64,000 nt of DNA from Comamonas testosteroni ATCC 11996 (GTDB taxonomy: Bacteria > Pseudomonadota > Gammaproteobacteria > Burkholderiales > Burkholderiaceae_C), in NCBI RefSeq assembly GCF_000241525.1, contig NZ_AHIL01000002.1, positions 62,001 through 126,000 on the forward strand. Direction: 5' to 3'. Every line of letters starts with the position of its first letter. Positions within the stretch are counted from its first letter, which is position 1. Positions 1-64,000 of the stretch are shown here, piece by piece. The notes below the pieces were generated by a model, which saw only the letters and a program-made list of their open reading frames with translations, made no database searches and was not told the origin of the DNA. The position numbers and the translations under genes are program-made.

Positions 1-429
1 GATCATGCCGACCACGCCCACGGGCTCGTGCACGACGGCCGTGCTGCCCTGCACATGTTCGAAGGCGAAGTTCTTGAGGACCTCGATGGTGGAGCCCAGA
101 TGGGCCACACCCATGGCGGCCTGCGCCGCCTTGGACAGCCACAGCGGCGCCCCCATCTCCTGCGAGATGGTCTGCACGAAGTCGCCGTAGCGGCGCTGGT
201 AGACCTCCAGCACCTTGGCCAGCAGGGCCAGGCGCTCTTCGCGGCTGGTGCGCGAGTAGCCCTCGAAGGCGCGGCGCGCGGCGGCCACGGCCTTGTCCAC
301 GTCGGCGGCCGAGCCCATGCTGATGCGGGCGATGGCCTGCTCGTTGGAGGGATTGATGACCTCCAGGCTGCGCGGGCTGACCGGGTTCACCCATTGGCCG
401 TCGATGTAGAACTGCAGATGGTCTTGCAT
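1..429 (-). CDS. NAD(P)-dependent aldehyde dehydrogenase, N-terminal part (cut by window edge)
   Basis: The reading frame starts at an ATG at 429 and runs off the left edge, so only the first 143 residues are seen. They match the N-terminus of the aldehyde dehydrogenase superfamily: a start of the MQDHLQFYIDGQWV type, a NPSNEQAIA strand, a helix of the DVDKAVAAARRAF type and later EPVGVVGMI, which leads into the Rossmann core. AAGGAAAT lies just ahead of the ATG. It follows the quinohaemoprotein ethanol dehydrogenase by about 100 bases on the same strand, so the likely job is oxidation of the aldehyde from that enzyme (for example acetaldehyde to acetate). The catalytic Cys and Glu lie outside the window, so activity cannot be checked. 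Confidence 0.88.
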   Translation of the reverse strand, partial: MQDHLQFYIDGQWVNPVSPRSLEVINPSNEQAIARISMGSAADVDKAVAAARRAFEGYSRTSREERLALLAKVLEVYQRRYGDFVQTISQEMGAPLWLSKAAQAAMGVAHLGSTIEVLKNFAFEHVQGSTAVVHEPVGVVGMI

Positions 430-532
430 AAGGCTATTTCCTTGGTGTCGAGTCAAAAGAAGAGGTTTGCGATCCGGGGCCGCCGGTGCGTGGCTCGGGG
501 GCACCTGTGGCCCGGCGTGGTGAAGTACAGCT

Positions 533-2659
533 TCAGGGCTTGGGCCGGATGGCGTCCGCCGTCCCCTGGATGAAGGCCTTGAGGGACTCCACGTCATCGC
601 CCGACAGCTTGCCCGTGAAGTCCGGCATGCCGCGCGCCATGGCCGGGCCCTTGAAGACGAAGCTGGGCAGGTTCTCGATAAAGCTCGCGTCCATATAACC
701 CAGATTGGGAATGTTGCCGCCACGGTCCACGCCCGGCACGCCGTGGCAGAAAACGCAGTTGGCCACATACAGCATGGTGCCGGCCTCGACCTTGGCAGGG
801 TCGTATTTCACACCCTGCAGCAACTGGCCCGTGCGCTGGGCCACGAACTCAGGCATCTTGGCCTTGCCGCCCACGACGAAGGTATAGACCGTGCCCGGGC
901 CCTGGCGCTCGGTGGCGCGCGCAGCCAGGCCGTAGACACCGCCCCAGCCCACGGCCACCGAGACATACTGCTTGCCGTCCACCATATAGGTGCTGGGCGC
1001 TGCCACCACCCCGGTGCCCGTGGGCGCTTCCCACAGCTTTTCACCGCTGGTCGCGTTATAGGCCACGAGGCGGCCGTCCGCCGTGCCCTGGAACACCACA
1101 TTGCCCGCCGTGGTCAGCGTGCCGCCGTTCCAGGGCGAGACATGCTCCACGCTCCAGGCGGCCTTTTGCGCAACGGGGTCCCAGGCCAGCAGGCGGCCAA
1201 AGGGCTTGCTCTTGGGCGGCTCGGCATTGAAGAACTTGGCCGTGTTCCAGCCGGTGCCCGACTGGGGCTTGCCCGGTCCGGCCTGGTTGAACTCCCACTT
1301 CTTGTCGTCCATCAGGTTGACGGGCACGTTCTGCGCAGGCAGATACACCAGGCCCGTCTGGGGGTTGAAGGACATGGGGTGCCAGTTGTGCGCGCCATAG
1401 GGGCCCGGCACCGCGTCCTGGGGCTTGCTGCCGTCGCGTGCCGCGGCAATGTTCATGGGCTTGCCGTTCTTGTCGTAGCCGCTGGCCCAGTTCACGGGCA
1501 CGAAGTTCTTAGCCGAGATGAACTTTCCATTGGTGCGGTCGAGCACGAAGAAGAAGCCGTTCTTAGGCGCATGCAATATGACCTTGCGCGGCTTGCCGGC
1601 GATCTTGATGTCGGCCAGGATCATGGGCTGGGTAGAGGTGTAGTCCCAGTTGTCGCCCGGCGTTTCCTGGTAGTGCCACTTGTATTTGCCGGTGTCGGGA
1701 TCCAGGGCCACGATGGAAGCCAGGTACAGGTTGTCGCCGCCCTTGGGGCTGCGCACCTTGTGCGACCAGGGCGATCCATTGCCCGTGCCCACGTACATGG
1801 TGTTGAGCTCGGCATCGAAGGTCATGCTGTCCCACATAGTGCCGCCGCCGCCGGCCTCCCACCATTTGCCGCTGGGGTCCCAGGTCCTTGCGGCGCGTTT
1901 CATGGATTCGTCCTCGAAGGGTTTGGACGGATCGCCGGGTACGCTGAACCAGCGCCATTTCTGCTCGCCGGTCTCGGCGTCATAGGCCGTGATGTAGCCG
2001 CGCACGCCATATTCGGCGCCGCCGTTGCCGATGATGACCTTGCCCTTGAATACGCGCGGCGCGCCGGTGATGGTGAGCGAGCCCTTTTGCCCCTCGAAGG
2101 TATTCTTGTGCCAGACCTCCTTGCCGGTGGCAGCGTCCAGCGCGATCAGGCGGCCGTCCCATGCACCCACATAGACCTTGCCCTTCCACAGCGCCACGCC
2201 GCGGTTGACGACGTCGCAGCAACCCTTGAAGCCGGTGCTGCGGTCGATCTGCGGGTCATAGGTCCAGATTCTGTTGCCGGTACGGGTGTCGATGGCGTGC
2301 ACGACGCTCCATGAGGCGCTGACGTACATGATGCCGTCCACGACCACAGGCGTGGCCTCCACGCCGCGCGTGGACTCGAGGTTGTACGACCATGCCAGGC
2401 CCAGGTCCTTGACGTTGGCGGCATTGATCTGGTCGAGGCGGCTGTAGCGGGTCTCGGCATAGTCCACGCCGACGGTGGGCCAGTCGGGCGTCTTGGCGGC
2501 ATTGGCGCGGATGAAGGCGCCATCGACGCGCTGCACGGCGGCCGCGGCCTGCGCCGCAGGGTCGGCTTGCGCGAGGGCCGCTGCGCTGCCCAGGCAGGCG
2601 GCCAGCATCCAGGCCATGCGGCCGGGCCGTCCATGAGAGTTGTCGATCAGCCGTTCCAT
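533..2659 (-). CDS. qheDH: Quinohaemoprotein (PQQ plus haem c) ethanol dehydrogenase, periplasmic
   Basis: 708 residues. Residues 1-31 form a signal peptide (MAWMLAACLGSAAALAQ core). The middle is an eight-bladed PQQ propeller with repeated W-motifs of the AxDxxTGxxxW type (for example ALDAATGKEVW). Adjacent cysteines at about 147-148 (GCC) are the vicinal disulphide pair typical of PQQ alcohol dehydrogenases. The C-terminal 75 residues are a cytochrome c domain with CVFCH at 635-639 and a downstream Met (RGMPDF) as the likely axial ligand. It oxidises primary alcohols in the periplasm and passes electrons through its own haem. Length, leader and domain order agree with my memory of the C. 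testosteroni enzyme. No pqq biosynthesis genes are in the window. Likely co-transcribed with the aldehyde dehydrogenase downstream; AGGAG precedes the ATG. Confidence 0.96.
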   Translation of the reverse strand: MERLIDNSHGRPGRMAWMLAACLGSAAALAQADPAAQAAAAVQRVDGAFIRANAAKTPDWPTVGVDYAETRYSRLDQINAANVKDLGLAWSYNLESTRGVEATPVVVDGIMYVSASWSVVHAIDTRTGNRIWTYDPQIDRSTGFKGCCDVVNRGVALWKGKVYVGAWDGRLIALDAATGKEVWHKNTFEGQKGSLTITGAPRVFKGKVIIGNGGAEYGVRGYITAYDAETGEQKWRWFSVPGDPSKPFEDESMKRAARTWDPSGKWWEAGGGGTMWDSMTFDAELNTMYVGTGNGSPWSHKVRSPKGGDNLYLASIVALDPDTGKYKWHYQETPGDNWDYTSTQPMILADIKIAGKPRKVILHAPKNGFFFVLDRTNGKFISAKNFVPVNWASGYDKNGKPMNIAAARDGSKPQDAVPGPYGAHNWHPMSFNPQTGLVYLPAQNVPVNLMDDKKWEFNQAGPGKPQSGTGWNTAKFFNAEPPKSKPFGRLLAWDPVAQKAAWSVEHVSPWNGGTLTTAGNVVFQGTADGRLVAYNATSGEKLWEAPTGTGVVAAPSTYMVDGKQYVSVAVGWGGVYGLAARATERQGPGTVYTFVVGGKAKMPEFVAQRTGQLLQGVKYDPAKVEAGTMLYVANCVFCHGVPGVDRGGNIPNLGYMDASFIENLPSFVFKGPAMARGMPDFTGKLSGDDVESLKAFIQGTADAIRPKP

Positions 2660-2745
2660 CGAGGTCTCCTGTTGTGATTTCTGTGCCGCAAAGCATGGTG
2701 TATCGCCTGTTTTTCTTCATGATCGGGATTTCCCCAGGCTCGAAC

Positions 2746-2762
2746 TGTTCCATTGCGGAACA
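2746..2762. promoter_or_regulatory. Inverted repeat TGTTCC-N5-GGAACA in the divergent promoter region
   Basis: A perfect 6-bp inverted repeat with a 5-base spacer lies between qheDH (start 2659) and the divergent AcoR-like regulator (start 2797). Position and symmetry suggest the binding site of that regulator, controlling the dehydrogenase and possibly itself. I found no convincing -24/-12 sigma-54 promoter beside it. The role is inferred from position only. Confidence 0.5.
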
Positions 2763-2796
2763 CATTGACCGCTCCTGCGGACAGCCTGGACATGAC

Positions 2797-3972
2797 ATGA
2801 ACGTTGATGAGCCACGCGCGATGGATGCGCTACAGCAGTGCTTCTCGAGCACCGGGGCGGAGCGTGCCCTGCAGGCTCGCCGCCAGTTCTTCGAGGCCGG
2901 CATACGCCCCTCGGGCCTGGTCAGCGAGGCGGTCATCCAGTCCTGGCTGCGCAGCCAGCGCCAGCACTGCAATGGACGGCGGCTGGCTCTGGCTCCCGTC
3001 AGCCCCAGCAGGCTGCATGCCACGCAGGAGCGCTGCCGCAGCCTGCTGCAGGCACTGCAGCACGAGCTGCCGACCCTGGAGCAGGCCCTGGCGGGCACCG
3101 GCACGCGCGTCATGCTGACGGACGACAAAGGCATCGTGCTCCATGTCTCCCCGGCATCCATGCGGCCCCGTGACGAGCGGGTCGGCCTGAACATGTCCGA
3201 GCAGGCCATGGGCACGAACGCACCGGGCATCGTCGCCGCCACCGGCCAGGCATGCACCGTCACCAACGGCGAGCACTATTTCGACGAGCTGCACGCCTTC
3301 CGCTGCGCAGCAGCCCCCATACGCGATGTGCACGGCCGCCTGGCCGGAGTACTCAATCTGATGGTGGAGGAGCAGCATTTCAGCTTCGACGCCAGCCCCG
3401 TGGTCGGCATGTACGCCACGACCATCGAGAACACCTTGCTGCAGGCGCAGTCGCACGAGCATCTGGTACTGCGCTTTCAGGTGACGCCAGCCCTGCTGCA
3501 CACGCCGCTGCAGGCGCTGATGGGCGTGGCTGCCGATGGCCGCGTCGCCTGGATGAACGGCACCGCCGCCCAGCTCATCGGCCAGCCCGTAGATACAGCT
3601 TGCAGCGCGCAGGAACTGCTGGGCCATGATCTATCGCGCCTGCTGCAACTGAGCGGCCAGCCCGACCCCGCGCCGCTGCGCCTGGCCAGCGGCCTGGGCG
3701 TCTGGATGCAGGCACACCTGCAAACCTCGCATGGCCTTGGCTCGCACCTGGACATCAGCAGTGCGCAAGACCAGACCAGCCCCATAACCACCGAAGCAAC
3801 GCCCGTCGCCGAGACACAACCCCTGGCGACGCTGCGCGAGCACGGCGAGCAGTTGATCAGGGAGATGCTGGATCAGCATGGCGGCAATGTCTCCCAGGCC
3901 GCGCGCGCCCTGGGCATCTCGCGCGGCACGCTGTACCGCCGCCTGCGCGGCGGTCGGGATGAGGGTTTCTGA
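2797..3972 (+). CDS. AcoR-type transcriptional regulator lacking the AAA+ domain (GAF plus Fis HTH)
   Basis: 391 residues from the ATG at 2797; the frame is open further upstream to 2674, but that part looks non-coding. Residues 1-200 resemble the sensor half of AcoR/DhaR activators: an N-terminal helical stretch with VIQSWLRSQ, then a GAF-like domain (GTRVMLTDDKGIVLHVS, NMSEQAMGTNAPG, FRCAAAPIRD). Residues 220-310 look PAS-like (GVAADGRVAWMNGTAAQLIG). The last 50 residues are a Fis-type helix-turn-helix (GGNVSQAARALGISRGTLYRRL). The Walker A motif, GAFTGA loop and Walker B of sigma-54 activators are all absent, so it cannot act as a normal enhancer-binding protein. Divergent from qheDH, it is the obvious candidate alcohol-responsive regulator. 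Confidence 0.82.
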   Translation: MNVDEPRAMDALQQCFSSTGAERALQARRQFFEAGIRPSGLVSEAVIQSWLRSQRQHCNGRRLALAPVSPSRLHATQERCRSLLQALQHELPTLEQALAGTGTRVMLTDDKGIVLHVSPASMRPRDERVGLNMSEQAMGTNAPGIVAATGQACTVTNGEHYFDELHAFRCAAAPIRDVHGRLAGVLNLMVEEQHFSFDASPVVGMYATTIENTLLQAQSHEHLVLRFQVTPALLHTPLQALMGVAADGRVAWMNGTAAQLIGQPVDTACSAQELLGHDLSRLLQLSGQPDPAPLRLASGLGVWMQAHLQTSHGLGSHLDISSAQDQTSPITTEATPVAETQPLATLREHGEQLIREMLDQHGGNVSQAARALGISRGTLYRRLRGGRDEGF

Positions 3973-4089
3973 GCCCATTCCCGACCCACGGCGCAAGACT
4001 CTTTTGCGTTCGCACAGGGTTACGCACCGCCCCACACGGCCCCACAATCCTCGCCGCGCTGCACCAGCCTGCAGCCAAGGAGCTTTTGT

Positions 4090-4605
4090 ATGTGGTTGGG
4101 TTTGTCGCTGTTTTATGTGGGAGCCGTGCTGTTTCTCAACGGCCTGTGGATGCTGGGCAAGATTGCCGACAAGGAAATCTGGGTCATCAACATCTTCACC
4201 GGCGTGGTGTCGCTATGCATTGGCCTGGCCAGCATCTTCGGCCCGGCGGCCGATGCGGCATCGGTCAAGAGCGGCGCGCTGACCCTGCTGTTCGCCTTCA
4301 CCTATCTCTGGGTGGCTTTCAATCGCTTCAGCGGCGCCGACGGCCGGGGTCTGGGCTGGTTCAGCCTGTTCGTGGCGGTCACCGCCGTGCCCGTCGCCCT
4401 GGATACGCTGACCAGCGCCAGCTCGGGGCTGGACTGGTGGATGGGCGTCAACTGGGCCGCCTGGGCCGTGCTCTGGGCCTTGTTCTTCGCATTGCTGGCC
4501 CTGAGAAAAAGCATTGAGCGCCCCACGGGCTGGCTGTGCATCGCACAAGGCGTGCTCACGGGCTGGGTGCCCGGATACCTGATCCTGGCGGGGAAGCTGA
4601 TGTGA
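4090..4605 (+). CDS. AmiS/UreI family urea/amide channel
   Basis: 171 residues, six predicted membrane helices, in the AmiS/UreI family (MWLGLSLFYVGAVLFLNGLW start; a later LLFAFTYLWVAFNRF segment). UreI is a proton-gated urea channel and AmiS accompanies amidases, so the likely role is passage of urea or short amides through the inner membrane. Length is normal for the family and AAGGAGC precedes the ATG. No amidase, urease or nickel gene is nearby, so this is an orphan copy. It follows the AcoR-like gene by 117 bases on the same strand and could belong to that transcript. Substrate unknown. Confidence 0.85.
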   Translation: MWLGLSLFYVGAVLFLNGLWMLGKIADKEIWVINIFTGVVSLCIGLASIFGPAADAASVKSGALTLLFAFTYLWVAFNRFSGADGRGLGWFSLFVAVTAVPVALDTLTSASSGLDWWMGVNWAAWAVLWALFFALLALRKSIERPTGWLCIAQGVLTGWVPGYLILAGKLM

Positions 4606-4700
4606 CACCCTGAGGCGCTGTGCGCCTCCCCCCTGAAAGGGGGAACGACGCCCTTGCTGCGGGGCGGGGCGGCCGGCTCGAACCTTGCTCAGTGTCTCTG
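4606..4700 (+). repeat. GC-rich interspersed hairpin repeat, copy A
   Basis: Begins directly after the stop codon of the AmiS/UreI gene. It carries CCCTGAGG, then a CCCCC-GGGGG hairpin, then AACGACGCCCTTGCTGCGG and a GCTCAGTGTCTCT tail. The same blocks, in the same order and orientation relative to the preceding gene, recur at 37541-37657 (minus strand) and 54982-55105. Perhaps a 3'-end processing or termination element; function unknown. Confidence 0.7.
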
Positions 4701-4718
4701 GGTTTGATTGGCGCCTGT

Positions 4719-5603
4719 TCAGGCCTGTCTTCTTCGGCCCAGAGACGCCAGCAAGGCTGCCCCCATGATGAGCGCACCGCCGGCCAGCGTGCGTGCACTG
4801 AGCTGCTCGTTGGCGATGAGCACGGAGGAGACGCTGGCAAACACCACTTCGCTGAGCATGACCACCGATGTCACGCCCGAAGGCAGATGGGCGGCACCGA
4901 ATTGCAGGGCCCAGTTGCCCAGCATCAGCAGCCCGGCCAGGCCCAGTGCCACCAGGGCCCAGCTGCCGTCGAAGGCCGGAAAGCCCGGCACCACGCCCAG
5001 GCTGCCGGCGGTCAGGGCAGTCAGCAGGCCCATGCTCATGCAGCCGGCAAACATGGCCAGCATGCGGGCCTGGGCCGGAATGCCTTGGAAGCGGCGCAGC
5101 AGCACATTGGTCAGCGCAAACATAAAGCCGCCAAACACGGCCAGCGCATCGGCCACGGTGAGACCGGCAAACAGCCCGGAGAGCGAGGCATCGGCAGGCA
5201 GCAACACCAGCACCACACCGCCAAAGGCCAGCAACAGGCGCAGCAGCGCCATGGGAGTGGGTTTTTCGCCCAGCAGCCTCCAGGCCAGCAGCACCGCCCA
5301 GGCCGGCATGAGATAGAACAGCAGGATGACGCGCACCACGTCGCCCACGGTCACGGCCCAGTTGAAAGCCACGTTGTTCAGGCCCGAGCTGGCCGCCAGC
5401 AGCAAGAGCACCGGGTATTGCAAGGCCTGCCTGATGCTGGCGGGACGCAGCGCCAGCAGACCGGCCAGCACCAGTGCATACATCGCTGCCGTGGCCCACA
5501 GCGGATGCAGTCCGGCCTCATGCATGAGACGAAACGGCCACCATGACAAACCCCAGATCAGGGCATTGAGCAGCAGCGCAAATACAGGCAGTGGACTATG
5601 CAT
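4719..5603 (-). CDS. EamA/DMT family inner-membrane transporter
   Basis: 294 residues with about ten hydrophobic helices in two EamA halves (first half from MHSPLPVFALLLNALIWGLSWWPFR, second from LFAGLTVADALAVFGGFMFALTNVLLRR). Family members export or import amino acids and other small metabolites; the substrate cannot be read from sequence. The ATG at 5603 lies immediately after the T-tract of a strong terminator hairpin, leaving no usual space for a ribosome-binding site other than bases within the stem. Either translation starts in an unusual way or transcription begins within the hairpin region. No in-frame start inside the first helix looks better. Confidence 0.85.
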   Translation of the reverse strand: MHSPLPVFALLLNALIWGLSWWPFRLMHEAGLHPLWATAAMYALVLAGLLALRPASIRQALQYPVLLLLAASSGLNNVAFNWAVTVGDVVRVILLFYLMPAWAVLLAWRLLGEKPTPMALLRLLLAFGGVVLVLLPADASLSGLFAGLTVADALAVFGGFMFALTNVLLRRFQGIPAQARMLAMFAGCMSMGLLTALTAGSLGVVPGFPAFDGSWALVALGLAGLLMLGNWALQFGAAHLPSGVTSVVMLSEVVFASVSSVLIANEQLSARTLAGGALIMGAALLASLGRRRQA

Positions 5604-5643
5604 AAAAAAGGCTTCTAACGCCCACTCTAAAAGCGTTAGAAGC
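5604..5643 (-). terminator. Rho-independent terminator/attenuator after lplT
   Basis: An 11-bp perfect inverted repeat (5611-5621 and 5633-5643, GCTTCTAACGC / GCGTTAGAAGC) with an 11-base loop is followed, reading leftwards, by C and six Ts (5604-5609). It ends transcription coming from lplT and directly abuts the start codon of the EamA gene, so it could also act as an attenuator. Confidence 0.75.
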
Positions 5644-5684
5644 TATTGATTGTGTAGTTAATGCAGCGCGCTGGCTGCAGGGCT

Positions 5685-6986
5685 TCAATGGCAGTCGCGA
5701 CGGGCGATTTCCAGTAGTTTCTCGACCTCTTGCGGGTGTCGTTTGCAATTATTCCAGTGCCAGAGACCGATCAGCACCATGCTAGCGGCAACCAGCAGAC
5801 CGAATACCGTGATCGCACCGAAGGCAGTCAATCCCATCTTGGTGGACAGGCTGTAGAAACCGCCCATGGCCAAAATGGCCAATTGCTCGTTGAAGTTCTG
5901 CACCGCAATCGAGCGACCCGCACCCATGAGATTGTGGCCACGATGCTGCAGCAGGGCATTCATGGGCACGACCAGAAAGCCGCCCAGACCGCCAAGCAGA
6001 ATGAGGAAGGGCACGGCCACCCAGAGATTGTCGATAAAGATCATGCAGACCACGAGCAGGCCCATGAGTACGCCCAGGGGAATCACACGCGTGGCGTTGT
6101 CCAGGCGCATGCGCATGGATGCCAGCACTGCACCGACGGCCGTACCTATTGCAACCACCCCCACCAGGGCCGAGGCCTGGGTGGTGCTGTAACCCAGAGC
6201 AGCGGCCCCCCAGGCCAGCACGATATAGCGCAAATTGCCCGAAGCCCCCCAGAACAGCGTGGTGGTGGACAGCGAAATCTGGCCCAGCTTGTCGGCCCAC
6301 AGGCGCTTGCTGCACTGCCAGAAGTCGGGCAGCAGGCCCAACAGATTGGCAACCAGGCTCTTGTTCGGGTCTTCGCGCAGCGGGCGCATGGCCACGCCCG
6401 TCAGCGGAATATGCAGATTGAACCAGGCCGCAACAACGTAGATCAGGATCAGCAGGGCAATGGCGGCCTCGGCAGGGGTGTCCACGCCAGTATTGAGATA
6501 CGGGAAGTCGAAGCCCAGCAGATGCTGGGAAATGGTCGGCCCCACCAACTGGCCGCCCACCAGCACGCCCAAAATGATGGAGGTGATCGTCAGCCCCTCG
6601 ATCCAGCCATTGGCCTTGACCAGTTGTGAGGCCGGCAGCAGCTCGGTCAGGATGCCATACTTGGCCGGCGAATAGGCGGCCGCGCCCAGCCCGATGACGG
6701 CATAGGCGATCAGGGGATGATGACCGAAGAGCATCATCAGACAACCGATCACCTTGATGGCATTGCTGATGAACATGACCTTGCCCTTGGGCAAGGCGTC
6801 CGCAAAGGCTCCGACAAAGGGGGCCAGGACCACATAGAACAGAGCGAACATGGGCACCAGGGCAGCACGTTGCCACTCGGGGGCACCATTGGCACGCAAC
6901 AGCTCTACAGCGGTCACAAACAAGGCGTTGTCTGCCAGCGAGCTGAAAAACTGCGCTGACATGATGGTGTAGAAACCGCGCTTCAT
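5685..6986 (-). CDS. lplT: Lysophospholipid transporter LplT (MFS)
   Basis: 433 residues, about twelve membrane helices, start MKRGFYTIMSAQFFSSLADNA, typical of LplT. The family flips lysophospholipids, notably lysophosphatidylethanolamine, across the inner membrane so that they can be re-acylated. In many enterics lplT is next to or fused with the acyltransferase gene aas; no aas is seen here. The MFS A-motif is recognisable (FVGAFADALPKGKVMF). It is transcribed divergently from alr with about 130 bases between the starts; no strong Shine-Dalgarno precedes the ATG. Confidence 0.9.
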   Translation of the reverse strand: MKRGFYTIMSAQFFSSLADNALFVTAVELLRANGAPEWQRAALVPMFALFYVVLAPFVGAFADALPKGKVMFISNAIKVIGCLMMLFGHHPLIAYAVIGLGAAAYSPAKYGILTELLPASQLVKANGWIEGLTITSIILGVLVGGQLVGPTISQHLLGFDFPYLNTGVDTPAEAAIALLILIYVVAAWFNLHIPLTGVAMRPLREDPNKSLVANLLGLLPDFWQCSKRLWADKLGQISLSTTTLFWGASGNLRYIVLAWGAAALGYSTTQASALVGVVAIGTAVGAVLASMRMRLDNATRVIPLGVLMGLLVVCMIFIDNLWVAVPFLILLGGLGGFLVVPMNALLQHRGHNLMGAGRSIAVQNFNEQLAILAMGGFYSLSTKMGLTAFGAITVFGLLVAASMVLIGLWHWNNCKRHPQEVEKLLEIARRDCH

Positions 6987-7119
6987 GAATTAGCTGTAAC
7001 TGGCACCGGACGGACCGATGCCAAGGAAATAATAGACCCCGTGGCAAGTGACTGGCGGTTATATCACGCAGGCTCCGGCTGACAGTGCCAGAATCCCACT
7101 GGTCTGATTGAGAAAAACC

Positions 7120-8226
7120 ATGCCTCGTCCCATTACTGCCACCATCCATCCTGAAGCCGTTCGCCACAATCTGGAGCGGGTACGGCAAGCCGTCCCTGAT
7201 GCCAAATTGTGGTCCGTGATCAAAGCCAACGCTTATGGCCACGGTATCGAGAACGTGTTTGAAGGGTTGCGAGCGACGGACGGTTTTGCCATGCTGGACC
7301 TCGATGAGGCCCAGCGCGTGCGCAATCTGGGCTGGCGCGGCCCCATCCTGCTGCTCGAAGGCGTGTTCGAGTTGCGCGACCTGGAAATCTGCTCGCGTCT
7401 GGGCATCTGGCATGCCGTGCACTGCGACGAGCAGATCGACTGGCTGGCCGCCCACAAGACCCAGGTCGGCCATCGTGTCTTCCTCAAGATGAACAGCGGG
7501 ATGAACCGACTGGGCTTTACACCCGAGCGTTTTCGTGCGGCTTATGCGCGGCTGAATGCCCTGCCCCAGGTCGACGAGATCTCGTTCATGACCCACTTCA
7601 GCGATGCCGATGTGGAGCATGGCATGGACCACCAGCTCAGGGTCTTTCACGAAACCACGCTGGACCTGCCCGGCGAGCGCAGCATCAGCAACAGCGCTGC
7701 CACCTTGCTGCATGGTGACGAAAACAATGTGCGCTGCGACTGGGTGCGCCCCGGCATCGTGCTCTACGGCAGCTCGCCCGACTTCCCCACCCATGATGCG
7801 GCTCACTGGGGTCTTGAGCCGACCATGACGCTGTCGTCAAAAATCATCGGCACGCAGGAGCTGCATGCCGGCGACACCGTGGGCTACGGCTCGCGTTTTC
7901 AGTGCGACGGACCGCTGCGCCTGGGCGTGGTGGCCTGCGGCTATGCGGACGGCTATCCGCGCGTCTGCCCCACGGGCACGCCCGTGCTGGTGGACGGTGT
8001 GCGCACCCGCACCCTGGGCCGCGTCAGCATGGACATGATGGCCGTGGACCTGAGCCCTGTTCCCAAGGCCAGGCTGGGAAGCGAGGTCACGCTCTGGGGT
8101 CGCGCCAGCAATGGAGTCGTGCTGCCCATCGACGAGGTAGCCGCTGCTGCCGGCACGCTGGGCTACGAGCTGATGTGCGCCGTGGCTCCCCGCGTACTCA
8201 AGGTGGTGGAAGGCGCGGGCAAATAA
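7120..8226 (+). CDS. alr: Alanine racemase
   Basis: 368 residues from the ATG at 7120 (a TTG at 7108 is in frame, but the ATG fits the family start). It makes D-alanine from L-alanine for peptidoglycan. The PLP lysine is in VIKANAYGHG near residue 34; the second catalytic residue, the tyrosine, is in the YGSRF segment of the C-terminal barrel; KMNSGMNRLGF and RPGIVLYG are further family hallmarks. Divergent from lplT and followed by a clear terminator, so probably monocistronic. The biosynthetic form (alr) fits better than the catabolic form because no dad genes are near. Confidence 0.96.
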   Translation: MPRPITATIHPEAVRHNLERVRQAVPDAKLWSVIKANAYGHGIENVFEGLRATDGFAMLDLDEAQRVRNLGWRGPILLLEGVFELRDLEICSRLGIWHAVHCDEQIDWLAAHKTQVGHRVFLKMNSGMNRLGFTPERFRAAYARLNALPQVDEISFMTHFSDADVEHGMDHQLRVFHETTLDLPGERSISNSAATLLHGDENNVRCDWVRPGIVLYGSSPDFPTHDAAHWGLEPTMTLSSKIIGTQELHAGDTVGYGSRFQCDGPLRLGVVACGYADGYPRVCPTGTPVLVDGVRTRTLGRVSMDMMAVDLSPVPKARLGSEVTLWGRASNGVVLPIDEVAAAAGTLGYELMCAVAPRVLKVVEGAGK

Positions 8227-8251
8227 GACTGCCCGCCTCCCGCAAGCCAGA

Positions 8252-8277
8252 AGCCGCTGCATGGCAGCGGCTTTTTT
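8252..8277 (+). terminator. Rho-independent terminator of alr
   Basis: AGCCGCTGC (8252-8260), loop ATG, GCAGCGGCT (8264-8272), then a T run through 8277. A 9-bp GC-rich stem 25 bases after the alr stop codon, between the convergent genes alr and argD. Confidence 0.9.
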
Positions 8278-8297
8278 GCGAACTCAGCAGGCGCGGG

Positions 8298-9497
8298 CTA
8301 GACGGCCTGGTGGCTTGCGCCACTGTGACGGCACAGACTTGCAACTCGAGCCACGATGTCGTCAATCTGCGCTTCCTCACAGATCAGCGGCGGCAACAGC
8401 CGGATCGTGCGCTCACGGGTCACGGTAATCAGCAATCGCTGTTCGGCCAGCGCGCGGCCGACCAGCTCCTGGCAGTTCCGGTTCAACTCGATCCCAGCCA
8501 TCAGCCCCAGGCCTCGGATGGCCTGCACACCTGGGTGTCCTCCCAGAGCCAGCCGCAGCCCGGCCAGCAGGCGCTCGCCCAGCAGGGCTGCCCGCTGCGC
8601 AATGCCGTCTCTTTCCATGATGTCGAGCACGGCGCAGGCCACGCGGCAGGCCAGCGGATTACCACCGAAGGTTGAGCCGTGCTGGCCCGGGGAGAACAGA
8701 TCGGCGGCGGCGCCGCGCGCCAGGCAGGCGCCGATGGGAACACCGTTGCCCAGTGCTTTGGCGAGGGTCATCACATCGGGCGTGATACCGGCGTGCCGGT
8801 GCGCGAACCAGGCCCCCGTGCGGCCCAGGCCGGTCTGTATCTCGTCGAGCATCAGCAACCAGCCCTGGCTGTCGCAGAACTCGCGCAGAGCGCGCAGGTA
8901 GCCGGGACTGGCGACACGGATGCCGCCTTCGCCCTGTACCGGCTCGACCAGCACGGCGACGATACCTGGTGCTTCCCGGGCCGCTCGGCGCACGGCATCG
9001 ATGTCGTCATAGGGCACGCGCACAAAGCCGGGCATCTGCGGCTCGAAGCCCTGTTGCTTGGCCGCGTTGCCCGTGGCGGCGAGCGTCGCCAGCGTGCGGC
9101 CATGAAAAGCGTTCTCCATCACGAGAATTTGCGGCTCGGCCACCTGCTTGCGATGTCCGTGCAAGCGGGCGAGCTTGAGAGCCGTCTCATTGGCCTCGGC
9201 ACCCGAATTGCAGAAGAACACCTTTTCCATGCCGGCGAGCGCGCATAAGCGCTCGCCAAGCTGCTCTTGCCAGTCGATACGGAACACGTTGGAGGTGTGC
9301 AGCAAGGTCGCGGCTTGCTCGGCCATGACGGCGGCGAGCTCCGGATGGGCATGACCCAGGCTGGTGACAGCCACGCCGGCGATGGCGTCCAGGTATTCCA
9401 CCCCTTGATCATCCCAAAGGCGCGCACCGCGACCGCGCACAAAAGAAACAGGCTGGCGGGCATATGCCCTCATCAGATGGGAATCGGTTTGCGGCAT
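8298..9497 (-). CDS. argD: Acetylornithine/succinylornithine aminotransferase (class III, PLP)
   Basis: 399 residues, of the length and pattern of ArgD: NSGAEANETALKLAR for phosphate binding, ENAFHGRTLATLAAT, VLVEPVQGEGGIRVA, LMLDEIQTGLGRTG, and the PLP lysine in TLAKALGNGVPIGA. It converts N-acetylglutamate semialdehyde to N-acetylornithine in arginine synthesis, and members often also use succinylornithine or succinyl-diaminopimelate precursors. GGAG stands at good spacing before the ATG at 9497. No other arg genes are near, so it is a solitary gene. An AstC-like catabolic role is less likely because no ast genes are present. Confidence 0.9.
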   Translation of the reverse strand: MPQTDSHLMRAYARQPVSFVRGRGARLWDDQGVEYLDAIAGVAVTSLGHAHPELAAVMAEQAATLLHTSNVFRIDWQEQLGERLCALAGMEKVFFCNSGAEANETALKLARLHGHRKQVAEPQILVMENAFHGRTLATLAATGNAAKQQGFEPQMPGFVRVPYDDIDAVRRAAREAPGIVAVLVEPVQGEGGIRVASPGYLRALREFCDSQGWLLMLDEIQTGLGRTGAWFAHRHAGITPDVMTLAKALGNGVPIGACLARGAAADLFSPGQHGSTFGGNPLACRVACAVLDIMERDGIAQRAALLGERLLAGLRLALGGHPGVQAIRGLGLMAGIELNRNCQELVGRALAEQRLLITVTRERTIRLLPPLICEEAQIDDIVARVASLCRHSGASHQAV

Positions 9498-9715
9498 GCA
9501 ATGCTCCGGTGGGATGTAAAAGAAAACTGGCGGATATCAACCAGTTCAGGAGAACTCTGCAGCGGGTCGAGGCCCGGTGTCAGCGGCAAAAATCGTGCAT
9601 CGCGCCTGCCGGGCATGGCGCAGCACCCGCAGGACTTGGCGGCAGATTGGCCGGCTTGCTGCGGCCGCAACACGCAGCGCGGGCACAAGCCACCTGCGAT
9701 TGCGCCAATGCCATG

Positions 9716-10534
9716 TCAATCGGCAGCGGATTGCGGCGTATCCGGATCAGGGCGCGTTGGCCAGTAATAGCTATCGGGTAACGGACGCGCGCCAAAGATG
9801 GCCTGCCCCACGCGCACCACGGTAGCGCCCTCCTCGATGGCGATCTCGAAATCGCCGGACATCCCCATCGACAGAGCATCCAGCTCAATACCCACGGGTG
9901 CGCTTTGCCGCAACCGATCACGCAGCTCGCGCAGGAGGATGAAGCACCGGCGCACCCGTTCGGCTTCGGCGGAAAACAGCGCCAGCGTCATCAGACCACG
10001 CACGCGCAACGCGGAAAACACAGGCAGTTGCTGGATGAAGTCCGGAACAGCCTCGGGACTCAAGCCATACTTGCTGGCCTCGCCCGAGGTATTGACCTGC
10101 ACGAACACATCGAGCGACCGCCCTTGGGCCTGCAGATGCCTGTCCAGCGCCTCTGCCACGCGCAGGCTGTCCAAGGCCTGAAACTCGCTGGCAAAGCGTG
10201 CCACCAGCCTGGCCTTGTTGGTCTGCAGGTGGCCGATGACCGACCAGCGCAGATCGGCCAGGTCCTGCATGGACTCCCATTTCCCAAACGCTTCCTGTAC
10301 CTTGTTCTCACCCAACAGGCGGCAGCCCGCTGCATAGGCCAGACGCAGGCTGGCTTGCGGCTTGGTCTTGCTGACGGGCAGCAAGCGCACACTGGCTGGA
10401 TCACGCCCCACGCGCTGGCAGGCAGCTGCAATGCGCTCCTGAACGGTGGCGAGGTTGCGGCGGAAATCCTCTACCGTGCCGGCCTCAGGGTACAGGCCAT
10501 GTTGATCGTGACGGGTCGGGGTTTCTGAAGTCAT
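9716..10534 (-). CDS. yggS: YggS/PROSC family PLP-binding homeostasis protein
   Basis: 272 residues from the ATG at 10534; a GTG six bases earlier is in frame, but GAGGGG spacing favours the ATG. It is a single-domain PLP barrel with the cofactor lysine in LLPVSKTKP, then GENKVQEAFGKWE, WSVIGHLQTNKARL and FVQVNTSGEASKYG. The family has no known catalytic reaction; it binds PLP and keeps vitamin B6 and amino-acid pools balanced. It lies 10 bases behind benE with its Shine-Dalgarno overlapping the benE stop, so the two are translationally linked. In many proteobacteria yggS instead sits next to pilT or proC; the benE partner here is unusual. Confidence 0.93.
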   Translation of the reverse strand: MTSETPTRHDQHGLYPEAGTVEDFRRNLATVQERIAAACQRVGRDPASVRLLPVSKTKPQASLRLAYAAGCRLLGENKVQEAFGKWESMQDLADLRWSVIGHLQTNKARLVARFASEFQALDSLRVAEALDRHLQAQGRSLDVFVQVNTSGEASKYGLSPEAVPDFIQQLPVFSALRVRGLMTLALFSAEAERVRRCFILLRELRDRLRQSAPVGIELDALSMGMSGDFEIAIEEGATVVRVGQAIFGARPLPDSYYWPTRPDPDTPQSAAD

Positions 10535-10544
10535 GGGCACCCCC

Positions 10545-11774
10545 TCATCCTTTTTCCATGGCGGCTATCGCGCCCGGCTGTGCGCTCCACGGCATCCGGC
10601 CGTTGAGGACTGCATAGGCGAGCAGCCCTATGACCAGTCCCCAGAAGGCGCCGCCAATACCCAGCAGCGTGATGTTGGCGGCTGCCGCCAGGAAGGTGAT
10701 CAGCGCGGCCTCGCGCACCTTGGCATCCGCCAGGGCCGTGGCCAGGCTGGCGCCAATGGTTCCCAGCAGGGCCAGGCCCGCCAACGTGGTGATGAAGGTG
10801 TTGGGAAAGGCCATGAAGACCGCCGCCAGCGTCACCCCGAACACGCCGACCAGGATGTAGCACACGCCGGCAGCAACACCGGCAATCCAGCGCCTGGCTG
10901 GATCTTCATGCGCCTCCCGGCCCGTGGCGATTGCAGCCGTGATCGCGGCGATGTTGAACGCGTGCGAACCAAACGGAGCCATCAGCAGCGAGCCCAGACC
11001 CGTGATCGTGACGATGGGGTTGGCACTGGTCTTGAAGCCATCGTTGCGCAACACCAGCATGCCGGGCATGTACTGTCCGGTCAGCGTGATGAGAAACAGC
11101 GGCAGCGCGACGCTGAGCAAGGCATTGGGCGAGAACTCCGGCCTGGTGAACACGGGAGCAGCAAGCTGCAATTCCAGCCCGGACAGATCGACCCGATTCT
11201 GCGACAGCAAAAAGACCAGCCCCAGCACCAGGAGGCCGACGACGGCATAGCGTGCCGAAATCCGTTTGAGCACCACATAGGTCGCTATCAGCAGGCCCGC
11301 CAGCAGGGGATCGACGCTCATGCCGCCAAACGCCTTGATGCCGAATTGCAGCAGGATGCCCGCGAGCAGCCCGGCCGCAATACCGGCAGGGATCAGCCGG
11401 ATGACGCGTTCGAAATAGCCCGACAGTCCCAGCACCACGAAAGCCAGCGCCGAGACAAGGTAGGCCCCCACGGCTTCGGCGTAGGGCGTGGTCGCCAGGG
11501 CAGTCACAAGGAAGGCCGCTGCAGGCGTGGACCAGGCCGTGATGATGGGCTCGCGCGTCACCCAGCTCATCAGCAGACCTGTCACCCCTACGCCAATCGA
11601 AATCGACCATACCCAGGAGGCCGTCAGCTCCGGGCCGAGGCCCGCCACCTTGGCCGCCTGGAACACAAGAATGAAGGTGCCGCCGTAGTTGACGATGACC
11701 GAGATCAGGCCAGCCACGATGGGATGAAGGAGATCGCTCCAGCGCAGGGAGGTTGGCGAATGGATGGTTGGCAT
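10545..11774 (-). CDS. benE: BenE family transporter
   Basis: 409 residues from the ATG at 11774; the frame is open well upstream, but that part overlaps the divergent regulator gene. About eleven to twelve membrane helices of the BenE family (VIVNYGGTFILVFQAAKVAGL, SWVTREPIITAWSTPAAAFLV, NAFNIAAIT-like stretch). The founding member is an inner-membrane benzoate/proton symporter. No benzoate catabolic gene is near; instead it is coupled to yggS and divergent from a MocR-type PLP-sensing regulator. I infer that the substrate may be a B6 vitamer or a related aromatic acid rather than benzoate. Confidence 0.88.
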   Translation of the reverse strand: MPTIHSPTSLRWSDLLHPIVAGLISVIVNYGGTFILVFQAAKVAGLGPELTASWVWSISIGVGVTGLLMSWVTREPIITAWSTPAAAFLVTALATTPYAEAVGAYLVSALAFVVLGLSGYFERVIRLIPAGIAAGLLAGILLQFGIKAFGGMSVDPLLAGLLIATYVVLKRISARYAVVGLLVLGLVFLLSQNRVDLSGLELQLAAPVFTRPEFSPNALLSVALPLFLITLTGQYMPGMLVLRNDGFKTSANPIVTITGLGSLLMAPFGSHAFNIAAITAAIATGREAHEDPARRWIAGVAAGVCYILVGVFGVTLAAVFMAFPNTFITTLAGLALLGTIGASLATALADAKVREAALITFLAAAANITLLGIGGAFWGLVIGLLAYAVLNGRMPWSAQPGAIAAMEKG

Positions 11775-11817
11775 GTCTTGCAGTAGCTCTTGAAAATTGA
11801 TCGGCCCTGGGGGCATT

Positions 11818-11849
11818 CGATTTATAGAATCGGAATGGACTGATATTCC
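11818..11849. promoter_or_regulatory. Two inverted repeats between benE and the MocR-type gene
   Basis: CGATT-TATAG-AATCG (11818-11832) runs into GGAAT-N8-ATTCC (11832-11849). Both are perfect 5-bp arms inside the 105-base divergent intergenic region. They are candidate binding sites for the regulator; a GC-rich genome makes these AT-bearing palindromes stand out, but no binding consensus is known to me for this protein. Confidence 0.4.
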
Positions 11850-11879
11850 CTGCCACTTTCTTGAAGGCATACAGACCAA

Positions 11880-13361
11880 TTGTTCAAGCACGCCCAACTC
11901 GAATCCGTCAAGGCCTGGATCGGCGACCCCGCTCATGGCGCCTTGCCGCTGCATGTCCGCATCCAGCGAGCCCTGCGGCAGCTGATACTCGATGGCTTGC
12001 TGGACGTGGGCCGACGCCTGCCGGCATCGCGTCCTCTGGCCCAATCGTTGGGCGTCTCGCGCGATACGGTGGAAGCCGCCTATGGCCAGTTGCATGCCGA
12101 AGGCTTCATCGAACGGCACACGGGCAGTGGCAGCTTTGTGTCCGAGCAGGTGCAGCGCCTTCCGGGGCGCGGCCTGATGCACAGCCCTGCGGTGCGCGTT
12201 CCAGCCCTGCGCTTGAGCCAGCGCGGCGCAGCCATGTTCGCGGGCGGTGGCCTGCGTGATTTCCTGGCGCCACGCGCTTTCGCGCCCGGTGTGCCTGAGA
12301 CACGCAACTTCCCGATTCAGACCTGGGAGCGCTTGCAACGGCAGGTACTCAAGGAGCACGGCACCCGGGCTCTGCTGCACAGTCCGCCGCAGGGCATCGA
12401 GGCTTTGCGCCAAGCGATTGCCGCCTATGTCAACCTGGAGCGCGGCGCACGCGCCACGCCCGAACGCGTGCTGGTGCTGACCAGTTCGCAACAGGCTCTG
12501 ACTCTCTGCGCCAACGTGCTGCTGGACGCCGGCGAACGCATCTTCATCGAAGACCCGGTGTATCACGGCGCACGCAAAGCCTTCGATGCGGCGGGACTGG
12601 AATGTGTGCCCGTGCCGATGGACGGCGACGGCATGAAGGTGGATTTATTGCAAACACTGCCCTCTGCCAGGGCAGTGTTTCTGACTCCCTCCCATCAGTT
12701 CCCGACGGGCACCACACTGGCCCTGGATCGCCGGCTGGCCGCCATAGCCTGGGCGCAGCAGGAGCAGGCGTGGATCATCGAAGATGACTACGACAGCGAA
12801 TTTCACTACGCCGGCAAGCCCACGGCCTGCGTGCAGGGGCTGGATCAGCACGAGCGCACGATCTATGTCGGCACCTTCACCAAGTCGATGTTCCCTGGGC
12901 TACGCATAGGCTATATGGTGCTGCCGACTTCGCTGGTTGCCCCCATGACGGTGGCGCGGACCTTGCTCGATGGACACAGCGCACCGATTGCGCAATTGAC
13001 GCTGGCGCGGTTCATCGAAGGCGGGCACCTGGGAGCGCATGTGCGTATCATGCGCGCCGTCTATGCCGAGCGGCGTGACGTGCTGGCGCGGCTGGTGCGC
13101 GAGCATCTGGGGGATTTTCTGGAGCCGCGGGTGCCTGCAGGCGGCATGCAGATGCCGTGTACCTTGATTCGCGACATTTCCGAGCTTTCCGCAGTGGACT
13201 GCGCTCGCAGAGCAGGCATCGACCTGCTCGGGTTGACGCAGTTGCATGCATCGAGCCCGCAGCAGGCTGGATTCCTCATGGGATTTGCTGCACATACACC
13301 GCATGAGCTGGAAGTCGCCGCGAGGAAGCTGGCGCAGGTACTGCAGGCGCTACGCCGCTGA
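11880..13361 (+). CDS. MocR/PdxR-type regulator (GntR HTH fused to class I aminotransferase fold)
   Basis: 493 residues from a TTG at 11880; a stop codon lies 18 bases upstream in frame and no ATG is available before the HTH. Residues 20-90 are a GntR winged helix (LPASRPLAQSLGVSRDTVEAAYGQLHAEGFI). Residues 130-493 are an aminotransferase fold with PLP lysine in GTFTKSMFPGLRIGY and the DDYDSEFHY segment. Such proteins sense PLP or PLP-amino acid adducts and mostly control vitamin B6, taurine or GABA genes. It is divergent from benE-yggS, and yggS encodes a PLP-balance protein, which supports a B6-linked regulon. A PdxR-like activator of pdxST seems unlikely, as no such genes are here. Confidence 0.9.
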   Translation: MFKHAQLESVKAWIGDPAHGALPLHVRIQRALRQLILDGLLDVGRRLPASRPLAQSLGVSRDTVEAAYGQLHAEGFIERHTGSGSFVSEQVQRLPGRGLMHSPAVRVPALRLSQRGAAMFAGGGLRDFLAPRAFAPGVPETRNFPIQTWERLQRQVLKEHGTRALLHSPPQGIEALRQAIAAYVNLERGARATPERVLVLTSSQQALTLCANVLLDAGERIFIEDPVYHGARKAFDAAGLECVPVPMDGDGMKVDLLQTLPSARAVFLTPSHQFPTGTTLALDRRLAAIAWAQQEQAWIIEDDYDSEFHYAGKPTACVQGLDQHERTIYVGTFTKSMFPGLRIGYMVLPTSLVAPMTVARTLLDGHSAPIAQLTLARFIEGGHLGAHVRIMRAVYAERRDVLARLVREHLGDFLEPRVPAGGMQMPCTLIRDISELSAVDCARRAGIDLLGLTQLHASSPQQAGFLMGFAAHTPHELEVAARKLAQVLQALRR

Positions 13362-13385
13362 CAGCGAGCAGCGAGCGGCCAGGCC

Positions 13386-14582
13386 TCAGCCTGCCAGCTC
13401 CTGCAGCGCTGCCAGCAGCTGGCTCACATCCGCCTCAGTGTGCAGCGCCGACAGTGCGATACGCAATCGAGCCGTGCCCACGGGCACGGTGGGAGGGCGA
13501 ATCGCCGGCACCCACAGGCCATGGCGGCGCAGCCCTTCCATAAGGCCGAGCGCAGCGTCGTTGCCGCCCACTACCAGCGCCTGCACGGCGGTGTCCGATG
13601 GCAAAAGCCTCCATCCCTTGCCCTGCAACAAGGGCTGCAGACCCGCGCGCAGCTGGGCGATACGGGCCTGCAACTGCAGGCGCAGGGCGCTTTGCTGCTC
13701 TATCAGTTGCACACTGGTTTGCAATGCACGCGCCAGCATCGCAGGGGCAGCCGTCGCAAAGGTGTAGCTGCGCGTTTTCTGCAGCAGCCACTCGATCAGC
13801 AGTTCATGCCCTGCCACAAAGGCGCCCGAGACGCCGGCCGCCTTGCTCAGCGTAGCCATGTACAGCACGCGTGGCGAAGCCTTGGCCCCCGTCAGCCCTG
13901 CGGCTGCCAGGCTGCCCCGGCCTTGCGGACCGAGCACGCCGAAGCCGTGGGCATCGTCGAGCAGCAGCAGGGCGTCGTAGCGCTCGCACAGGGCCAGCAG
14001 CCCATCAATATCAGCCACATTGCCGTCCATGCTGAAGACGGCGTCGCTCACCACCAGCTTACGCTGCACCGGGCAAGCAGCCAGCAGCTGCTCCAAGGCG
14101 ACCAGGTCGCCATGCCCGAAACGGTGGATCTGTGCGCGCGACAGGCGGCAGCCATCGATCAGGCTGGCGTGGTTCAGAGCGTCCGAAAAAATGGCGTCGT
14201 CCGCGCCCACCAGCGCCGGGATGATGCTGGCGTTGGTGGCAAACCCGGCATAGAAGTAAAGCGCACGGGGCAGTTGCACAAAGCGGGCCAGCTCTTCCTC
14301 GAGCGCGGCATTGGCCGTGCTGTGGCCGTTGACCATGGGAGAGCCACCCGAGCCCACGCCAAAGTCTTGCGCACCGGCGCAGGCCGCCTCAATCATGGCC
14401 GGGTGCTGGGCCAGCCCCAGATAGTCGTTGCTGCAGAACTGCAGCATGGGCTGCCCGTCAACCAGAATACGCGCACCTTGCAAGGGCGCCACGGTACGGC
14501 GGGTACGGCGCAGTGCGGCGGCGTCCAGGGCAGCCAGCTGCTGTGGAATATCCTGCAGCCAGAAATTGGAAGATGCGGTCAT
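13386..14582 (-). CDS. bioF: 8-amino-7-oxononanoate synthase
   Basis: 398 residues. It condenses pimeloyl-ACP/CoA with L-alanine in biotin synthesis. PLP lysine in MATLSKAAGVSGAFV; FCSNDYLGLAQHP, GSGGSPMVNGHS and LLLLDDAHGFGVLG are family marks. Two ATGs compete, at 14588 and 14582. AAGGA sits 6 bases ahead of 14582 but directly touches 14588, so 14582 is chosen; it forms an ATGA overlap with the bioD stop. It is the last gene of the bioBADF string and converges on the MocR-type gene with only 24 bases between. Confidence 0.95.
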   Translation of the reverse strand: MTASSNFWLQDIPQQLAALDAAALRRTRRTVAPLQGARILVDGQPMLQFCSNDYLGLAQHPAMIEAACAGAQDFGVGSGGSPMVNGHSTANAALEEELARFVQLPRALYFYAGFATNASIIPALVGADDAIFSDALNHASLIDGCRLSRAQIHRFGHGDLVALEQLLAACPVQRKLVVSDAVFSMDGNVADIDGLLALCERYDALLLLDDAHGFGVLGPQGRGSLAAAGLTGAKASPRVLYMATLSKAAGVSGAFVAGHELLIEWLLQKTRSYTFATAAPAMLARALQTSVQLIEQQSALRLQLQARIAQLRAGLQPLLQGKGWRLLPSDTAVQALVVGGNDAALGLMEGLRRHGLWVPAIRPPTVPVGTARLRIALSALHTEADVSQLLAALQELAG

Positions 14583-15262
14583 TGCCATTCCTTGGGCAAA
14601 GAGAAACTGGTCAGGCGAGGATCGGGATTGGCCTGCCAGGGAATATCGGCCAGCAGCGGCGCGCCAAGCCGTCCCAGCTGGTTGCGCAGCCAGTCCATGT
14701 TTTCCTCGGGCACCAGCATCTGCGGCTCCACACGGCTGGCCACCCAGCCCGCCAGCGGCAAGCCGGCGGCGCGAATCGCCTCGGCGGTCAGCACCGCATG
14801 ATTCAGGCAACCGAGCTTGAGGCCCACCACCAGCACCACTGGCAGCTGCAGCGCCACGGCCAGATCGGCAATACACAGAGTCTCGGACAACGGCACGCGC
14901 CAGCCGCCCGCGCCTTCGACCACCACGACATCGGCCTGCGCCGCCAATTGCCGGTAGGCGTCCAGAATCGGGGCCAGCGTCACCTCCACGCCCGCGCGCC
15001 GGGCCGCGATATGCGGCGACATGGGGTCGGGCAGCAACACGGGGTTGTCCAGCGCTGCCGGCACGGCCAGCGTGGAGGCCGCGCGCAAGGCCACCGTGTC
15101 TTCGTTGACCCAGCCGCCCTGCCCGTCGGGATCGGCGCCTGCGGCCACGGCTTTCATGCCCACCACGCGCGGATGATGGGCTGCCAGTGCGTGCAGCAGC
15201 GCACAGCTGGCCAGGGTCTTGCCCACACCGGTATCGGTGCCCGTGACGAAACAGCCGATCAT
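14579..15262 (-). CDS. bioD: Dethiobiotin synthetase
   Basis: 227 residues. ATP-dependent ring closure of 7,8-diaminopelargonate to dethiobiotin. The P-loop is at the N-terminus (MIGCFVTGTDTGVGKT), followed by GMKAVAAGA, VVVEGAGGWRVPL and LKLGCLNHAVLT. ATGA overlaps join it to bioA upstream and bioF downstream, so the three are translationally coupled. Confidence 0.96.
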   Translation of the reverse strand: MIGCFVTGTDTGVGKTLASCALLHALAAHHPRVVGMKAVAAGADPDGQGGWVNEDTVALRAASTLAVPAALDNPVLLPDPMSPHIAARRAGVEVTLAPILDAYRQLAAQADVVVVEGAGGWRVPLSETLCIADLAVALQLPVVLVVGLKLGCLNHAVLTAEAIRAAGLPLAGWVASRVEPQMLVPEENMDWLRNQLGRLGAPLLADIPWQANPDPRLTSFSLPKEWQ

Positions 15263-16602
15263 GCTTTTCCCTTCTTCGCGGCAAGCTCCGCTTCCTGCTG
15301 CAAGGTGGTGTTCAGCGCGGCCAGCGCGGCCTGACCCAGGTGGGTGATATCGGCATCGTCCAGCACATAGGGCGGCATGCAGTACAGCGTGCGTCCTATG
15401 GGGCGCAGCAGCAGACCCAGGTCCAGCGCCGCCTCGTGGTAGCGCTGTGCAAAGTCCGGCAAGGAGGTATCGATGTCCCAGGCCCAGATCATTCCCTGCT
15501 GGCGCGCGTTGCTGACGCGGGGGTGAGCATTCAGCCCGGCGAATGCCGCACTGATTTTTTCGGCCAGCTGCCGGTTGACGACCAGTTGGTCCAGCTGCTC
15601 GAACAGCTCCAGCGTGGCCACGGCAGCGCGGCAGGCCAGCGGGTTTCCGGTATAGGAGTGCGAGTGCAGAAAGCCGCGCGCGGCATCGTCGTCATAAAAA
15701 GCGGCATAGACCTTATCGGTCGTCAGCACGGCAGACAAGGGCAGCGTGCCGCCCGTCAAGCCTTTGGACAGGCAGATGAAGTCCGGCCTGATACCGGCCT
15801 GCTGATGGGCAAACAGGCTGCCGGTACGGCCAAAGCCCACGGCGATCTCGTCCACCACCAGATGCACGGAATAGCGATCGCACAGCGCCCGGGCCAGGCG
15901 CAGGTATTCGGCGTCATGCATGGCCATGCCGGCTGCGCACTGCACCAACGGCTCCAGAATCAGGGCAGCAGTCTCCTGGTGATGCGCTTGCAACCAGGCC
16001 TCCAGGCCCTTGGCTGCGCGGCGCGCCACATCGGCAGCGGTTTCGCCAGGTCGGGCCTGACGGGCATCGGGGCTGGGCACGGTGGCAGACAGACGCACCA
16101 GAGGGCCGTAGGCATCGCGAAACAGCGCAATATCTGTGACCGACAGCGCGCCTACTGTCTCGCCGTGATAGCCACCGGCCAGACCCACGAAGCGGTGCTT
16201 GGCCGGATGCCCCTGGTTGCGCCAGTAATGGGCGCTCATCTTCAGTGCGATCTCGGTGGCCGAAGCGCCGTCGCTGCCGTAGAACGCATGGCCCAGGCCC
16301 GTCAGACCGGCCAGGCGCTCGGACAGCTCGACCACGGGAGCGTGGGTGAAACCGGCCAGCATTACATGATCGAGCTTTTGCAACTGCTCGGTCAGCGCCG
16401 CCCGAATATGAGGATGCGAGTGACCGAACAGATTGACCCACCAGGAACTGATGCCGTCCAGATAGCGGCGGCCATCGATATCCACCAGCCAGGGACCGAC
16501 GGCATGGTCGATGGCAATCGGCGGTGCGGCTTCGTGCCGCTTCATCTGTGTGCAGGGATGCCAGACATGGCGCACGCTGCGGCCGGCAAGGCTGTGGTCC
16601 AT
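15259..16602 (-). CDS. bioA: Adenosylmethionine-8-amino-7-oxononanoate aminotransferase
   Basis: 447 residues from the ATG at 16602 (AGGAG eight bases ahead); the frame is open further upstream but overlaps the 131-base gap to bioB. Class III aminotransferase that uses SAM as amino donor: VWHPCTQMK start, GISSWWVNLFGHSHP, GSDGASATEIALKMS, GGYHGETVGALSVTD, VDEIAVGFGRTG, PLP lysine in ICLSKGLTGGTLPLS. The SSWW motif separates BioA from other class III enzymes. Overlaps bioD by 4 bases. Confidence 0.96.
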   Translation of the reverse strand: MDHSLAGRSVRHVWHPCTQMKRHEAAPPIAIDHAVGPWLVDIDGRRYLDGISSWWVNLFGHSHPHIRAALTEQLQKLDHVMLAGFTHAPVVELSERLAGLTGLGHAFYGSDGASATEIALKMSAHYWRNQGHPAKHRFVGLAGGYHGETVGALSVTDIALFRDAYGPLVRLSATVPSPDARQARPGETAADVARRAAKGLEAWLQAHHQETAALILEPLVQCAAGMAMHDAEYLRLARALCDRYSVHLVVDEIAVGFGRTGSLFAHQQAGIRPDFICLSKGLTGGTLPLSAVLTTDKVYAAFYDDDAARGFLHSHSYTGNPLACRAAVATLELFEQLDQLVVNRQLAEKISAAFAGLNAHPRVSNARQQGMIWAWDIDTSLPDFAQRYHEAALDLGLLLRPIGRTLYCMPPYVLDDADITHLGQAALAALNTTLQQEAELAAKKGKA

Positions 16603-16733
16603 CAAAAACTCCTGAGGCGAATCACCGGCCTTGTCAAAACGCAGGCGCAGCGCGGCCTGGCCTGTACCGGAGGCAGGGCCATGCAATTTGCAACGAGAAA
16701 ACCCCGGTGCGATGACCGAGGGAGATTCAGGGA

Positions 16734-17807
16734 TCAGCTTGCGGCCGATGTCCCCAGGCCCTTGAGGCCCAGCTTGCGCATCAAGGTGATATCGGCCTGC
16801 ACATCGGGATTGCCGGTCACCAGCAGCTTGTCGCCGTAGAAGATGGAATTGGCCCCGGCCATGAAGCACAGGGTCTGCACGGCCTCGCCCAATTGCTGGC
16901 GGCCCGCCGACAGGCGCACGCGGGCCTTGGGCATGGTGATGCGCGCCACGGCGATCACACGGACAAAGTCCAGCGGGTCCACCGGCTCGCTGTCGGCCAG
17001 CGGCGTACCGGGCACGGGCACCAGGCTGTTGATGGGCACGGACTCGGGGTAGGGCTGCATGTTCGCCAGCTGGGCAATCAAGCCGGCACGGTGGACCTCG
17101 GTCTCGCCCATGCCGATGATGCCGCCGCAGCACACGCTGATACCTGCATCGCGCACCGCAGCCAGCGTGTCCAGCCTGTCCTGGTACTGGCGCGTGCTGA
17201 CCACATCCTTGTAGTACTCGGGCGCGGTATCGAGATTGTGGTTGTAGTAGTCGAGCCCCGCATCGCGCAGCGATGCCGCCTGGTGCGGCTGCAGCATGCC
17301 CAGCGTGGCACAGGTCTGCATGCCCAGGCCCTTCACGGCGCCAATCAGCTCGTTCATCTTCTCGATGTCACGGTCCTTGGGCGCGCGCCAGGCAGCTCCC
17401 ATGCAAAAGCGGGTGGCTCCGGCATCCTGGGCCGCCTTGGCAGCGCGGGTGACCTCCTCCACGCTCATCAGCTTCTCGGCCTTCACTCCCGTATCGAACT
17501 CGGCCGACTGCGGGCAGTAGCCGCAGTTCTCGGGGCAGCCGCCGGTCTTGACTGACAGCAGGGTCGCCAGCTCGATCTCGCCCGCCGGCCAGTGCTCGCG
17601 ATGCACGCTCTGGGCGCGGTGCAACAAGTCCAGAAAAGGCAGGTCCAGCAAGGACTGTACTGCCTCCACGGGCCAGCGCTGCACTTCGGGGGCCGCGACG
17701 GGCTTGGCCGGCGCATGCCAGTGCATGGTCTGGCTGCCGCAGGCGGCGGCTTGCTGTGCGTCGGCGGCGCGCACTGGGTTGTCTTGCTCGGGCACGGAAT
17801 AGGACAT
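16734..17807 (-). CDS. bioB: Biotin synthase (radical SAM)
   Basis: 357 residues. Radical-SAM cysteines lie in [13 protein letters not shown] near residue 80, with [24 protein letters not shown] and [11 protein letters not shown] later. It inserts sulphur into dethiobiotin. First gene of the bioBADF string; AGGAGAGAC precedes the ATG. The C-terminal ALIGN-like tail is complete. The N-terminal 40 residues, rich in Ala, Gln and Pro, are longer than in E. coli BioB. Order BADF without bioC or bioH implies that pimeloyl synthesis is encoded elsewhere. Confidence 0.96.
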
Positions 17808-18223
17808 CGCGGTCTCTCCTCAGTCGGGGGAATGCCGCGCATTTTGGGCAAAAAAATCAAGGATTTACAGAGCCCACATGCAAATAGTTGCCTACCAAAG
17901 AGTTGCAGCAAGAAGCGCTATTTTTGAGCGCCATTTCAATGCACTTGACAGATTTTCAGCACTCATTAGAAACAGCCAGCCATAACTTCTGCCAAATTGA
18001 GCTCTAGTGCACTCAATTAAGTGGAATACACCAGATTCAGATCTTGGATTTCAACGATGAAGAGCGTAGATAGCGGCGAAAAACATGATTTTTGGCGATT
18101 TTTACCCGGACAAAACCTGAATCAGGACCAGAAACGGTGCTGTACTACCCGTGCCAAGGCGGACAAACACCCCAAACTGGCGGATTTAATTCCCTCAACT
18201 CTTGTTGGACATTCCGCCAGGCA
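17808..18223. other. Non-coding stretch upstream of bioB, no gene seen
   Basis: About 415 bases, clearly richer in A and T than the flanks. It must hold the promoter of the bio operon, which reads leftwards. I see a weak hairpin (GCGCT-N7-AGCGC near 17915-17933) but no convincing BirA- or BioR-type palindrome and no clear -35/-10 pair. Short open frames here lack family features or a ribosome-binding site. Confidence 0.5.
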
Positions 18224-18250
18224 CAAAAAAAGCCGCAGCAAGGCTGCGGC
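18224..18250 (-). terminator. Rho-independent terminator of the porin gene
   Basis: GCCGCAGC (18232-18239), loop AAG on the plus strand, GCTGCGGC (18243-18250); read leftwards it is an 8-bp stem followed by a run of Ts (18224-18231). It lies 14 bases beyond the porin stop codon. Confidence 0.92.
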
Positions 18251-18263
18251 GGGAGGCCGGGGC

Positions 18264-19259
18264 TCAGAAGGCGTGCGCCATGCCCACACCGAACGAAGTC
18301 CCCGAATCCGCACCGTACTCGTAGCTCTTGCGCCCCAGGCTGGCATAGAGCGTGGTGCGCTTGGACAGCGCGTAGTCGGCCCCCAGGGAATAGAAATGAT
18401 TGGTCTGCTCCTGCATGCGCTGGCGTCCATAGCCGGCCTTCAGCGTGGTCTGCCCCATCTGGTAGGTGGCACCCAGCGTCAGGGCCTTGGCCGAGAGTGC
18501 CGTCTGGGCCACGCGCGAGTAATCCCAGGCGGCCATCACGGCGGCCGCGCCAAAGCGGTATTTACCCGCGACAAAAGTGTCCTTGTCACCGCTGCCGTTG
18601 CGCTCGAAGGCCAGCATGCCGCTCAGGCTGTCCGAGTCGTAATTGAGAGAGGCCGAGTAACCGCGTCCTTCGCGGCGTAAGGTCAACGGCACCTCGGTGC
18701 GCTCCGGCGAGGCGCTCAGATGCAGAGTGAAGCCGCCCACCGTGGGCGAGTCGTAGAAGATGCCATTGGCCATGCGCCCATACTCAGCCGCGCCGTTGTT
18801 GCTGTAGCGGTCGGTAGGCGTGAGGTAGTGCCACTGATACCAGGCCGGCGAGGAGATGCGGTTGAAATTGGCCCAGGGGTCGAATTTCCAGTCCTGCGAC
18901 CACATGGCCGACAGGGCGCGGCCCAGGCGCAGATGGCCAAAGCCGCCCTGCAGGCCCACCGTGGACTCGTCATGCCAGAACGGCTTGCTGCCCTGATCCT
19001 CCAGACGCCCGGTATCGATATCGAAACGTGCGCTCAGACGAAACGTGGCCTTGAGGCCGCCGCCCAGGTCCTCCCAGCCAGCAATCGAGAGATTGCTGCG
19101 CTGAATCGTGCCGGCCTGAGCCGTGCCGTCAAAGCCGCGATAGATGCCGCCGTCAATCAGACCTCCAATGCTGACGCCGGAGGACTGGGCCGCCGCAGGC
19201 AGCACGGCTGACAAAAGAGTGAAACATGTGGAACAAGCAATGCCAGTACGCAAGCGCAT
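18264..19259 (-). CDS. Gram-negative general porin (betaproteobacterial type)
   Basis: 331 residues. A signal peptide (about residues 1-25, ending AAAQS) is followed by GVSIGGLIDGGIYRG, the standard first strand of Burkholderia/Comamonas porins, many alternating beta strands, a QGGFGHLRLGR segment and the C-terminal aromatic F (GVGMAHAF) needed for outer-membrane assembly. It forms a trimeric diffusion channel. The length is a little short of the usual 340-390 residues, with reduced loops. Single gene with its own terminator; about 250 bases of upstream DNA hold its promoter. Confidence 0.9.
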   Translation of the reverse strand: MRLRTGIACSTCFTLLSAVLPAAAQSSGVSIGGLIDGGIYRGFDGTAQAGTIQRSNLSIAGWEDLGGGLKATFRLSARFDIDTGRLEDQGSKPFWHDESTVGLQGGFGHLRLGRALSAMWSQDWKFDPWANFNRISSPAWYQWHYLTPTDRYSNNGAAEYGRMANGIFYDSPTVGGFTLHLSASPERTEVPLTLRREGRGYSASLNYDSDSLSGMLAFERNGSGDKDTFVAGKYRFGAAAVMAAWDYSRVAQTALSAKALTLGATYQMGQTTLKAGYGRQRMQEQTNHFYSLGADYALSKRTTLYASLGRKSYEYGADSGTSFGVGMAHAF

Positions 19260-19517
19260 GCCGGTGGTTCTCCTTGAATTGTGAAGTCACTGCCCCCGCA
19301 GCCAGCTCTTGGCACAGCAGAGGACAGAGAAGGTCGAAGACCTGTGAGATGAGGCGATGACAGGCAGTCAGGTCCTGCCTGATGCACTGAAGACAGCCGG
19401 AACATGGCTGGCAGCGGAGCTGCCAATTCCGACCCGAGAAGCCTGCTCAAAAAGCAGGCAACGAGACGCATTATGAAAGTGGGGCCTTGGCAGAGTCCAG
19501 CCCAACGTCAGCTTGGT

Positions 19518-20663
19518 TCAGCCGCTGCGCGCCACGCCGGAGGTGGCCCAGATGCGGTTCATCTCGCTGCAAAAAGGCTGGGCACAGGGTGCCAGGCCCT
19601 GGTACTGGCAGCCTTCGGTCATGCATAGATGCGAACGGTGCTCGCCGCTGCGGCGCGGAACAGGCAGGGCATTGGCAGCCTGGGCCGCCGCCATCATCAG
19701 CCAGGGATCGGACTTGTTCTGCAGCAGCTGCTGCACTTCCTGCGCCAGCGCCGGTGCGGGCAGGGCCAGGGGCAGACCGGCCATCTGTGCCGGCGTCGCC
19801 TGAGCGGCGCTCGCCGTGACGGGCTGCAGCTCCAGCCACAGCAATGCGCTGGTGGCAAGCGTGCTGGTCGCTGCGGGCGACTGCGGCTGCACCACCAGCG
19901 CCAGAGGGCCGCTGCTCAAGACACCCGGATCCGCCATGGGCAGGCGCAGAGCCGTCCCCGCTCCCTGGGCTGCCGGGATGCTTGGGGCGCCCACAGCCTG
20001 CGCCCAGGCGGCGGGCACCTGCAATGTCAGGGAAAAGCTGCGCTCGCCTTGCGGCGTGACCAGCGTGCCTTGCTGCACCAGCCAGTTCTGCAGCTGGGGC
20101 AGACGCGGTGCGGCAGCGCCGCCAGCAGCAGCTGCTGCCATGCCCTGCTGTGCCTGCTCCAGCGCCACGGCCGCCGTGGGCGACAGGGCCGCAGCCGTCT
20201 GCAAAGCCGAGCTGGGCGGCTGCGCGCCAGACGCCGCAGCCTGCGCCAAGGCCTGCATCAGCGCAACCGATCCCTGCTGGCCGGACAGCAGCTGCAAGGG
20301 CTGGGCCTGCCCCTGCAGGCTGACCTGAACCTGCGCGAGCAGGCTTTGCACAAATTGCTGCACGGCCGCTGGCAGGCCCTGACTGGGCCAGCTCGCTGCA
20401 GGCGCACCGGGTTGGGCTTGCACCTGCAGGGCCAGCTGCGCAATCAGATGTTCAAAGGCCTGGAGCTTGAGGTTCTGCAAGGTTTGCGGCGACCACTGCA
20501 CCATGCTGGTCGCCGGGGACGGCGCCTGAGCGGCAGGCGGTTGCTGCACTGCGGGAAGATCCGGGACAGCGGTTGCAGCCACATTGCCGACCTGCGCTGC
20601 CGCCTGGCCCGTGGGCACGGACACGGGCAGTACGGGGGCAACGGGTTGCAGTGGAGCAGTCAT
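19518..20663 (-). CDS. Ala/Gln/Pro-rich protein of unknown function with C-terminal four-Cys motif
   Basis: 381 residues. I do not recognise a family with confidence. Residues 1-330 are dominated by Ala, Gln, Pro, Leu and Val with no signal peptide or membrane helix; a middle segment (GERSFSLTLQVPAAWAQAV) looks folded. This composition recalls FliK hook-length proteins, but no other flagellar gene is near. The last 45 residues change character: C-x4-C-x7-C-x4-C (HLCMTEGCQ... APCAQPFCSEM), followed by NRIWATSGVARSG. That could be a small metal-binding module. It lies 188 bases downstream of the metH half on the same strand and may share its transcript. Confidence 0.6.
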   Translation of the reverse strand: MTAPLQPVAPVLPVSVPTGQAAAQVGNVAATAVPDLPAVQQPPAAQAPSPATSMVQWSPQTLQNLKLQAFEHLIAQLALQVQAQPGAPAASWPSQGLPAAVQQFVQSLLAQVQVSLQGQAQPLQLLSGQQGSVALMQALAQAAASGAQPPSSALQTAAALSPTAAVALEQAQQGMAAAAAGGAAAPRLPQLQNWLVQQGTLVTPQGERSFSLTLQVPAAWAQAVGAPSIPAAQGAGTALRLPMADPGVLSSGPLALVVQPQSPAATSTLATSALLWLELQPVTASAAQATPAQMAGLPLALPAPALAQEVQQLLQNKSDPWLMMAAAQAANALPVPRRSGEHRSHLCMTEGCQYQGLAPCAQPFCSEMNRIWATSGVARSG

Positions 20664-20851
20664 GCGGTCGTCGGTGCTGGGGCAGCAAAGCCGGAATCAG
20701 GCCATTGTGCCCGCCCCTGCGGATAAGCATCGGAAAAAGAGCTGCCAGTGCTTGTGGCTCAGGCACCAGGGCTGCCCGGATCGTGCCGGAGCCGCATGGT
20801 TCACGCCTGCGATCCGAAGCGCGGGTCAGAGGCGAACCATTGCGGGCTGAA

Positions 20852-21928
20852 TCAGGCTTCGGCCGGGTAGAACAGCTTGCGCGTGGCCGTGGCCTGCACG
20901 GCCTTGGCAATGGCACCGATATGGTCGGGTGTGGTGCCGCAGCAGCCGCCCACGATATTGACCAGACCTTCGGCCGCGAACTCGTGCACCAGACGGCTGG
21001 TGATCTCGGGCGTTTCGTCAAAGCCGGTGTCGCTCATGGGGTTGGGCAGACCGGCATTGGGGTAACAGCTGATGAAGGTGTCGGGAGCCGCCTTGGCCAG
21101 CTCCTGCACATAGGGACGCATGAGCGTGGCACCCAGGGCGCAGTTCAGGCCCACGGACAGCGGGTTGCTATGGCGCACGCTGTGCCAGAAGGCCGTCACG
21201 GTCTGCCCGCTCAGAATGCGACCCGAGGCATCGGTCACCGTGCCGCTGATCATGATGGGCAGGCGCTCGCCGGTCTGCTCGAAGGCCTCGTCCACGGCAA
21301 ACAGCGCGGCCTTGGCGTTGAGGGTATCGAAGATGGTCTCGACCAGAATTACGTCGGCACCGCCTTCAATCAGCGCCAGCGTCTGCTCCAGATAGGCCTG
21401 GCGCAGCTGCTCGAAGGTGATGTTGCGTGCGGCAGGGTCGTTCACATCGGGGCTGATGGAGGCCGTCTTGGGCGTGGGGCCCAGGGCTCCGGCCACATAG
21501 CGCTTGTGGTCGGGCGTGCTGTACTTGTCGCAGGCCGCACGCGCGAGCTGGGCGCTCTTGAGGTTCATCTCATAGGCCAGATCGGCCATGTGATAGTCCT
21601 CCTGCGCAATCGTGGTCGCACCAAAGGTGTTGGTCTCGATCAGATCGGCGCCGGCAGCCAGGTATTTCTCATGGATGTCGCGAATCACGTCGGGACGGGT
21701 CAGCGACAGCAGCTCGTTGTTGCCCTTGACGTCATGGGCAAAGTCCTTGAAGCGCTCGCCCGCACCTTCGGCACCGGCATAGCCCTCGCCGCGATACTGA
21801 GCCTCGCCCAGCTTGAAACGCTGAATCATGGTACCCATCGCACCGTCAAGAATGACGAGGCGCTTGGCAAGCGTTGCGGGCAGCTCCTGGGCTCGGGTGT
21901 AGGCGGGGGTGGGGTGCGACTGGCTCAT
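20852..21928 (-). CDS. metH: Homocysteine S-methyltransferase half of a split methionine synthase
   Basis: 358 residues, covering only the N-terminal homocysteine-binding domain of Met[16 protein letters not shown] start, [15 protein letters not shown], the first zinc-ligand Cys in VGLNCALGA and the vicinal cysteine pair in [12 protein letters not shown]. The folate, cobalamin and reactivation domains of full MetH (about 1200 residues) are missing. In Comamonadaceae I know MetH to be commonly encoded as two genes, with the cobalamin part next door. Here neither neighbour is the second half: alkB lies upstream and the four-Cys protein downstream. The gene is intact, with complete ligands, so it is not a truncation of a single-gene form. 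Confidence 0.88.
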
Positions 21929-21994
21929 AGACCGCCATTGTAGGAAAGCTGGCAGGCTTTGCCGGGCTGCCGGGCATTGCCCTGCCGCCAGCGC

Positions 21995-22669
21995 CTATTC
22001 CGATGGCTGGCCTGCCGGGTAGCGAGCCTTGGCCATGCGGAACGTCAGATTCCAGCGCTCATTGCCAAGCAGCGGGTGTTGGCCCTGCTTGAGCGGGGCG
22101 ACGCCATGAAACACCAGGCGCGAACGCCCGCCCCAGACCAGCACATCGCCATGGGTGAGCGCAAGGCGCCGGGTGGGACTCTGGCGCGTCAGCCCGCCCC
22201 AGAGAAAGCTGCAAGCCAGGCCCAGCGAAACCGAGACTATGGGCGCCGCATAGTCATGTTCGTCCTGGTCGCGGTGCAAACCCATGCGCGCGCCCGGCTG
22301 ATAGCGGTTGATCAGGCAGGCATCGGGCGCAAAATCCGGATAGCCGGCCAGCGCCGCAGCCCTTGCGGCCTGCTCGCACAGAAAAGCGGGGATGGCAGGC
22401 CAGGGCTTGCCGGTCTGCGGATCGACGGCGCTGTAGCGATAGCCCTGCAGATCCGAAATCCAGCCCCAGCCGCCGGCGTTGGTGATCGCCACCGACATGA
22501 ACTTTCCGCCGGGCACCTGCATGTTTCGAAATGCGGCCCGTGTCTGCAAAGCCGTCACATCGGCCACCCAGCGCTGCTCCTGGGCTGCCGCAAAACCGCG
22601 CAGCAGCACGGCACCGTCATCAATGATTTCGGCGGGCAGGGGTTCGTCAGGAAACAGCGAAAGCGTCAT
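21995..22669 (-). CDS. alkB: AlkB-type Fe(II)/2-oxoglutarate DNA repair dioxygenase
   Basis: 224 residues from the ATG at 22669 (open frame upstream overlaps the outer-membrane gene). Oxidative demethylation of 1-methyladenine and 3-methylcytosine in DNA or RNA. Iron ligands are in HRDQDE and the VFHGV histidine; the 2-oxoglutarate arginine is in RWNLTFR; a NRYQPGARMGLH segment precedes. It starts 10 bases after the stop of the RND outer-membrane gene, so it is probably the last gene of the pump transcript. No ada or aidB is nearby. Confidence 0.92.
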   Translation of the reverse strand: MTLSLFPDEPLPAEIIDDGAVLLRGFAAAQEQRWVADVTALQTRAAFRNMQVPGGKFMSVAITNAGGWGWISDLQGYRYSAVDPQTGKPWPAIPAFLCEQAARAAALAGYPDFAPDACLINRYQPGARMGLHRDQDEHDYAAPIVSVSLGLACSFLWGGLTRQSPTRRLALTHGDVLVWGGRSRLVFHGVAPLKQGQHPLLGNERWNLTFRMAKARYPAGQPSE

Positions 22670-22679
22670 TGCAGCGCCA

Positions 22680-24149
22680 TCATAGGCTTGGCCGGTGGCG
22701 GCCCTCCCAGCCGCCGGCCAGCGCCTGATACAGCGCCACGGCGGCACGCAGGCCGCGCGCGCGGCTGTCGGCCGCCGCGTCCTGGGCCGCGTAGAGGTCG
22801 CGCTGTGCGTCCAGCACCTCGTACAGGCCCACGCTGCCCAGGCGGTAGCGGCGCTGCGCGAGCTGCTCGGCCCGTGCACGCTGCTCGGCGGCCTGGGCCA
22901 GATGGGCGTCCTCGGTGCGGGTGCGCGTGAGAAGCACCAGGGCGTTTTCGGTGTCCTCCAGCGCCAGCAGCACGCTTTGCTGGTACTGGGCCAGCGCGAC
23001 CTGGGCACCGGCCTCGCTGGCAGCGATGCGCGCGCGCACGCGGCCCACGTCGAGAAAAGACCAGTCCACACCCAGGAACACGCTGCGGCTCGCGCTGCCG
23101 GCCTCGAACAGCGCTCCCGTGCTGAGAGCGGAGCTGCCCAGCAGACCGCCCAGCGACAGGCGCGGGAACAGCTCGGCCGTGGCCACGCCCACCCGCGCAG
23201 TGGCGGCATGCAGACGCGCCTCGGCGGCGGCCACATCGGGGCGACGGCGCAACAGGTCGGCGGGCGTGCCGGGAGCGATGCTCTGCGGCAACTGCGGCAA
23301 CGCGGCCGGTGCGTCCAGCGCTGCGATCAGTGCCTCGGGCACCTGGCCGGTAAGCACGGCCAGCCGGTGCTGTTCCATGGCGATCCGTGCCTGCAGCGCC
23401 GGAATGCGCGAGCGCGTGGTCTCCAGCTGCGCCTGGGCGCGCGCTAGGTCGAAGTCGGTGCCGCTGCCATGCGCCAGCCGCAGCTGCACCAGGCGCAGCG
23501 TATCTTGCTGATTGGCGGCATTGGCTTCGGCCAGATGCAGACGCTGCTGCCAGCCGCGCAGATCAGCGTAGCTGGCCGCGACCTGGGCAGCAATGGCGAC
23601 CTGCAGCGCAGCCAGATCAGCGGCGCTGGCACGCAGGTCGGCGCTGCCGGCCTCGATGCTGCGACGCACGCGACCGAACAGATCCAGCTCCCAGCTCGCG
23701 TTGATGCCGGCGCTGTAGCTGCGCTGGCTTCGCGGCCCGCTTTGTGCCCCGCTTGGTGCCTGGCTTTCGCTGCGTCTTTGCTGCAGCGCCTGGCCCGACA
23801 CGGTGAGCGTTGGCAGCTGATCAAGACGGCTTTCGCTCAGCAGGGCCTGGGCCGCATCGAGTCGCGCCAGCGCACCGCGCAGCTCCTGGTTGGCCCGCAG
23901 GGCCTGCTCGACCAGCTGCGTGAGTTGCACATCCTGGAACTGACGCCAGAACGCGGCATCGGAGCCGATCTCTGGGGATGCCTGCTGCGGGACTGCGGAC
24001 GGCTCGGCCCGCGCGAACTGCGCGCCGGCCTCAGGCGGCTCGGGTGCGCGGAAATCGGGACCGACGGCGCAGCCTGCGAGCAGGGCCGAAAGGCCCGCCA
24101 CGGCCCATGCCAGCGCATGCCGGCGCAGAGGTTGGGAGATCTCAGACAT
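22680..24149 (-). CDS. RND efflux outer-membrane lipoprotein (NodT/OprN family)
   Basis: 489 residues from the ATG at 24149 (GGAGGG ahead of it). Lipoprotein signal with lipobox LLAGC near residue 27. Two TolC-like repeats follow, with YSAGINASWELDLFGRVRR, LLRRRPDVAAAEARL and RYRLGSVGLYEVLDAQRDLY. It provides the trimeric outer-membrane duct for the pump next to it. It overlaps the RND gene by 8 bases, so the two are translationally coupled. Confidence 0.93.
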   Translation of the reverse strand: MSEISQPLRRHALAWAVAGLSALLAGCAVGPDFRAPEPPEAGAQFARAEPSAVPQQASPEIGSDAAFWRQFQDVQLTQLVEQALRANQELRGALARLDAAQALLSESRLDQLPTLTVSGQALQQRRSESQAPSGAQSGPRSQRSYSAGINASWELDLFGRVRRSIEAGSADLRASAADLAALQVAIAAQVAASYADLRGWQQRLHLAEANAANQQDTLRLVQLRLAHGSGTDFDLARAQAQLETTRSRIPALQARIAMEQHRLAVLTGQVPEALIAALDAPAALPQLPQSIAPGTPADLLRRRPDVAAAEARLHAATARVGVATAELFPRLSLGGLLGSSALSTGALFEAGSASRSVFLGVDWSFLDVGRVRARIAASEAGAQVALAQYQQSVLLALEDTENALVLLTRTRTEDAHLAQAAEQRARAEQLAQRRYRLGSVGLYEVLDAQRDLYAAQDAAADSRARGLRAAVALYQALAGGWEGRHRPSL

Positions 24150-27100
24150 GGCTGCCCTCCAAGGATGCGGGTGAAACAGGTGAAGCGGGATGGGCAGGCG
24201 TTCGGGTCGCCAGCGACCGCCCCGACAGACGGCGCAACGTGACGTAGAACACCGGCGTGAGGAAGAGGCCAAACAGGGTTACGCCCAGCATGCCCGAGAA
24301 CACCGTCACGCCAGTGGCAGCGCGCACCTCGCTGCCTGCGCCGCTGCCGATCAGCAAGGGAACGGCGCCCGCGATGAAGGCGATGGAGGTCATGACGATG
24401 GGACGCAGCCGCAGGCGGCAGGCCTGCAGCGCGGCATCGACGATGGGCGAGCCGCGCATCTCCAGCTCGCGAGCGAACTCCACGATCAAAATCGCGTTCT
24501 TGCAGGCCAGGCCCATGAGCACCACCAGGCCGACCTGCACGAAGACATTGTTGTCCCCTCCGGCCAGCCACACGCCGAACAGCGCCGCGCAGATGCACAC
24601 GGGCACGATCAGGATCACGGCCAGCGGCAGGGTCCAGCTTTCGTAGAGCGCGGCCAGCACCAGAAACACCAGCATCACGGCGATCACGAAGACCACGGCA
24701 GCGGCATGGCTCTGTTCGACCTGCTGGTAGCTCAGGTCCGTCCAGGCCAGCTCGATGCCGCGCGGCAGCGTGCGCTGCGCGATCTCCTGTAGCTTGGTCA
24801 GCACCTCGGCCGAGGACAGCAGGCGCGGATCGGAATCGCCGATCAGATCGGCGGCTGGAAAGCCGTTGTAGCGCAGCACCGGATCAGGCCCGTAGCTGGG
24901 CACCACGGTGACCATGGAGCCTATGGGCACCATCTCGCCGCGCGCGTTGCGCGTGCGCAGCTGGGCGATGTCCTCCACGGCCTGGCGGTAGTCGGCATCG
25001 GCCTGCAGCATCACGCGCCAGACGCGGCCGAAGGCGTTGAAGTCGTTGACGTAGACCGAGCCCAGATAGGCCTGCAGGGTCTGGAACAGATCGGTCAGCG
25101 CCACGCCCTGGGCCTTGGCCTTGATGCGGTCCACCTTCACTTCCAGCTGCGGGATATTGGACTGGTAGCTGCTGACCGGGTAGGTCATGCCTGGTGTCTT
25201 GGCAATCTCGGCCTGAAAGGCCTCAAGCGCCTGCTGCAGCGCTGCATAGCCCAGGCCCGCCCGGTCCTGCAGGAACAGCGAATAACCCGATCCGTTGCCC
25301 AGGCCCTGGATGGGCGGCGGCATCAGCGCATAGGCGAAGCCGCCTTCGATCTGAGCGAACTTGGCACCCAGCTCGGCATTGATGGCCTCGGCGCTGCGGG
25401 TGCGCTCGCCGAAGGGCTTGAGCATGATGTAGGAGCTGGTCAGATTGGGCGTGGTCGTGGACTGCAGCGCATTGAAGCCCGCGAAGGCCGCGACCATGTC
25501 CACACCATCCACGCTCTTGGCCGCCTCCACCATCTGACGCGTGACCGCATCGGTGCGGTTCAGCGACGCACCCTCGGGCAGCTTGGCGCCGGCAAACAGG
25601 TAGAGCTTGTCCTGCATGGGGATGAAGCCGCCGGGCACGGCATGGAACAGCACGGCGGTGCCGGCCAGCAGTGCCGCATAGACCGCGAACACCAGGCCGC
25701 GTCGGCGCAGCGAGCGACCCACCGAGTTCTGGTAGCCGTGGGCGCTGCGATCGAAGAAGCGGTTGAAGGGCCGGAAGAGCCAGCCCAGGCCCTTGTCGAT
25801 GACGCGTGCCAGCGCGTCGCGCGGTGCGCCGTGCGGCTGCAGCAGCTTGGCCGCCAGTGCCGGCGACAGGGTCAACGAGTTGATGGCCGAGATCACCGTG
25901 GAGATGGCAATCGTCACCGCGAACTGCTGGTAGAACTGGCCCGTGACGCCGCTGAGAAAGGCCATGGGAACGAAGACCGCGCACAGAACCAGGGCGATGG
26001 CGATGATGGGCCCGGAGACCTCCTTCATGGCCAGATGGGCCGCCTCCTGTGGGCTGTGGCCCTGCTCGATGTAGCGCTCCACGTTCTCGACCACGACGAT
26101 GGCGTCGTCCACCACGATGCCGATCGCCAGCACCAGGCCGAACAGCGTCAGCGTGTTGATGGAATAGCCCAGCAGGTACAGGCCCGCGAACGTGCCGATG
26201 ATAGACACGGGCACGGCCAGCAGCGGAATGATGGAGGCGCGCCAGGTCTGCAAAAAGACGATGACCACCAGCACCACGAGGATCACGGCCTCGATCAGCG
26301 TGCTCTGCACGGCCTTGATCGAGTCGCGCACAAAGACCGTGGGGTCCCAGACGGATTCGAAGGCCACGCCTTCAGGCAGGTCCTTCGAGAGCCGGTCCAT
26401 GGCCGCGTAGACCTGCTCGGCCACGCCCAGCGCATTCGCGCCCGGCGACAGGAAGATGCCCACGGCCGCCATGTTCTTGGTGTCGCTCCACGAGCGCAGC
26501 GTGTAGTCGCTGGCGCCCAGCTCGATGCGCGCCACGTCGGCCAGACGCACGACCTGACCGCCTTCGCCGCTCTTGAGCACAATGCTGCCGAACTCCTCGG
26601 CCGTCTTCAGCCGCCCGCGCACATTGATGGACAGCAGCTTGTCGGACTTCTGCGCACTGGGCTCGGCGCCCAGCTGGCCGGCCGAGACCTGGATGTTCTG
26701 CTCGCGGATGGCTGCGATCACCTCGCCGGCCGTGAGCTGGCGTGCCGCCACCTTGTGCGGGTCCAGCCAGACACGCATCGCATAGTCGCCCGCGCCGTAG
26801 ATGCCCACGTCGCCCACGCCGGGAATGCGCGCCAGCACATCCTTGATCTTGAGCGTGACATGGTTGCGCAGGTACAGCGCATCATGCCGGCCATCCTTGG
26901 AGACCAGGCCCACGTACATCAGCGGTGTGGACGCCTGCTTCTGCGTGGTCACGCCGAACTGTCGCACCTCCTCGGGCAGCCGGCTCTGGGCCTGGCTGAC
27001 GCGGTTCTGCACGCGCACGGCTGCGGTGTCGGGATCGATTTCTGGGCGGAAGGTGGCAACCACCTGCAGACTGCCGTCCGAAGCCGCGACCGACTTCATG

Positions 27101-27336
27101 TACATCAGGCCTTCGACCCCGTTGATGGCCTCCTCCAGTGGCACGGCCACCGACTCGGCGACCTCCTTGGGATTGGCCCCCGGATAGGTGGCGCGCACGA
27201 CCACGCTGGGCGGCACGACCTCGGGATATTCGCCCACCGGCAGCTGCGGAATGGCCACCAGGCCGACGGCGAACATGATGATGGAGAGCACGACCGCGAA
27301 GATGGGCCGGTCTATGAAGAATTTGGAGAAGTCCAT
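24142..27336 (-). CDS. RND multidrug efflux permease (HAE1 family, MexF-like)
   Basis: 1064 residues, twelve membrane helices and two large periplasmic loops. The start MDFSKFFIDRPIFA and the segment REQNIQVSAGQLGAEP closely follow MexF as I remember it. The proton-relay aspartates lie in GIVVDDAIVVVENVER (helix 4). It pumps hydrophobic drugs and metabolites from periplasm or inner membrane using the proton gradient. MexF-type pumps typically expel chloramphenicol, quinolones and trimethoprim; the true substrates here are not readable. Middle gene of an adaptor-pump-duct operon; complete, with no frameshift. Confidence 0.95.
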   Translation of the reverse strand: MDFSKFFIDRPIFAVVLSIIMFAVGLVAIPQLPVGEYPEVVPPSVVVRATYPGANPKEVAESVAVPLEEAINGVEGLMYMKSVAASDGSLQVVATFRPEIDPDTAAVRVQNRVSQAQSRLPEEVRQFGVTTQKQASTPLMYVGLVSKDGRHDALYLRNHVTLKIKDVLARIPGVGDVGIYGAGDYAMRVWLDPHKVAARQLTAGEVIAAIREQNIQVSAGQLGAEPSAQKSDKLLSINVRGRLKTAEEFGSIVLKSGEGGQVVRLADVARIELGASDYTLRSWSDTKNMAAVGIFLSPGANALGVAEQVYAAMDRLSKDLPEGVAFESVWDPTVFVRDSIKAVQSTLIEAVILVVLVVIVFLQTWRASIIPLLAVPVSIIGTFAGLYLLGYSINTLTLFGLVLAIGIVVDDAIVVVENVERYIEQGHSPQEAAHLAMKEVSGPIIAIALVLCAVFVPMAFLSGVTGQFYQQFAVTIAISTVISAINSLTLSPALAAKLLQPHGAPRDALARVIDKGLGWLFRPFNRFFDRSAHGYQNSVGRSLRRRGLVFAVYAALLAGTAVLFHAVPGGFIPMQDKLYLFAGAKLPEGASLNRTDAVTRQMVEAAKSVDGVDMVAAFAGFNALQSTTTPNLTSSYIMLKPFGERTRSAEAINAELGAKFAQIEGGFAYALMPPPIQGLGNGSGYSLFLQDRAGLGYAALQQALEAFQAEIAKTPGMTYPVSSYQSNIPQLEVKVDRIKAKAQGVALTDLFQTLQAYLGSVYVNDFNAFGRVWRVMLQADADYRQAVEDIAQLRTRNARGEMVPIGSMVTVVPSYGPDPVLRYNGFPAADLIGDSDPRLLSSAEVLTKLQEIAQRTLPRGIELAWTDLSYQQVEQSHAAAVVFVIAVMLVFLVLAALYESWTLPLAVILIVPVCICAALFGVWLAGGDNNVFVQVGLVVLMGLACKNAILIVEFARELEMRGSPIVDAALQACRLRLRPIVMTSIAFIAGAVPLLIGSGAGSEVRAATGVTVFSGMLGVTLFGLFLTPVFYVTLRRLSGRSLATRTPAHPASPVSPASLEGSHV

Positions 27337-27348
27337 GGCACTCCCTCC

Positions 27349-28548
27349 TTACTGCGCAGCGGCGGGCGTGGGCTGCACGGCCGCTGCCACCACCGGCCTG
27401 GGATTGACGGGCATGCCGGGGTAGTAGATACGCTGCACGCCGCCCACCACCAGCCGGTCACCCGCGGCCAGACCCTTTTCCACCAGGCGCCGGCCATCGA
27501 CCATGCGACCCAGCGTGAGTTCGCGACGCTCGGCCAGATTGCCTTCGCCCACCACATAGACGTACTTGCGGTCCTGGTCGGTAAGCACGGCCTTGTCGTC
27601 GATCAGCAGCGCCTGGGACTCGACCTCCTGCCGGTCCGGGCCGCTTTGCATCTGCACGCGTGCGAACAGGCCTGGCGTCAGCATCCGGTCGGGGTTGGCC
27701 AGGCGCGCGCGCAACCGCATGGTGCCCGTGCCCGGCTGGAGCTGGTTGTCGCTGAAGTCCAGCGTGCCCGCATGGGAAAAGCCGCTGTCGCCGACCAGGG
27801 CCACGCGCACCGCGCGGCCCTGGCCGCTCAGGCCAGCCAGACCTGCCTTCTGGTAGCGCAGAAAGCTGTGCTCGTCGGCATCGAAATAGGCATACACCGG
27901 GTCCTGCGAGACCAGGGTGGTCAGCACGCTCTGGTCGGCCTGGGCCATATTGCCCACGGTGAGCAGGGCGCGGCTGGCACGGCCCGTGATCGGCGCGCGC
28001 ACCTCGGTGAAATCGAGCTGCAGCCGTGCGGTGGCCAGCTCGGCCTCGGCCGCACGCACCTGGGCCGTGGCCTGGGCCAGCGTTGCGGCCCGCGTGTCGG
28101 CCTCCTCGCGCGAGACAGCATTCTCGGCCACCAGTTGGCGTGCGCGCTGATCCTGGGTCTGCGCCAGCCCGGCAGCGGCACGCGCGCGTTCGAGCTGTGC
28201 CTGGGCGCTGGCCAGGGCCGCGCGATAGGGCCGCTGGTCGATCACGAACAGCAGCTGGCCCTTCTTCACCTCCTGGCCCTCGGCGAAGGCGATGCGTTCG
28301 ATATATCCCGACACGCGCGAGCGCAGCTGCACCGACTCCACGGCCTCGATGCGGCCGTTGAACTCGTCCCAGGGGCGTATGGCCTGCAAGGCGACCTCGG
28401 CCACCTGCACCTCGGGCGCGGGCGGCGGGCCGTTGCTGGCATGGGCATCGCCCGTGCCGGAGCGGCCGCAGCCGGAAAGCAGGGCCAGCGCCGCTACGGC
28501 GCTGGCAAGCATGGTAGGCCGCAGCTGCGGTGCTTGGAAGACAAACAT
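27349..28548 (-). CDS. RND efflux periplasmic adaptor lipoprotein (MexE-like)
   Basis: 399 residues from the ATG at 28548, with GGAGAGAG ahead. Lipobox LLSGC near residue 26. Then a lipoyl half-motif (VQLRSRVSGYIERIAFAEGQEVKKGQLLFVID), a coiled coil rich in Ala, Gln and Arg (about 95-165), the second lipoyl half (LDFTEVRAPITGRASR) and beta-barrel domains. It links the RND pump with the outer-membrane duct. First gene of the pump operon, 12 bases before the RND gene. The 131-base gap to the AraC gene upstream includes a GCGGGT-AC-ACCCGC inverted repeat (28599-28612) that might be an operator. Confidence 0.93.
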   Translation of the reverse strand: MFVFQAPQLRPTMLASAVAALALLSGCGRSGTGDAHASNGPPPAPEVQVAEVALQAIRPWDEFNGRIEAVESVQLRSRVSGYIERIAFAEGQEVKKGQLLFVIDQRPYRAALASAQAQLERARAAAGLAQTQDQRARQLVAENAVSREEADTRAATLAQATAQVRAAEAELATARLQLDFTEVRAPITGRASRALLTVGNMAQADQSVLTTLVSQDPVYAYFDADEHSFLRYQKAGLAGLSGQGRAVRVALVGDSGFSHAGTLDFSDNQLQPGTGTMRLRARLANPDRMLTPGLFARVQMQSGPDRQEVESQALLIDDKAVLTDQDRKYVYVVGEGNLAERRELTLGRMVDGRRLVEKGLAAGDRLVVGGVQRIYYPGMPVNPRPVVAAAVQPTPAAAQ

Positions 28549-28679
28549 GAGACTCTCTCCTTCAGGAAACGGCCGTGCACGGCGTGCTGCGGCGCTTTGC
28601 GGGTACACCCGCCCCTGCGCGGCTCATGGTGCGCAATGGACGTCGTGGGAAACAGGTTGGAAACGGGGCCTGCCGGCCT

Positions 28680-29537
28680 TCAGACCGCGGCCCCGGACAC
28701 AGGCCGCAGCCCGGGCCACGCAGGCTGCAGCGGTGCTCTGCGCTGCGCCAGAAAGCGCCGCGGCGAGCTACCCACCGCCTTGCGGAACATGGTCACGAAG
28801 GCAGGCGCACTTTCGTAGCCGAGGGCGTCTGCCACGGTCTGTATGCGCTGCCCTTCAGAGAGCTGCTGCAGCGCGGTAAGCACATGGAGCTGACGGCGCC
28901 ACTGGTTGACGGTAAGACCTGTCTCGGCCAGAAACAGCCGGGTCATGCTGCGCTCGCTCATGCCTATGCGCTGCGCCCAATCGGCCAGCCGAGCCTGCAG
29001 CTGCGGCTCGGCGCACAGGGCGCTGGCCATGCGGCGCAGACGCCGGTCACGCGGCATCGGCAGGTGCAGCCCCTCGGGCTGTGCCGCCTGGATTTCGTCG
29101 ATCAGCACCTGCATCAACCGGCCGTCGCCGTCATCAAGACGGTAGCGCTGCGGCAAGGCCTGCACGCGCTCCAGTAGCGCGCTCAGAAATGGCGATACCG
29201 CCAGCGCATGACAGGGGCCGGCCATGGGACGCGCCGCCCCCGCTGCCACGAATACGATGTAGCCGCTGGCAGCACCGCTGCAGCTAACGCGATGCGGCAT
29301 TCCGCCTTCGATCCAGGCAGCGCTGCGCGGTGGCACCACGCAGACGCCAGCATCGGTCTCCAGCGTAATCAGCCCCGCATTCGTGACCATGAGCTGACTC
29401 TTGCTATGGGCATGGAAATCCATGCCCCAATCCCCCGGGCCCGACTGCATGGGCAGCACGATCACCGGGCGGTCCACCTGATCGGGATCCCACATTCCAG
29501 GCCGGCCCTGCAGCAAGGCTTCATCCACGGCATTCAT
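28680..29537 (-). CDS. AraC family transcriptional regulator
   Basis: 285 residues. An N-terminal cupin-like domain (residues 20-110; FHAHSKSQLMVTNAGLITLET, VVPPRSAAWIEGGMPHRV) precedes a double HTH AraC domain (residues 185-270; RLADWAQRIGMSERSMTRLF and VADALGYESAPAFVTMFRKAVGSSPRRF). The cupin half resembles regulators that often sit beside efflux genes. It is on the same strand directly upstream of the adaptor gene and probably controls the pump. An unknown gene ends 15 bases upstream, so it may be expressed from the same promoter as that gene. Confidence 0.9.
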   Translation of the reverse strand: MNAVDEALLQGRPGMWDPDQVDRPVIVLPMQSGPGDWGMDFHAHSKSQLMVTNAGLITLETDAGVCVVPPRSAAWIEGGMPHRVSCSGAASGYIVFVAAGAARPMAGPCHALAVSPFLSALLERVQALPQRYRLDDGDGRLMQVLIDEIQAAQPEGLHLPMPRDRRLRRMASALCAEPQLQARLADWAQRIGMSERSMTRLFLAETGLTVNQWRRQLHVLTALQQLSEGQRIQTVADALGYESAPAFVTMFRKAVGSSPRRFLAQRRAPLQPAWPGLRPVSGAAV

Positions 29538-29552
29538 CGCTTTTCCCTCATT

Positions 29553-29936
29553 TCAATCGCTCTCAAGAAGCTCCAGCGCTCGCTCGCGCGCCTCTTGTGT
29601 GGAGGCCACCAGCAGCATCGGATAACCCCAGGCCTTGCCGAACATCTGCGCCAAGGCCTGGGCCTGCTCCCGCTTTTTCGCATCGGGCTCGGCGTGAACC
29701 AGAGCGCGAACCAGGCTTTTGAGCTCGCTGCGGCGGGCTTTCATCCAGAGCACTACCTGCTTGCGCTCCTCGGGCGAGTGCTCCTGCTGGGACATGTCGC
29801 CGTCGCTGTAGAAGACAAAGGCCTGGCCGCGATCTAGCAGAGCCGAGAAATCCGCCAGCAAGCGGTCCATAGGCTGGGCCTTGTCACGCTCGTAGCTCAT
29901 GCGGACCAGTGGATAGCTGCTGCTGTCGATGTACAT
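29553..29936 (-). CDS. Small protein of unknown function next to soxR
   Basis: 127 residues. Not recognised. It is soluble and mixed alpha/beta: a first strand (MYIDSSSYPLVRM), a helix (MDRLLADFSALLDRG), a strand (QAFVFYSDGDM), a charged helical stretch (SPEERKQVVLWMKARRSELKSLVRALVHAEPDAKKREQ is split by turns), and a final strand (GYPMLLVASTQEAR). That order could fit a STAS-like or flavodoxin-like small fold; this is a guess. GGGAG stands before the ATG. Divergent from soxR, with the SoxR box between, so it may belong to the oxidative-stress response. It is followed after 15 bases by the AraC gene. Confidence 0.75.
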   Translation of the reverse strand: MYIDSSSYPLVRMSYERDKAQPMDRLLADFSALLDRGQAFVFYSDGDMSQQEHSPEERKQVVLWMKARRSELKSLVRALVHAEPDAKKREQAQALAQMFGKAWGYPMLLVASTQEARERALELLESD

Positions 29937-30119
29937 GGAAACTCCCGTCTATGTTTGCCAATAAAAATGCGTCTCATTACTTTATGAGTGAACAGGAGCG
30001 ACGTCATTGCAGCTTCCAGCCAAAGAATTTCTCAGTCCGGCCAACTGGCCTTCATGGACTGTCTCAGCGGACTTGCCCAGCTCCTGCGCTATCGATCACA
30101 ATGGCCCACATTCTTCAAG

Positions 30120-30135
30120 TTCAAGTTAACTTGAA
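30120..30135. promoter_or_regulatory. SoxR box
   Basis: A perfect 16-bp palindrome, TTCAAGTTAACTTGAA, equal in its core to the SoxR operator of enterics (CAAGTTAACTTG). On the minus strand it lies in a 19-base gap between TTGACT (30140-30135) and AAGAAT (30115-30110), the stretched spacing typical of MerR-family promoters. It would thus drive the leftward unknown gene, AraC and perhaps the pump, and may also control soxR. Confidence 0.88.
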
Positions 30136-30158
30136 GTCAAGCACCAAGGAAAGACATC

Positions 30159-30629
30159 ATGAAAATTGAGGATGATCCGCTGATGAGCATCAGCGACTTC
30201 GCACAGCGCAGCGGCGTCAACGCATCGGCGCTGCGCTTCTACGAGTCGCTGGGTCTGATCGAATCGGTGCGCAGCAGCGGCGGAAGGCGGCGCTACCACC
30301 GCTCGGGCCTGCGGCGCATCGCCTACATCGTGTTTGCGCAGCGCGTGGGGTTCACGCTGGAGGAGATCGCCGCGCAGCTGGCACAGCTGCCGACGCGGCA
30401 TGTGCCCACGGGCGGCGACTGGCAGAAGATGTCGCGCATCTGGCAGCAGCGGCTGGACGAGCGCATCGACGAGCTGCAGCGCCTGCGCGACAGCCTCAAC
30501 CAGTGCATAGGCTGCGGCTGCCTGTCGCTCAAGGTGTGCACCATGTACAACCCTGGCGACCAGTGCCAACGCTGCGGCCCGGGCCCGCGCCGCTGGATGG
30601 GCGACGAGCTGCAGGCCGCAGGCCACTAG
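30159..30629 (+). CDS. soxR: Redox-sensitive MerR-family regulator SoxR
   Basis: 156 residues. MerR winged helix at the N-terminus (MSISDFAQRSGVNASALRFYESLGLI), dimerisation helix, then the [2Fe-2S] cysteines C116, C119, C121 and C127 (CIGCGCLSLKVC). It is activated by one-electron oxidation, mainly by redox-cycling compounds. AAGGAAAG precedes the ATG, and a perfect SoxR box lies 24 bases upstream. No soxS is present; outside enterics SoxR usually controls efflux and redox enzymes directly, which fits the RND pump on the other side. It ends 22 bases from the convergent hutG. Confidence 0.96.
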   Translation: MKIEDDPLMSISDFAQRSGVNASALRFYESLGLIESVRSSGGRRRYHRSGLRRIAYIVFAQRVGFTLEEIAAQLAQLPTRHVPTGGDWQKMSRIWQQRLDERIDELQRLRDSLNQCIGCGCLSLKVCTMYNPGDQCQRCGPGPRRWMGDELQAAGH

Positions 30630-30651
30630 CGCAGCGGCCGCGGGGCCTGAC

Positions 30652-31458
30652 TCAGCTTCGAGCGAAGGCCAGCACGGCCTGCAGCAGACGCTGCATGGTG
30701 GGCTGGATGCGCGCCGCGACCTCGGGCAGGTAGTCGAACGGCATCTGCTCCTGCATATAGCTGGACTGCGTCATCTCCAGCTGCACGGCGTGGAAGCCCT
30801 GCTCCGGCTGACCATAGTTGCGCGTGATGAAGCCGCCCTTGAAGCGGCCATTGAGCACGCTGGTGTGACCCGGTGCCTGCCGTGCAATGTCCAGCAGTTG
30901 CTGGGCCAGCGCCGGCGCGCAGCTCTTGCCGTCGGCGGTTCCCAGGTTCAGGTCGGGCAGCTTGCCCTCGAAAAAGCGCGGCAGCACCGAGCGGATGCTG
31001 TGCGCATCCCACAGCATGGCCACGCCATGCTGGCTCTTGATGCGATCGAGTTCGGCGCGCAGCTGCGCATGATAGGGCTGCCAGTAGATTTCGCGGCGGC
31101 GCGCGACTTCCGCCTCGTCGGGTTCGAACGCCTTGCTCGCATACAGGGGCTTGCTGTCAAAGCCGTCAACCGGGCACAGCCCGGTCACGCTCTGGCCCGG
31201 ATAGAGGCTGGCGCCATCGGGCGGACGATTCAGGTCGATGACATAGCGCGAATGCGTGGCGACCAGAATGGATGCGCCCAGTGCCTTGGCGAAGTCGTAG
31301 AGCTGCGGCATGTGCCAGTCGGTGTCGTGGACTTCGCGCCCTTCGGGCGTGAGCCTGGCCGCAATGTCGGCCGGCACATGGGTGCCGGTATGCGGCATGG
31401 AAATCAGCAGCGGTGCCGTACCCTGGTGAAAGACAAAGGGGGCGATGGCTTGGCTCAT
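30652..31458 (-). CDS. hutG: N-formylglutamate deformylase
   Basis: 268 residues from the ATG at 31458. Hydrolyses N-formyl-L-glutamate to glutamate and formate, the last step of the five-step histidine pathway. FGase-family marks: PLLISMPHTGTHVP, HDTDWHMPQLYDFA, THSRYVIDLNRPPDG, MLWDAHSIRS and GGFITRNYG. The enzyme is unrelated to arginase-fold formiminoglutamases, which also carry the name HutG. Last gene of the hut string, 41 bases after hutF. Confidence 0.94.
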   Translation of the reverse strand: MSQAIAPFVFHQGTAPLLISMPHTGTHVPADIAARLTPEGREVHDTDWHMPQLYDFAKALGASILVATHSRYVIDLNRPPDGASLYPGQSVTGLCPVDGFDSKPLYASKAFEPDEAEVARRREIYWQPYHAQLRAELDRIKSQHGVAMLWDAHSIRSVLPRFFEGKLPDLNLGTADGKSCAPALAQQLLDIARQAPGHTSVLNGRFKGGFITRNYGQPEQGFHAVQLEMTQSSYMQEQMPFDYLPEVAARIQPTMQRLLQAVLAFARS

Positions 31459-31499
31459 GGAGCGTCTCTCTTCTGTCAAAAATCTGAATGCAGCCGCCC

Positions 31500-32924
31500 T
31501 CAGGCGTTCTGCAGCAATGCCTTGCGGGTCTGCACAAAGCCTTGCTGGGCGACTTCGTGCAGCGCATGGCGACCTGCCTGCACACGCTGCTGGCCGCGAA
31601 CCCAGACGTCGGCAATGGCCGAAGTGCGATGGCTGGCAAACACATGGGCCGCATGGCCGCTGTCGGCAGGCAGCCCGTTGAGGGCCACATGGCGGGCATC
31701 GAGCACCACGAAATCCGCCTGCTGGCCCACGGCCAGACCGGCAATGGCGCGGCCCGACGCCTGGGCACCGCCGGCCACCGCCTGCAAGGTCATGGAGGTC
31801 GCCACCTGGGGCTGAGCGCCGCCGCCAAGCACATTGCGCTGGCGCAGGTTCAGGCGCTGGCTGTATTCGAGCATCAGCAGCTCTTCGGCGGCATTCACCG
31901 AAGCATGGCTGTCCGAACCAATGCCCCAGCGTCCGCCATGCCTGAGCCAAGTCGGCATGTCGAAAATGCCGTCGCCGAGATTGGCTTCGGTGGTGGGACA
32001 GATGCCGGCCACGGCAGCGCTGCGTGCCGCGCCAGCATATTCCTCGGGCGTCATGTGCGTGGCATGGATCAGGCACCAGCGCGCATCGACGGGTGCATGG
32101 TCGAGCAGCCATTGCACGGGGCGCTGGCCGCTCCAGGCCAGGCAGTCATCCACCTCCTGGGTCTGCTCGGCGATATGGATGTGCACCGGTGCCTTGGGCA
32201 GCATGGCGTGCAGGCCCGCGAGCGCAGTCTTGAGGCTGTCCGGGGGCACGGCCCGCAGCGAGTGCGGAGCCAGGCCCAGAGCTGCCTGCTGCGCCCTGGT
32301 CACGGGCTCCAGATGCTGCAGCAGGCCGAGCATATTGTCAGTGCTGCGAATGAAGCGGGCCTGATCCTCTCGAGGCGGCAGGCCCCCGAAGCCGCTGGTC
32401 TGATAGAGCACGGGCAGCAAGGTCATGCCTATGCCGGTCTTCTGCGCCGCACGCAGCAGCGCCAGAGACAGGCTGGCATCGTTGGCATAGGGCTTGCCGC
32501 CCACATCATGGTGCACATAGTGGAACTCGCACACCGAGGTGTAGCCCGCCTCCAGCATTTCCAGGTACAGCCAGGTCGCGATCGCCTCCAGGGCCTCGGG
32601 CGTCATGCGATTGGCAAAGCCGTACATCAGCTTGCGCCAGCTCCAGAAGCTGTCCTGCGCCTGACCGCGGAATTCGGTCAACCCGCCGAACGCGCGCTGG
32701 AAGGCGTGCGAGTGCAGATTGGGCATGCCGGGGATCAGCGGGCCGGCCGCCTTGGCGGCTTCCTCCGCCTCTCCGGCCTCGCCGCTTTGCGGGTCCAAAC
32801 CGGTCAGCACTTCGGTCAGCTGGCCGCTCTCGTTCCAGCTCAGCAGGACGTTGCGCGCCCAGCCTGTGGGCAGCAAGGCGTCTGCGGCAAACAAGGTACG
32901 CGAAATGGATGAGGATGCAGTCAT
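31500..32924 (-). CDS. hutF: Formimidoylglutamate deiminase
   Basis: 474 residues, amidohydrolase superfamily. Converts N-formimino-glutamate to N-formylglutamate and ammonia. Metal ligands: NLHSHAFQRA (HxH), IHIAEQTQEV, CLIHATHMTPEE and GIGSDSHASVN (Asp). Presence of hutF with this hutG shows the five-step route of Pseudomonas type rather than direct formamide release. A Glu/Ala-rich loop (residues 46-60) is locally low in complexity. It follows the HisC-like gene by 42 bases. Confidence 0.95.
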   Translation of the reverse strand: MTASSSISRTLFAADALLPTGWARNVLLSWNESGQLTEVLTGLDPQSGEAGEAEEAAKAAGPLIPGMPNLHSHAFQRAFGGLTEFRGQAQDSFWSWRKLMYGFANRMTPEALEAIATWLYLEMLEAGYTSVCEFHYVHHDVGGKPYANDASLSLALLRAAQKTGIGMTLLPVLYQTSGFGGLPPREDQARFIRSTDNMLGLLQHLEPVTRAQQAALGLAPHSLRAVPPDSLKTALAGLHAMLPKAPVHIHIAEQTQEVDDCLAWSGQRPVQWLLDHAPVDARWCLIHATHMTPEEYAGAARSAAVAGICPTTEANLGDGIFDMPTWLRHGGRWGIGSDSHASVNAAEELLMLEYSQRLNLRQRNVLGGGAQPQVATSMTLQAVAGGAQASGRAIAGLAVGQQADFVVLDARHVALNGLPADSGHAAHVFASHRTSAIADVWVRGQQRVQAGRHALHEVAQQGFVQTRKALLQNA

Positions 32925-32966
32925 GGTGATGGTCTCGATGAGGCGAAAAAGATCAAACCGCGCAGC

Positions 32967-34127
32967 TCATGCAGTCACGCGCTCAGTCTGCTCCATCGCA
33001 GCGAGCAAAGCCAGAACAAAACGCGCGTTGTCCTTCTCGGTACCTATGGATACGCGCAGAAAATTCTCGAAACCGGGCTCCTTCCAGGGCTTGACGATCA
33101 CGCCCTGTCTGAGCAGCGCCTCGGTCACCGGCGCATTGGGACGGCCCAGGTCGAGAAACAGGAAGTTGGCTACCGAGGGCGCAATGCGCAGGCCTTGCAG
33201 CGGCTGGCCCGGCGCTGCCAGCGCCAGCAGCTGCCTGCGCAGGTCCTCGCGCAGCGCCACCGTGGTCGCCACGCCGCTGCGCATGTGCGCAGGATCGTTC
33301 CAGGCCGCCAGCGCCGCGCGCTGGGCCGCCATGTTCACGTTGAAGGGCGAGCGCACCTTGTCCATCAGGCCCACCAGCTCGGCGCTGTCGGCCATGCCGT
33401 AGCCCACGCGCAGACCGGCCAGGCCCCAGGCCTTGGAGAAGGTGCGCAGCACGATCCAGGGGCCGACCCGCGCATCCAGCATGACCAGCACATCGGGGTA
33501 GTCATCGTCGTGCAGAGCGTATTCGTAATAGGCCTCATCCACCACCAGCACGGTGTTAGCGGGCGTGGCCTCCAGCACCTGCGCAAACTGCGCCGTATCC
33601 ATCATGCAGCCCACGGGGTTGGACGGGTTGGGCAGGAAGGCGATCTTGGGGGCCTTGGCCACGGCAGCGCACCAGGCGCCCAGATCGAAGCCCAGCTGCT
33701 CGTTCAGCTCCAGGAGTTCGACCTCCGCGCCCATCATCTTTGGATAGATTTCGTGCAGGCCAAACACGGGACGCTGGGTCACAACCAGATCGCCGGGTGC
33801 GAGAAAGACCTCGCAGAGAATCTTGATCAGGTCTTCCGAGCCGTCGCCGAACACCAGGCGCCCGGCGGGCAGCCCCGTGCGCTCGGCAATGGCTTCGCGC
33901 AAGGCCGTGCAGTTGGCATCGGGATAGTTACCCACATCGTTGGCCACCTCGGCAATTGCCCGGCGCACCGAGGCGCTGGCGCCAAAGGGGTTCTCGTTGC
34001 TGGCCAGTCGCGCGATATCGGTCACGCCATAGCGCGCCCGCACCGCTTCATTGGACAGGCCTGCGTTGTATGCGGGCAGCGGGCGAACCTGGGCACGGGC
34101 CAGCGAGGCCACCAGGGAATTCGTCAT
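32967..34127 (-). CDS. HisC-like PLP aminotransferase within the hut operon
   Basis: 386 residues, class I/II aminotransferase of the histidinol-phosphate type: RLASNENPFGAS, FGDGSEDLIKILCEVFL, NPSNPVGC, VVDEAYYEYA, PLP lysine in TFSKAWGLAGLRVGYG, LRVSIGTEKDN at the end. No other his biosynthetic gene is present. Its start overlaps the stop of the FAD-linked oxidase (ATGA), so the two are made together, and both lie between hutI and hutF. I infer a catabolic role: transamination between imidazolyl-pyruvate and histidine. Biosynthetic HisC or aromatic aminotransferase activity remains possible. Confidence 0.85.
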   Translation of the reverse strand: MTNSLVASLARAQVRPLPAYNAGLSNEAVRARYGVTDIARLASNENPFGASASVRRAIAEVANDVGNYPDANCTALREAIAERTGLPAGRLVFGDGSEDLIKILCEVFLAPGDLVVTQRPVFGLHEIYPKMMGAEVELLELNEQLGFDLGAWCAAVAKAPKIAFLPNPSNPVGCMMDTAQFAQVLEATPANTVLVVDEAYYEYALHDDDYPDVLVMLDARVGPWIVLRTFSKAWGLAGLRVGYGMADSAELVGLMDKVRSPFNVNMAAQRAALAAWNDPAHMRSGVATTVALREDLRRQLLALAAPGQPLQGLRIAPSVANFLFLDLGRPNAPVTEALLRQGVIVKPWKEPGFENFLRVSIGTEKDNARFVLALLAAMEQTERVTA

Positions 34128-35512
34128 AGATCAAACACCTTTCCGGGATTCATCAGGCCCAGGGGATCGAGGGCCAACTTGATGGCTCGCATCGCCGCCA
34201 GCTCTGCGGGCGTGCGGCTGTTGCTCAGATAAGGCTTTTTGTGCAGGCCGATGCCGTGCTCTGCGGAGACGCTGCCCTGCATCTCGCCCACGATGCGGTA
34301 GAGAAGCTCCTCCACCTGCTCGCATTCGCCGTTGACGGTCTTGCCATCCACCGAGACATGGAGATTGCCGTCGCCCACATGACCGAAGTACAGCGCCTGG
34401 TGACCAGGCCAGCGAGCGGCAAAGGCCTGCATGCAGGCTTCGGCAAAACGGCCGATGTCGGCCTGGGGCAGGCTCACATCGAAGTTGATTGCGGGGTGCA
34501 TATTGTTGTTGAGCTCGGCCGGTGCCTCGCGCAGCTTCCACAGCTGCTGCACCTGGGCGACCGACTGGGCCACGATGGCATCGAGCACCTCGCCGGCTTC
34601 CATGGCCTCCTCGAGCACCTGCTGCACATCGCCTTGCAGCTGCGCCTCGTCCTTGCCGTCCACATTGATCAGGGCCAGCAAGGGGTAACGCTGTTCAAAA
34701 GGCGCAGCGAGCTTGAGCCAGGCCATGGAGGCCTGCACAAAGCTGTCCCACATCAGCTCATAGGCCGCGACACTGTTGCCGAAGCGCGATTGCATGCGCT
34801 TGAGCACGGCCAGCGCCGAGTCGAAATCGGGCATGGCCACCAGCGTCGTGGCCGTGGCCTGGGGCGCGGGACGCAGGCGCAGCAGCACGCGCGTGATGAT
34901 GCCCAGCGTGCCTTCGGCACCGATGAAGAACTGCTTGAGGTCGTAGCCCGTGTTGTTCTTGATCATGGGGCGCAGCATGGGCAGCACCGTGCCGTCGGCC
35001 AGCACCACTTCCAGGCCCAGCACCTGCTCGCGCATCATGCCGTGCTGCAGCACGCCGTTGCCGCCCGCATTGGTGGAGACATTGCCGCCGATCTGGCAGC
35101 TGCCGCGAGCGCCGAGATCGACGCCGAACACCATGCCGACATCGACGGCCGCCTCCTGCACGGCTTGCAGGGTGACGCCGGCCTGCACCTGCATCAGTCC
35201 GGTCTTGGCATCGATGTCCTCGATGCGGTTCATGCGGTCCAGCGACAGGGCCACTGCCCCCTCCATCGGAACCGCAGCACCGGCCAGGCCGGTCAGACCG
35301 CCCTGCGGGACCACCGCAATCCGGTGGGCGCTGCACAGACGCATGACGGCGCTGACTTCCTCCGTGGTGCGTGGGCGCACCAGCGCCAGCGGCTGCTGAG
35401 GCGGCGTGCCGCTCCAGTCGGTGCGGCACCGCTCGGGCGTGTCCGTGCCGCGCAGCGCGACATCGGCGCCCAGGGTGGAAATCAGTTCATTGAGAAATTG
35501 TTCGTGAGACAT
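34124..35512 (-). CDS. FAD-linked 2-hydroxyacid oxidase/dehydrogenase (GlcD/DLD family) in the hut operon
   Basis: 462 residues from the ATG at 35512. PCMH-type FAD-binding domain at residues 35-215 (VVPQGGLTGLAGAAVP, GSCQIGGNVSTNAGGNGVL, FFIGAEGTLGIITRVLLRLRP) and the C-terminal oxidase domain with the metal/substrate histidines in YFGHVGDGNLHVS and SVSAEHGIGLHKK. Relatives oxidise D-lactate, D-2-hydroxyglutarate or glycolate and reduce the quinone pool or ETF. It starts 25 bases after hutI and overlaps the HisC-like gene by 4 bases. The context suggests imidazolyl-lactate as substrate; D-2-hydroxyglutarate dehydrogenase is the main alternative. Confidence 0.88.
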   Translation of the reverse strand: MSHEQFLNELISTLGADVALRGTDTPERCRTDWSGTPPQQPLALVRPRTTEEVSAVMRLCSAHRIAVVPQGGLTGLAGAAVPMEGAVALSLDRMNRIEDIDAKTGLMQVQAGVTLQAVQEAAVDVGMVFGVDLGARGSCQIGGNVSTNAGGNGVLQHGMMREQVLGLEVVLADGTVLPMLRPMIKNNTGYDLKQFFIGAEGTLGIITRVLLRLRPAPQATATTLVAMPDFDSALAVLKRMQSRFGNSVAAYELMWDSFVQASMAWLKLAAPFEQRYPLLALINVDGKDEAQLQGDVQQVLEEAMEAGEVLDAIVAQSVAQVQQLWKLREAPAELNNNMHPAINFDVSLPQADIGRFAEACMQAFAARWPGHQALYFGHVGDGNLHVSVDGKTVNGECEQVEELLYRIVGEMQGSVSAEHGIGLHKKPYLSNSRTPAELAAMRAIKLALDPLGLMNPGKVFDL

Positions 35513-35537
35513 CAGCAACCTTTCGCGCTCCCCGCAT

Positions 35538-36800
35538 TCAGGCTTTGGCTTGCTGTGCAATCAGACCCTGGCGCACCACCGTACAGTCAGGCTTGCTGCC
35601 GAACCAATAGGCCAGCTCTGCTGCCTGCTGCACAGGCCAGAGCACGAAATTGGCGGGGCGACCCACGGCAATCAGGCCTTGCTCGTCCTGCAGGCCCAGA
35701 GCCTGCGCGGCGTGCCGGGTGATGCCGGCCAGAGCCTCGGGAACCGTCAGACGGAACAGCGTGCAAGCCATATTGGCCATGAGCAGCAAGCTCAAGCACG
35801 GGGAGGTACCCGGATTGTGATCGGTAGAAACGGCCATCGGGACCTTGGCAGCCCTTAATTCCTCAATCGGGGGCACTTTGGTGTCGCGCAGCGTGTAGAA
35901 GGCCCCGGGCAGCAGCACGGCCACGGTGCCTGCCTTCTTCATCTCGGCGATGCCGTGCTCGGACAGGTGCTCGATATGGTCGCAGGACAGCGCGCCATAG
36001 CGGGCCGCGAGGGCTGCACCCTCCATATTCGACAGCTGCTCGGCATGCAGCTTGACGGGCAGGCCCAATGCTTTGGCCGCTTCAAAGACCTGCTCGGTCT
36101 CGGCCAGCGAGAAGGCGATGCGTTCGCAGAACACATCGACGGCATCGATCAAACCTTCGGCAGCCAGTGCCGGCAGCATGACCTGGCATACCAGATCCGT
36201 GTATTCCTGGCTGCGGCCCGCATACTCGGGCGGCAGCGCATGGGCCCCTAAAAACGTGGTTCGCACGGTCACGGCACACAGCTCGCCCAGGCGCCGTGCG
36301 GCACGCAGCTGCTTGCGCTCGTGTTCAAGAGCCAGGCCGTAGCCCGACTTGATCTCTATGGCCGTCACGCCTTCGGCCAGCAACTGCTCCAGACGCGGCA
36401 GCGCCAGCGCCACCAGCTCGTCCTCCGAAGCCTCGCGCGTGGCCCTGACGCTGGAGACGATGCCTCCGCCGGCCCGGGCCACTTCCTCATAGCTGGCTCC
36501 GGCCAGGCGCATGGCGAATTCGTTGGCGCGCTCGCCGCCATAGACCAGATGGGTGTGGCAGTCGATCAGGCCCGGCGTGACCAGGCGTCCTGCGCCATCG
36601 TGCCTGGGCAGCGCCTGGTATTGGGCAGGCATGGCGTCCTGCGGGCCCACCCAGACCATGCGGCCCTGCTGCACGACGATGCAAGCCAGCGTGCCTTCGG
36701 GAATATCCGCCACCTCGGAGACATACAGCTGCGGCGCCAGACGCAGGTTGTGCCAGCAGCCGTCGGCGGAGACTGCGGGATGGGGATTAGCTTGCGCCAT
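35538..36800 (-). CDS. hutI: Imidazolonepropionase
   Basis: 420 residues from the ATG at 36800; AGGAG sits 7 bases before it, while further ATGs upstream lack one. Hydrolyses 4-imidazolone-5-propanoate to formiminoglutamate. Amidohydrolase marks: [65 protein letters not shown]. Length is normal. A 139-base gap containing a 9-bp hairpin separates it from hutD upstream. Confidence 0.96.
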
Positions 36801-36837
36801 GGCGATGCTCCTCATGTTCGATGACGACAATTCAAAC

Positions 36838-36866
36838 CATGAAGCTCCTTATTTCATAGCTTCATG
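36838..36866. repeat. 9-bp inverted repeat between hutD and hutI
   Basis: CATGAAGCT (36838-36846) and AGCTTCATG (36858-36866) with an 11-base loop, in an A/T-rich stretch. Stem size, loop size and the GAAGCT element resemble the hairpin at 5611-5643. It is not followed by a T run in the hut direction, so it is more likely an RNA-stability or dispersed repeat element than a terminator. Confidence 0.5.
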
Positions 36867-36939
36867 CGCTTGCCTCTCTTGATTTTTCATATCAATACAC
36901 ATTGAAATGACCAACCAAAGGGCGCAAGCTGCTCCTGTT

Positions 36940-37506
36940 TCAGCTATGCGACGCCAGGCTGACCAGGATCAGCCTCGCCTTTTCGTCCTGCGCGACCAGC
37001 GGCTCGGGCCGGACGCTGCTCCACCACAGGCCCTGACCGGCCTGCAGTATCCGCCCGTCGGCGCATTTCCAGCTACCTTGCAACACCATGCAAAGCCCTG
37101 CGGCGCTCAGCCCCGCCTCGGCCTGGCCACCAAGCTGCTCCAGCCGGGCCGACCATTGTCCGCGCCGGGTCATGACATTGAAGTCGCTGGACGGGCCGCC
37201 CAGCAGATCGCAATCCAGCGCCATATCGCCCGAAAAGGCGAATGGCTGCCAGCGCTCGGTCAATGCATGTTCGAGCCCGGCCTGGGCGTTGTGCAAGCGC
37301 ACCCCGTCGCCATCGAGCAGCATGATCTGCCGGTCTATGCCCGGAAATGCCGAAAACGGGCCGGCCTGGGCAATCGTGGCCACGCTCACGCGCCAGCCAA
37401 AGCTGTCCATGCCCGCGCCTTGCGGCCAGCAGGCAATCTCGCGCGTGCTGCCGCCCCCGTTCTTCCACGGGCTGGGCGCAATCTGGTTCAGGTCAAAGCG
37501 TTGCAT
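36940..37506 (-). CDS. hutD: HutD/Ves family cupin protein
   Basis: 188 residues from the ATG at 37506 (upstream TTG gives an implausible extension). Double cupin fold of the HutD family: MQRFDLNQIAPSPWKNGGGSTREIACWP start, FGWRVSVATIAQAGPFSAFPGIDR, and FNVMTRRGQW later. In Pseudomonas HutD is thought to set an upper limit on hut expression, perhaps by binding formylglutamate; it has no proven enzymatic role. It lies between hutU and hutI on the same strand, after a GC-rich repeat. Confidence 0.92.
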   Translation of the reverse strand: MQRFDLNQIAPSPWKNGGGSTREIACWPQGAGMDSFGWRVSVATIAQAGPFSAFPGIDRQIMLLDGDGVRLHNAQAGLEHALTERWQPFAFSGDMALDCDLLGGPSSDFNVMTRRGQWSARLEQLGGQAEAGLSAAGLCMVLQGSWKCADGRILQAGQGLWWSSVRPEPLVAQDEKARLILVSLASHS

Positions 37507-37540
37507 CGAAGACTGTTGTGAGTGAAGCCGAAGCTCTAAA

Positions 37541-37657
37541 AACAAGCATGCCCCAGGTGCGGGACGCCCAGCAAGGGCCGCCCCGCAGCAAAGGGCGTCG
37601 TCCCCCTGGGGGGAAGCGGCGGGGCCGCCTAGGCGCAGCCGCTCAGGGGGGACGACG
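37541..37657 (-). repeat. GC-rich interspersed hairpin repeat, copy B
   Basis: Read on the minus strand it begins at the hutU stop: CCCCCCTGAGCGGCT, GCCTAGGCGGCCCCGCCGC, then CCCCCCAGGGGGACGACG and CCTTTGCTGCGGGGCGG. Blocks match copies A (4606) and C (54982) in order. It lies inside the hut gene string, between hutU and hutD, so it either does not terminate fully or divides the operon. Confidence 0.78.
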
Positions 37658-39379
<1,722 letters not shown>

Positions 39380-39410
39380 GGTCGTATCCTTCAAGAATGG
39401 GTGGGAGGAT

Positions 39411-40883
39411 TCAGCCGGCTTGCACGGCGTAAGTGGTAGCGGCAAAGCTCTTGCCTGCGTCCGTGGGCGCAGCTTGAACCTGGCTGGGGTAAATCATCTG
39501 GCTGGGCACGTTCATGCTTCTCCTGGCCAGTGGGTAGTAGACGAGCGAGGTGACGATCAGGCTCACGATCCACGAGATGTCGGCCCCGTTCATGGCCTTG
39601 GCCAGCGGGCCCACATACATGGCCTGGTTGATGAAGGGAATCTGCACCGCAACACCCATCACATAGCAGGACAGGGCCGTCCAGTTGTAGGCGCCATAGC
39701 GGCCCTGGCTGTCGTAGAGCGCCGGGATGTCCACTTTTTCCTTGGAGACCAGGTAGTAGTCCACCAGATTGACGGCGCTCCAGGGAACGAACACGGTGAG
39801 CAGCAGCAGCACGAAGTTCTTGAACGTGGCCAGGAAGTTGGAGCTGGCCAGCAGGGCCACCAGCACCGTCACCAGCACAAAGCCCAGGATGTAGAGCAGG
39901 CGCGATGTCGCGGTGAACTGCGTTTTCCGGTTGAAGGCGCTGACCGTTGTCAGCACGGTCATGAAGCCGCCATAGGCATTGAGGCAGTTCACGGTGAGCT
40001 TACCGGTGACGATGACCAGGTAGATCACCACGGCCAGCGGGCCGGCCAGCTGGCCCATGAAGCCGACCTGATTCTTGATGAAGTTGGCGCCCAGGGCTGC
40101 CACCAGCACGCCGAAGGTCATGGCCAGCTGCGAGCTGATGACGCTGCCGCTGAAGGTGGTCCAGAAGGTGGCAGCCGTCGAGGTCCTGGTGGGCAGATAG
40201 CGCGAATAATCGGCCACATAGGGGGCAAACGTCATCTGCCAGCCTGCCGACAGGGCCATGGCCGTGAGAAAGCTGGCCCAAGTGAAAGGCTTCTGGCCGA
40301 ATGCCGAGACCACATCGAACTGGTGGCACAACTGCCAGGCCAGATAGCCAAAGCCCAGAATGCCGACCACGGTGGAAATGCGCCCCACCACATGGATGAG
40401 CCGGTAGCCCACCACGGCGACCAGGGCCGTGAGCGCGCCGAAGATGATGATGCCGGCCGCTGGGCTGTGAAAGCCGAACATCAGATTGATGGCCTGGCCC
40501 GAGAGCACGGTGCCCGTGGCGGCGAAGCCCACATACATCAGGATCACCAGCACCAGCGGCAGGGCCGCGCCCTTGACGCCGAACTGCACGCGGCTGGAGA
40601 TCATCTGGGGCAGACCCAGGCGCGGCCCCTGGGCCGAGTGCAGCGCCATGACGATGCCGCCGAGAATGTTGCCGATCAGCAGGCCGATGATGGCGGTCAT
40701 GGCTTCGGCACCGAACACCACGGCCAGAGCGCCGTCCACCACCGCCGTGATCTGCATGTTGGCACCGAACCAGAGGGTGAACTGGCTGGAGGGCGTGCCG
40801 TGGCGCTCGCTCTCCGGAACCATGTCGATGGTTCTGCTTTCGATGGCGCCAGAGGAGCCCAGCGTTGCTGTATCAATACTCAT
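39411..40883 (-). CDS. NCS1 family permease (cytosine/purine/hydantoin type) of the hut locus
   Basis: 490 residues, twelve membrane helices, nucleobase-cation-symport-1 family: [75 protein letters not shown]. Imports small N-heterocycles with a cation. As the first gene of the hutU transcript, behind a HutC-like operator, it is a likely histidine or urocanate uptake system, as proposed for similar permeases in pseudomonad hut loci. Cytosine use cannot be excluded by sequence, but the context argues against it. Confidence 0.9.
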
Positions 40884-40953
40884 GAAATTGCTCCGTCAAT
40901 CCCTCTGGATGTCTCTTATATGTCCGAACAACTTTCAGTAATTTCCATAAAGT

Positions 40954-41005
40954 TGTCTATACGAATTTTGTGATTTACTCCTGCCAACGTCAATCATCTA
41001 GACAG
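40954..41005. promoter_or_regulatory. HutC-like operators between the permease and hutC
   Basis: TGTCTATACG (40954-40963) and CATCTAGACA (40995-41004) in the 145-base divergent region. The first matches the pattern TGTmTAkACA shared by the other sites at 9 of 10 positions, the second at 8. The second is 24 bases before the hutC start, which suggests autoregulation. Confidence 0.7.
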
Positions 41006-41028
41006 CTTTTCTAATCCAAACAAACCCT

Positions 41029-41745
41029 ATGTCGCGAACCGATACCACCGCCGCCGTACCTGCGTTCCAGCGCATCAAAGACCATGTGCTGCAGCAGATC
41101 CACAGTGGCGTATGGCAGGAAGGCCAGGCCATCCCCAGCGAGGCCGCGCTGGTCAAGCAGTTCAATGTGGCGCGCATGACCGTCAACCGCGCGCTGCGCG
41201 AGCTCAGCGACGAAAAGACGCTGACGCGTGTCCAGGGCTCGGGCACTTTCGTGGCCCAGCAGAAGTACCAGGCCACCCTGGTGGAGCTGCGCAATATCGC
41301 CGACGAGATCGCGGCCCGCGGCCACCGCCATCGGGGGGAGCTGCAGCGGCTCGAGCGCTGCAAGGTCGACACCGCCCTGCTGCGCCAGTTCGAGCTGAAC
41401 GCCGCCCCCCATCTGTTTCACTCCGTGGTCGTGCACTTCGAAAACGATGTCCCCATCCAGGTCGAAGACCGCTATGTGAACCCGGCTGTGGCTCCCGACT
41501 ATCTGAGCCAGGACTTTGCAAGCCAGACGCCGAATGCCTATCTGGTGCGCGTGGCTCCGCTGCAGGGCGTGAATTTCTCCATCGAAGCGAGCATGCCCAC
41601 GGCCGAGGTCGCGGATCTGCTGCGCATGGAAACCTCCGAGCCCTGCCTGGTGCTGCGCCGCCGAACCCGCTCCCAGGGCCAGGTGGCCTCGGTTTCGGCC
41701 CTGTGGCACCCGGCATCGCGCTACCAGTTCGCAGGCAGCTTCTGA
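41029..41745 (+). CDS. hutC: Histidine utilisation repressor HutC (GntR/UTRA)
   Basis: 238 residues. GntR winged helix at residues 12-75 (IPSEAALVKQFNVARMTVNRALRELSDE), then a UTRA ligand domain (residues 95-235; HFENDVPIQVEDRYVNPAVAPDYLSQDF, CLVLRRRTRSQGQVAS). HutC binds urocanate as inducer and represses hut promoters. Divergent from the permease-hutU transcript and convergent with hutH. The VEDRYVNP motif is typical of true HutC, so I keep the name for this copy, though the second paralogue at 43465 has the same motif. Confidence 0.93.
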   Translation: MSRTDTTAAVPAFQRIKDHVLQQIHSGVWQEGQAIPSEAALVKQFNVARMTVNRALRELSDEKTLTRVQGSGTFVAQQKYQATLVELRNIADEIAARGHRHRGELQRLERCKVDTALLRQFELNAAPHLFHSVVVHFENDVPIQVEDRYVNPAVAPDYLSQDFASQTPNAYLVRVAPLQGVNFSIEASMPTAEVADLLRMETSEPCLVLRRRTRSQGQVASVSALWHPASRYQFAGSF

Positions 41746-41838
41746 CCCGCCGCCCCGGCAAGCGCTGCCGGAATGCCGCCCCGCCGCGGCGAGAGCCGCT
41801 ACTGCCCGATGCTTGCGGCGTGACGACATGGCGCAGGC

Positions 41839-43398
41839 TCAGGCCGCGTTGCTCGGCAGAATGCTCTGCAACACCTCGGGCCAGGCGGTTTCCAGCGCCC
41901 ACAGTCGCATGATTTCGATATCGGGCGCCAGGTAGCGGTCCTTGTCCAGATAGGGCACCTGACTGCGGATCAACGCGTACTGCTCCTCGATCAGCGGCGA
42001 GCTCTTGAGTCGGCGGTCGAAGTCCATTCCCTGGACTGCGGCCATGGCCTCCACGCCCACGATCACCGCCGTGTTTCTGGCCATGTCGGCCAGGCGACGC
42101 GCACCATAGGTGGCCATGGAGACATGGTCTTCCTGATTGGCCGATGTGGGCAGGCTGGTCACGCTGCTAGGGTGCGCCAGACACTGGTTTTCGGCCGCCA
42201 GGGCGGCCGCCGTGACCTGGGCAATCATGAAGCCCGAGTTGACGCCGCTGTCTTCAATCAGGAAGGCCGGCAGGCGCGACAGTCCTGTGTCCAGCAGCAA
42301 GGCCATGCGACGCTCCGAGATGGCGCCGATTTCAGCGATCGCCAGTGCCAGGATGTCGGCCGCAAAGGCCACGGGTTCGGCATGGAAGTTTCCGCCCGAA
42401 ATCACGTCGCCGTTGTCGAACACCAGCGGATTGTCCGAGGCTGCATTGGCTTCTATGACCAGCACGCGCGCAGCATGGCTGAGGTTGTCCAGGCAGGCGC
42501 CCATGACCTGCGGCACACAGCGGATGGAATAGGGGTCCTGCACGCGCCCGCAATTGGGATGCGAGGGATCGATGGCACTGCCGTCCAGCAGGGAACGCAC
42601 GGCGGCGGCCACGGCAATCTGCCCCTGCTGGCCTCTGGCCTCGTGAATGCGCGCATCGAAGGGCTTGATGGAGCCCTGTATGGCTTCCAGCGTCAGGCAA
42701 CCGGCCACCAGGCCTGCGGCCAGCACGCTTTCAGCCTGGAACAAACCCGCCAGCGCCAGCGAGGTGGAGACCTGGGTGCCATTGAGCAGTGCCAGCCCTT
42801 CCTTGGGGCCCAGCACAAAGGGCTCCAGGCCGATATGTTTCATGGCTTCACGGCCGGAGATGATCTGGCCGCCCACCTTGGCCTGCCCCTCGCCGATCAG
42901 CACGCAGGCCAGGTGCGACAACGGCGCCAAATCGCCCGAAGCGCCCACCGAACCCTTGGAGGGAATCACGGGCAGGACATCGGCATTGGCCAGCGCCAGC
43001 AGCGCGTCCACCAGCGCCGTGCGGGCTCCCGAATGCCCGCGGGCCAGACTCACGGCCTTGGTGGCCAGAACCAGACGCACCACATGGTCCGGCAACGTAT
43101 CGCCCGTACCCACGCTGTGCGAAAGCACCAGATTGCGCTGCAGCTCGGCCAGACGCTCATGCGCGATCTTGGTCGAAGCCAGTTTGCCGAAACCGGTGTT
43201 GATGCCGTAGACCACCTGGTCTTCATCGACGATGTGCTGCACATGCGCCTCGGCCTTGCGCATGGCGCCATAGGCAGCCTGCGCCATGCTGAGCTGCACG
43301 CCGCCGTCCTGAATGCGGCGCAGTTGAGCCAGCGTGAGCTCGCCGGGATGCAGTTCCAGTTCGGAGTTCGAGTGCTCTTGGGTGGTGGTGGTGTTCAT
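41839..43398 (-). CDS. hutH: Histidine ammonia-lyase
   Basis: 519 residues. Deaminates L-histidine to urocanate, the entry step. The MIO cofactor forms from Ala153-Ser154-Gly155 in [16 protein letters not shown]. Other marks: [12 protein letters not shown] with the catalytic Tyr, [29 protein letters not shown]. It is separate from hutU, with hutC on one side and the second HutC gene on the other, and it has its own HutC-like operator just upstream. Confidence 0.97.
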
Positions 43399-43406
43399 GG
43401 CTATAC

Positions 43407-43418
43407 CTGTCTATACAG
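43407..43418. promoter_or_regulatory. HutC-like operator upstream of hutH
   Basis: CTGTCTATACAG, containing TGTCTATACA, starts 9 bases before the hutH start codon. It matches the sites before the permease and the ABC importer. Confidence 0.72.
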
Positions 43419-43464
43419 TCAAGAGAAACAAAAACGTACTGAGGATTCAAGGACCTGGCCGGGA

Positions 43465-44232
43465 TCAGCCGCCGTGCACTGAATCGGTTCGGAAACGGCT
43501 ACCGAGTCGGTAGCGCATGCCTGGATGCACGCAATGCACCCAGGTGATCGGGACGCCGCGCAGCCAGGTACGGCGCGTGAGCATCAGGCAAGGCTGGTCA
43601 AGAGCCATCTGCAGCAGCCGGGCCTGTTCGGCCGTCGGCAAGATCGCATCGACCACATGTTCGATCTGGTCGTACTGCACATTGCGCACCAGATAGACCG
43701 AGGGCTGCACGGCAGAAAAGTCCTGGTCCATGAAGTCAGGGACCAGGCGGGGGTTCACATAGCGGTCTTCGATCTGGACCGGCAGCTCGTTTTCGAAGTG
43801 CACGCCGTGCAGGTGAAAGACCGAGGCGCCGACCGCGAGATCCAGTGCCGCCGCGACTTCGGGCGAGGCGGACTCGCGGCGCATATCGAGCAGCTCGAAG
43901 CGATGATCGTGGCCGCGCTGGGTGATCTCTTCACCAATATTGGCAATGCGCAGCAGGGTCGACTGCGGCTTTTCTTCGGCCACGAAGGAGCCTACCCCCG
44001 CCACACGCACGATCACGCCCTGCTCTGCCAGCTCGCGCAGCGCTCGGTTCACCGTCATGCGCGCCACGCCGAACTCGTTGACCAGCTCCTGCTCGGAAGG
44101 CACGCGCGCACCGGCCGCCAGCGAGCCGTCGCCGATCTTGCGCAGCACATGGTCCTTGACCTGCTGGTACAACGCGAGCGGCATCTGGGCTGCAGGAGCC
44201 GTTTTGCGCTGGGCAGGGTCTCGGACATTCAT
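43465..44232 (-). CDS. Second HutC paralogue (GntR/UTRA regulator)
   Basis: 255 residues. GntR helix-turn-helix at residues 20-85 (VPSEQELVNEFGVARMTVNRALRELAEQG) and UTRA domain with HFENELPVQIEDRYVNPRLVPDFMDQDF, close to that of hutC at 41029. It has an extra 14-residue N-terminal tail. It lies 10 bases after the ABC ATPase gene and is thus the last gene of the importer transcript, ahead of hutH. Having two HutC proteins may allow separate response to urocanate and another imidazole inducer. Which one binds which operator cannot be told from sequence. Confidence 0.92.
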   Translation of the reverse strand: MNVRDPAQRKTAPAAQMPLALYQQVKDHVLRKIGDGSLAAGARVPSEQELVNEFGVARMTVNRALRELAEQGVIVRVAGVGSFVAEEKPQSTLLRIANIGEEITQRGHDHRFELLDMRRESASPEVAAALDLAVGASVFHLHGVHFENELPVQIEDRYVNPRLVPDFMDQDFSAVQPSVYLVRNVQYDQIEHVVDAILPTAEQARLLQMALDQPCLMLTRRTWLRGVPITWVHCVHPGMRYRLGSRFRTDSVHGG

Positions 44233-44242
44233 GATGCAGGCC

Positions 44243-45022
44243 TCAGTGAGCTGCCGCAGCCAGTGACTCGGCGCGAATCTCTTCCGTCAACCGGGCCTTG
44301 AGCTCCATGAACTCGGGCGAGGTCTTGACGGTGTAGTGGCGCGGGTGCGGCAGATGGACCGGGATGTCCGCCTTGATGCGGCCAGGACGCGCGCTGAACA
44401 CGGCCACGCGATTGGCCATGAAGATGGCTTCATCGATATCGTGGGTCACGAACATCACCGTCTTGCGCTCGGCCTCCCAGATGCCCAGCAGCAATTCCTG
44501 CATCAGAACCCGGGTCTGGTTGTCCAGAGCACCGAAGGGCTCGTCCATGAGCAGGATCTTGGGATCGTTGGCCAGCGCACGCGCGATCGCCGTGCGTTGC
44601 TGCATGCCGCCCGACAGCTGCTTGGGGTAGTGATTCTCGAACCCGCGCAGGCCCACCTTGGCAATGAAGTAGTCGCTGCGCTCTTTCTGGACGGCTTCGC
44701 TCACGCCTTTCTCGCGCAGTCCGAAGCGGATGTTCTGCGCCACGGTCAGCCAGGGGAACAAGGTGTAGCTTTGAAACACCATGCCGCGGTCGGCGCCGGG
44801 CTCCTGCACCAGCTTCCCATCCAGCAGCACCTGCCCCGTCGTCGGGAAATCCAGACCCGCAACAATGCGCAGCATCGTCGATTTTCCGCAGCCCGAGGGC
44901 CCGAGAATGGTCACGAAATCGTTCTCCCGGACCTCGAAATCCACCGGCAGCAGCGCCTGGGTTCTGACGCCTTTGTGGCTGGTGAAGGTGCGCGAAACGC
45001 CTTGAATGGACAGCTGGTTCAT
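44243..45022 (-). CDS. NitT/TauT-type ABC importer, ATP-binding subunit
   Basis: 259 residues from the ATG at 45022 (TGATG overlap with the permease stop; GGAG in the preceding bases). Walker A GPSGCGKST, Q-loop FQSYTLFPW, signature LSGGMQQR, Walker B ILLMDEP, H-loop VTHDIDEAIF. Subfamily is that of SsuB/TauB/NrtD. It powers uptake of a small organic ion; context points to an imidazole compound. Confidence 0.95.
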   Translation of the reverse strand: MNQLSIQGVSRTFTSHKGVRTQALLPVDFEVRENDFVTILGPSGCGKSTMLRIVAGLDFPTTGQVLLDGKLVQEPGADRGMVFQSYTLFPWLTVAQNIRFGLREKGVSEAVQKERSDYFIAKVGLRGFENHYPKQLSGGMQQRTAIARALANDPKILLMDEPFGALDNQTRVLMQELLLGIWEAERKTVMFVTHDIDEAIFMANRVAVFSARPGRIKADIPVHLPHPRHYTVKTSPEFMELKARLTEEIRAESLAAAAH

Positions 45023-45885
45023 CACAGGGAACTCCATTCGAACATGCGACGGTTGACGGTTTTGAAGATGAAATCCGACACCAGACCGATGAGCCCGATG
45101 ATGATGATGCCGAAGATGATCTGTCCGGTATTGAGCAGCGCCTGGCTGTCGGTGATCATGTGCCCGATTCCCGAGGACGAGCCGATCAGCTCGGCAACGA
45201 TCACATAGGTCCAGGCCCAGCCCAGAACCAGGCGCAGGGTTTCCGCGATGCCCGGAGCGGCACCGGGAATCAGCACCCGCTTGACGATGCCGGTATTGCT
45301 GGCGCCCAGTGTGTAGGCGGCCTCCACCAGGTCCTTGCGCGCGCCGCCCACGGTCACGGCCACCATGAGGGTGATCTGGAACACCGAGCCGATGAAGATG
45401 ACCAGCAGCTTCTGTGCTTCGCCCACGCCGGCCCAGAGAATCAGCAGCGGAATGAATGCCGAGGCAGGCAGGTAGCGGCAGAACGAGACAAAGGGCTCGA
45501 AAAACGCCTCCACAGGCTTCCAGGCCCCCATGGCAATGCCCAGCGGAACGGCCACGACGCTGGCCAGTATGAAGCCTCCCATGACACGCCATACGGTCAT
45601 GCCGATGTCATGGTGAAAGTCGAACTCCGTGAACAGCAGAATGCCTTCGCGCAGCATCGTCAGAGGGCTGGCGAGAAAGGTCGGCGAGACCAGTCCGCCA
45701 AAGGTGACGGCCGACCAGACCAGCAGGAACAGCACGAAGAAGCCCGTGCCGAGCAGCCACTTGGCCTTGGGGCTGACAGGCTCCAGAGGAGCCATGTAGC
45801 GCCGGCGAGCCGGCCTCACGGAAGGCGATGCCACCTGAACCGATGCGGGCGATGCAGACTTGATAGAAGGTGATACCGCTTCCAT
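45022..45885 (-). CDS. NitT/TauT-type ABC importer, permease subunit
   Basis: 287 residues from the ATG at 45885 (AGAGG six bases before; a TTG six bases upstream is less likely). A 35-residue soluble N-terminal tail is followed by six helices of the SsuC/TauC type, with the EAA-like loop EAAYTLGASNTGIVKRVLIPGAAPGI. It overlaps the ATPase gene by one base. Confidence 0.94.
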   Translation of the reverse strand: MEAVSPSIKSASPASVQVASPSVRPARRRYMAPLEPVSPKAKWLLGTGFFVLFLLVWSAVTFGGLVSPTFLASPLTMLREGILLFTEFDFHHDIGMTVWRVMGGFILASVVAVPLGIAMGAWKPVEAFFEPFVSFCRYLPASAFIPLLILWAGVGEAQKLLVIFIGSVFQITLMVAVTVGGARKDLVEAAYTLGASNTGIVKRVLIPGAAPGIAETLRLVLGWAWTYVIVAELIGSSSGIGHMITDSQALLNTGQIIFGIIIIGLIGLVSDFIFKTVNRRMFEWSSL

Positions 45886-45902
45886 GTGCAACCTCTTTGC
45901 GC

Positions 45903-46871
45903 TTACTTGATGAAGCTGGCGTCGTACATGACGCCGTAGTTCTCAGGAATGCTGCGAATCACGCCAGCCTCCTTGAGGATGGCGGCAGACTCCTTCATGA
46001 ACGGCAGCAGGTCGCTGGCAAAGAACTTCTGATTGGCCTCCTTGTCCGACCATTTCAGAAAGGCTGCCGACTTGCCGAACTGCTCGCCGCTTTGCTTGAC
46101 GGCCGCGCCCATGATTTCGTAGCTCTTTTCCTTGTCGGAATTGATCATGGCGATCGCATCGAAGTAGGACTGGGTCAGCGCCTTGGCGGCTGCCGTGTTG
46201 GCCTTGAGCCACTTGGGATCGCAGCCCACGGTGTCCATCACCATCGGGTAGTCGATGGTGGTGGCCAGAATCTTGCCGGCGCTGGGGTTGGCGCGCACGG
46301 TGGACAGATAGGGCTCATAGGTCATGGCCGCATCGTTCTGTCCGGAGACAAAGGCCTGCGCCGCAGGCTGGGGCTCCAGCGACACGGTCTTGATGTCCTT
46401 CATGGTCATGCCGTTCTTGTTCAGCATCCAGGCCAGACCGAAGTAGGGAGCCGTACCCGGCGCGCTGACGGCGACGGTCTTGCCTTTCAGATCGGCAAAG
46501 TTCTTGACGTCGTTGCGCACGGCAATACCGTCCGCGCCATAGGACTTGTCCATCTGGAAGATCTGCACGATCGGCACACCATTGGTGTTCCAGGCGACAT
46601 GCGTCTCCACGGTGGTGGCGGCACATTGCACGGCACCCGAGGCCAGCGCCAGATGCCGGTCCTTCTGGGGAATCATCTTGATTTCGACATTGAGGCCGTT
46701 CTTCTTGAAGATCCCGGCCTTGTCCGCAAGCGTCAGTGGCGCGAAGCCTGTCCATCCCGACATGCCCAGGACGATCTTGGTCTCCTGAGCCGCTGCATGT
46801 TGTGCAGCAGACGCCAGAACGGTTGCGGCTAATGCCAGTTGCCAGATGGGAACGCGACGTGTCGATTTCAT
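45903..46871 (-). CDS. NitT/TauT-type ABC importer, periplasmic substrate-binding protein
   Basis: 322 residues. Signal peptide of about 28 residues (ending HAAAQ), then a type II periplasmic fold of the SsuA/TauA/ThiY superfamily: KIVLGMSGWTGFAPLTLADKAGIFKKNGLNVE, LKGKTVAVSAPGTAPYFGLAWML, AAMTYEPYL. First gene of the importer operon. Two HutC-like operators precede it, so histidine, urocanate or a related imidazole acid is the likely ligand. Sequence alone cannot exclude an aliphatic sulphonate or a thiamine precursor. Confidence 0.92.
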   Translation of the reverse strand: MKSTRRVPIWQLALAATVLASAAQHAAAQETKIVLGMSGWTGFAPLTLADKAGIFKKNGLNVEIKMIPQKDRHLALASGAVQCAATTVETHVAWNTNGVPIVQIFQMDKSYGADGIAVRNDVKNFADLKGKTVAVSAPGTAPYFGLAWMLNKNGMTMKDIKTVSLEPQPAAQAFVSGQNDAAMTYEPYLSTVRANPSAGKILATTIDYPMVMDTVGCDPKWLKANTAAAKALTQSYFDAIAMINSDKEKSYEIMGAAVKQSGEQFGKSAAFLKWSDKEANQKFFASDLLPFMKESAAILKEAGVIRSIPENYGVMYDASFIK

Positions 46872-46973
46872 GGGACTCTCCTCGGTCGATGCCAGAGCAG
46901 TTCGGTTGTTGATGCGGACTTCAAGCCTTGCACGACAGTGCAGACAGCGAAGTTTGCGGTTGCTGATTGAACA

Positions 46974-47030
46974 TGTATATACAGGCTTACCCGAGCGCCA
47001 TAGTTACCGGATTTCACAGCTGTATAGACA
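46974..47030. promoter_or_regulatory. Pair of HutC-like operators upstream of the ABC importer
   Basis: TGTATATACA (46974-46983, perfect palindrome) and TGTATAGACA (47021-47030), 47 bases apart start to start, about 100-160 bases upstream of the substrate-binding protein gene. Paired sites about 4.5 helical turns apart could allow looping or a dimer of dimers. They link the importer to the hut regulon. Confidence 0.75.
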
Positions 47031-47112
47031 TGCATCAACAATCCACAAGAGCAAGCTATGTGCCAACTCGCCCGTCCACGGGCCGCCTCCGCCGGCTCCC
47101 GGGGAGCGCACC

Positions 47113-47144
47113 AAAACAGCACCCGCGTTGCGCTAGTCGGGTGC
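47113..47144 (-). terminator. Likely terminator overlapping the LysR stop codon
   Basis: Reading leftwards, GCACCCG (47144-47138) and CGGGTGC (47125-47119) form a 7-bp stem with a 12-base loop that contains the stop codon, then TG and TTTT. The stem is strong but the T run is short. Confidence 0.55.
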
Positions 47145-48065
47145 AATCACGCTTTTTGCCACGGTCAGAAATGGTGCAATCAGCGCCGAGGCATTGCTCC
47201 TGGGCACCGACAGCACCACGGCCTGCTTGGCGACGCGACCCTTGATTCTTTTGCAGATCAGCCGCTTGCCGTCGTGGGTTCGGTCGACCACCGGCCGCGT
47301 GGTCAGAACGCTGACGCCATGTCCGTTGGCGACCATGGAACGCACCAGCTCTATCGACGCCAGTTCATAGTTCACCGTGGGAACCACGCCTGCCTCGCGA
47401 AACAGCGAGAGAAAGTACTCTCGGCTCTGCGGCAGGTTGATCAGCAGCAACGGCGACTGGGCCAGCTCCGCCAGGCTCACGCTGGGCGCCGCAGACAGGG
47501 CGTGCCTGGCGGGCAACAAGGCATAGGGCGGCAACGCGGCAACCGGGTGCATGGTCAGCAAAGGGCGAGCCAGACCCAGGTCATATTGCAGTGCGGCATG
47601 GATCTCCCCTCGCTCCACTTGCCGCGTCAGCGAGGCGATGTCCCCTTCGACCAGCTCGATGTCGATGGAGGGGTGGCGCTTTTGCATCTGGGTGAGCAGC
47701 TGCGGAATCCACAGCGCGCCCAGCGTGCTCAGAAAGCCCAGCCTCAGCGTGCCGGAAACCACCTGCTTGCGTGGCTCCTGAAGCAGTTGCGCAGTCTCCA
47801 GAAGGCTCAGGGCCTCCCGGCTTCTGGCCAGCCCTGCCGCGGTCAGGTCCAGCCCGACGGCATGTTTGCGCACAAACAGCTTCTCGCCCCATTGGGCCTC
47901 GAGGTCGGCAATCGCCTTGGAGATGGAGGGCTGTGAAACATTGATGGCCAGCGCCGCCCTGGCCGTGCTGCCGTGGCGTGCGGCGGCGACAAAGTATTCG
48001 AGCTGGCGCAGATTTATCTGAATCAATTTTTTGAATCCAGTGAATGGGAAATGAATATTTTCCAT
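47133..48065 (-). CDS. LysR family transcriptional regulator
   Basis: About 310 residues from the ATG at 48065. Winged helix: INLRQLEYFVAAARHGSTARAALAINVSQPSISKAIADLE; effector domain with LRLGFLSTLGALWIPQLL and a NGHGVSVLTTRPVV stretch. The start is uncertain. The ATG gives a 20-residue lead before the usual LRQLEYF; a TTG at 48026 would give the normal lead of five and leave the TGAAT repeats in the promoter. An ATG at 48095 is also open. Divergent from the CoA-transferase gene, which it probably controls. Confidence 0.87.
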   Translation of the reverse strand: MENIHFPFTGFKKLIQINLRQLEYFVAAARHGSTARAALAINVSQPSISKAIADLEAQWGEKLFVRKHAVGLDLTAAGLARSREALSLLETAQLLQEPRKQVVSGTLRLGFLSTLGALWIPQLLTQMQKRHPSIDIELVEGDIASLTRQVERGEIHAALQYDLGLARPLLTMHPVAALPPYALLPARHALSAAPSVSLAELAQSPLLLINLPQSREYFLSLFREAGVVPTVNYELASIELVRSMVANGHGVSVLTTRPVVDRTHDGKRLICKRIKGRVAKQAVVLSVPRSNASALIAPFLTVAKSVIAPD

Positions 48066-48072
48066 TGATTCA
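48019..48072. promoter_or_regulatory. TGAAT repeat cluster with LysR-type T-N11-A site
   Basis: TGAAT occurs at 48019, 48032, 48041 and 48052, and an inverted ATTCA at 48068-48072. The last pair is TGAAT-N11-ATTCA, the classic LysR recognition geometry. It overlaps the first codons of the LysR gene if the ATG at 48065 is used, which is an argument for the later TTG start. Confidence 0.55.
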
Positions 48073-48121
48073 TGTTTTGGGCAGCATGCAGACATCGCTT
48101 CAGATCAACAGCGGGAACCTC

Positions 48122-49333
48122 ATGCCTGAATCCACCGAAAAATCTGCCTCCCGTCCGCTGGACGGCATCCGCATCCTGGACTTCACCCGGGTTCTGGCGG
48201 GCCCCATGTCCACGGCCTTGCTGGCCGATCTGGGCGCGCAAGTCGTGAAGGTGGAGCCGCCCCAGGGCGACGACTACCGCGCCATCGGCCCCATGAAGAA
48301 CGGACAAAGCGCCTTGTTCACGGTCATGAATCGCAACAAGCAAAGCCTGGTGCTGGACCTCAAGCATGCGGACGCGGTCGCCGTGGTGCATGAGCTGGCC
48401 CGGCAGGTCGACGTGGTGGTCGAGAACTTCAGGCCTGGTGTGGCCGAGCGCCTGGGCATCGGCCCCGAAACGCTGCGCGCCCTCAATCCCCGGCTGGTGT
48501 ATGTCAGTGTCTCGGGCTTCGGCCAGACCGGCCCGCTGGCCCACCGCCCGGCCTACGACATCATTGTTCAGGCCATGAGCGGCCTGATGGAAGCCACGGG
48601 CGAGCCTCAGGGAGCACCCACGCTGGTCGGTGAAGCAGTCAGCGATGTGGTTGCCGGCCTGTTTGCCTCCTGGGCGACACTGGCGGCCCTGCTGCAGGCG
48701 CAGAGAACCGGAGACGGCCAGCATGTCGATGTCGCCATGTTCGACACCACGCTGAGCTTTCTGGCCACATCGATGTCGCGCTATCTGTTCACCGGCCTGC
48801 CTGCCCGGCGTGTGGGCAACCGGCATCCGCTCTCGGCGCCGTTTGGCGTCTACAGGGCACGTGACGGCCATTACGCCCTGGCCGTGCTCAACAAGAAGCT
48901 GTTCGACGCCACTGCGGCCGCGATGGACCTGCCAGAGCTGGCCAGTGACCCGCGTTTTGCCAGCGACGAAACCCGCTCGGCCAACGAGCCCGCCTTGCGC
49001 GCCGCGCTGGAGGGCTGGAGCACGCAGCACGACGTGGCCGATGTGGTCGCGCGGCTGGAGAGCGCAGGCGTTCCCGCAGCCCCCATCTGGAATATCGAGC
49101 AGGCCCTGAACTCCGAGCAGATCCGCTCGCGCGGCCTGCTCTGCGAGGTCGAGGACGAACGCCTTCCGGGACTGCAGCTGCCGACACAGCCCGTGCATTT
49201 CAACGGCGCTCTGCCCAATCGTGCGCAACGCGCACCGGCCCTGGGCGAACACACGGAGCTGCTGCTGCAAAGCTGGCTGGGCCGCAGCACGGACGCCATT
49301 GCCGCCTTGCGCGAAGCAGGCGCCTTGGGTTGA
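48122..49333 (+). CDS. CaiB/BaiF family (class III) CoA-transferase
   Basis: 403 residues from the ATG at 48122; an ATG at 48086 is also in frame. Family marks: LDGIRILDFTRVLAGPMSTALLADLGAQVVKVEPPQGDDYR, with the GDDYR segment and the later catalytic Asp in HVDVAMFDT, and GNRHPLSAPFGVYRARDG. It moves CoA from a donor thioester to a carboxylic acid. Followed after 32 bases by an acyl-CoA dehydrogenase, so the acid is probably activated and then dehydrogenated. Substrate unknown; glutarate, a branched acid or imidazolyl-propionate are options. Confidence 0.92.
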   Translation: MPESTEKSASRPLDGIRILDFTRVLAGPMSTALLADLGAQVVKVEPPQGDDYRAIGPMKNGQSALFTVMNRNKQSLVLDLKHADAVAVVHELARQVDVVVENFRPGVAERLGIGPETLRALNPRLVYVSVSGFGQTGPLAHRPAYDIIVQAMSGLMEATGEPQGAPTLVGEAVSDVVAGLFASWATLAALLQAQRTGDGQHVDVAMFDTTLSFLATSMSRYLFTGLPARRVGNRHPLSAPFGVYRARDGHYALAVLNKKLFDATAAAMDLPELASDPRFASDETRSANEPALRAALEGWSTQHDVADVVARLESAGVPAAPIWNIEQALNSEQIRSRGLLCEVEDERLPGLQLPTQPVHFNGALPNRAQRAPALGEHTELLLQSWLGRSTDAIAALREAGALG

Positions 49334-49365
49334 TTTTGATAGCAAGAAAACAAGGAGAGACCGCC

Positions 49366-50514
49366 ATGTCATTGATTCGCCTGGGCGCGACCGAAGAAGA
49401 TCAGGCCGTTGCCGATGCCGTAGCACGCTTTGCCGAGGAAACCCTGGCCCCCGTGGCCCAGGCCATGGACGAGGAAGCCTTTTCCGCCACGCGCCATGTG
49501 CCCGGCCTGTCCGCGCTGGGCGTGATGGGCATGAATCTGCCGGAACGCTTTGGCGGGCCGGGCGTCACCCCCACCGCCATGCTGATGTCGCTGGTCGCCA
49601 TCTCGCGCGCCTGCGCCGCGACCTCGTCCATGATCGGTGCTCACTATCTGGGCACGGATGCCGTTCTCATCGGCGGTGACGAGGCGCAGCGCGAACAATG
49701 GCTGCCGCGCTGCGCCAGCGGGGAATGGCTGGCGGCCTTCGCGCTGACCGAGCCGCGTGGCGGCTCCCACCCTGCAGACATGCGTACCCGGGCCGTGCGC
49801 GACGGCGACGACTATCTGATCACGGGCGTCAAGCACTTCATCTCGAATGCGGCAGAAGCCCGCTTCATGGTGGTGTTCGCCAAGACGGATGCGGAGGCTG
49901 CAGCACGCGGGGTCAGCGCCTTCATCGTGCCGCGCGAGCTGCCCGGCATACAGATTTCATCGCCCGAGAAGCTCATGGGCATCCGCGGCGGCCATGCCTT
50001 TGAGGTTTCGCTGGACAGCGTGCGTGTCCCGGCTGCCAACCGCCTCGGCGCCGAAGGCACCGGCTTCAAGACCGCCATGAAAGTGCTAGACAACAGCCGC
50101 CTGGACGTAGCTGCAACCTCTCTGGGCATCGCCGAGGCCGCTCTCAAGGCGGCAGCCGACTGGGCCAACCAGCGTCTGGTGGGCGGCGAACCGATCGCCA
50201 GCAAGCAGGGCATACAGTTCAAGCTGGCCGACATGAAGCTGCGCCTGGAAGCCGCCTGGGCGCTGACCATGCAGGCCCTGGCACTGCGCCAGCAGGGCCT
50301 GCCCTTCACCCAGCAGTCGGCCATGGCCAAGCTGTTCGCCTCGGAGATGGTGGGCTTCGTGACCGACGAGGCGCTGCAGATCCATGGCGGCTACGGCTAT
50401 ACCCGTGAAATGCCCCTGGAGCGCTATGTGCGCGACGCCCGCATCCTGCGCATCTACGAAGGCTCTTCCGAGATTCAGCGCACCATCATCGCGCGCTCCG
50501 TATTGAACGCTTAG
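49366..50514 (+). CDS. Acyl-CoA dehydrogenase
   Basis: 382 residues from the ATG at 49366 (AAGGAGAG ahead). Standard fold: FALTEPRGGSHPADMRT, KHFISNAAEARFMVVFA, MGIRGGHAFEVSLDSVRVP, QIHGGYGYTREMPLERYVRDARI and the catalytic Glu in IYEGSSEIQRT. It forms a 2,3-double bond in an acyl-CoA and reduces ETF. It lacks the GcdH-like C-terminal end, so glutaryl-CoA dehydrogenase is not the best call. It forms a two-gene unit with the CoA-transferase. Confidence 0.93.
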   Translation: MSLIRLGATEEDQAVADAVARFAEETLAPVAQAMDEEAFSATRHVPGLSALGVMGMNLPERFGGPGVTPTAMLMSLVAISRACAATSSMIGAHYLGTDAVLIGGDEAQREQWLPRCASGEWLAAFALTEPRGGSHPADMRTRAVRDGDDYLITGVKHFISNAAEARFMVVFAKTDAEAAARGVSAFIVPRELPGIQISSPEKLMGIRGGHAFEVSLDSVRVPAANRLGAEGTGFKTAMKVLDNSRLDVAATSLGIAEAALKAAADWANQRLVGGEPIASKQGIQFKLADMKLRLEAAWALTMQALALRQQGLPFTQQSAMAKLFASEMVGFVTDEALQIHGGYGYTREMPLERYVRDARILRIYEGSSEIQRTIIARSVLNA

Positions 50515-50532
50515 AAGGCGCAGCGGCACCCA

Positions 50533-50547
50533 ACCAGATTTGCTGGT
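50533..50547. promoter_or_regulatory. Inverted repeat ACCAG-N5-CTGGT before the GntR gene
   Basis: Perfect 5-bp arms 13 bases upstream of the GntR start codon and 18 bases after the acyl-CoA dehydrogenase stop. A plausible autoregulatory site; it does not resemble the HutC operators. Confidence 0.4.
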
Positions 50548-50559
50548 GTAATCCACTGC

Positions 50560-51294
50560 ATGGACAAACACTCTTCCATGTCGCTGCACGGGAAAATTCT
50601 CACCGAGATTGAACAGAACATTCTCAGTGGCCGCTGGCCGCCCGGCTATCGCATCCCGTCGGAGATGGAGCTGACCGTCCATTACCAATGCTCGCGCATG
50701 ACCGTGAGCAAGGTGCTCAACAAGCTGGCAGAAGCAGGTCTGCTGGTGCGCAAGCGCAAGGCAGGAAGCTTTGTGACGCGCCCGCAAACCAGCTCTGCCG
50801 TGCTGGAGATTCCCGATCTGCGCCAGGTGGTGCTGGGCATGGGACAGGAGTATTCGAGCAGGCTGCTGGGACGCACGCAACGGCGCAGCACGCGCGAGGA
50901 CATGGAAGCCATGCGCATGGCCCGGCCGGCCTCCATCGTCCATGTGCTGTGCCTGCACATGGCGGGATCGCGTCCGTTCTGCATCGAAGACCGCCTGATC
51001 AATCTCGAATCCGTGCCGGACGCCGAGCACGAGCCGTTCACCGAGCACAGCCCCAGCTCCTGGATGGTCAACCATGTGCCCTGGAGCTCGGCCGAACACC
51101 GCATTCGCGCCGAGGCGGCCAGCGAGGAAACCGCCGGCCTGCTGGAGATCAAGCCCGGCTTTCCCTGCCTGGTGATCGACCGCCGCACCTGGACCGGGCA
51201 GCTGCCCATCACCTTTGTGCGCCTGACCTATCCCGCCGACCTCTACGAGCTGGATGCGCATTTTTCGCCCTCCACCATTGGGCAGGCTGGCTGA
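50560..51294 (+). CDS. GntR family regulator of the HutC/UTRA subfamily
   Basis: 244 residues. Winged helix at residues 10-70 (IPSEMELTVHYQCSRMTVSKVLNKLAEAGLLVRKRKAGSF is split by the wing), then a UTRA domain (CIEDRLINLESVPDAEHEPF, CLVIDRRTWTGQLPITFVRLTYP). It is more diverged than the two hut-locus copies: IEDRLINL replaces the EDRYVNP motif. It lies 45 bases after the acyl-CoA dehydrogenase on the same strand and likely co-regulates that unit with the LysR protein. Confidence 0.9.
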   Translation: MDKHSSMSLHGKILTEIEQNILSGRWPPGYRIPSEMELTVHYQCSRMTVSKVLNKLAEAGLLVRKRKAGSFVTRPQTSSAVLEIPDLRQVVLGMGQEYSSRLLGRTQRRSTREDMEAMRMARPASIVHVLCLHMAGSRPFCIEDRLINLESVPDAEHEPFTEHSPSSWMVNHVPWSSAEHRIRAEAASEETAGLLEIKPGFPCLVIDRRTWTGQLPITFVRLTYPADLYELDAHFSPSTIGQAG

Positions 51295-51431
51295 TTGCGC
51301 ATAACCCGGCCCGGGCAGCGCGCCGGGTCGCGGCGCACAATAGGGCCAGTCCCGATGCTTGCACCCGAAGTCAAATTGACTTCTTCCCCATATCCAGCAA
51401 GCGCTACCAGCTATCGATTCAAGAGTATCCG

Positions 51432-53342
51432 GTGTCTTCCGCGCAATCCATTCTGCAAGCCGTTTTTGGCTACGAGCAATTCCGTGGCCCCCAGCAGGCC
51501 ATCGTCTCGCATGTCATCAACGGCGGCGATGCGCTGGTGCTCATGCCCACGGGCGGCGGCAAATCGCTGTGTTACCAGGTTCCGGCCATTGCGCGCCAGC
51601 AACTCGGCCACGGCGTGACGATCGTGGTCTCGCCGCTGATCGCGCTCATGCACGACCAGGTCGGCGCACTGCATGAGGCCGGCATCAGCGCCGCCTATCT
51701 GAACTCCACCCTCAGCTACGACGAGACGCAGGAGGTGGAGCTGCGCCTGCAAAGCGGCGACATCACCCTGCTCTACGCCGCGCCCGAGCGGCTGAACACG
51801 CCACGTTTTCTGGGCCTGCTCGACGATCTGCATGCCCAGGGCAAGCTGTCGCTGTTCGCCATCGACGAAGCGCATTGCGTGAGCCAGTGGGGACACGACT
51901 TCCGCCCCGAATACCGCGCGCTGAGCGTGCTGCACCAGCGCTATGCCGAGGTGCCGCGCATTGCGCTGACGGCCACTGCCGATGCGCTGACGCGCGCCGA
52001 CATCATCGAGCGCCTGCAGCTGGAAGCAGCCCAGCATTTCATCAGCAGTTTCGACCGCCCGAACATCCGCTACAAGATCGCCGAGAAAAAGGACGTCAGC
52101 AACCAGCTGCTGCGCTTTATCGAGCGCGAGCATGAGGGCGAGGCCGGCGTGGTCTATTGCCAGTCGCGCAAGCGTGTCGAGGAGCTGGCCCAGACCCTGG
52201 TGCAAAACGGCATCAATGCCCTGCCCTACCACGCCGGCCTGCCCCAGGAAATGCGCCAGAACCATCAGGACCGTTTTCTGCGCGAAGAAGGCGTGGTGAT
52301 GTGCGCCACGATTGCCTTCGGCATGGGCATCAACAAGCCCGATGTGCGCTTTGTGGCCCATGTGGACATGCCCAAGAACATCGAGGGCTACTACCAGGAA
52401 ACCGGCCGTGCGGGCCGCGACGGCCTGCCCGCCGATGCCTGGATGGCCTACGGTCTCAGCGACGTGGTCAACCAGCGCCGCATGATCGACGAAAGCCCGG
52501 CCGAGGAACAGTTCAAGCAGGTGATGCGGGGCAAGCTCGATGCCCTGCTCGGTCTGGCCGAGGCCACGGACTGCCGCCGTGTGCGGCTGCTGGCCTATTT
52601 TGGCGAGCAGTATGGACAGGAGCCGAGCCTGGATGGCAAGCCACTGCAGGCCGTTGCCCGCACCCATTGCGGCAACTGCGACAACTGCCTGGAACCACCG
52701 GCACTGTGGGACGGCACGGATGCGGCACGCAAGCTGCTGTCCACCATCTTCCGCGTGCACGAGGCCAGCGGCCTGACCTATGGAGCAGGCCACATCATGG
52801 ACGTGCTGCGCGGCAAGGAGACGGACAAGGTCACGCAGTACGGACATGACAAGGTGTCCACCTTCGGCATCGGCAAGGACTACTCGGAGCCACAGCTGCG
52901 CGCCGTGATGCGCCAGTTGCTGGCCACGGGGGCCCTGGGCCTGCACAAGGTGGTGAGCGAGAACAGCGGCCATGTGTTTGACACCTTGTGCCTGGCCGCG
53001 GGCTCGCGTGCCGTGCTCAAGGGCGAGGTGCAGGTGCAGCTGCGTGAAGCCGTGGCCGCTTCACGCAGCAAGAAGCAGAGCAAGAAGTCCGCCGCCAATG
53101 CGGCGGCGGTCAATCTGGGTCCCGACGCACAGGTTCGCTTCATCAACCTCAAGGCCTGGCGCGCCGAAGTGGCCAAATCTCACAATCTGCCGGCCTATGT
53201 GATCTTCCACGACGCCACGCTGGCATCGATTGCCGAACTCAATCCCCAGAGCCTGCAGGAGCTGCAGGGCGTGAGCGGCATGGGCACCAAGAAGCTCGAC
53301 GCCTACGGTGCCGAGGTGCTGCGCGTGGTGGCACTGGGCTGA
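51432..53342 (+). CDS. recQ: ATP-dependent DNA helicase RecQ
   Basis: 636 residues from a GTG at 51432, which begins VSSAQSILQAVFGYEQFRGPQQ; the long open frame upstream overlaps the GntR gene and is not RecQ-like. Walker A MPTGGGKS, DEAH box FAIDEAHCVSQWGHDFR, motif VI ETGRAGRDG, zinc cysteines near CGNCDNC, and a C-terminal HRDC domain (residues 550-630). It unwinds DNA 3' to 5' in recombination and fork repair. About 25 residues longer than E. coli RecQ, mostly a Lys/Ser/Ala linker (SRSKKQSKKSAANAAA) before HRDC. Single gene. Confidence 0.96.
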   Translation: MSSAQSILQAVFGYEQFRGPQQAIVSHVINGGDALVLMPTGGGKSLCYQVPAIARQQLGHGVTIVVSPLIALMHDQVGALHEAGISAAYLNSTLSYDETQEVELRLQSGDITLLYAAPERLNTPRFLGLLDDLHAQGKLSLFAIDEAHCVSQWGHDFRPEYRALSVLHQRYAEVPRIALTATADALTRADIIERLQLEAAQHFISSFDRPNIRYKIAEKKDVSNQLLRFIEREHEGEAGVVYCQSRKRVEELAQTLVQNGINALPYHAGLPQEMRQNHQDRFLREEGVVMCATIAFGMGINKPDVRFVAHVDMPKNIEGYYQETGRAGRDGLPADAWMAYGLSDVVNQRRMIDESPAEEQFKQVMRGKLDALLGLAEATDCRRVRLLAYFGEQYGQEPSLDGKPLQAVARTHCGNCDNCLEPPALWDGTDAARKLLSTIFRVHEASGLTYGAGHIMDVLRGKETDKVTQYGHDKVSTFGIGKDYSEPQLRAVMRQLLATGALGLHKVVSENSGHVFDTLCLAAGSRAVLKGEVQVQLREAVAASRSKKQSKKSAANAAAVNLGPDAQVRFINLKAWRAEVAKSHNLPAYVIFHDATLASIAELNPQSLQELQGVSGMGTKKLDAYGAEVLRVVALG

Positions 53343-53607
53343 TTGGCCCGGGTTCGGCAGCGGTCTGGACGCCGCCTCAAAGACCTGCAGCAAGCCGCGC
53401 CCCGGACCTTGAACAGGACCGGGCAAGCTGCTGCTGGCAGCTGCGCGCGCCCGGACACCTGTTGCCGCCGTTTGCGGCGCTGGAAATCGCCCGACGCAGA
53501 GCTCTCCACAATTCCCACACAAATGCTCGACAGCCCGGAAATATTGCAAACGCACACTGCTGCCGCATACCGTTGACCGAATTCATTTTTGCGGAGCGCT
53601 TTCTGCT

Positions 53608-54981
53608 GTGATCAATACTGCCCAATTGCTGGCTGACGAAGCCAAATACTGCTCGTTTGGCGACACCGTCCACTACGTCAATCCTCCGAAGATCTTCACA
53701 GGCTGCGAAGGCAGCTACATGTACGACGATGCAGGCACGTCCTACCTCGATCTGCAGATGTGGTATTCGGCCGTCAACTTCGGCTACAAGAACAAGCGTC
53801 TTGAAGCCAAGATGATCGAGCAGCTGCAGGAGCTGCCCCAGGTGGCCAGCCAGTATCTGCATCCCACCAAGATCGAACTGGCCAAGTTCATTGCCGAAGA
53901 CGCCAAGAGCAAATGGGGCCACGACGGCCGCGTGCACTTCAACGTGGGCGGCGCGCAAGCCATCGAGGACTCGCTGAAGGTCGTGCGTAACGCCAGCGGC
54001 GGCAAGAGCCTGATGTTCGCGTTCGAAGGCGGCTACCACGGCCGTACGCTGGGTGCATCGTCCATCACCTCCAGCTACCGCTACCGCCGCCGCTTCGGCC
54101 ACTTCAGCGACCGCGCGCAGTTCATCCCCTTCCCCTACCCCTTCCGCCGCCCCAAGGGCATGACGGCAGAGGAGTACGCGGAATCCATCGTGGCCGACTT
54201 CCGTCGCAAGTTCGAAAACGAATACCACGCGGTCTGGGATCCCAAGACCAACCAGTGCGAATACGCAGCCTTTTACATCGAGCCCATTCAGGGCACCGGC
54301 GGTTACGTGATCCCGCCTGCCAACTTCTTTACCGGCCTGAAGAAGGTGCTGGACGACCACGGCGTGCTGCTGGTGGTCGATGAAATCCAGATGGGCTTCT
54401 GGCGTACCGGCAAGCTGTGGTCGGTAGAAAACTTCGGCATCCAGCCCGATGTGCTGGTGTTTGCCAAGGCCCTGACCAATGGCCTGAATGCGCTGTCCGG
54501 CCTGTGGGCTCGCGAAGAGCTGATCAACCCCACGGTGTTCCCGCCCGGCTCCACCCATTCCACCTTTGCCTCCAATCCGCTGGGTACGGCCCTGGGCCTG
54601 GAAGTCATGAAGATGACCCACGAGATGGACTTCGGCCGTCAGGTGCGCGAATCGGGTGCCTACTTCCTCGAAGGCCTCAAGGAGCTGCAAAAGCGCCACA
54701 AGGAAATCGGCGATGTGGACGGCCTGGGCCTGGCGCTGCGTGCCGAAATCTGCACCGAAGACGGCTTCACGCCCAACAAGGCGCTGCTGGACAAGATGGT
54801 GGATATCGGCCTCGAAGGCGGTCTGGAATACCAGGGCCAGAAACGCGGCCTGGTGCTGGACGTGGGCGGCTACTACAAGAACGTGATCACCTTCGCGCCT
54901 TCGCTGATGATTTCGCGCAGCGAGATCGACGAAGCCATGGTGCTGCTGGATCAGCTGCTGACCAAGGTTAAGAAGGCGTAA
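53608..54981 (+). CDS. Class III PLP aminotransferase (acetylornithine/diaminobutyrate-like), substrate unknown
   Basis: 457 residues from a GTG at 53608 (MINTAQLLADEAKYCSFGDT). The PLP lysine is in VFAKALTNGLNALSG; VGGAQAIEDSLKVVRNASGG, FEGGYHGRTLGASSITSSYRYRRRFGH, FYIEPIQGTGGYVIPP and VVDEIQMGFWRTGKLW define class III. It is longer than ArgD because of an insert after YRRRFGH (about residues 165-210). A GGAG lies about 12 bases ahead. The next gene is 190 bases on, after a GC-rich repeat, so co-expression with it is possible but not certain. It may supply an amine to the neighbouring unrecognised cluster. Confidence 0.88.
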   Translation: MINTAQLLADEAKYCSFGDTVHYVNPPKIFTGCEGSYMYDDAGTSYLDLQMWYSAVNFGYKNKRLEAKMIEQLQELPQVASQYLHPTKIELAKFIAEDAKSKWGHDGRVHFNVGGAQAIEDSLKVVRNASGGKSLMFAFEGGYHGRTLGASSITSSYRYRRRFGHFSDRAQFIPFPYPFRRPKGMTAEEYAESIVADFRRKFENEYHAVWDPKTNQCEYAAFYIEPIQGTGGYVIPPANFFTGLKKVLDDHGVLLVVDEIQMGFWRTGKLWSVENFGIQPDVLVFAKALTNGLNALSGLWAREELINPTVFPPGSTHSTFASNPLGTALGLEVMKMTHEMDFGRQVRESGAYFLEGLKELQKRHKEIGDVDGLGLALRAEICTEDGFTPNKALLDKMVDIGLEGGLEYQGQKRGLVLDVGGYYKNVITFAPSLMISRSEIDEAMVLLDQLLTKVKKA

Positions 54982-55105
54982 CCCCCCTGAGCGGCTTTGC
55001 CTAGGCGGCCCCGCCGCTTCCCCCTCTCTCTCTTCGGGAGGGGGACGACAGCCTCGCTGTGCGGCGGCGGGGGCCGCCCAGGTCTTGCTCGCTGTCTCTT
55101 GCTTG
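54982..55105 (+). repeat. GC-rich interspersed hairpin repeat, copy C
   Basis: Starts at the aminotransferase stop: CCCCCCTGAGCGGCTT, GCCTAGGCGGCCCCGCCGC, CCCCCtctctctcttcgg, GGAGGGGGACGACAG, CCTCGCTGTGCGGCGG, then GGTCTTGCTCGCTGTCTCTT. Longest of the three copies; the hairpin loop is a TC-rich insert. The blocks match copies A and B. Confidence 0.78.
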
Positions 55106-55171
55106 GGTGGTGCCAGTTTTCTGCGCAGCAGACACACTCAGGCGCCATCAAAACCGACTACAAAAGGCGAA

Positions 55172-56233
55172 ATGGCGACGGAAAATTTCCGCAACCAGCT
55201 CGAACCCAGTGGCTTGCTGCAGCAGTTCACCAACCATCCTCCAGAAGGCTTTGCCTTGCTCAAGGACTGGCCGACGCCAGCATTCACCGCCCCCTTCGAT
55301 TTGCTGACCACCGCAGATGACGCGCTCAAGGCGCGTCTTTTGTCGTGGCCGGGCGGCCGCTGGCTGAGCGCCAGGCTCAGGCTGACCACGGACTTCATCG
55401 GCACCACCGTCAGCGAATATGCGCCGCTGCCGCGCGCCGTGGATGCCGCGACGCTGGCCCGGCAACTGCGCGCCATGGCCGGGCGCACCCTGCTCACCAT
55501 CGTCAAGGATTTGCCCCAGGCCTCGCCCTTGCTAAGCGAGGAAGACAACTGCTTTGCGCAGGAGTTGGCTGACGCGCTTTCGGAGCAGGGGTTCATTGCC
55601 CTCGAAGGCCAGGCCCTGGCCTATGTGCCCATCAGCTTTGCCAGTGCAAACGAGTATCTGGCCGGCCTGTCCAAAAACCGCCGCAGCAGCCTCAAGCGCA
55701 AGCTCAAAAGCCGCGAACAGCTCTCCGTCCAGCGTATCCCTACCGGCGCAGCCTTTGCCGCTGATGCCCAGGTGGATGCCTACTATGCGCTGTTTGATGC
55801 GGTGTACGCGCAAAGCGACATTCACTTCGACAAGCTCACGCGCGGCTTCTTTGCCGACTTGCTGCGCGATGCGGACAATGGCGGCATCGTGTTCGAATAT
55901 CGTGACGCGCAAAGCGATGCTCTGCTGGGCTGGAATCTGTGCTTCGAGCATGACGGCAGGCTGATCGACAAATACATAGGCCTGTCCTACCCGGCAGCGC
56001 GCGAGGCCAATCTCTATTTCGTGAGCTGGATGATCAATCTCGAATACGCACTGGAGCGGGGTCTGTCCCACTATGTGGCAGGCTGGACCGATCCGGAAGT
56101 CAAGGCCCAGCTGGGCGCCAGCTTCACCATGACGCGGCATCTGGTCTTCATCCGCAACCCCGTGCTGCGCGCGTTGGGGCGGCGCTTTTCCGGTCTGTTT
56201 GAAAGCGATAGCCAGTGGGGCGACAAGCTATGA
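55172..56233 (+). CDS. GNAT-fold acyl/aminoacyltransferase (FemAB/Acetyltransf_6-like)
   Basis: 353 residues from the ATG at 55172 (AAGGCGAA ahead). The C-terminal 200 residues resemble FemAB-like GNAT proteins: a basic helix FASANEYLAGLSKNRRSSLKRK (positions about 160-182), a DAYYALFDAVYAQ helix, ALLGWNLCFEHDGRLIDKYIG with a glycine-rich binding strand, then a YFVSWMINLEYALERG helix. Such enzymes attach acyl or aminoacyl groups to amines of lipids, peptidoglycan or small molecules. Its stop overlaps the start of the arginase-fold gene, so they act together. Exact acceptor unknown; the N-terminal 130 residues have no recognised domain. Confidence 0.75.
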   Translation: MATENFRNQLEPSGLLQQFTNHPPEGFALLKDWPTPAFTAPFDLLTTADDALKARLLSWPGGRWLSARLRLTTDFIGTTVSEYAPLPRAVDAATLARQLRAMAGRTLLTIVKDLPQASPLLSEEDNCFAQELADALSEQGFIALEGQALAYVPISFASANEYLAGLSKNRRSSLKRKLKSREQLSVQRIPTGAAFAADAQVDAYYALFDAVYAQSDIHFDKLTRGFFADLLRDADNGGIVFEYRDAQSDALLGWNLCFEHDGRLIDKYIGLSYPAAREANLYFVSWMINLEYALERGLSHYVAGWTDPEVKAQLGASFTMTRHLVFIRNPVLRALGRRFSGLFESDSQWGDKL

Positions 56234-57129
56234 TGCAACAAACACCTGTGGTGCTGGATGTCGACGGATCGGTAGGCCCGCTGGCGCAAGAAAAGCGCCT
56301 GCCGCTCGCAGATTGGCAGGAGCTGGTGCGCTTTGGCTGCAGCCTGCGCAGCTTCAGGCGCTTCAGCCAGGCCATGCAGGAGCAGCTGCCCGCGCAGCGC
56401 GGCACCGTGCTCATGGGCAGCGGCGACTTTCACCATCTGAGCTGGCCGCTGATCGAGCGCTGCATTGCCGACAAGGGCTTCAGCGCCAAGCATCCGCTGC
56501 GCGTCGTGGTGCTGGACAACCACCCCGACAATATGCGCTTTCCCTGGGGCGTGCACTGCGGCTCCTGGGTGCGGCGCGTAGCCATGCACCCGGCCGTATC
56601 GCAGGTCCATGTGGCAGGCATTACCTCGCAGGACATAGGCTCGGGCCATGCCTGGGAAAACTATTTGCGGCCGCTGCGCGCCGGCAAGCTCACCTACTGG
56701 AGCTGCGGCGTGGACACCGGCTGGGCCAGGCGCGTGGGCGCTGGCAAGGCGTTTCGCAGCTTTTCCGATATCGCCGAGCTGGTACAGGCGCTGTCCAGCC
56801 ATCTGCATGACTGGCCGCAGGACACGTATCTGAGCATAGACAAGGATGTGTTCGCCGCCGAAGTCGTGCGCACCAACTGGGACCAGGGCCGGATGCTGGA
56901 AGAGCAGGCCGTGCAACTGATCGATGCGCTGCGCGAACAGATCACGGGCAGCGACATCACGGGCGACGTGTCGTCATGGCACTATGGCACCTGGTGGAAA
57001 CGACTGATGAGCGCGAGCGACGGCCAGGACACACAGATTGACGCCGCTACGCTGGCCGGCTGGCAGGCCGGGCAACATGCATTGAACCAGCGGCTGATCC
57101 AGCGCATAGCGCTCAGCAGCACGAGTTAG
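56230..57129 (+). CDS. Arginase/agmatinase-fold (ureohydrolase superfamily) protein
   Basis: 299 residues from the ATG at 56230, overlapping the upstream stop as ATGA (a second ATG follows at once). The binuclear metal motifs are kept in divergent form: GSGDFHHLS for GGDHS, LDNHPDNM for DAHxD, and LSIDKDVF for the SxDxDxxDP strand. All six usual His/Asp ligands seem present. The DP of the last motif is missing, and a short N-terminus replaces the usual first strand. Hydrolysis of a guanidine, amidine or amide in the cluster product is likely; arginase itself is unlikely. Coupled to the GNAT gene. Confidence 0.8.
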   Translation: MMQQTPVVLDVDGSVGPLAQEKRLPLADWQELVRFGCSLRSFRRFSQAMQEQLPAQRGTVLMGSGDFHHLSWPLIERCIADKGFSAKHPLRVVVLDNHPDNMRFPWGVHCGSWVRRVAMHPAVSQVHVAGITSQDIGSGHAWENYLRPLRAGKLTYWSCGVDTGWARRVGAGKAFRSFSDIAELVQALSSHLHDWPQDTYLSIDKDVFAAEVVRTNWDQGRMLEEQAVQLIDALREQITGSDITGDVSSWHYGTWWKRLMSASDGQDTQIDAATLAGWQAGQHALNQRLIQRIALSSTS

Positions 57130-57176
57130 AGCGATTTCACCGACCACTTTTCAACACTTCGCTTCAAGGAGCTGAC

Positions 57177-58478
57177 ATGCTGGACCGGTTGACCGAAAAA
57201 TTGCTGCAACAGGCATTTGCACCTTTGGTCACAACGGGACGGCTCGAAGTCATCACCCCTTCAGGAAAGGCGCTGATATTCGGCGACGGCGGCCAGCCTC
57301 AGGCGCGCCTGCGCTTTGCCGACAGACGCGCCGTACTTGCGCTGCTGCGCGACCCCGACCTCAACTTTGGCGAGCTGTTCATGCAGCAGCGCCTGCTGGT
57401 CGAGCAAGGCACGGTCTACGACGTGCTGGAGCTGGTGCTGCGCGGCGCCAGGCATGTGCCCGTCAGCGCCACGGTGCGCATGCTCGATGCCTGGCGCATG
57501 AAGCTGCGGCCCTTGCTGCAGAACAATCTGCGCGGCAAATCGCGTGCCAATGTGGCGCATCACTACGATCTGGACGACCGGCTCTATCAGCTGTTTCTCG
57601 ACAGCGAGCGCCAGTACTCCTGCGCCTATTTCGAGCAGGGCAACGAAGACCTGGAAACGGCACAACTGGCCAAGAAGCGCCATATCGCCGCCAAGCTGCT
57701 GATCGAGCCGGGCCAGCGCGTGCTCGATATCGGCTGCGGCTGGGGCGGTCTCTCGCGCTATCTGGCCGAGGTGGCCGGCGCCGGTCATGTCACCGGCATC
57801 ACGCTGTCCACAGAGCAACTGGCCGGCGCGCGGTCCAGGGCCTCGCAGTCCATCCATGGCGAGCGGCTGGAGTACCGGCTGGAAGACTACCGCGATACCC
57901 AGGGTCCCTTCGAACGCATCGTCTCAGTCGGCATGTTCGAGCATGTGGGCACGAGTTTCCACGACGCCTTCTTCCGCAAATGCCACGAGCTGCTCAGCGA
58001 GGACGGCGTGATGCTGCTGCACTTCATCGGCAACAGCGATGTGCCCGACTTCAACAATCCCTGGATAGAGCGCTACATCTTTCCCGGCGGTCATATTCCA
58101 TCAATGTCGGAGTTCACGCCGGCCATAGAGCGTGCGGGGCTGGTGATCTGCGACATCGAGGTGCTGCGCCTGCACTATGCCCAGACCCTGCGCCTGTGGC
58201 GCGAGCGCTTCATGGCACGCCGCGCCGAAGCCGCAGCCCTGTATGACGAGCGCTTTTGCCGCATGTGGGAGTTCTATCTGTCCATGTCGGAAACCGCGTT
58301 CCGCTATCAGGACATTGCCATCTTCCAGGTTCAGCTGGCGCGCAGACAGGACGCCGTGCCGCTGACGCGTGACTATGTGCACCAGCGCGAAGGGGCACTC
58401 AAAAGCCGGGAGGCGGCCCTGGGCCTGAGCGCACCAGCCATGGCAGGCGCCGCAAAAATCAAAGCATCTACCGCTTGA
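57177..58478 (+). CDS. Cyclopropane-fatty-acyl-phospholipid synthase family SAM methyltransferase
   Basis: 433 residues. AAGGAG precedes the ATG. SAM site VLDIGCGWGGLSRYLAE near residue 185, preceded by RQYSCAYFEQ (CFA-type Cys) and followed by VGMFEHVG (Glu) and YIFPGGHIPSMSEF (His). Residues 1-110 form the lipid-binding N-domain. The enzyme adds a methylene to unsaturated acyl chains of membrane lipids; some relatives instead methylate other lipid groups. Last gene of the plus-strand half, closed by a terminator. A housekeeping cfa gene may exist elsewhere, so a special lipid role here is possible. Confidence 0.9.
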   Translation: MLDRLTEKLLQQAFAPLVTTGRLEVITPSGKALIFGDGGQPQARLRFADRRAVLALLRDPDLNFGELFMQQRLLVEQGTVYDVLELVLRGARHVPVSATVRMLDAWRMKLRPLLQNNLRGKSRANVAHHYDLDDRLYQLFLDSERQYSCAYFEQGNEDLETAQLAKKRHIAAKLLIEPGQRVLDIGCGWGGLSRYLAEVAGAGHVTGITLSTEQLAGARSRASQSIHGERLEYRLEDYRDTQGPFERIVSVGMFEHVGTSFHDAFFRKCHELLSEDGVMLLHFIGNSDVPDFNNPWIERYIFPGGHIPSMSEFTPAIERAGLVICDIEVLRLHYAQTLRLWRERFMARRAEAAALYDERFCRMWEFYLSMSETAFRYQDIAIFQVQLARRQDAVPLTRDYVHQREGALKSREAALGLSAPAMAGAAKIKASTA

Positions 58479-58485
58479 CTGTCAT

Positions 58486-58519
58486 CGATTTCAGCATCAA
58501 TAAGGCCTGAAATCGTTTT
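58486..58519 (+). terminator. Rho-independent terminator between the convergent gene strings
   Basis: CGATTTCAG (58486-58494), 12-base loop, CTGAAATCG (58507-58515), then TTTTA. A 9-bp perfect stem just after the CFA-family gene. The facing DegT gene ends at 58554. Confidence 0.8.
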
Positions 58520-58553
58520 ATATCAGGCGTAACAAGCTATCGTTTTATGAGAG

Positions 58554-59771
58554 TCAGGCACGCTGAACTGCGGACTGAAGGTGGCTCGCCAGTTGGGCAA
58601 ACCGCGCGTCATCCAGCCACGGGCTGTTGCTGATGGCCAGCAGGCGCTGCGCCCAGTCACGCGCCTGGCCGACCGTGTCGCCCCGCGCAGCACCCAGCAC
58701 ATGGTCATAGCGTCCATAGTCGGGCAGCACATGGACAAAGGGCAGGGACAGACCCCAGCCACCGCCCCAGTGCGCGTGCAGCACGGCATCCCTGGCCTGC
58801 TGGCTGGGCATGCGCAGCAGTATCACCGGCCACACGCCCTGCGCCCCGGGCACGGCATCCTGCACGACTTCCAGCCCGCTGGCCCGCAATTGCGCGATAC
58901 GCAGGCCAGCCTGCTTGGAGGTCTGCTGCTGAAATGCCGCCAGCCGCCGCAACGCCTTGGCACCCACGCTCTGGCGCCAGCGCCCCAGACGGTGCTGGGC
59001 AATGAGGTCGTCGAAGTCATCGCCTGCCGCCTCTACCCAGTCACCGCGAGACAGTGATTTCTCCAGCGGCTTGCCATAGGCCATGCGCAGGCCGCAGGGA
59101 CGGTAGAGCATGGCGTAGCCCAGCAGCTCGATGCTGCGGCGCAGCTCCCACCACGGACTGAAGCGCGTGGCGGCGCCAGCGGCGCGCAGCGCAGCACGCA
59201 TGGAAGGCTCACGCGCCATCAGCACGCCGCCTTCAAAAGTGCTCAGCCCCTTGCCGACAGCCAGGCTGAAAAAGCCGATGTCGCCCTTGAGGCCCACCGA
59301 AGCTGCGCCGCTGCGCGCCCCCAGTGCCTGGGCCGCGTCCTCGATCACATAGGCGCCCACGGAACGCGCGCATTGCAGAGCGGCATCCACATCGGCCACA
59401 CGCCCACACAAATGCGTGGGCAGCACGGCCAGCGTGCGCTCGCTGCACAGGCGCTGCAGGCAGACCGGGTCCATGTCCAGCGCATCGGCGCGCAGATCGC
59501 ACAGGCGCAATTGAAGCCCGCACTGCGCAATCGCCAGCGCCACCAGCGGGCAGGTATAGGCTGGTGCAACGACCTCGCTGCGCTCCGGACTGAGGGTCTT
59601 GAGGCTTCGCAATGCCACCATCAGGGCCGAGGTGCCCGAGCATTCGAGCTGCACCGACTCCACGCCCAGCCATGCGGCCAGCTGCGCTGCCAGGCTGCCC
59701 GCACCCGAGGGCCAGAGATCGCCGAGCTGCAATGGCAGTCCTGCCGTTGGCGGCACGGTGGGCTGGCGCAT
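58554..59771 (-). CDS. DegT/DnrJ/EryC1/StrS family PLP aminotransferase
   Basis: 405 residues. Sugar-aminotransferase fold: ECSGTSALMVALRSL, VVAPAYTCPLVALAIAQCG, VIEDAAQALGAR, GFFSLAVGKGLSTFEGGVLMA with the PLP lysine in VGKGLS. Members convert keto-sugars of nucleotide- or lipid-linked sugars to amino-sugars. The motif around the lysine departs from the usual SFHxxKxxTxGEGG, and no nucleotide-sugar synthesis gene is near, so the substrate may not be a sugar. One base separates it from the small transporter gene upstream, so they are coupled. Confidence 0.85.
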   Translation of the reverse strand: MRQPTVPPTAGLPLQLGDLWPSGAGSLAAQLAAWLGVESVQLECSGTSALMVALRSLKTLSPERSEVVAPAYTCPLVALAIAQCGLQLRLCDLRADALDMDPVCLQRLCSERTLAVLPTHLCGRVADVDAALQCARSVGAYVIEDAAQALGARSGAASVGLKGDIGFFSLAVGKGLSTFEGGVLMAREPSMRAALRAAGAATRFSPWWELRRSIELLGYAMLYRPCGLRMAYGKPLEKSLSRGDWVEAAGDDFDDLIAQHRLGRWRQSVGAKALRRLAAFQQQTSKQAGLRIAQLRASGLEVVQDAVPGAQGVWPVILLRMPSQQARDAVLHAHWGGGWGLSLPFVHVLPDYGRYDHVLGAARGDTVGQARDWAQRLLAISNSPWLDDARFAQLASHLQSAVQRA

Positions 59772-59772
59772 C

Positions 59773-60159
59773 TCAGGCGGCCTGCTCTGCCTCTGGCTTC
59801 TCGCTCACGGCCAGACACATGATGCCGGCCACGATGAACAGACAGCCAATGATCTGCGGCCAGCCAATGGGCTCGTTGAACAGCCAGTACGAGATCGCCA
59901 GCACCGAGATGATCTCCAGATGCGAGGCGGCAAAGGCCGGGCCGATGGGAGCGTGCTTGAGCAGGCTCATCCAGGTGAAAAAGGCTCCGATGTAACCCAC
60001 GAAGGCACCATAGATCCAGGGCTGGCTAAACACGCGCAGCAGCCAGCCGGTCGAGAACTCCAGCGGCAATGCTGAATCACCAGCCTGCTTGAAGCTGAGC
60101 TGCGCCAGCGTGTCAAAGGCCATGAGTACCAGAAAGCCGACAATGTAAAAACGCTTCAT
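59773..60159 (-). CDS. Small 4-TM DMT/EamA-like transporter subunit 1
   Basis: 128 residues with four hydrophobic helices (MKRFYIVGFLVLMAFDTLAQLSF, PWIYGAFVGYIGAFFTWMSLL, FAASHLEIISVLAISYWLF, IIGCLFIVAGIMCLAV). It is half the size of a normal EamA protein, like SMR proteins and the ArnE/ArnF flippase subunits, which work as pairs. A second such gene lies 12 bases upstream. Probable membrane export or flipping partner for the product of this cluster. Confidence 0.83.
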   Translation of the reverse strand: MKRFYIVGFLVLMAFDTLAQLSFKQAGDSALPLEFSTGWLLRVFSQPWIYGAFVGYIGAFFTWMSLLKHAPIGPAFAASHLEIISVLAISYWLFNEPIGWPQIIGCLFIVAGIMCLAVSEKPEAEQAA

Positions 60160-60171
60160 AGCCGACGGCCC

Positions 60172-60540
60172 TCAGTGCAATCCAACGATGGCCACGCCTA
60201 TGGACACCAGCACGATGCCGGCCACGCGCATGGGCGCGAGCTTTTCACGAAACAGCACCCGGCCCAGAATCATGATGGCGACGATGTTGATGGAGCCCAG
60301 CAGCACACCGTCCGACAGCGGCACCAGCGACAGAAACGCCAGCCAGACCAGGAACTCGGCCACATAGCAGGCAATGCCCACCCACAGCCATGGCCTGGCC
60401 AGCATGAAGCGCCAGCGCTCCGTGCCATTGCGATGCCCAGGTTCACTGGCCGCTGCCTTGAAAGCCAGCTGTCCGCCACTGTCCACCAGCACATTGAGTA
60501 TCCACAGCGTCACCACCAGGGGCGAGAGATCACTACCCAT
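60172..60540 (-). CDS. Small 4-TM DMT/EamA-like transporter subunit 2
   Basis: 122 residues from the ATG at 60540 (overlaps the hydrolase stop by 8 bases; longer upstream starts overlap it more). Four helices: VVTLWILNVLVDSGGQLAFKAAA, WLWVGIACYVAEFLVWLAFLSLV, GVLLGSINIVAIMILGRVLF, MRVAGIVLVSIGVAIVGLH. Similar in size and layout to the neighbour, with opposite-looking charge pattern not clearly resolved. A heterodimer with the next gene is likely, as in ArnE/ArnF. Confidence 0.82.
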   Translation of the reverse strand: MGSDLSPLVVTLWILNVLVDSGGQLAFKAAASEPGHRNGTERWRFMLARPWLWVGIACYVAEFLVWLAFLSLVPLSDGVLLGSINIVAIMILGRVLFREKLAPMRVAGIVLVSIGVAIVGLH

Positions 60541-61441
60541 TCGCACCCCTGGCAGGCGCCGCCGAGCTGGCAATCCGCGCGATGAATTCATTGAGCCTGG
60601 CAATCACGGTGCGGCGCTCGCGGTCGATGGTGATCATGTGATAGCAATTGTCCAGCAGCACCAGGTCGACATGGGCGTTGACCGCGCCGCGCTGGATATC
60701 GTGGGCATTGCTGACCGAGGAAATATCGTCTTCCCGGGCATGAATGACCAGACAGGGCGAGCGCAGCTGCGCCAGTCTGGCCTGCACGTTCGCGGACAGG
60801 GCGCGCAGCTCGATGACGCTCCACCAGGGATTGCCGGGCAGGCCTGCGGCAGAGCTGTCGCCGCTGTTCATCTGCTCGACCACGCGCGCGCGCAAGGCCT
60901 CGTCCTTGATGCCGTAGGGCGGCGCCTCCATGAAGACACTGTTGCGGCCGATGCCCAGCAGGCGGAACAGCGGCAGCAGGAACGCCAGCTTGGTATAGGC
61001 CGGAATGCTCCAGCCGTCATAGCGAAAGGTGGTGGACAGAGCGCAGACGCCGGCCACCTTGTCGGGATGGCGCTCGGCCACGGCCAACGACAGCAGCGCC
61101 CCCATGGACAGACCGCCGACCACCACATGGTCCACATGCAGCGAAAAGCGCTGCAGACCCGACTCCACACTTGCCAGCCAGTCCGTCCAGCGGGCAGCCA
61201 CCAAGTCTTCCATGCTGCCGCAATGTCCTGCCAGCTGCACCCCGTAGACCGTGAAGCCCTGCTTGTTCAGACCTTTGGCGAGCAGGCGCATCTCGGCCGG
61301 CGTGCCGGTCAGGCCATGAATCAGCAGCACGCCCGTGCGGGCATTGAGGCCCTCGCCGGGCATGACGAACTCATGCGGCGTCACGCACAGCTGCTGCAAA
61401 TCCGGCTGCTGCAGCAGCCCCAATCCATCGGCGGCATTCAT
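60533..61441 (-). CDS. Alpha/beta hydrolase (serine esterase/lipase-like, S33-type)
   Basis: 302 residues from the ATG at 61441, which overlaps the HAD gene stop (ATGA). Oxyanion-hole motif LLIHGLTGTPAEM, nucleophile elbow GGLSMGALLS (Ser), acid in HAREDDISS and final His in NCYHMITIDRE. The order fits monoacylglycerol lipase/carboxylesterase enzymes. No signal peptide, so cytoplasmic. It could trim or transfer an acyl group during synthesis of the cluster product. Confidence 0.88.
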   Translation of the reverse strand: MNAADGLGLLQQPDLQQLCVTPHEFVMPGEGLNARTGVLLIHGLTGTPAEMRLLAKGLNKQGFTVYGVQLAGHCGSMEDLVAARWTDWLASVESGLQRFSLHVDHVVVGGLSMGALLSLAVAERHPDKVAGVCALSTTFRYDGWSIPAYTKLAFLLPLFRLLGIGRNSVFMEAPPYGIKDEALRARVVEQMNSGDSSAAGLPGNPWWSVIELRALSANVQARLAQLRSPCLVIHAREDDISSVSNAHDIQRGAVNAHVDLVLLDNCYHMITIDRERRTVIARLNEFIARIASSAAPARGANG

Positions 61442-62151
61442 GCAGTCTGCTCCATGCCGAGCAGGACCTGTTCCAGCAGCTGGGTGGCCTGCGCAAAATG
61501 CTCGAAGCGCGCATGGGCAATCCCCTGGCTCTCGCAATAGTCGATGAGCTTGTACTTGGCCAGCACGAAATCCGCCTTGCCGGAAACGCAGAAGTCCGAC
61601 GTGCTGTCGCCGATATAGAGCACCCGTCCGTGCACAGCCTGCTGCTCGGCCAGGCGCTCGCACTTGCAGTTGCCGCTGGCCCGTGCGCAGCGATTGCTGG
61701 CCCAGGGCGAATCCAGTCGCCAGCTGCGCTCTCCCGTCTGCACCAGATGATTGGCGATGACTTCCAGATCCCCGAGGCCGTGGCGTGCAAGCACATGGCG
61801 AATCGCATAGTCAATACCGTCGCTGACGACCTGCACCTTGATGCCATGCAACCTGGCCTCGGCCACGAAGCCGGCAAAGTGCTCGTCGATCTCTATGCCG
61901 TCCAGATGGTTCTGCAGTTCGGCCTCGCTCATGTCCAGCAGGGCTACCTGCCCCTTCATGCATTCGCGCGAGCCGATATCGCCACGCTCCCAGGCGTCTT
62001 CCAGCTCCTGCCAACCCGGCTTGCCAAAGCGGTTGAGCAGGGTATCGGTCACGTCCAGCAAGCTGATGGTGCCGTCGAAATCGCTTTGCACCATCCAGCC
62101 GGCCGAAGCTGTACCTGCAGACGACGGAAAAATCTGAATGCGCTTATTCAT
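61438..62151 (-). CDS. HAD-superfamily phosphatase (MtnX/phosphoserine-phosphatase-like)
   Basis: 237 residues. HAD motif I in QSDFDGTISLLDVTD, motif II in VQVVSDGIDYAI, motif IV in LYIGDSTSDFCVSGKADFVLAK. Helical cap between motifs I and II. Relatives dephosphorylate phosphoserine, phosphoethanolamine, phosphocholine or the MtnX substrate. Overlaps HlyD by 8 bases and the hydrolase by 4, so part of one coupled string. A CNCKC cluster near residue 160 (GNCKCERL) is an oddity without clear meaning. Confidence 0.85.
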   Translation of the reverse strand: MNKRIQIFPSSAGTASAGWMVQSDFDGTISLLDVTDTLLNRFGKPGWQELEDAWERGDIGSRECMKGQVALLDMSEAELQNHLDGIEIDEHFAGFVAEARLHGIKVQVVSDGIDYAIRHVLARHGLGDLEVIANHLVQTGERSWRLDSPWASNRCARASGNCKCERLAEQQAVHGRVLYIGDSTSDFCVSGKADFVLAKYKLIDYCESQGIAHARFEHFAQATQLLEQVLLGMEQTA

Positions 62152-63079
62152 GGAAGCTGACCCTCACGTTCTGACCGACCTTGACATTGGTGGGCGGCTG
62201 GTCAAACGCCAGCACGCATTCCACAACTCTTACCGGGCCACGCTGCGCGTCGTCCTGCAGCCGGGCCGTGCCGTAGACGGGGCTGATGCGCAGCACGGTC
62301 GCTGCGGGAAACTCCTGGCGGGCAGCGATGCCGTCTGCGTCAGCGGCCACCTGGGCTTTCATGCCTTCGCGAATCGCCGTCACATAGCTTTCGTTGACTT
62401 CGGCCCGCACGATCAGAGGGCGCTTTGGCAGCAGCACCGCCACGGGGCTGCCGCTTTGCAGCATGCTGCCGCCCTGGGCCAGCAGGCGCACCACGACGCT
62501 GGCCTCGGGCGCACGCAGCTCGTGGCGCTGCAGCAGGGCCCGCAGCTGCTCGGCCTTGCGCTTGGCGACCGTGACTTCCGCAGCCGCAATATCCACTTCG
62601 GACTGCGCATCACGCAGGGCCTGCACGGCTTCGTCCACGCTCTGCAGGTCCGCCGCACCCTGTTTGGCTGCGGCCTGCCAGCGCGTCAGCGTGGCCTTGA
62701 GCGCGGGCAGGCGATCCTGGCGCGTCTTGAGCTTGGTCTGTGCCAGCTGCAGCTCGGACTCCGCCACCGCCAGATCGGCGCGCGCCGCATCGTCGGCGAG
62801 ACGCAGCACCAGCTGGCCTTTCTGCACGCTCTGACCTTCCTTGACCAGCAATTGCTGCACCACGCCCGATGCGGTCGACGAAAGATCGAGCAGACCGCCT
62901 TCGACGTCGATCTTGCCCCGCGCAACCGCCACCTGGCTCTGAGGCTTGGTCTGGGCTGCAGCCGGTGTGACCACGGAGGCTGCGTCCTGAGACGGAGAGC
63001 ACCCGCCCAGCATCAGCACGGCCGCCGCCAGCAGCGGCGCGCCCGACACAATGCTGAGACGAAATGGGCTTGGGTTCAT
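62144..63079 (-). CDS. HlyD/DevB-type membrane fusion lipoprotein
   Basis: 311 residues. Lipobox LMLGGC near residue 27. Lipoyl half-motif GVVQQLLVKEGQSVQKGQLVLRLAD, coiled coil (about 95-180), second half HELRAPEASVVVRLL, then a beta-barrel. It links an inner-membrane exporter to an outer-membrane channel. Two bases after the ABC ATPase gene, so both form an ABC export system of the DevBCA/MacAB kind. Confidence 0.9.
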   Translation of the reverse strand: MNPSPFRLSIVSGAPLLAAAVLMLGGCSPSQDAASVVTPAAAQTKPQSQVAVARGKIDVEGGLLDLSSTASGVVQQLLVKEGQSVQKGQLVLRLADDAARADLAVAESELQLAQTKLKTRQDRLPALKATLTRWQAAAKQGAADLQSVDEAVQALRDAQSEVDIAAAEVTVAKRKAEQLRALLQRHELRAPEASVVVRLLAQGGSMLQSGSPVAVLLPKRPLIVRAEVNESYVTAIREGMKAQVAADADGIAARQEFPAATVLRISPVYGTARLQDDAQRGPVRVVECVLAFDQPPTNVKVGQNVRVSFHE

Positions 63080-63081
63080 GT

Positions 63082-63834
63082 TTATTCCTTGATGGGGCTG
63101 TTCTGGCGCCAGTCGCTGCGAATGGCGCCGTCTTCCATGCCCAGCACACGATCGGCGTGGCGCACCAGACGCGGGTCATGGCTGACGCACAGCACCGTGG
63201 TGCCGTGCGTGCGCGCTGCACGGTGCAGCAAGTCGATGACGCGCTGGCCGCTCTCGGCATCCAGCGCACTGGTGGGCTCGTCGGCGAACAGCAGACGAGG
63301 CTGCTTGGCCATGGCACGTGCGATGGCCACACGCTGCTTCTCGCCACCCGACAGCTGGGCCGGACGCATATGACTGCGGTGCGAGAGCCCCACTTCATCG
63401 AGCGCCTCCTTGGCACGGCGCAATGTCTCGGCGCTTTTGAGGCCCATATAGCCCAGTGGCAGTTGCACCTGCTCCAGTGCCGTCAGGGCCGGAAACAGAT
63501 TGAAGCCCTGGAAGACGAAGCCCGTATGGCGCAGACGAAATTTCTCCAGCGCCGCCGTACCGAGCTTGGCCAGGTCCTCGCCCAGTGCCAGCGCATGGCC
63601 GGCATCGGGCTTTTGCAGACCCGACATCAGCGACAGCAGCGTGCTTTTGCCGCAGCCCGACGGGCCAGAGATCAGGCTCAGCTCGCCCGCATAGAGGCTG
63701 ACGGACAGCCCCTGCAGCACATGCACCTGGACGATGCCCGACACAAAGGATTTGTCGAGGCGCACGGCCTCGAGGCTGGGCACAGCATCCTTGGCTACAG
63801 GTGTTTTGACGCGTTCCATGGTCTGGGCTTGCAT
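63082..63834 (-). CDS. ABC transporter ATP-binding protein (LolD/MacB/DevA type)
   Basis: 250 residues. Walker A SGPSGCGKSTLL, FQGFNLFPALT Q-loop, signature LSGGEKQRVAIARAM, Walker B LLFADEPTSALD, H-loop VSHDPRLV. A 25-residue N-terminal tail precedes the ABC domain. GAGGCC lies ahead of the ATG, 10 bases after the permease stop. Partners: HlyD gene and the FtsX-type permease. Confidence 0.94.
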   Translation of the reverse strand: MQAQTMERVKTPVAKDAVPSLEAVRLDKSFVSGIVQVHVLQGLSVSLYAGELSLISGPSGCGKSTLLSLMSGLQKPDAGHALALGEDLAKLGTAALEKFRLRHTGFVFQGFNLFPALTALEQVQLPLGYMGLKSAETLRRAKEALDEVGLSHRSHMRPAQLSGGEKQRVAIARAMAKQPRLLFADEPTSALDAESGQRVIDLLHRAARTHGTTVLCVSHDPRLVRHADRVLGMEDGAIRSDWRQNSPIKE

Positions 63835-63844
63835 GTTTCAGGCC

Positions 63845-64000
63845 TCAACGCAACAGGGTTGCCGGGTCGGCACGCAGCAGGCTGCGCATGGCGCCCAGAC
63901 CCGACAGCAGCGACAGCACGGCCACCAGAAAGCCGCAGGCGAGTACCGCGGACAGGTTGAGGGCCACAGGGACCCGATAGGCGGATGCAATGCTCAGCAG
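63845..64000 (-). CDS. ABC transporter permease, FtsX/MacB type, C-terminal end (cut by window edge)
   Basis: The last 51 residues of a frame that enters from the right edge. One membrane helix (LSAVLACGFLVAVLSLLSGL) followed by GAMRSLLRADPATLLR and a TGA at 63845-63847. This ending (helix, R-x6-DPATLLR) is typical of FtsX-type permeases. It lies directly upstream of the ABC ATPase gene. Confidence 0.82.
   Translation of the reverse strand: MLSIASAYRVPVALNLSAVLACGFLVAVLSLLSGLGAMRSLLRADPATLLR

Follow-up and report, generated by a model that had tools for sequence, protein, structure and literature searches.

The 64-kb window (the whole stretch of DNA that was analysed) from Comamonas testosteroni ATCC 11996 contains a hut operon with two genes that are not part of the standard hut set. 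These genes, here referred to as OX and AT, encode a FAD-dependent 2-hydroxyacid dehydrogenase and a HisC-like aminotransferase. The features of the locus are as follows.

44243..46871, minus strand: ABC transporter genes (ATPase, permease and NMT1-type binding protein; PF00005, PF00528, PF09084), upstream of hutC
43465..44232, minus strand: hutC (TIGR02018, 300.1 bits)
41839..43398, minus strand: hutH (TIGR01225, 664.1 bits)
39411..40883, minus strand: NCS1-type permease (PF02133)
37658..39379, minus strand: hutU, start inferred (Pfam urocanase domains; TIGR01228)
36940..37545, minus strand: hutD (PF05962, 176 bits)
35538..36800, minus strand: hutI (TIGR01224, 469.9 bits, above the curated cut-off)
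34124..35512, minus strand: OX, VAO/PCMH family, GlcD/D2HGDH/LDHD subfamily, 462 aa
34124..34127, minus strand: ATGA in which the stop codon of OX overlaps the start codon of AT, read from the sequence
32967..34127, minus strand: AT (NF003496), 386 aa
31500..32924, minus strand: hutF (TIGR02022, 581 bits, above the curated cut-off)
30652..31458, minus strand: hutG, start inferred from the translation inside a longer frame (TIGR02017, 364.8 bits)

The OX-AT pair is flanked by hutI on one side and hutF on the other, and its two overlapping genes are presumably co-translated. This position and the ATGA overlap, both described in the initial annotation, are confirmed by coordinates and sequence, and the proposed families, a GlcD/DLD-type FAD oxidase (PF01565 and PF02913) and a HisC-type aminotransferase (PF00155), are confirmed as well. 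The window was also said to lack his biosynthetic genes. In agreement with this, E. coli hisA, hisB, hisC, hisD, hisF, hisG and hisH used as queries matched AT alone, at 25% to HisC.

Three putative HutC-type sites were identified by motif scan, with no strand assigned:

43408..43417: TGTCTATACA, between hutC and hutH, one mismatch
46974..46983: TGTATATACA, upstream of the ABC genes
47021..47030: TGTATAGACA, upstream of the ABC genes, one mismatch

The HutC consensus is given as TGTA-N2-TACA in PMC12977541. Only 0.05 such sites are expected in 64 kb, and all three lie within two hut control regions. The window holds hutC, H, U, I, F and G together with these predicted sites, placing OX and AT in a hut operon predicted to be under HutC. 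In this strain HutC would repress the operon and urocanate would lift the repression. A scan of 25 sequences left 10 with no HutC-type site, and some of these 10 do not include the hutC-hutH region; this is counted against a feeder function of the pair.

AT scores 607.8 bits against NF003496 (PRK05166), above the cut-off of 540, and 269.3 bits against TIGR01141 (hisC), below the cut-off of 276.55; a plasmid relative clears TIGR01141 at 298.7 bits. The AT clade comprises 36 rows of the tree and is separate from HisC with support of 100/98. A K-x-W motif at the position of E. coli HisC R322 is present in 36/36 AT-clade rows versus 0/79 others, and H125 is present in all 36, with Tyr in 78 of the 79 other rows. 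Arg at R322 of E. coli HisC acts at the phosphate end. AT has Lys at this position, but so does the HisC of the same genome (L001), and Lys by itself was dropped as a diagnostic of AT. The AlphaFold model of AT confirms the HisC fold and no more. AT shares fold and PLP-binding residues with HisC (TIGR01141; 1fg3, 3ffh, 8bj3) but differs in its own clade, altered substrate-end residues and hut setting. AT is predicted to be a histidine:2-oxoglutarate (imidazolyl-pyruvate) aminotransferase.

OX has the features of a VAO/PCMH D-2-hydroxyacid dehydrogenase, including metal ligands H/H/E, a catalytic His and a carboxylate Arg. Among solved structures, 3pm9 and human D2HGDH (6lpn) come nearest to OX in both sequence and fold, and the AlphaFold model (mean pLDDT 77.8, several stretches weak) confirms the fold and no more. 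OX shares the FAD domain, metal ligands, catalytic His and carboxylate Arg with D2HGDH (6lpn) and LDHD (8jdc), whereas its side-chain pocket is A/N/F/S-T versus T/K/Y/N or W/S/V/I in those enzymes. The C5 carboxylate of D-2-hydroxyglutarate is bound by T390, K401, Y432 and N443 of D2HGDH, according to PMC7801405; the window OX has A, N, F and S there. Among 27 aligned OX-clade proteins (20 + 7, near-duplicates included; human D2HGDH numbering), position K401 is Asn and Y432 is Phe in all 27, T390 is Ala in 26 and Thr in one, and N443 is Ser or Thr throughout; R386, H434, H441, E475 and H476 are retained in 27/27. The OX proteins of G105, G194 and G053, with no hut gene found in the 20 kb read, have the same pocket residues as hut-linked OX, and A, N and F recur in two homologues that lie on rhizobial plasmids away from hut. 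Because non-hut homologues share these residues, the pocket does not prove that the substrate is an imidazole, and Asn at K401, present in non-hut homologues L199 and L201, is weakened as an imidazole-specific mark. Glycolate oxidase GlcD was rejected for OX on its TIGR00387 score (280.5 bits, below the 567.9 cut-off) and on its neighbours, which are hut genes and not the partners glcE/glcF. OX is predicted to be a D-imidazolyl-lactate dehydrogenase; the evidence for the AT assignment is stronger than for this one.

Taken together, OX and AT probably constitute a hut feeder module leading from imidazolyl-lactate through imidazolyl-pyruvate to histidine, with OX acting on the D isomer. OX, using FAD together with a bound divalent metal, would convert histidine's 2-hydroxy acid, imidazolyl-lactate (most probably as the D isomer), into imidazolyl-pyruvate. 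AT would transfer the amino group of glutamate to imidazolyl-pyruvate, yielding L-histidine. Degradation of this histidine by HutH, U, I, F and G would end in glutamate and so regenerate the amino donor for AT. Gene order, the ATGA overlap, HutC-type sites, families, active-site residues, the clade and recurrent association form the observed basis of this reading, from which we infer substrates, isomer, direction and regulation in ATCC 11996. The same route into HutH was proposed in the initial annotation; comparative genomics supports it, and the old literature raises a difficulty over the isomer.

The pathway itself was described long ago in Pseudomonas testosteroni. Histidine aminotransferase is EC 2.6.1.38, and its purification from P. 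testosteroni was reportedly described by Hacking and Hassall in 1975. Imidazolyl-lactate dehydrogenase, EC 1.1.1.111, is NAD(P)-linked and acts on the L isomer. OX does not fit this entry, being of a FAD family with D-specific relatives, but could fill the same role for the D isomer. The P. testosteroni pathway resembles that of the window in species group and kind of substrates, and presumably shares the aminotransferase step between imidazolyl-pyruvate and histidine, but it is known as activities. The OX-AT pair lies within hut in C. testosteroni JL40 (L005), which places the candidate for EC 2.6.1.38 inside a hut operon of the source species, and also in Delftia acidovorans NBRC 14950 (L006); we take these species to be the former P. 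testosteroni and P. acidovorans. The title of Coote and Hassall (1973) names the degradation of histidine and imidazolyl-L-lactate by Pseudomonas testosteroni. It agrees with what the initial annotation says of P. testosteroni, and it bears out the caution given there on stereochemistry; P. acidovorans, too, is reported to degrade imidazolyl-lactate through a histidine aminotransferase. Since the L isomer stands in the title and the OX family is D-specific, the earlier work may have concerned an oxidising enzyme other than OX, such as the NAD(P)-linked EC 1.1.1.111. In PMC4084501, histidine transaminase is listed as an orphan activity, and a tested candidate, TTE2137, is disputed as an ordinary HisC. 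No gene assignment for imidazolyl-lactate degradation in hut was found among the literature matches listed, older and subscription papers being mostly beyond reach.

The same gene pair was looked for in other hut operons. Among 299 family genomes (own included), AT was found in 18, OX in 20 and both in 13, versus 1.2 expected (hypergeometric p 3e-14, relatedness ignored), and this pairing is not due to chance. Sixteen AT calls are above the NF003496 cut-off and two score 526.5 and 512.1 bits, the next being 316. In 18/18 genomes the contig that carries AT has at least one hut gene no more than 4 kb from it; in G128 and G050 this is hutG alone, the G050 stretch starting at a contig end. OX adjoins hut genes in 17/20 genomes. 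AT is beside hut without OX in five genomes, and OX without AT in four. For these five AT-only genomes, queries with FMN oxidase, Fe-ADH and LDHD-type proteins gave no match near AT, and no replacement hydroxyacid dehydrogenase was seen by eye in the chosen-gap frames of L115, L119, L122 and L130. In the phylum sample, OX adjoins AT with no hut or hutC match in the stretch read at 4 of 14 AT-clade loci (L178, L180, L181, L182), and three others (L176, L177, L179) have no OX. Among 18 named loci, L011, L012, L013 and L017 are without a core hut gene. The AT genomes without OX, the phylum loci without hut or without OX, the named loci that lack a core hut gene, the OX genes outside hut in G105, G194 and G053, and G128 (same genus), which has OX-AT-hutG and no hutU match, are also counted against a feeder function.

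Other identities of the two enzymes were considered. AT could be a second histidinol-phosphate aminotransferase or a histidinol-utilisation enzyme with OX as a bystander, as suggested by the NCBIfam name of its best model, NF003496, its HisC fold, and histidinol-dehydrogenase homologues near AT in L013, L177, L188 and L190, which likewise count against a feeder role. The genome's own hisC, however, sits elsewhere (L139) among his genes, with hisD, B and H, a hisA/F homologue and a hisG edge piece, so that AT is not a sole HisC among biosynthetic genes. This own cluster, the separate clade and the hut context, together with the TIGR01141 score and hut neighbours in all 18 family AT genomes, led us to reject this identity as extremely unlikely. 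The closest solved structures of OX would suit a D-2-hydroxyglutarate (or D-malate) dehydrogenase recovering 2-oxoglutarate, but all four C5-carboxylate-binding residues are replaced in OX, and the genome also encodes a paralogue, C36:48, that retains the D2HGDH Lys and Asn. This role was rejected on both grounds and appears very improbable.

Different uses of the same enzymes were also weighed. AT might be the P. testosteroni histidine:2-oxoglutarate aminotransferase working mainly from histidine to imidazolyl-pyruvate, for overflow or nitrogen scavenging, with OX handling a side product only. Aminotransferases are reversible, OX is missing from 5 of the 18 genomes that have AT in hut, and the 2-oxoacid dehydrogenase E1 genes adjoining AT in L011 could carry the keto acid onward. 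OX, however, adjoins hut without AT in four genomes, as an entry enzyme would, and HutH in the same operon makes a second histidine exit unnecessary; we regard this outflow as unlikely. The pair might otherwise have a broader assimilatory role, turning various D-2-hydroxy acids (aromatic lactates) into L-amino acids, and be located in hut since histidine is one product. The four phylum loci with AT-OX pairs and no hut matches, OX relatives outside hut, and G128, which retains OX-AT without hutU, agree with this, and mouse LDHD, of the same family as OX, has broad substrates including D-phenyl-lactate according to PMC10589216. The hut neighbours of AT (18/18) and OX (17/20) in the family and the predicted HutC-type sites in the operon control regions argue against such a breadth, to which we give a small chance.

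The strongest support for reading OX and AT as a feeder pair comes from Klebsiella/E. coli plasmid hut clusters, where an unrelated FMN oxidase overlaps the same AT clade. The plasmid AT is about 51-53% identical to AT and also has a hut context and HutC-type sites, and the start and stop of AT and a hydroxyacid oxidase overlap by four bases in both systems. The plasmid cluster differs in its gene order, which is AT, oxidase, Fe-ADH, and in its oxidase, which has a GTG start codon, is FMN-dependent and belongs to the LldD family (L acids by family). An FMN oxidase adjoins AT in L012 too. We tentatively suggest, at somewhat less than even chances, that the AT clade represents the missing EC 2.6.1.38 gene and stands at the centre of a mobile module for imidazolyl-lactate, in which it has been joined independently, on plasmids included, by unrelated oxidases of opposite stereospecificity. 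In that case FAD D-type, FMN L-type and perhaps SDR/Fe-ADH oxidases would let either isomer feed hut, and the oxidase type would predict which imidazolyl-lactate isomer a bacterium uses.

If the feeder function is correct, genes would be attached to half-century-old biochemistry in the same species group, the textbook hut operon would gain an upstream entry step, and the NCBIfam name 'histidinol-phosphate transaminase' for the AT clade would need correction. Fermenting and gut microbes make imidazolyl-lactate, and a plasmid-borne route in Enterobacteriaceae would therefore be a testable nutritional trait.

Transport genes also accompany these loci. ABC-transporter homologues are found ahead of hutC in L115, L120 and L122. 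In JL40, and in favour of the feeder reading, a monocarboxylate-type MFS gene lies between AT and hutF; its best NCBIfam model is the SfMCT L-lactate transporter (182 bits, below the 320 cut-off), and it has a 56% relative within the L125 hut cluster.

The hut operon of Comamonas testosteroni ATCC 11996 lies on the minus strand in the order ABC transporter, hutC, hutH, NCS1 permease, hutU, hutD, hutI, OX, AT, hutF and hutG. The window gene calls place the two additional genes as follows:

34124-35512, minus strand, OX, predicted FAD 2-hydroxyacid dehydrogenase
32967-34127, minus strand, AT, HisC-like aminotransferase

The overlapping OX/AT pair described inside hut by the initial annotation is borne out by the window sequence, in which the two genes share an ATGA overlap, with hutI upstream (25 bases from its end to the OX start) and hutF downstream (42 bases from AT). 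AT shares 98% identity with its counterpart in Comamonas sp. RQ_Bin_4 and 95% with that in C. testosteroni JL40. A frame between the NCS1 gene and hutH (41011-41829) shares 62-80% identity with two Comamonas loci; a Pfam scan of this frame gave no match, and it is uncertain whether it is a real gene.

AT scores 607.8 bits against NF003496 (cut-off 540) and 269.3 bits against the TIGR01141 hisC model, below the cut-off of 276.55. The sole match above the TIGR01141 cut-off in this genome is the gene at C52, which neighbors homologues of hisD, hisB and hisH, a single homologue of hisA/hisF and, at the edge, a piece of hisG. In a 59-row tree, in which long branches were flagged by the program for this HisC (L001), L110, E. 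coli HisC and L021, AT falls within a 36-row clade (support 100/98) separate from the other HisC-like rows. Based on the score below the cut-off, the genome's own hisC among his genes and the separate clade, the assignment of AT as HisC was rejected. In a 115-row alignment, K-x-W at the position of E. coli R322 is present in all 36 AT-clade rows and none of the 79 others, H125 is present in 36/36 (Y in 78 of the 79 others), and S169 and V172 (NPSNPVG for NPNNPTG) each occur in 35/36 and in no other row. The predicted AT model adopts the HisC fold.

In human D2HGDH, the 2-hydroxy acid and metal are held by R386, H434, H441, E475 and H476, and the C5 carboxylate by T390, K401, Y432 and N443 (PMC7801405). 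The former five residues are retained in all of the 20 proteins compared (window OX and 19 relatives, near-duplicates included, frame-disrupted G003 copy excluded). In the same set, T390 is replaced by A, K401 by N and Y432 by F in 20/20, and N443 by S in 16 and T in 4. Seven further OX-clade members have the same residues, save one T at 390. Paralogue C36:48 in the same genome retains K and N at positions 401 and 443, and is the better D2HGDH candidate on these residues. The assignment of OX as D2HGDH was rejected because all four carboxylate-binding residues are replaced and C36:48 retains K and N; OX is predicted to be a D-2-hydroxyacid dehydrogenase. LDHD, a member of the same family, takes D-2-hydroxyacids with hydrophobic side chains, including D-phenyl-lactate, and no L isomers (PMC10589216). 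The neutral, hydrogen-bonding pocket of OX would fit imidazolyl-lactate. A, N and F are also present in the non-hut OX homologues L199 and L201, and K401 is absent from all 12 FAD partners of AT compared.

The family sample comprises 299 genomes, this one among them; hutU was matched in 156, in 154 of them above the cut-off. With only the best few candidates per genome scored, the AT clade was found in 18 genomes (16 exceed the NF003496 cut-off and the other two score 526.5 and 512.1 bits; next score 316) and the OX clade in 20 (19 at ≥537 bits and a split copy in G003; next score 445). The initial annotation had suggested seeking the same pair in other hut operons, and it occurs in 13 genomes, all beside hut genes, against 1.2 expected (p = 3e-14, relatedness ignored). 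Each of the 18 AT genes is accompanied on its contig by at least one hut gene no more than 4 kb away (in G128 and G050 by hutG only), and all but one of these genomes contain hutU (17/18; p = 1e-4). OX adjoins hut genes in 17/20 genomes, the 13 with AT and four without it (G177, G190, G023 and G126); in G105, G194 and G053, the 20 kb surrounding OX yielded no hut gene. AT occurs without OX in G132, G226, G294, G176 and G107, whose closest OX paralogues share at most 43% identity. The OX and AT steps, found with hut together or singly, are thus modular and both tied to hut. In G003, the OX gene (L116:7791-9200) changes reading frame mid-gene, reflecting a sequencing error or an inactivated copy. 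In G226, hutH and hutU flank a second aminotransferase gene with 30% identity to AT (L119:2399-3562).

AT relatives of approximately 51% identity were identified on plasmids of Klebsiella, Escherichia and Enterobacter. Plasmids pKAM622_5 and pECO-6357 share the gene order hutC (divergent), hutF, hutD, ABC, hutH, hutU, AT, alpha-hydroxy acid oxidase and Fe-ADH, and neither hutI nor hutG was found in the stretches read of the plasmid clusters L184 and L185. The oxidase gene has a GTG start and a four-base overlap with AT; its product belongs to the FMN family of L-lactate dehydrogenase and is unrelated to OX. In both settings a hydroxyacid oxidase gene overlaps the same kind of aminotransferase gene, FMN-type on the plasmids and FAD-type in the window. 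The strongest indication that the pair converts a hydroxy acid to the amino acid histidine is this coupling of the same kind of aminotransferase, in another hut cluster, to an unrelated oxidase; the oxidase types predict an L branch in the plasmid clusters and a D branch in the window. Matches to the three-gene stretch from AT to Fe-ADH were obtained in 77 plasmid records (at least 80% of it in one place in 63), of which 43 are predicted mobilizable, 13 conjugative and 21 non-mobilizable. Among 5,426 E. coli genomes, 28 contain it (22 at ≥80%), always on plasmids.

HutC binds TGTA-N2-TACA (PMC12977541). A search for TGTATATACA with at most one mismatch retrieved three sites in the 64-kb window (0.05 expected from shuffles), one in the hutC-hutH intergenic region and the other two preceding the ABC genes. 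A site is present in 14 of 24 other sequences scanned, most commonly directly before hutH, and absent in 10, some of which stop short of the hutC-hutH region. The Klebsiella plasmid cluster has a perfect site before hutH, with hutU, AT and the FMN oxidase farther downstream. OX and AT may be under HutC control.

Among the best 80 named loci of a longer list, 18 (L004-L021, some from the same or close strains as family-sample genomes) fall in the AT clade. Of these, 14 have core hut genes no more than 10 kb from AT (exceptions L011, L012, L013 and L017), and 13 have an FAD or FMN hydroxyacid oxidase at that distance (exceptions L009, on an 8.5 kb contig, L011, L017, L019 and L020). Both Delftia acidovorans NBRC 14950 and C. 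testosteroni JL40 have OX-AT in hut. In L014 and L015, from acetic acid bacteria, the genes after AT are those of an LDHD-type oxidase and hutD, and an FMN-oxidase relative is located no more than 8 kb away. Across 398 phylum genomes, AT relatives of at least 432 bits were found at 14 loci in 12 genomes (next score 345); 11 of these loci have an OX or LDHD-type relative within 10 kb (absent in L176, L177 and L179), and 10 have hut or hutC matches. An SDR gene adjoins AT in L176 and L177, the latter also with a histidinol-dehydrogenase homologue and Zn-ADH. AT and OX are present in L178, L180, L181 and L182, with no hut or hutC match found in the stretch read; L178, the one Pfam-scanned, has genes for a Rieske oxygenase with its reductase and for an ABC transporter of the amino-acid type in place of hut.

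We favor, with some reserve, the reading that OX and AT form a feeder module of hut, converting imidazolyl-lactate to imidazolyl-pyruvate and then histidine, with greater confidence in AT than in OX. The layout of the locus, its conservation, the HutC-type sites, the residues and the repeated coupling are observed directly, and we infer the substrate, isomer and direction of this route. Histidine transaminase is EC 2.6.1.38. The activity has been discussed as an orphan with a disputed candidate (PMC4084501). A 1973 title among the references of PMC9157411 concerns imidazolyl-L-lactate in P. testosteroni. The imidazolyl-lactate route proposed in the initial annotation gains support from the recurrent coupling of OX and AT with hut, but the L isomer of that title conflicts with a D-type OX. 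This conflict is one of the main doubts, together with the occurrence outside hut of AT-OX pairs and OX relatives, the histidinol-dehydrogenase neighbors of AT in four loci, and G128 of the same genus, which retains OX-AT-hutG and gave no hutU match. A survey of the HutC regulon lists transporters and hut enzymes, and the word aminotransferase is absent from its main text (PMC5343134). In a Paracoccus plasmid paper, a D-lactate dehydrogenase and a histidinol-phosphate aminotransferase are listed outside the HUT module (PMC4447125); on the same plasmid an FAD oxidase adjoins an AT relative. No gene assignment for imidazolyl-lactate degradation in hut was found among the literature matches listed.

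Several loci contain further genes near AT. In JL40, AT and hutF are separated by a monocarboxylate-type MFS gene (L005:4762-5991; nearest NCBIfam model SfMCT, below cut-off), a candidate for hydroxy-acid uptake; a 56% relative is present in the L125 hut cluster (14658-15713). In L011 (10001-14040), the AT-clade gene is near 2-oxoacid dehydrogenase E1 alpha/beta type genes, a TonB receptor and a GntR-type regulator, and the E1-type genes could possibly serve onward use of imidazolyl-pyruvate. In L177, L188 and L190, hutC, a histidinol-dehydrogenase homologue, alcohol dehydrogenase, SDR and ABC genes lie near AT, a set that suggests utilization of histidinol or a different imidazole alcohol. 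A Rieske oxygenase and a 2Fe-2S reductase are encoded near AT in L178, L186, L187 and L189 (a rhizobial-type genome, Aureimonas, Paracoccus and Shinella). The pair on pLM20P5 was published as vanillate demethylase; near AT, it may act on a histidine-related compound.
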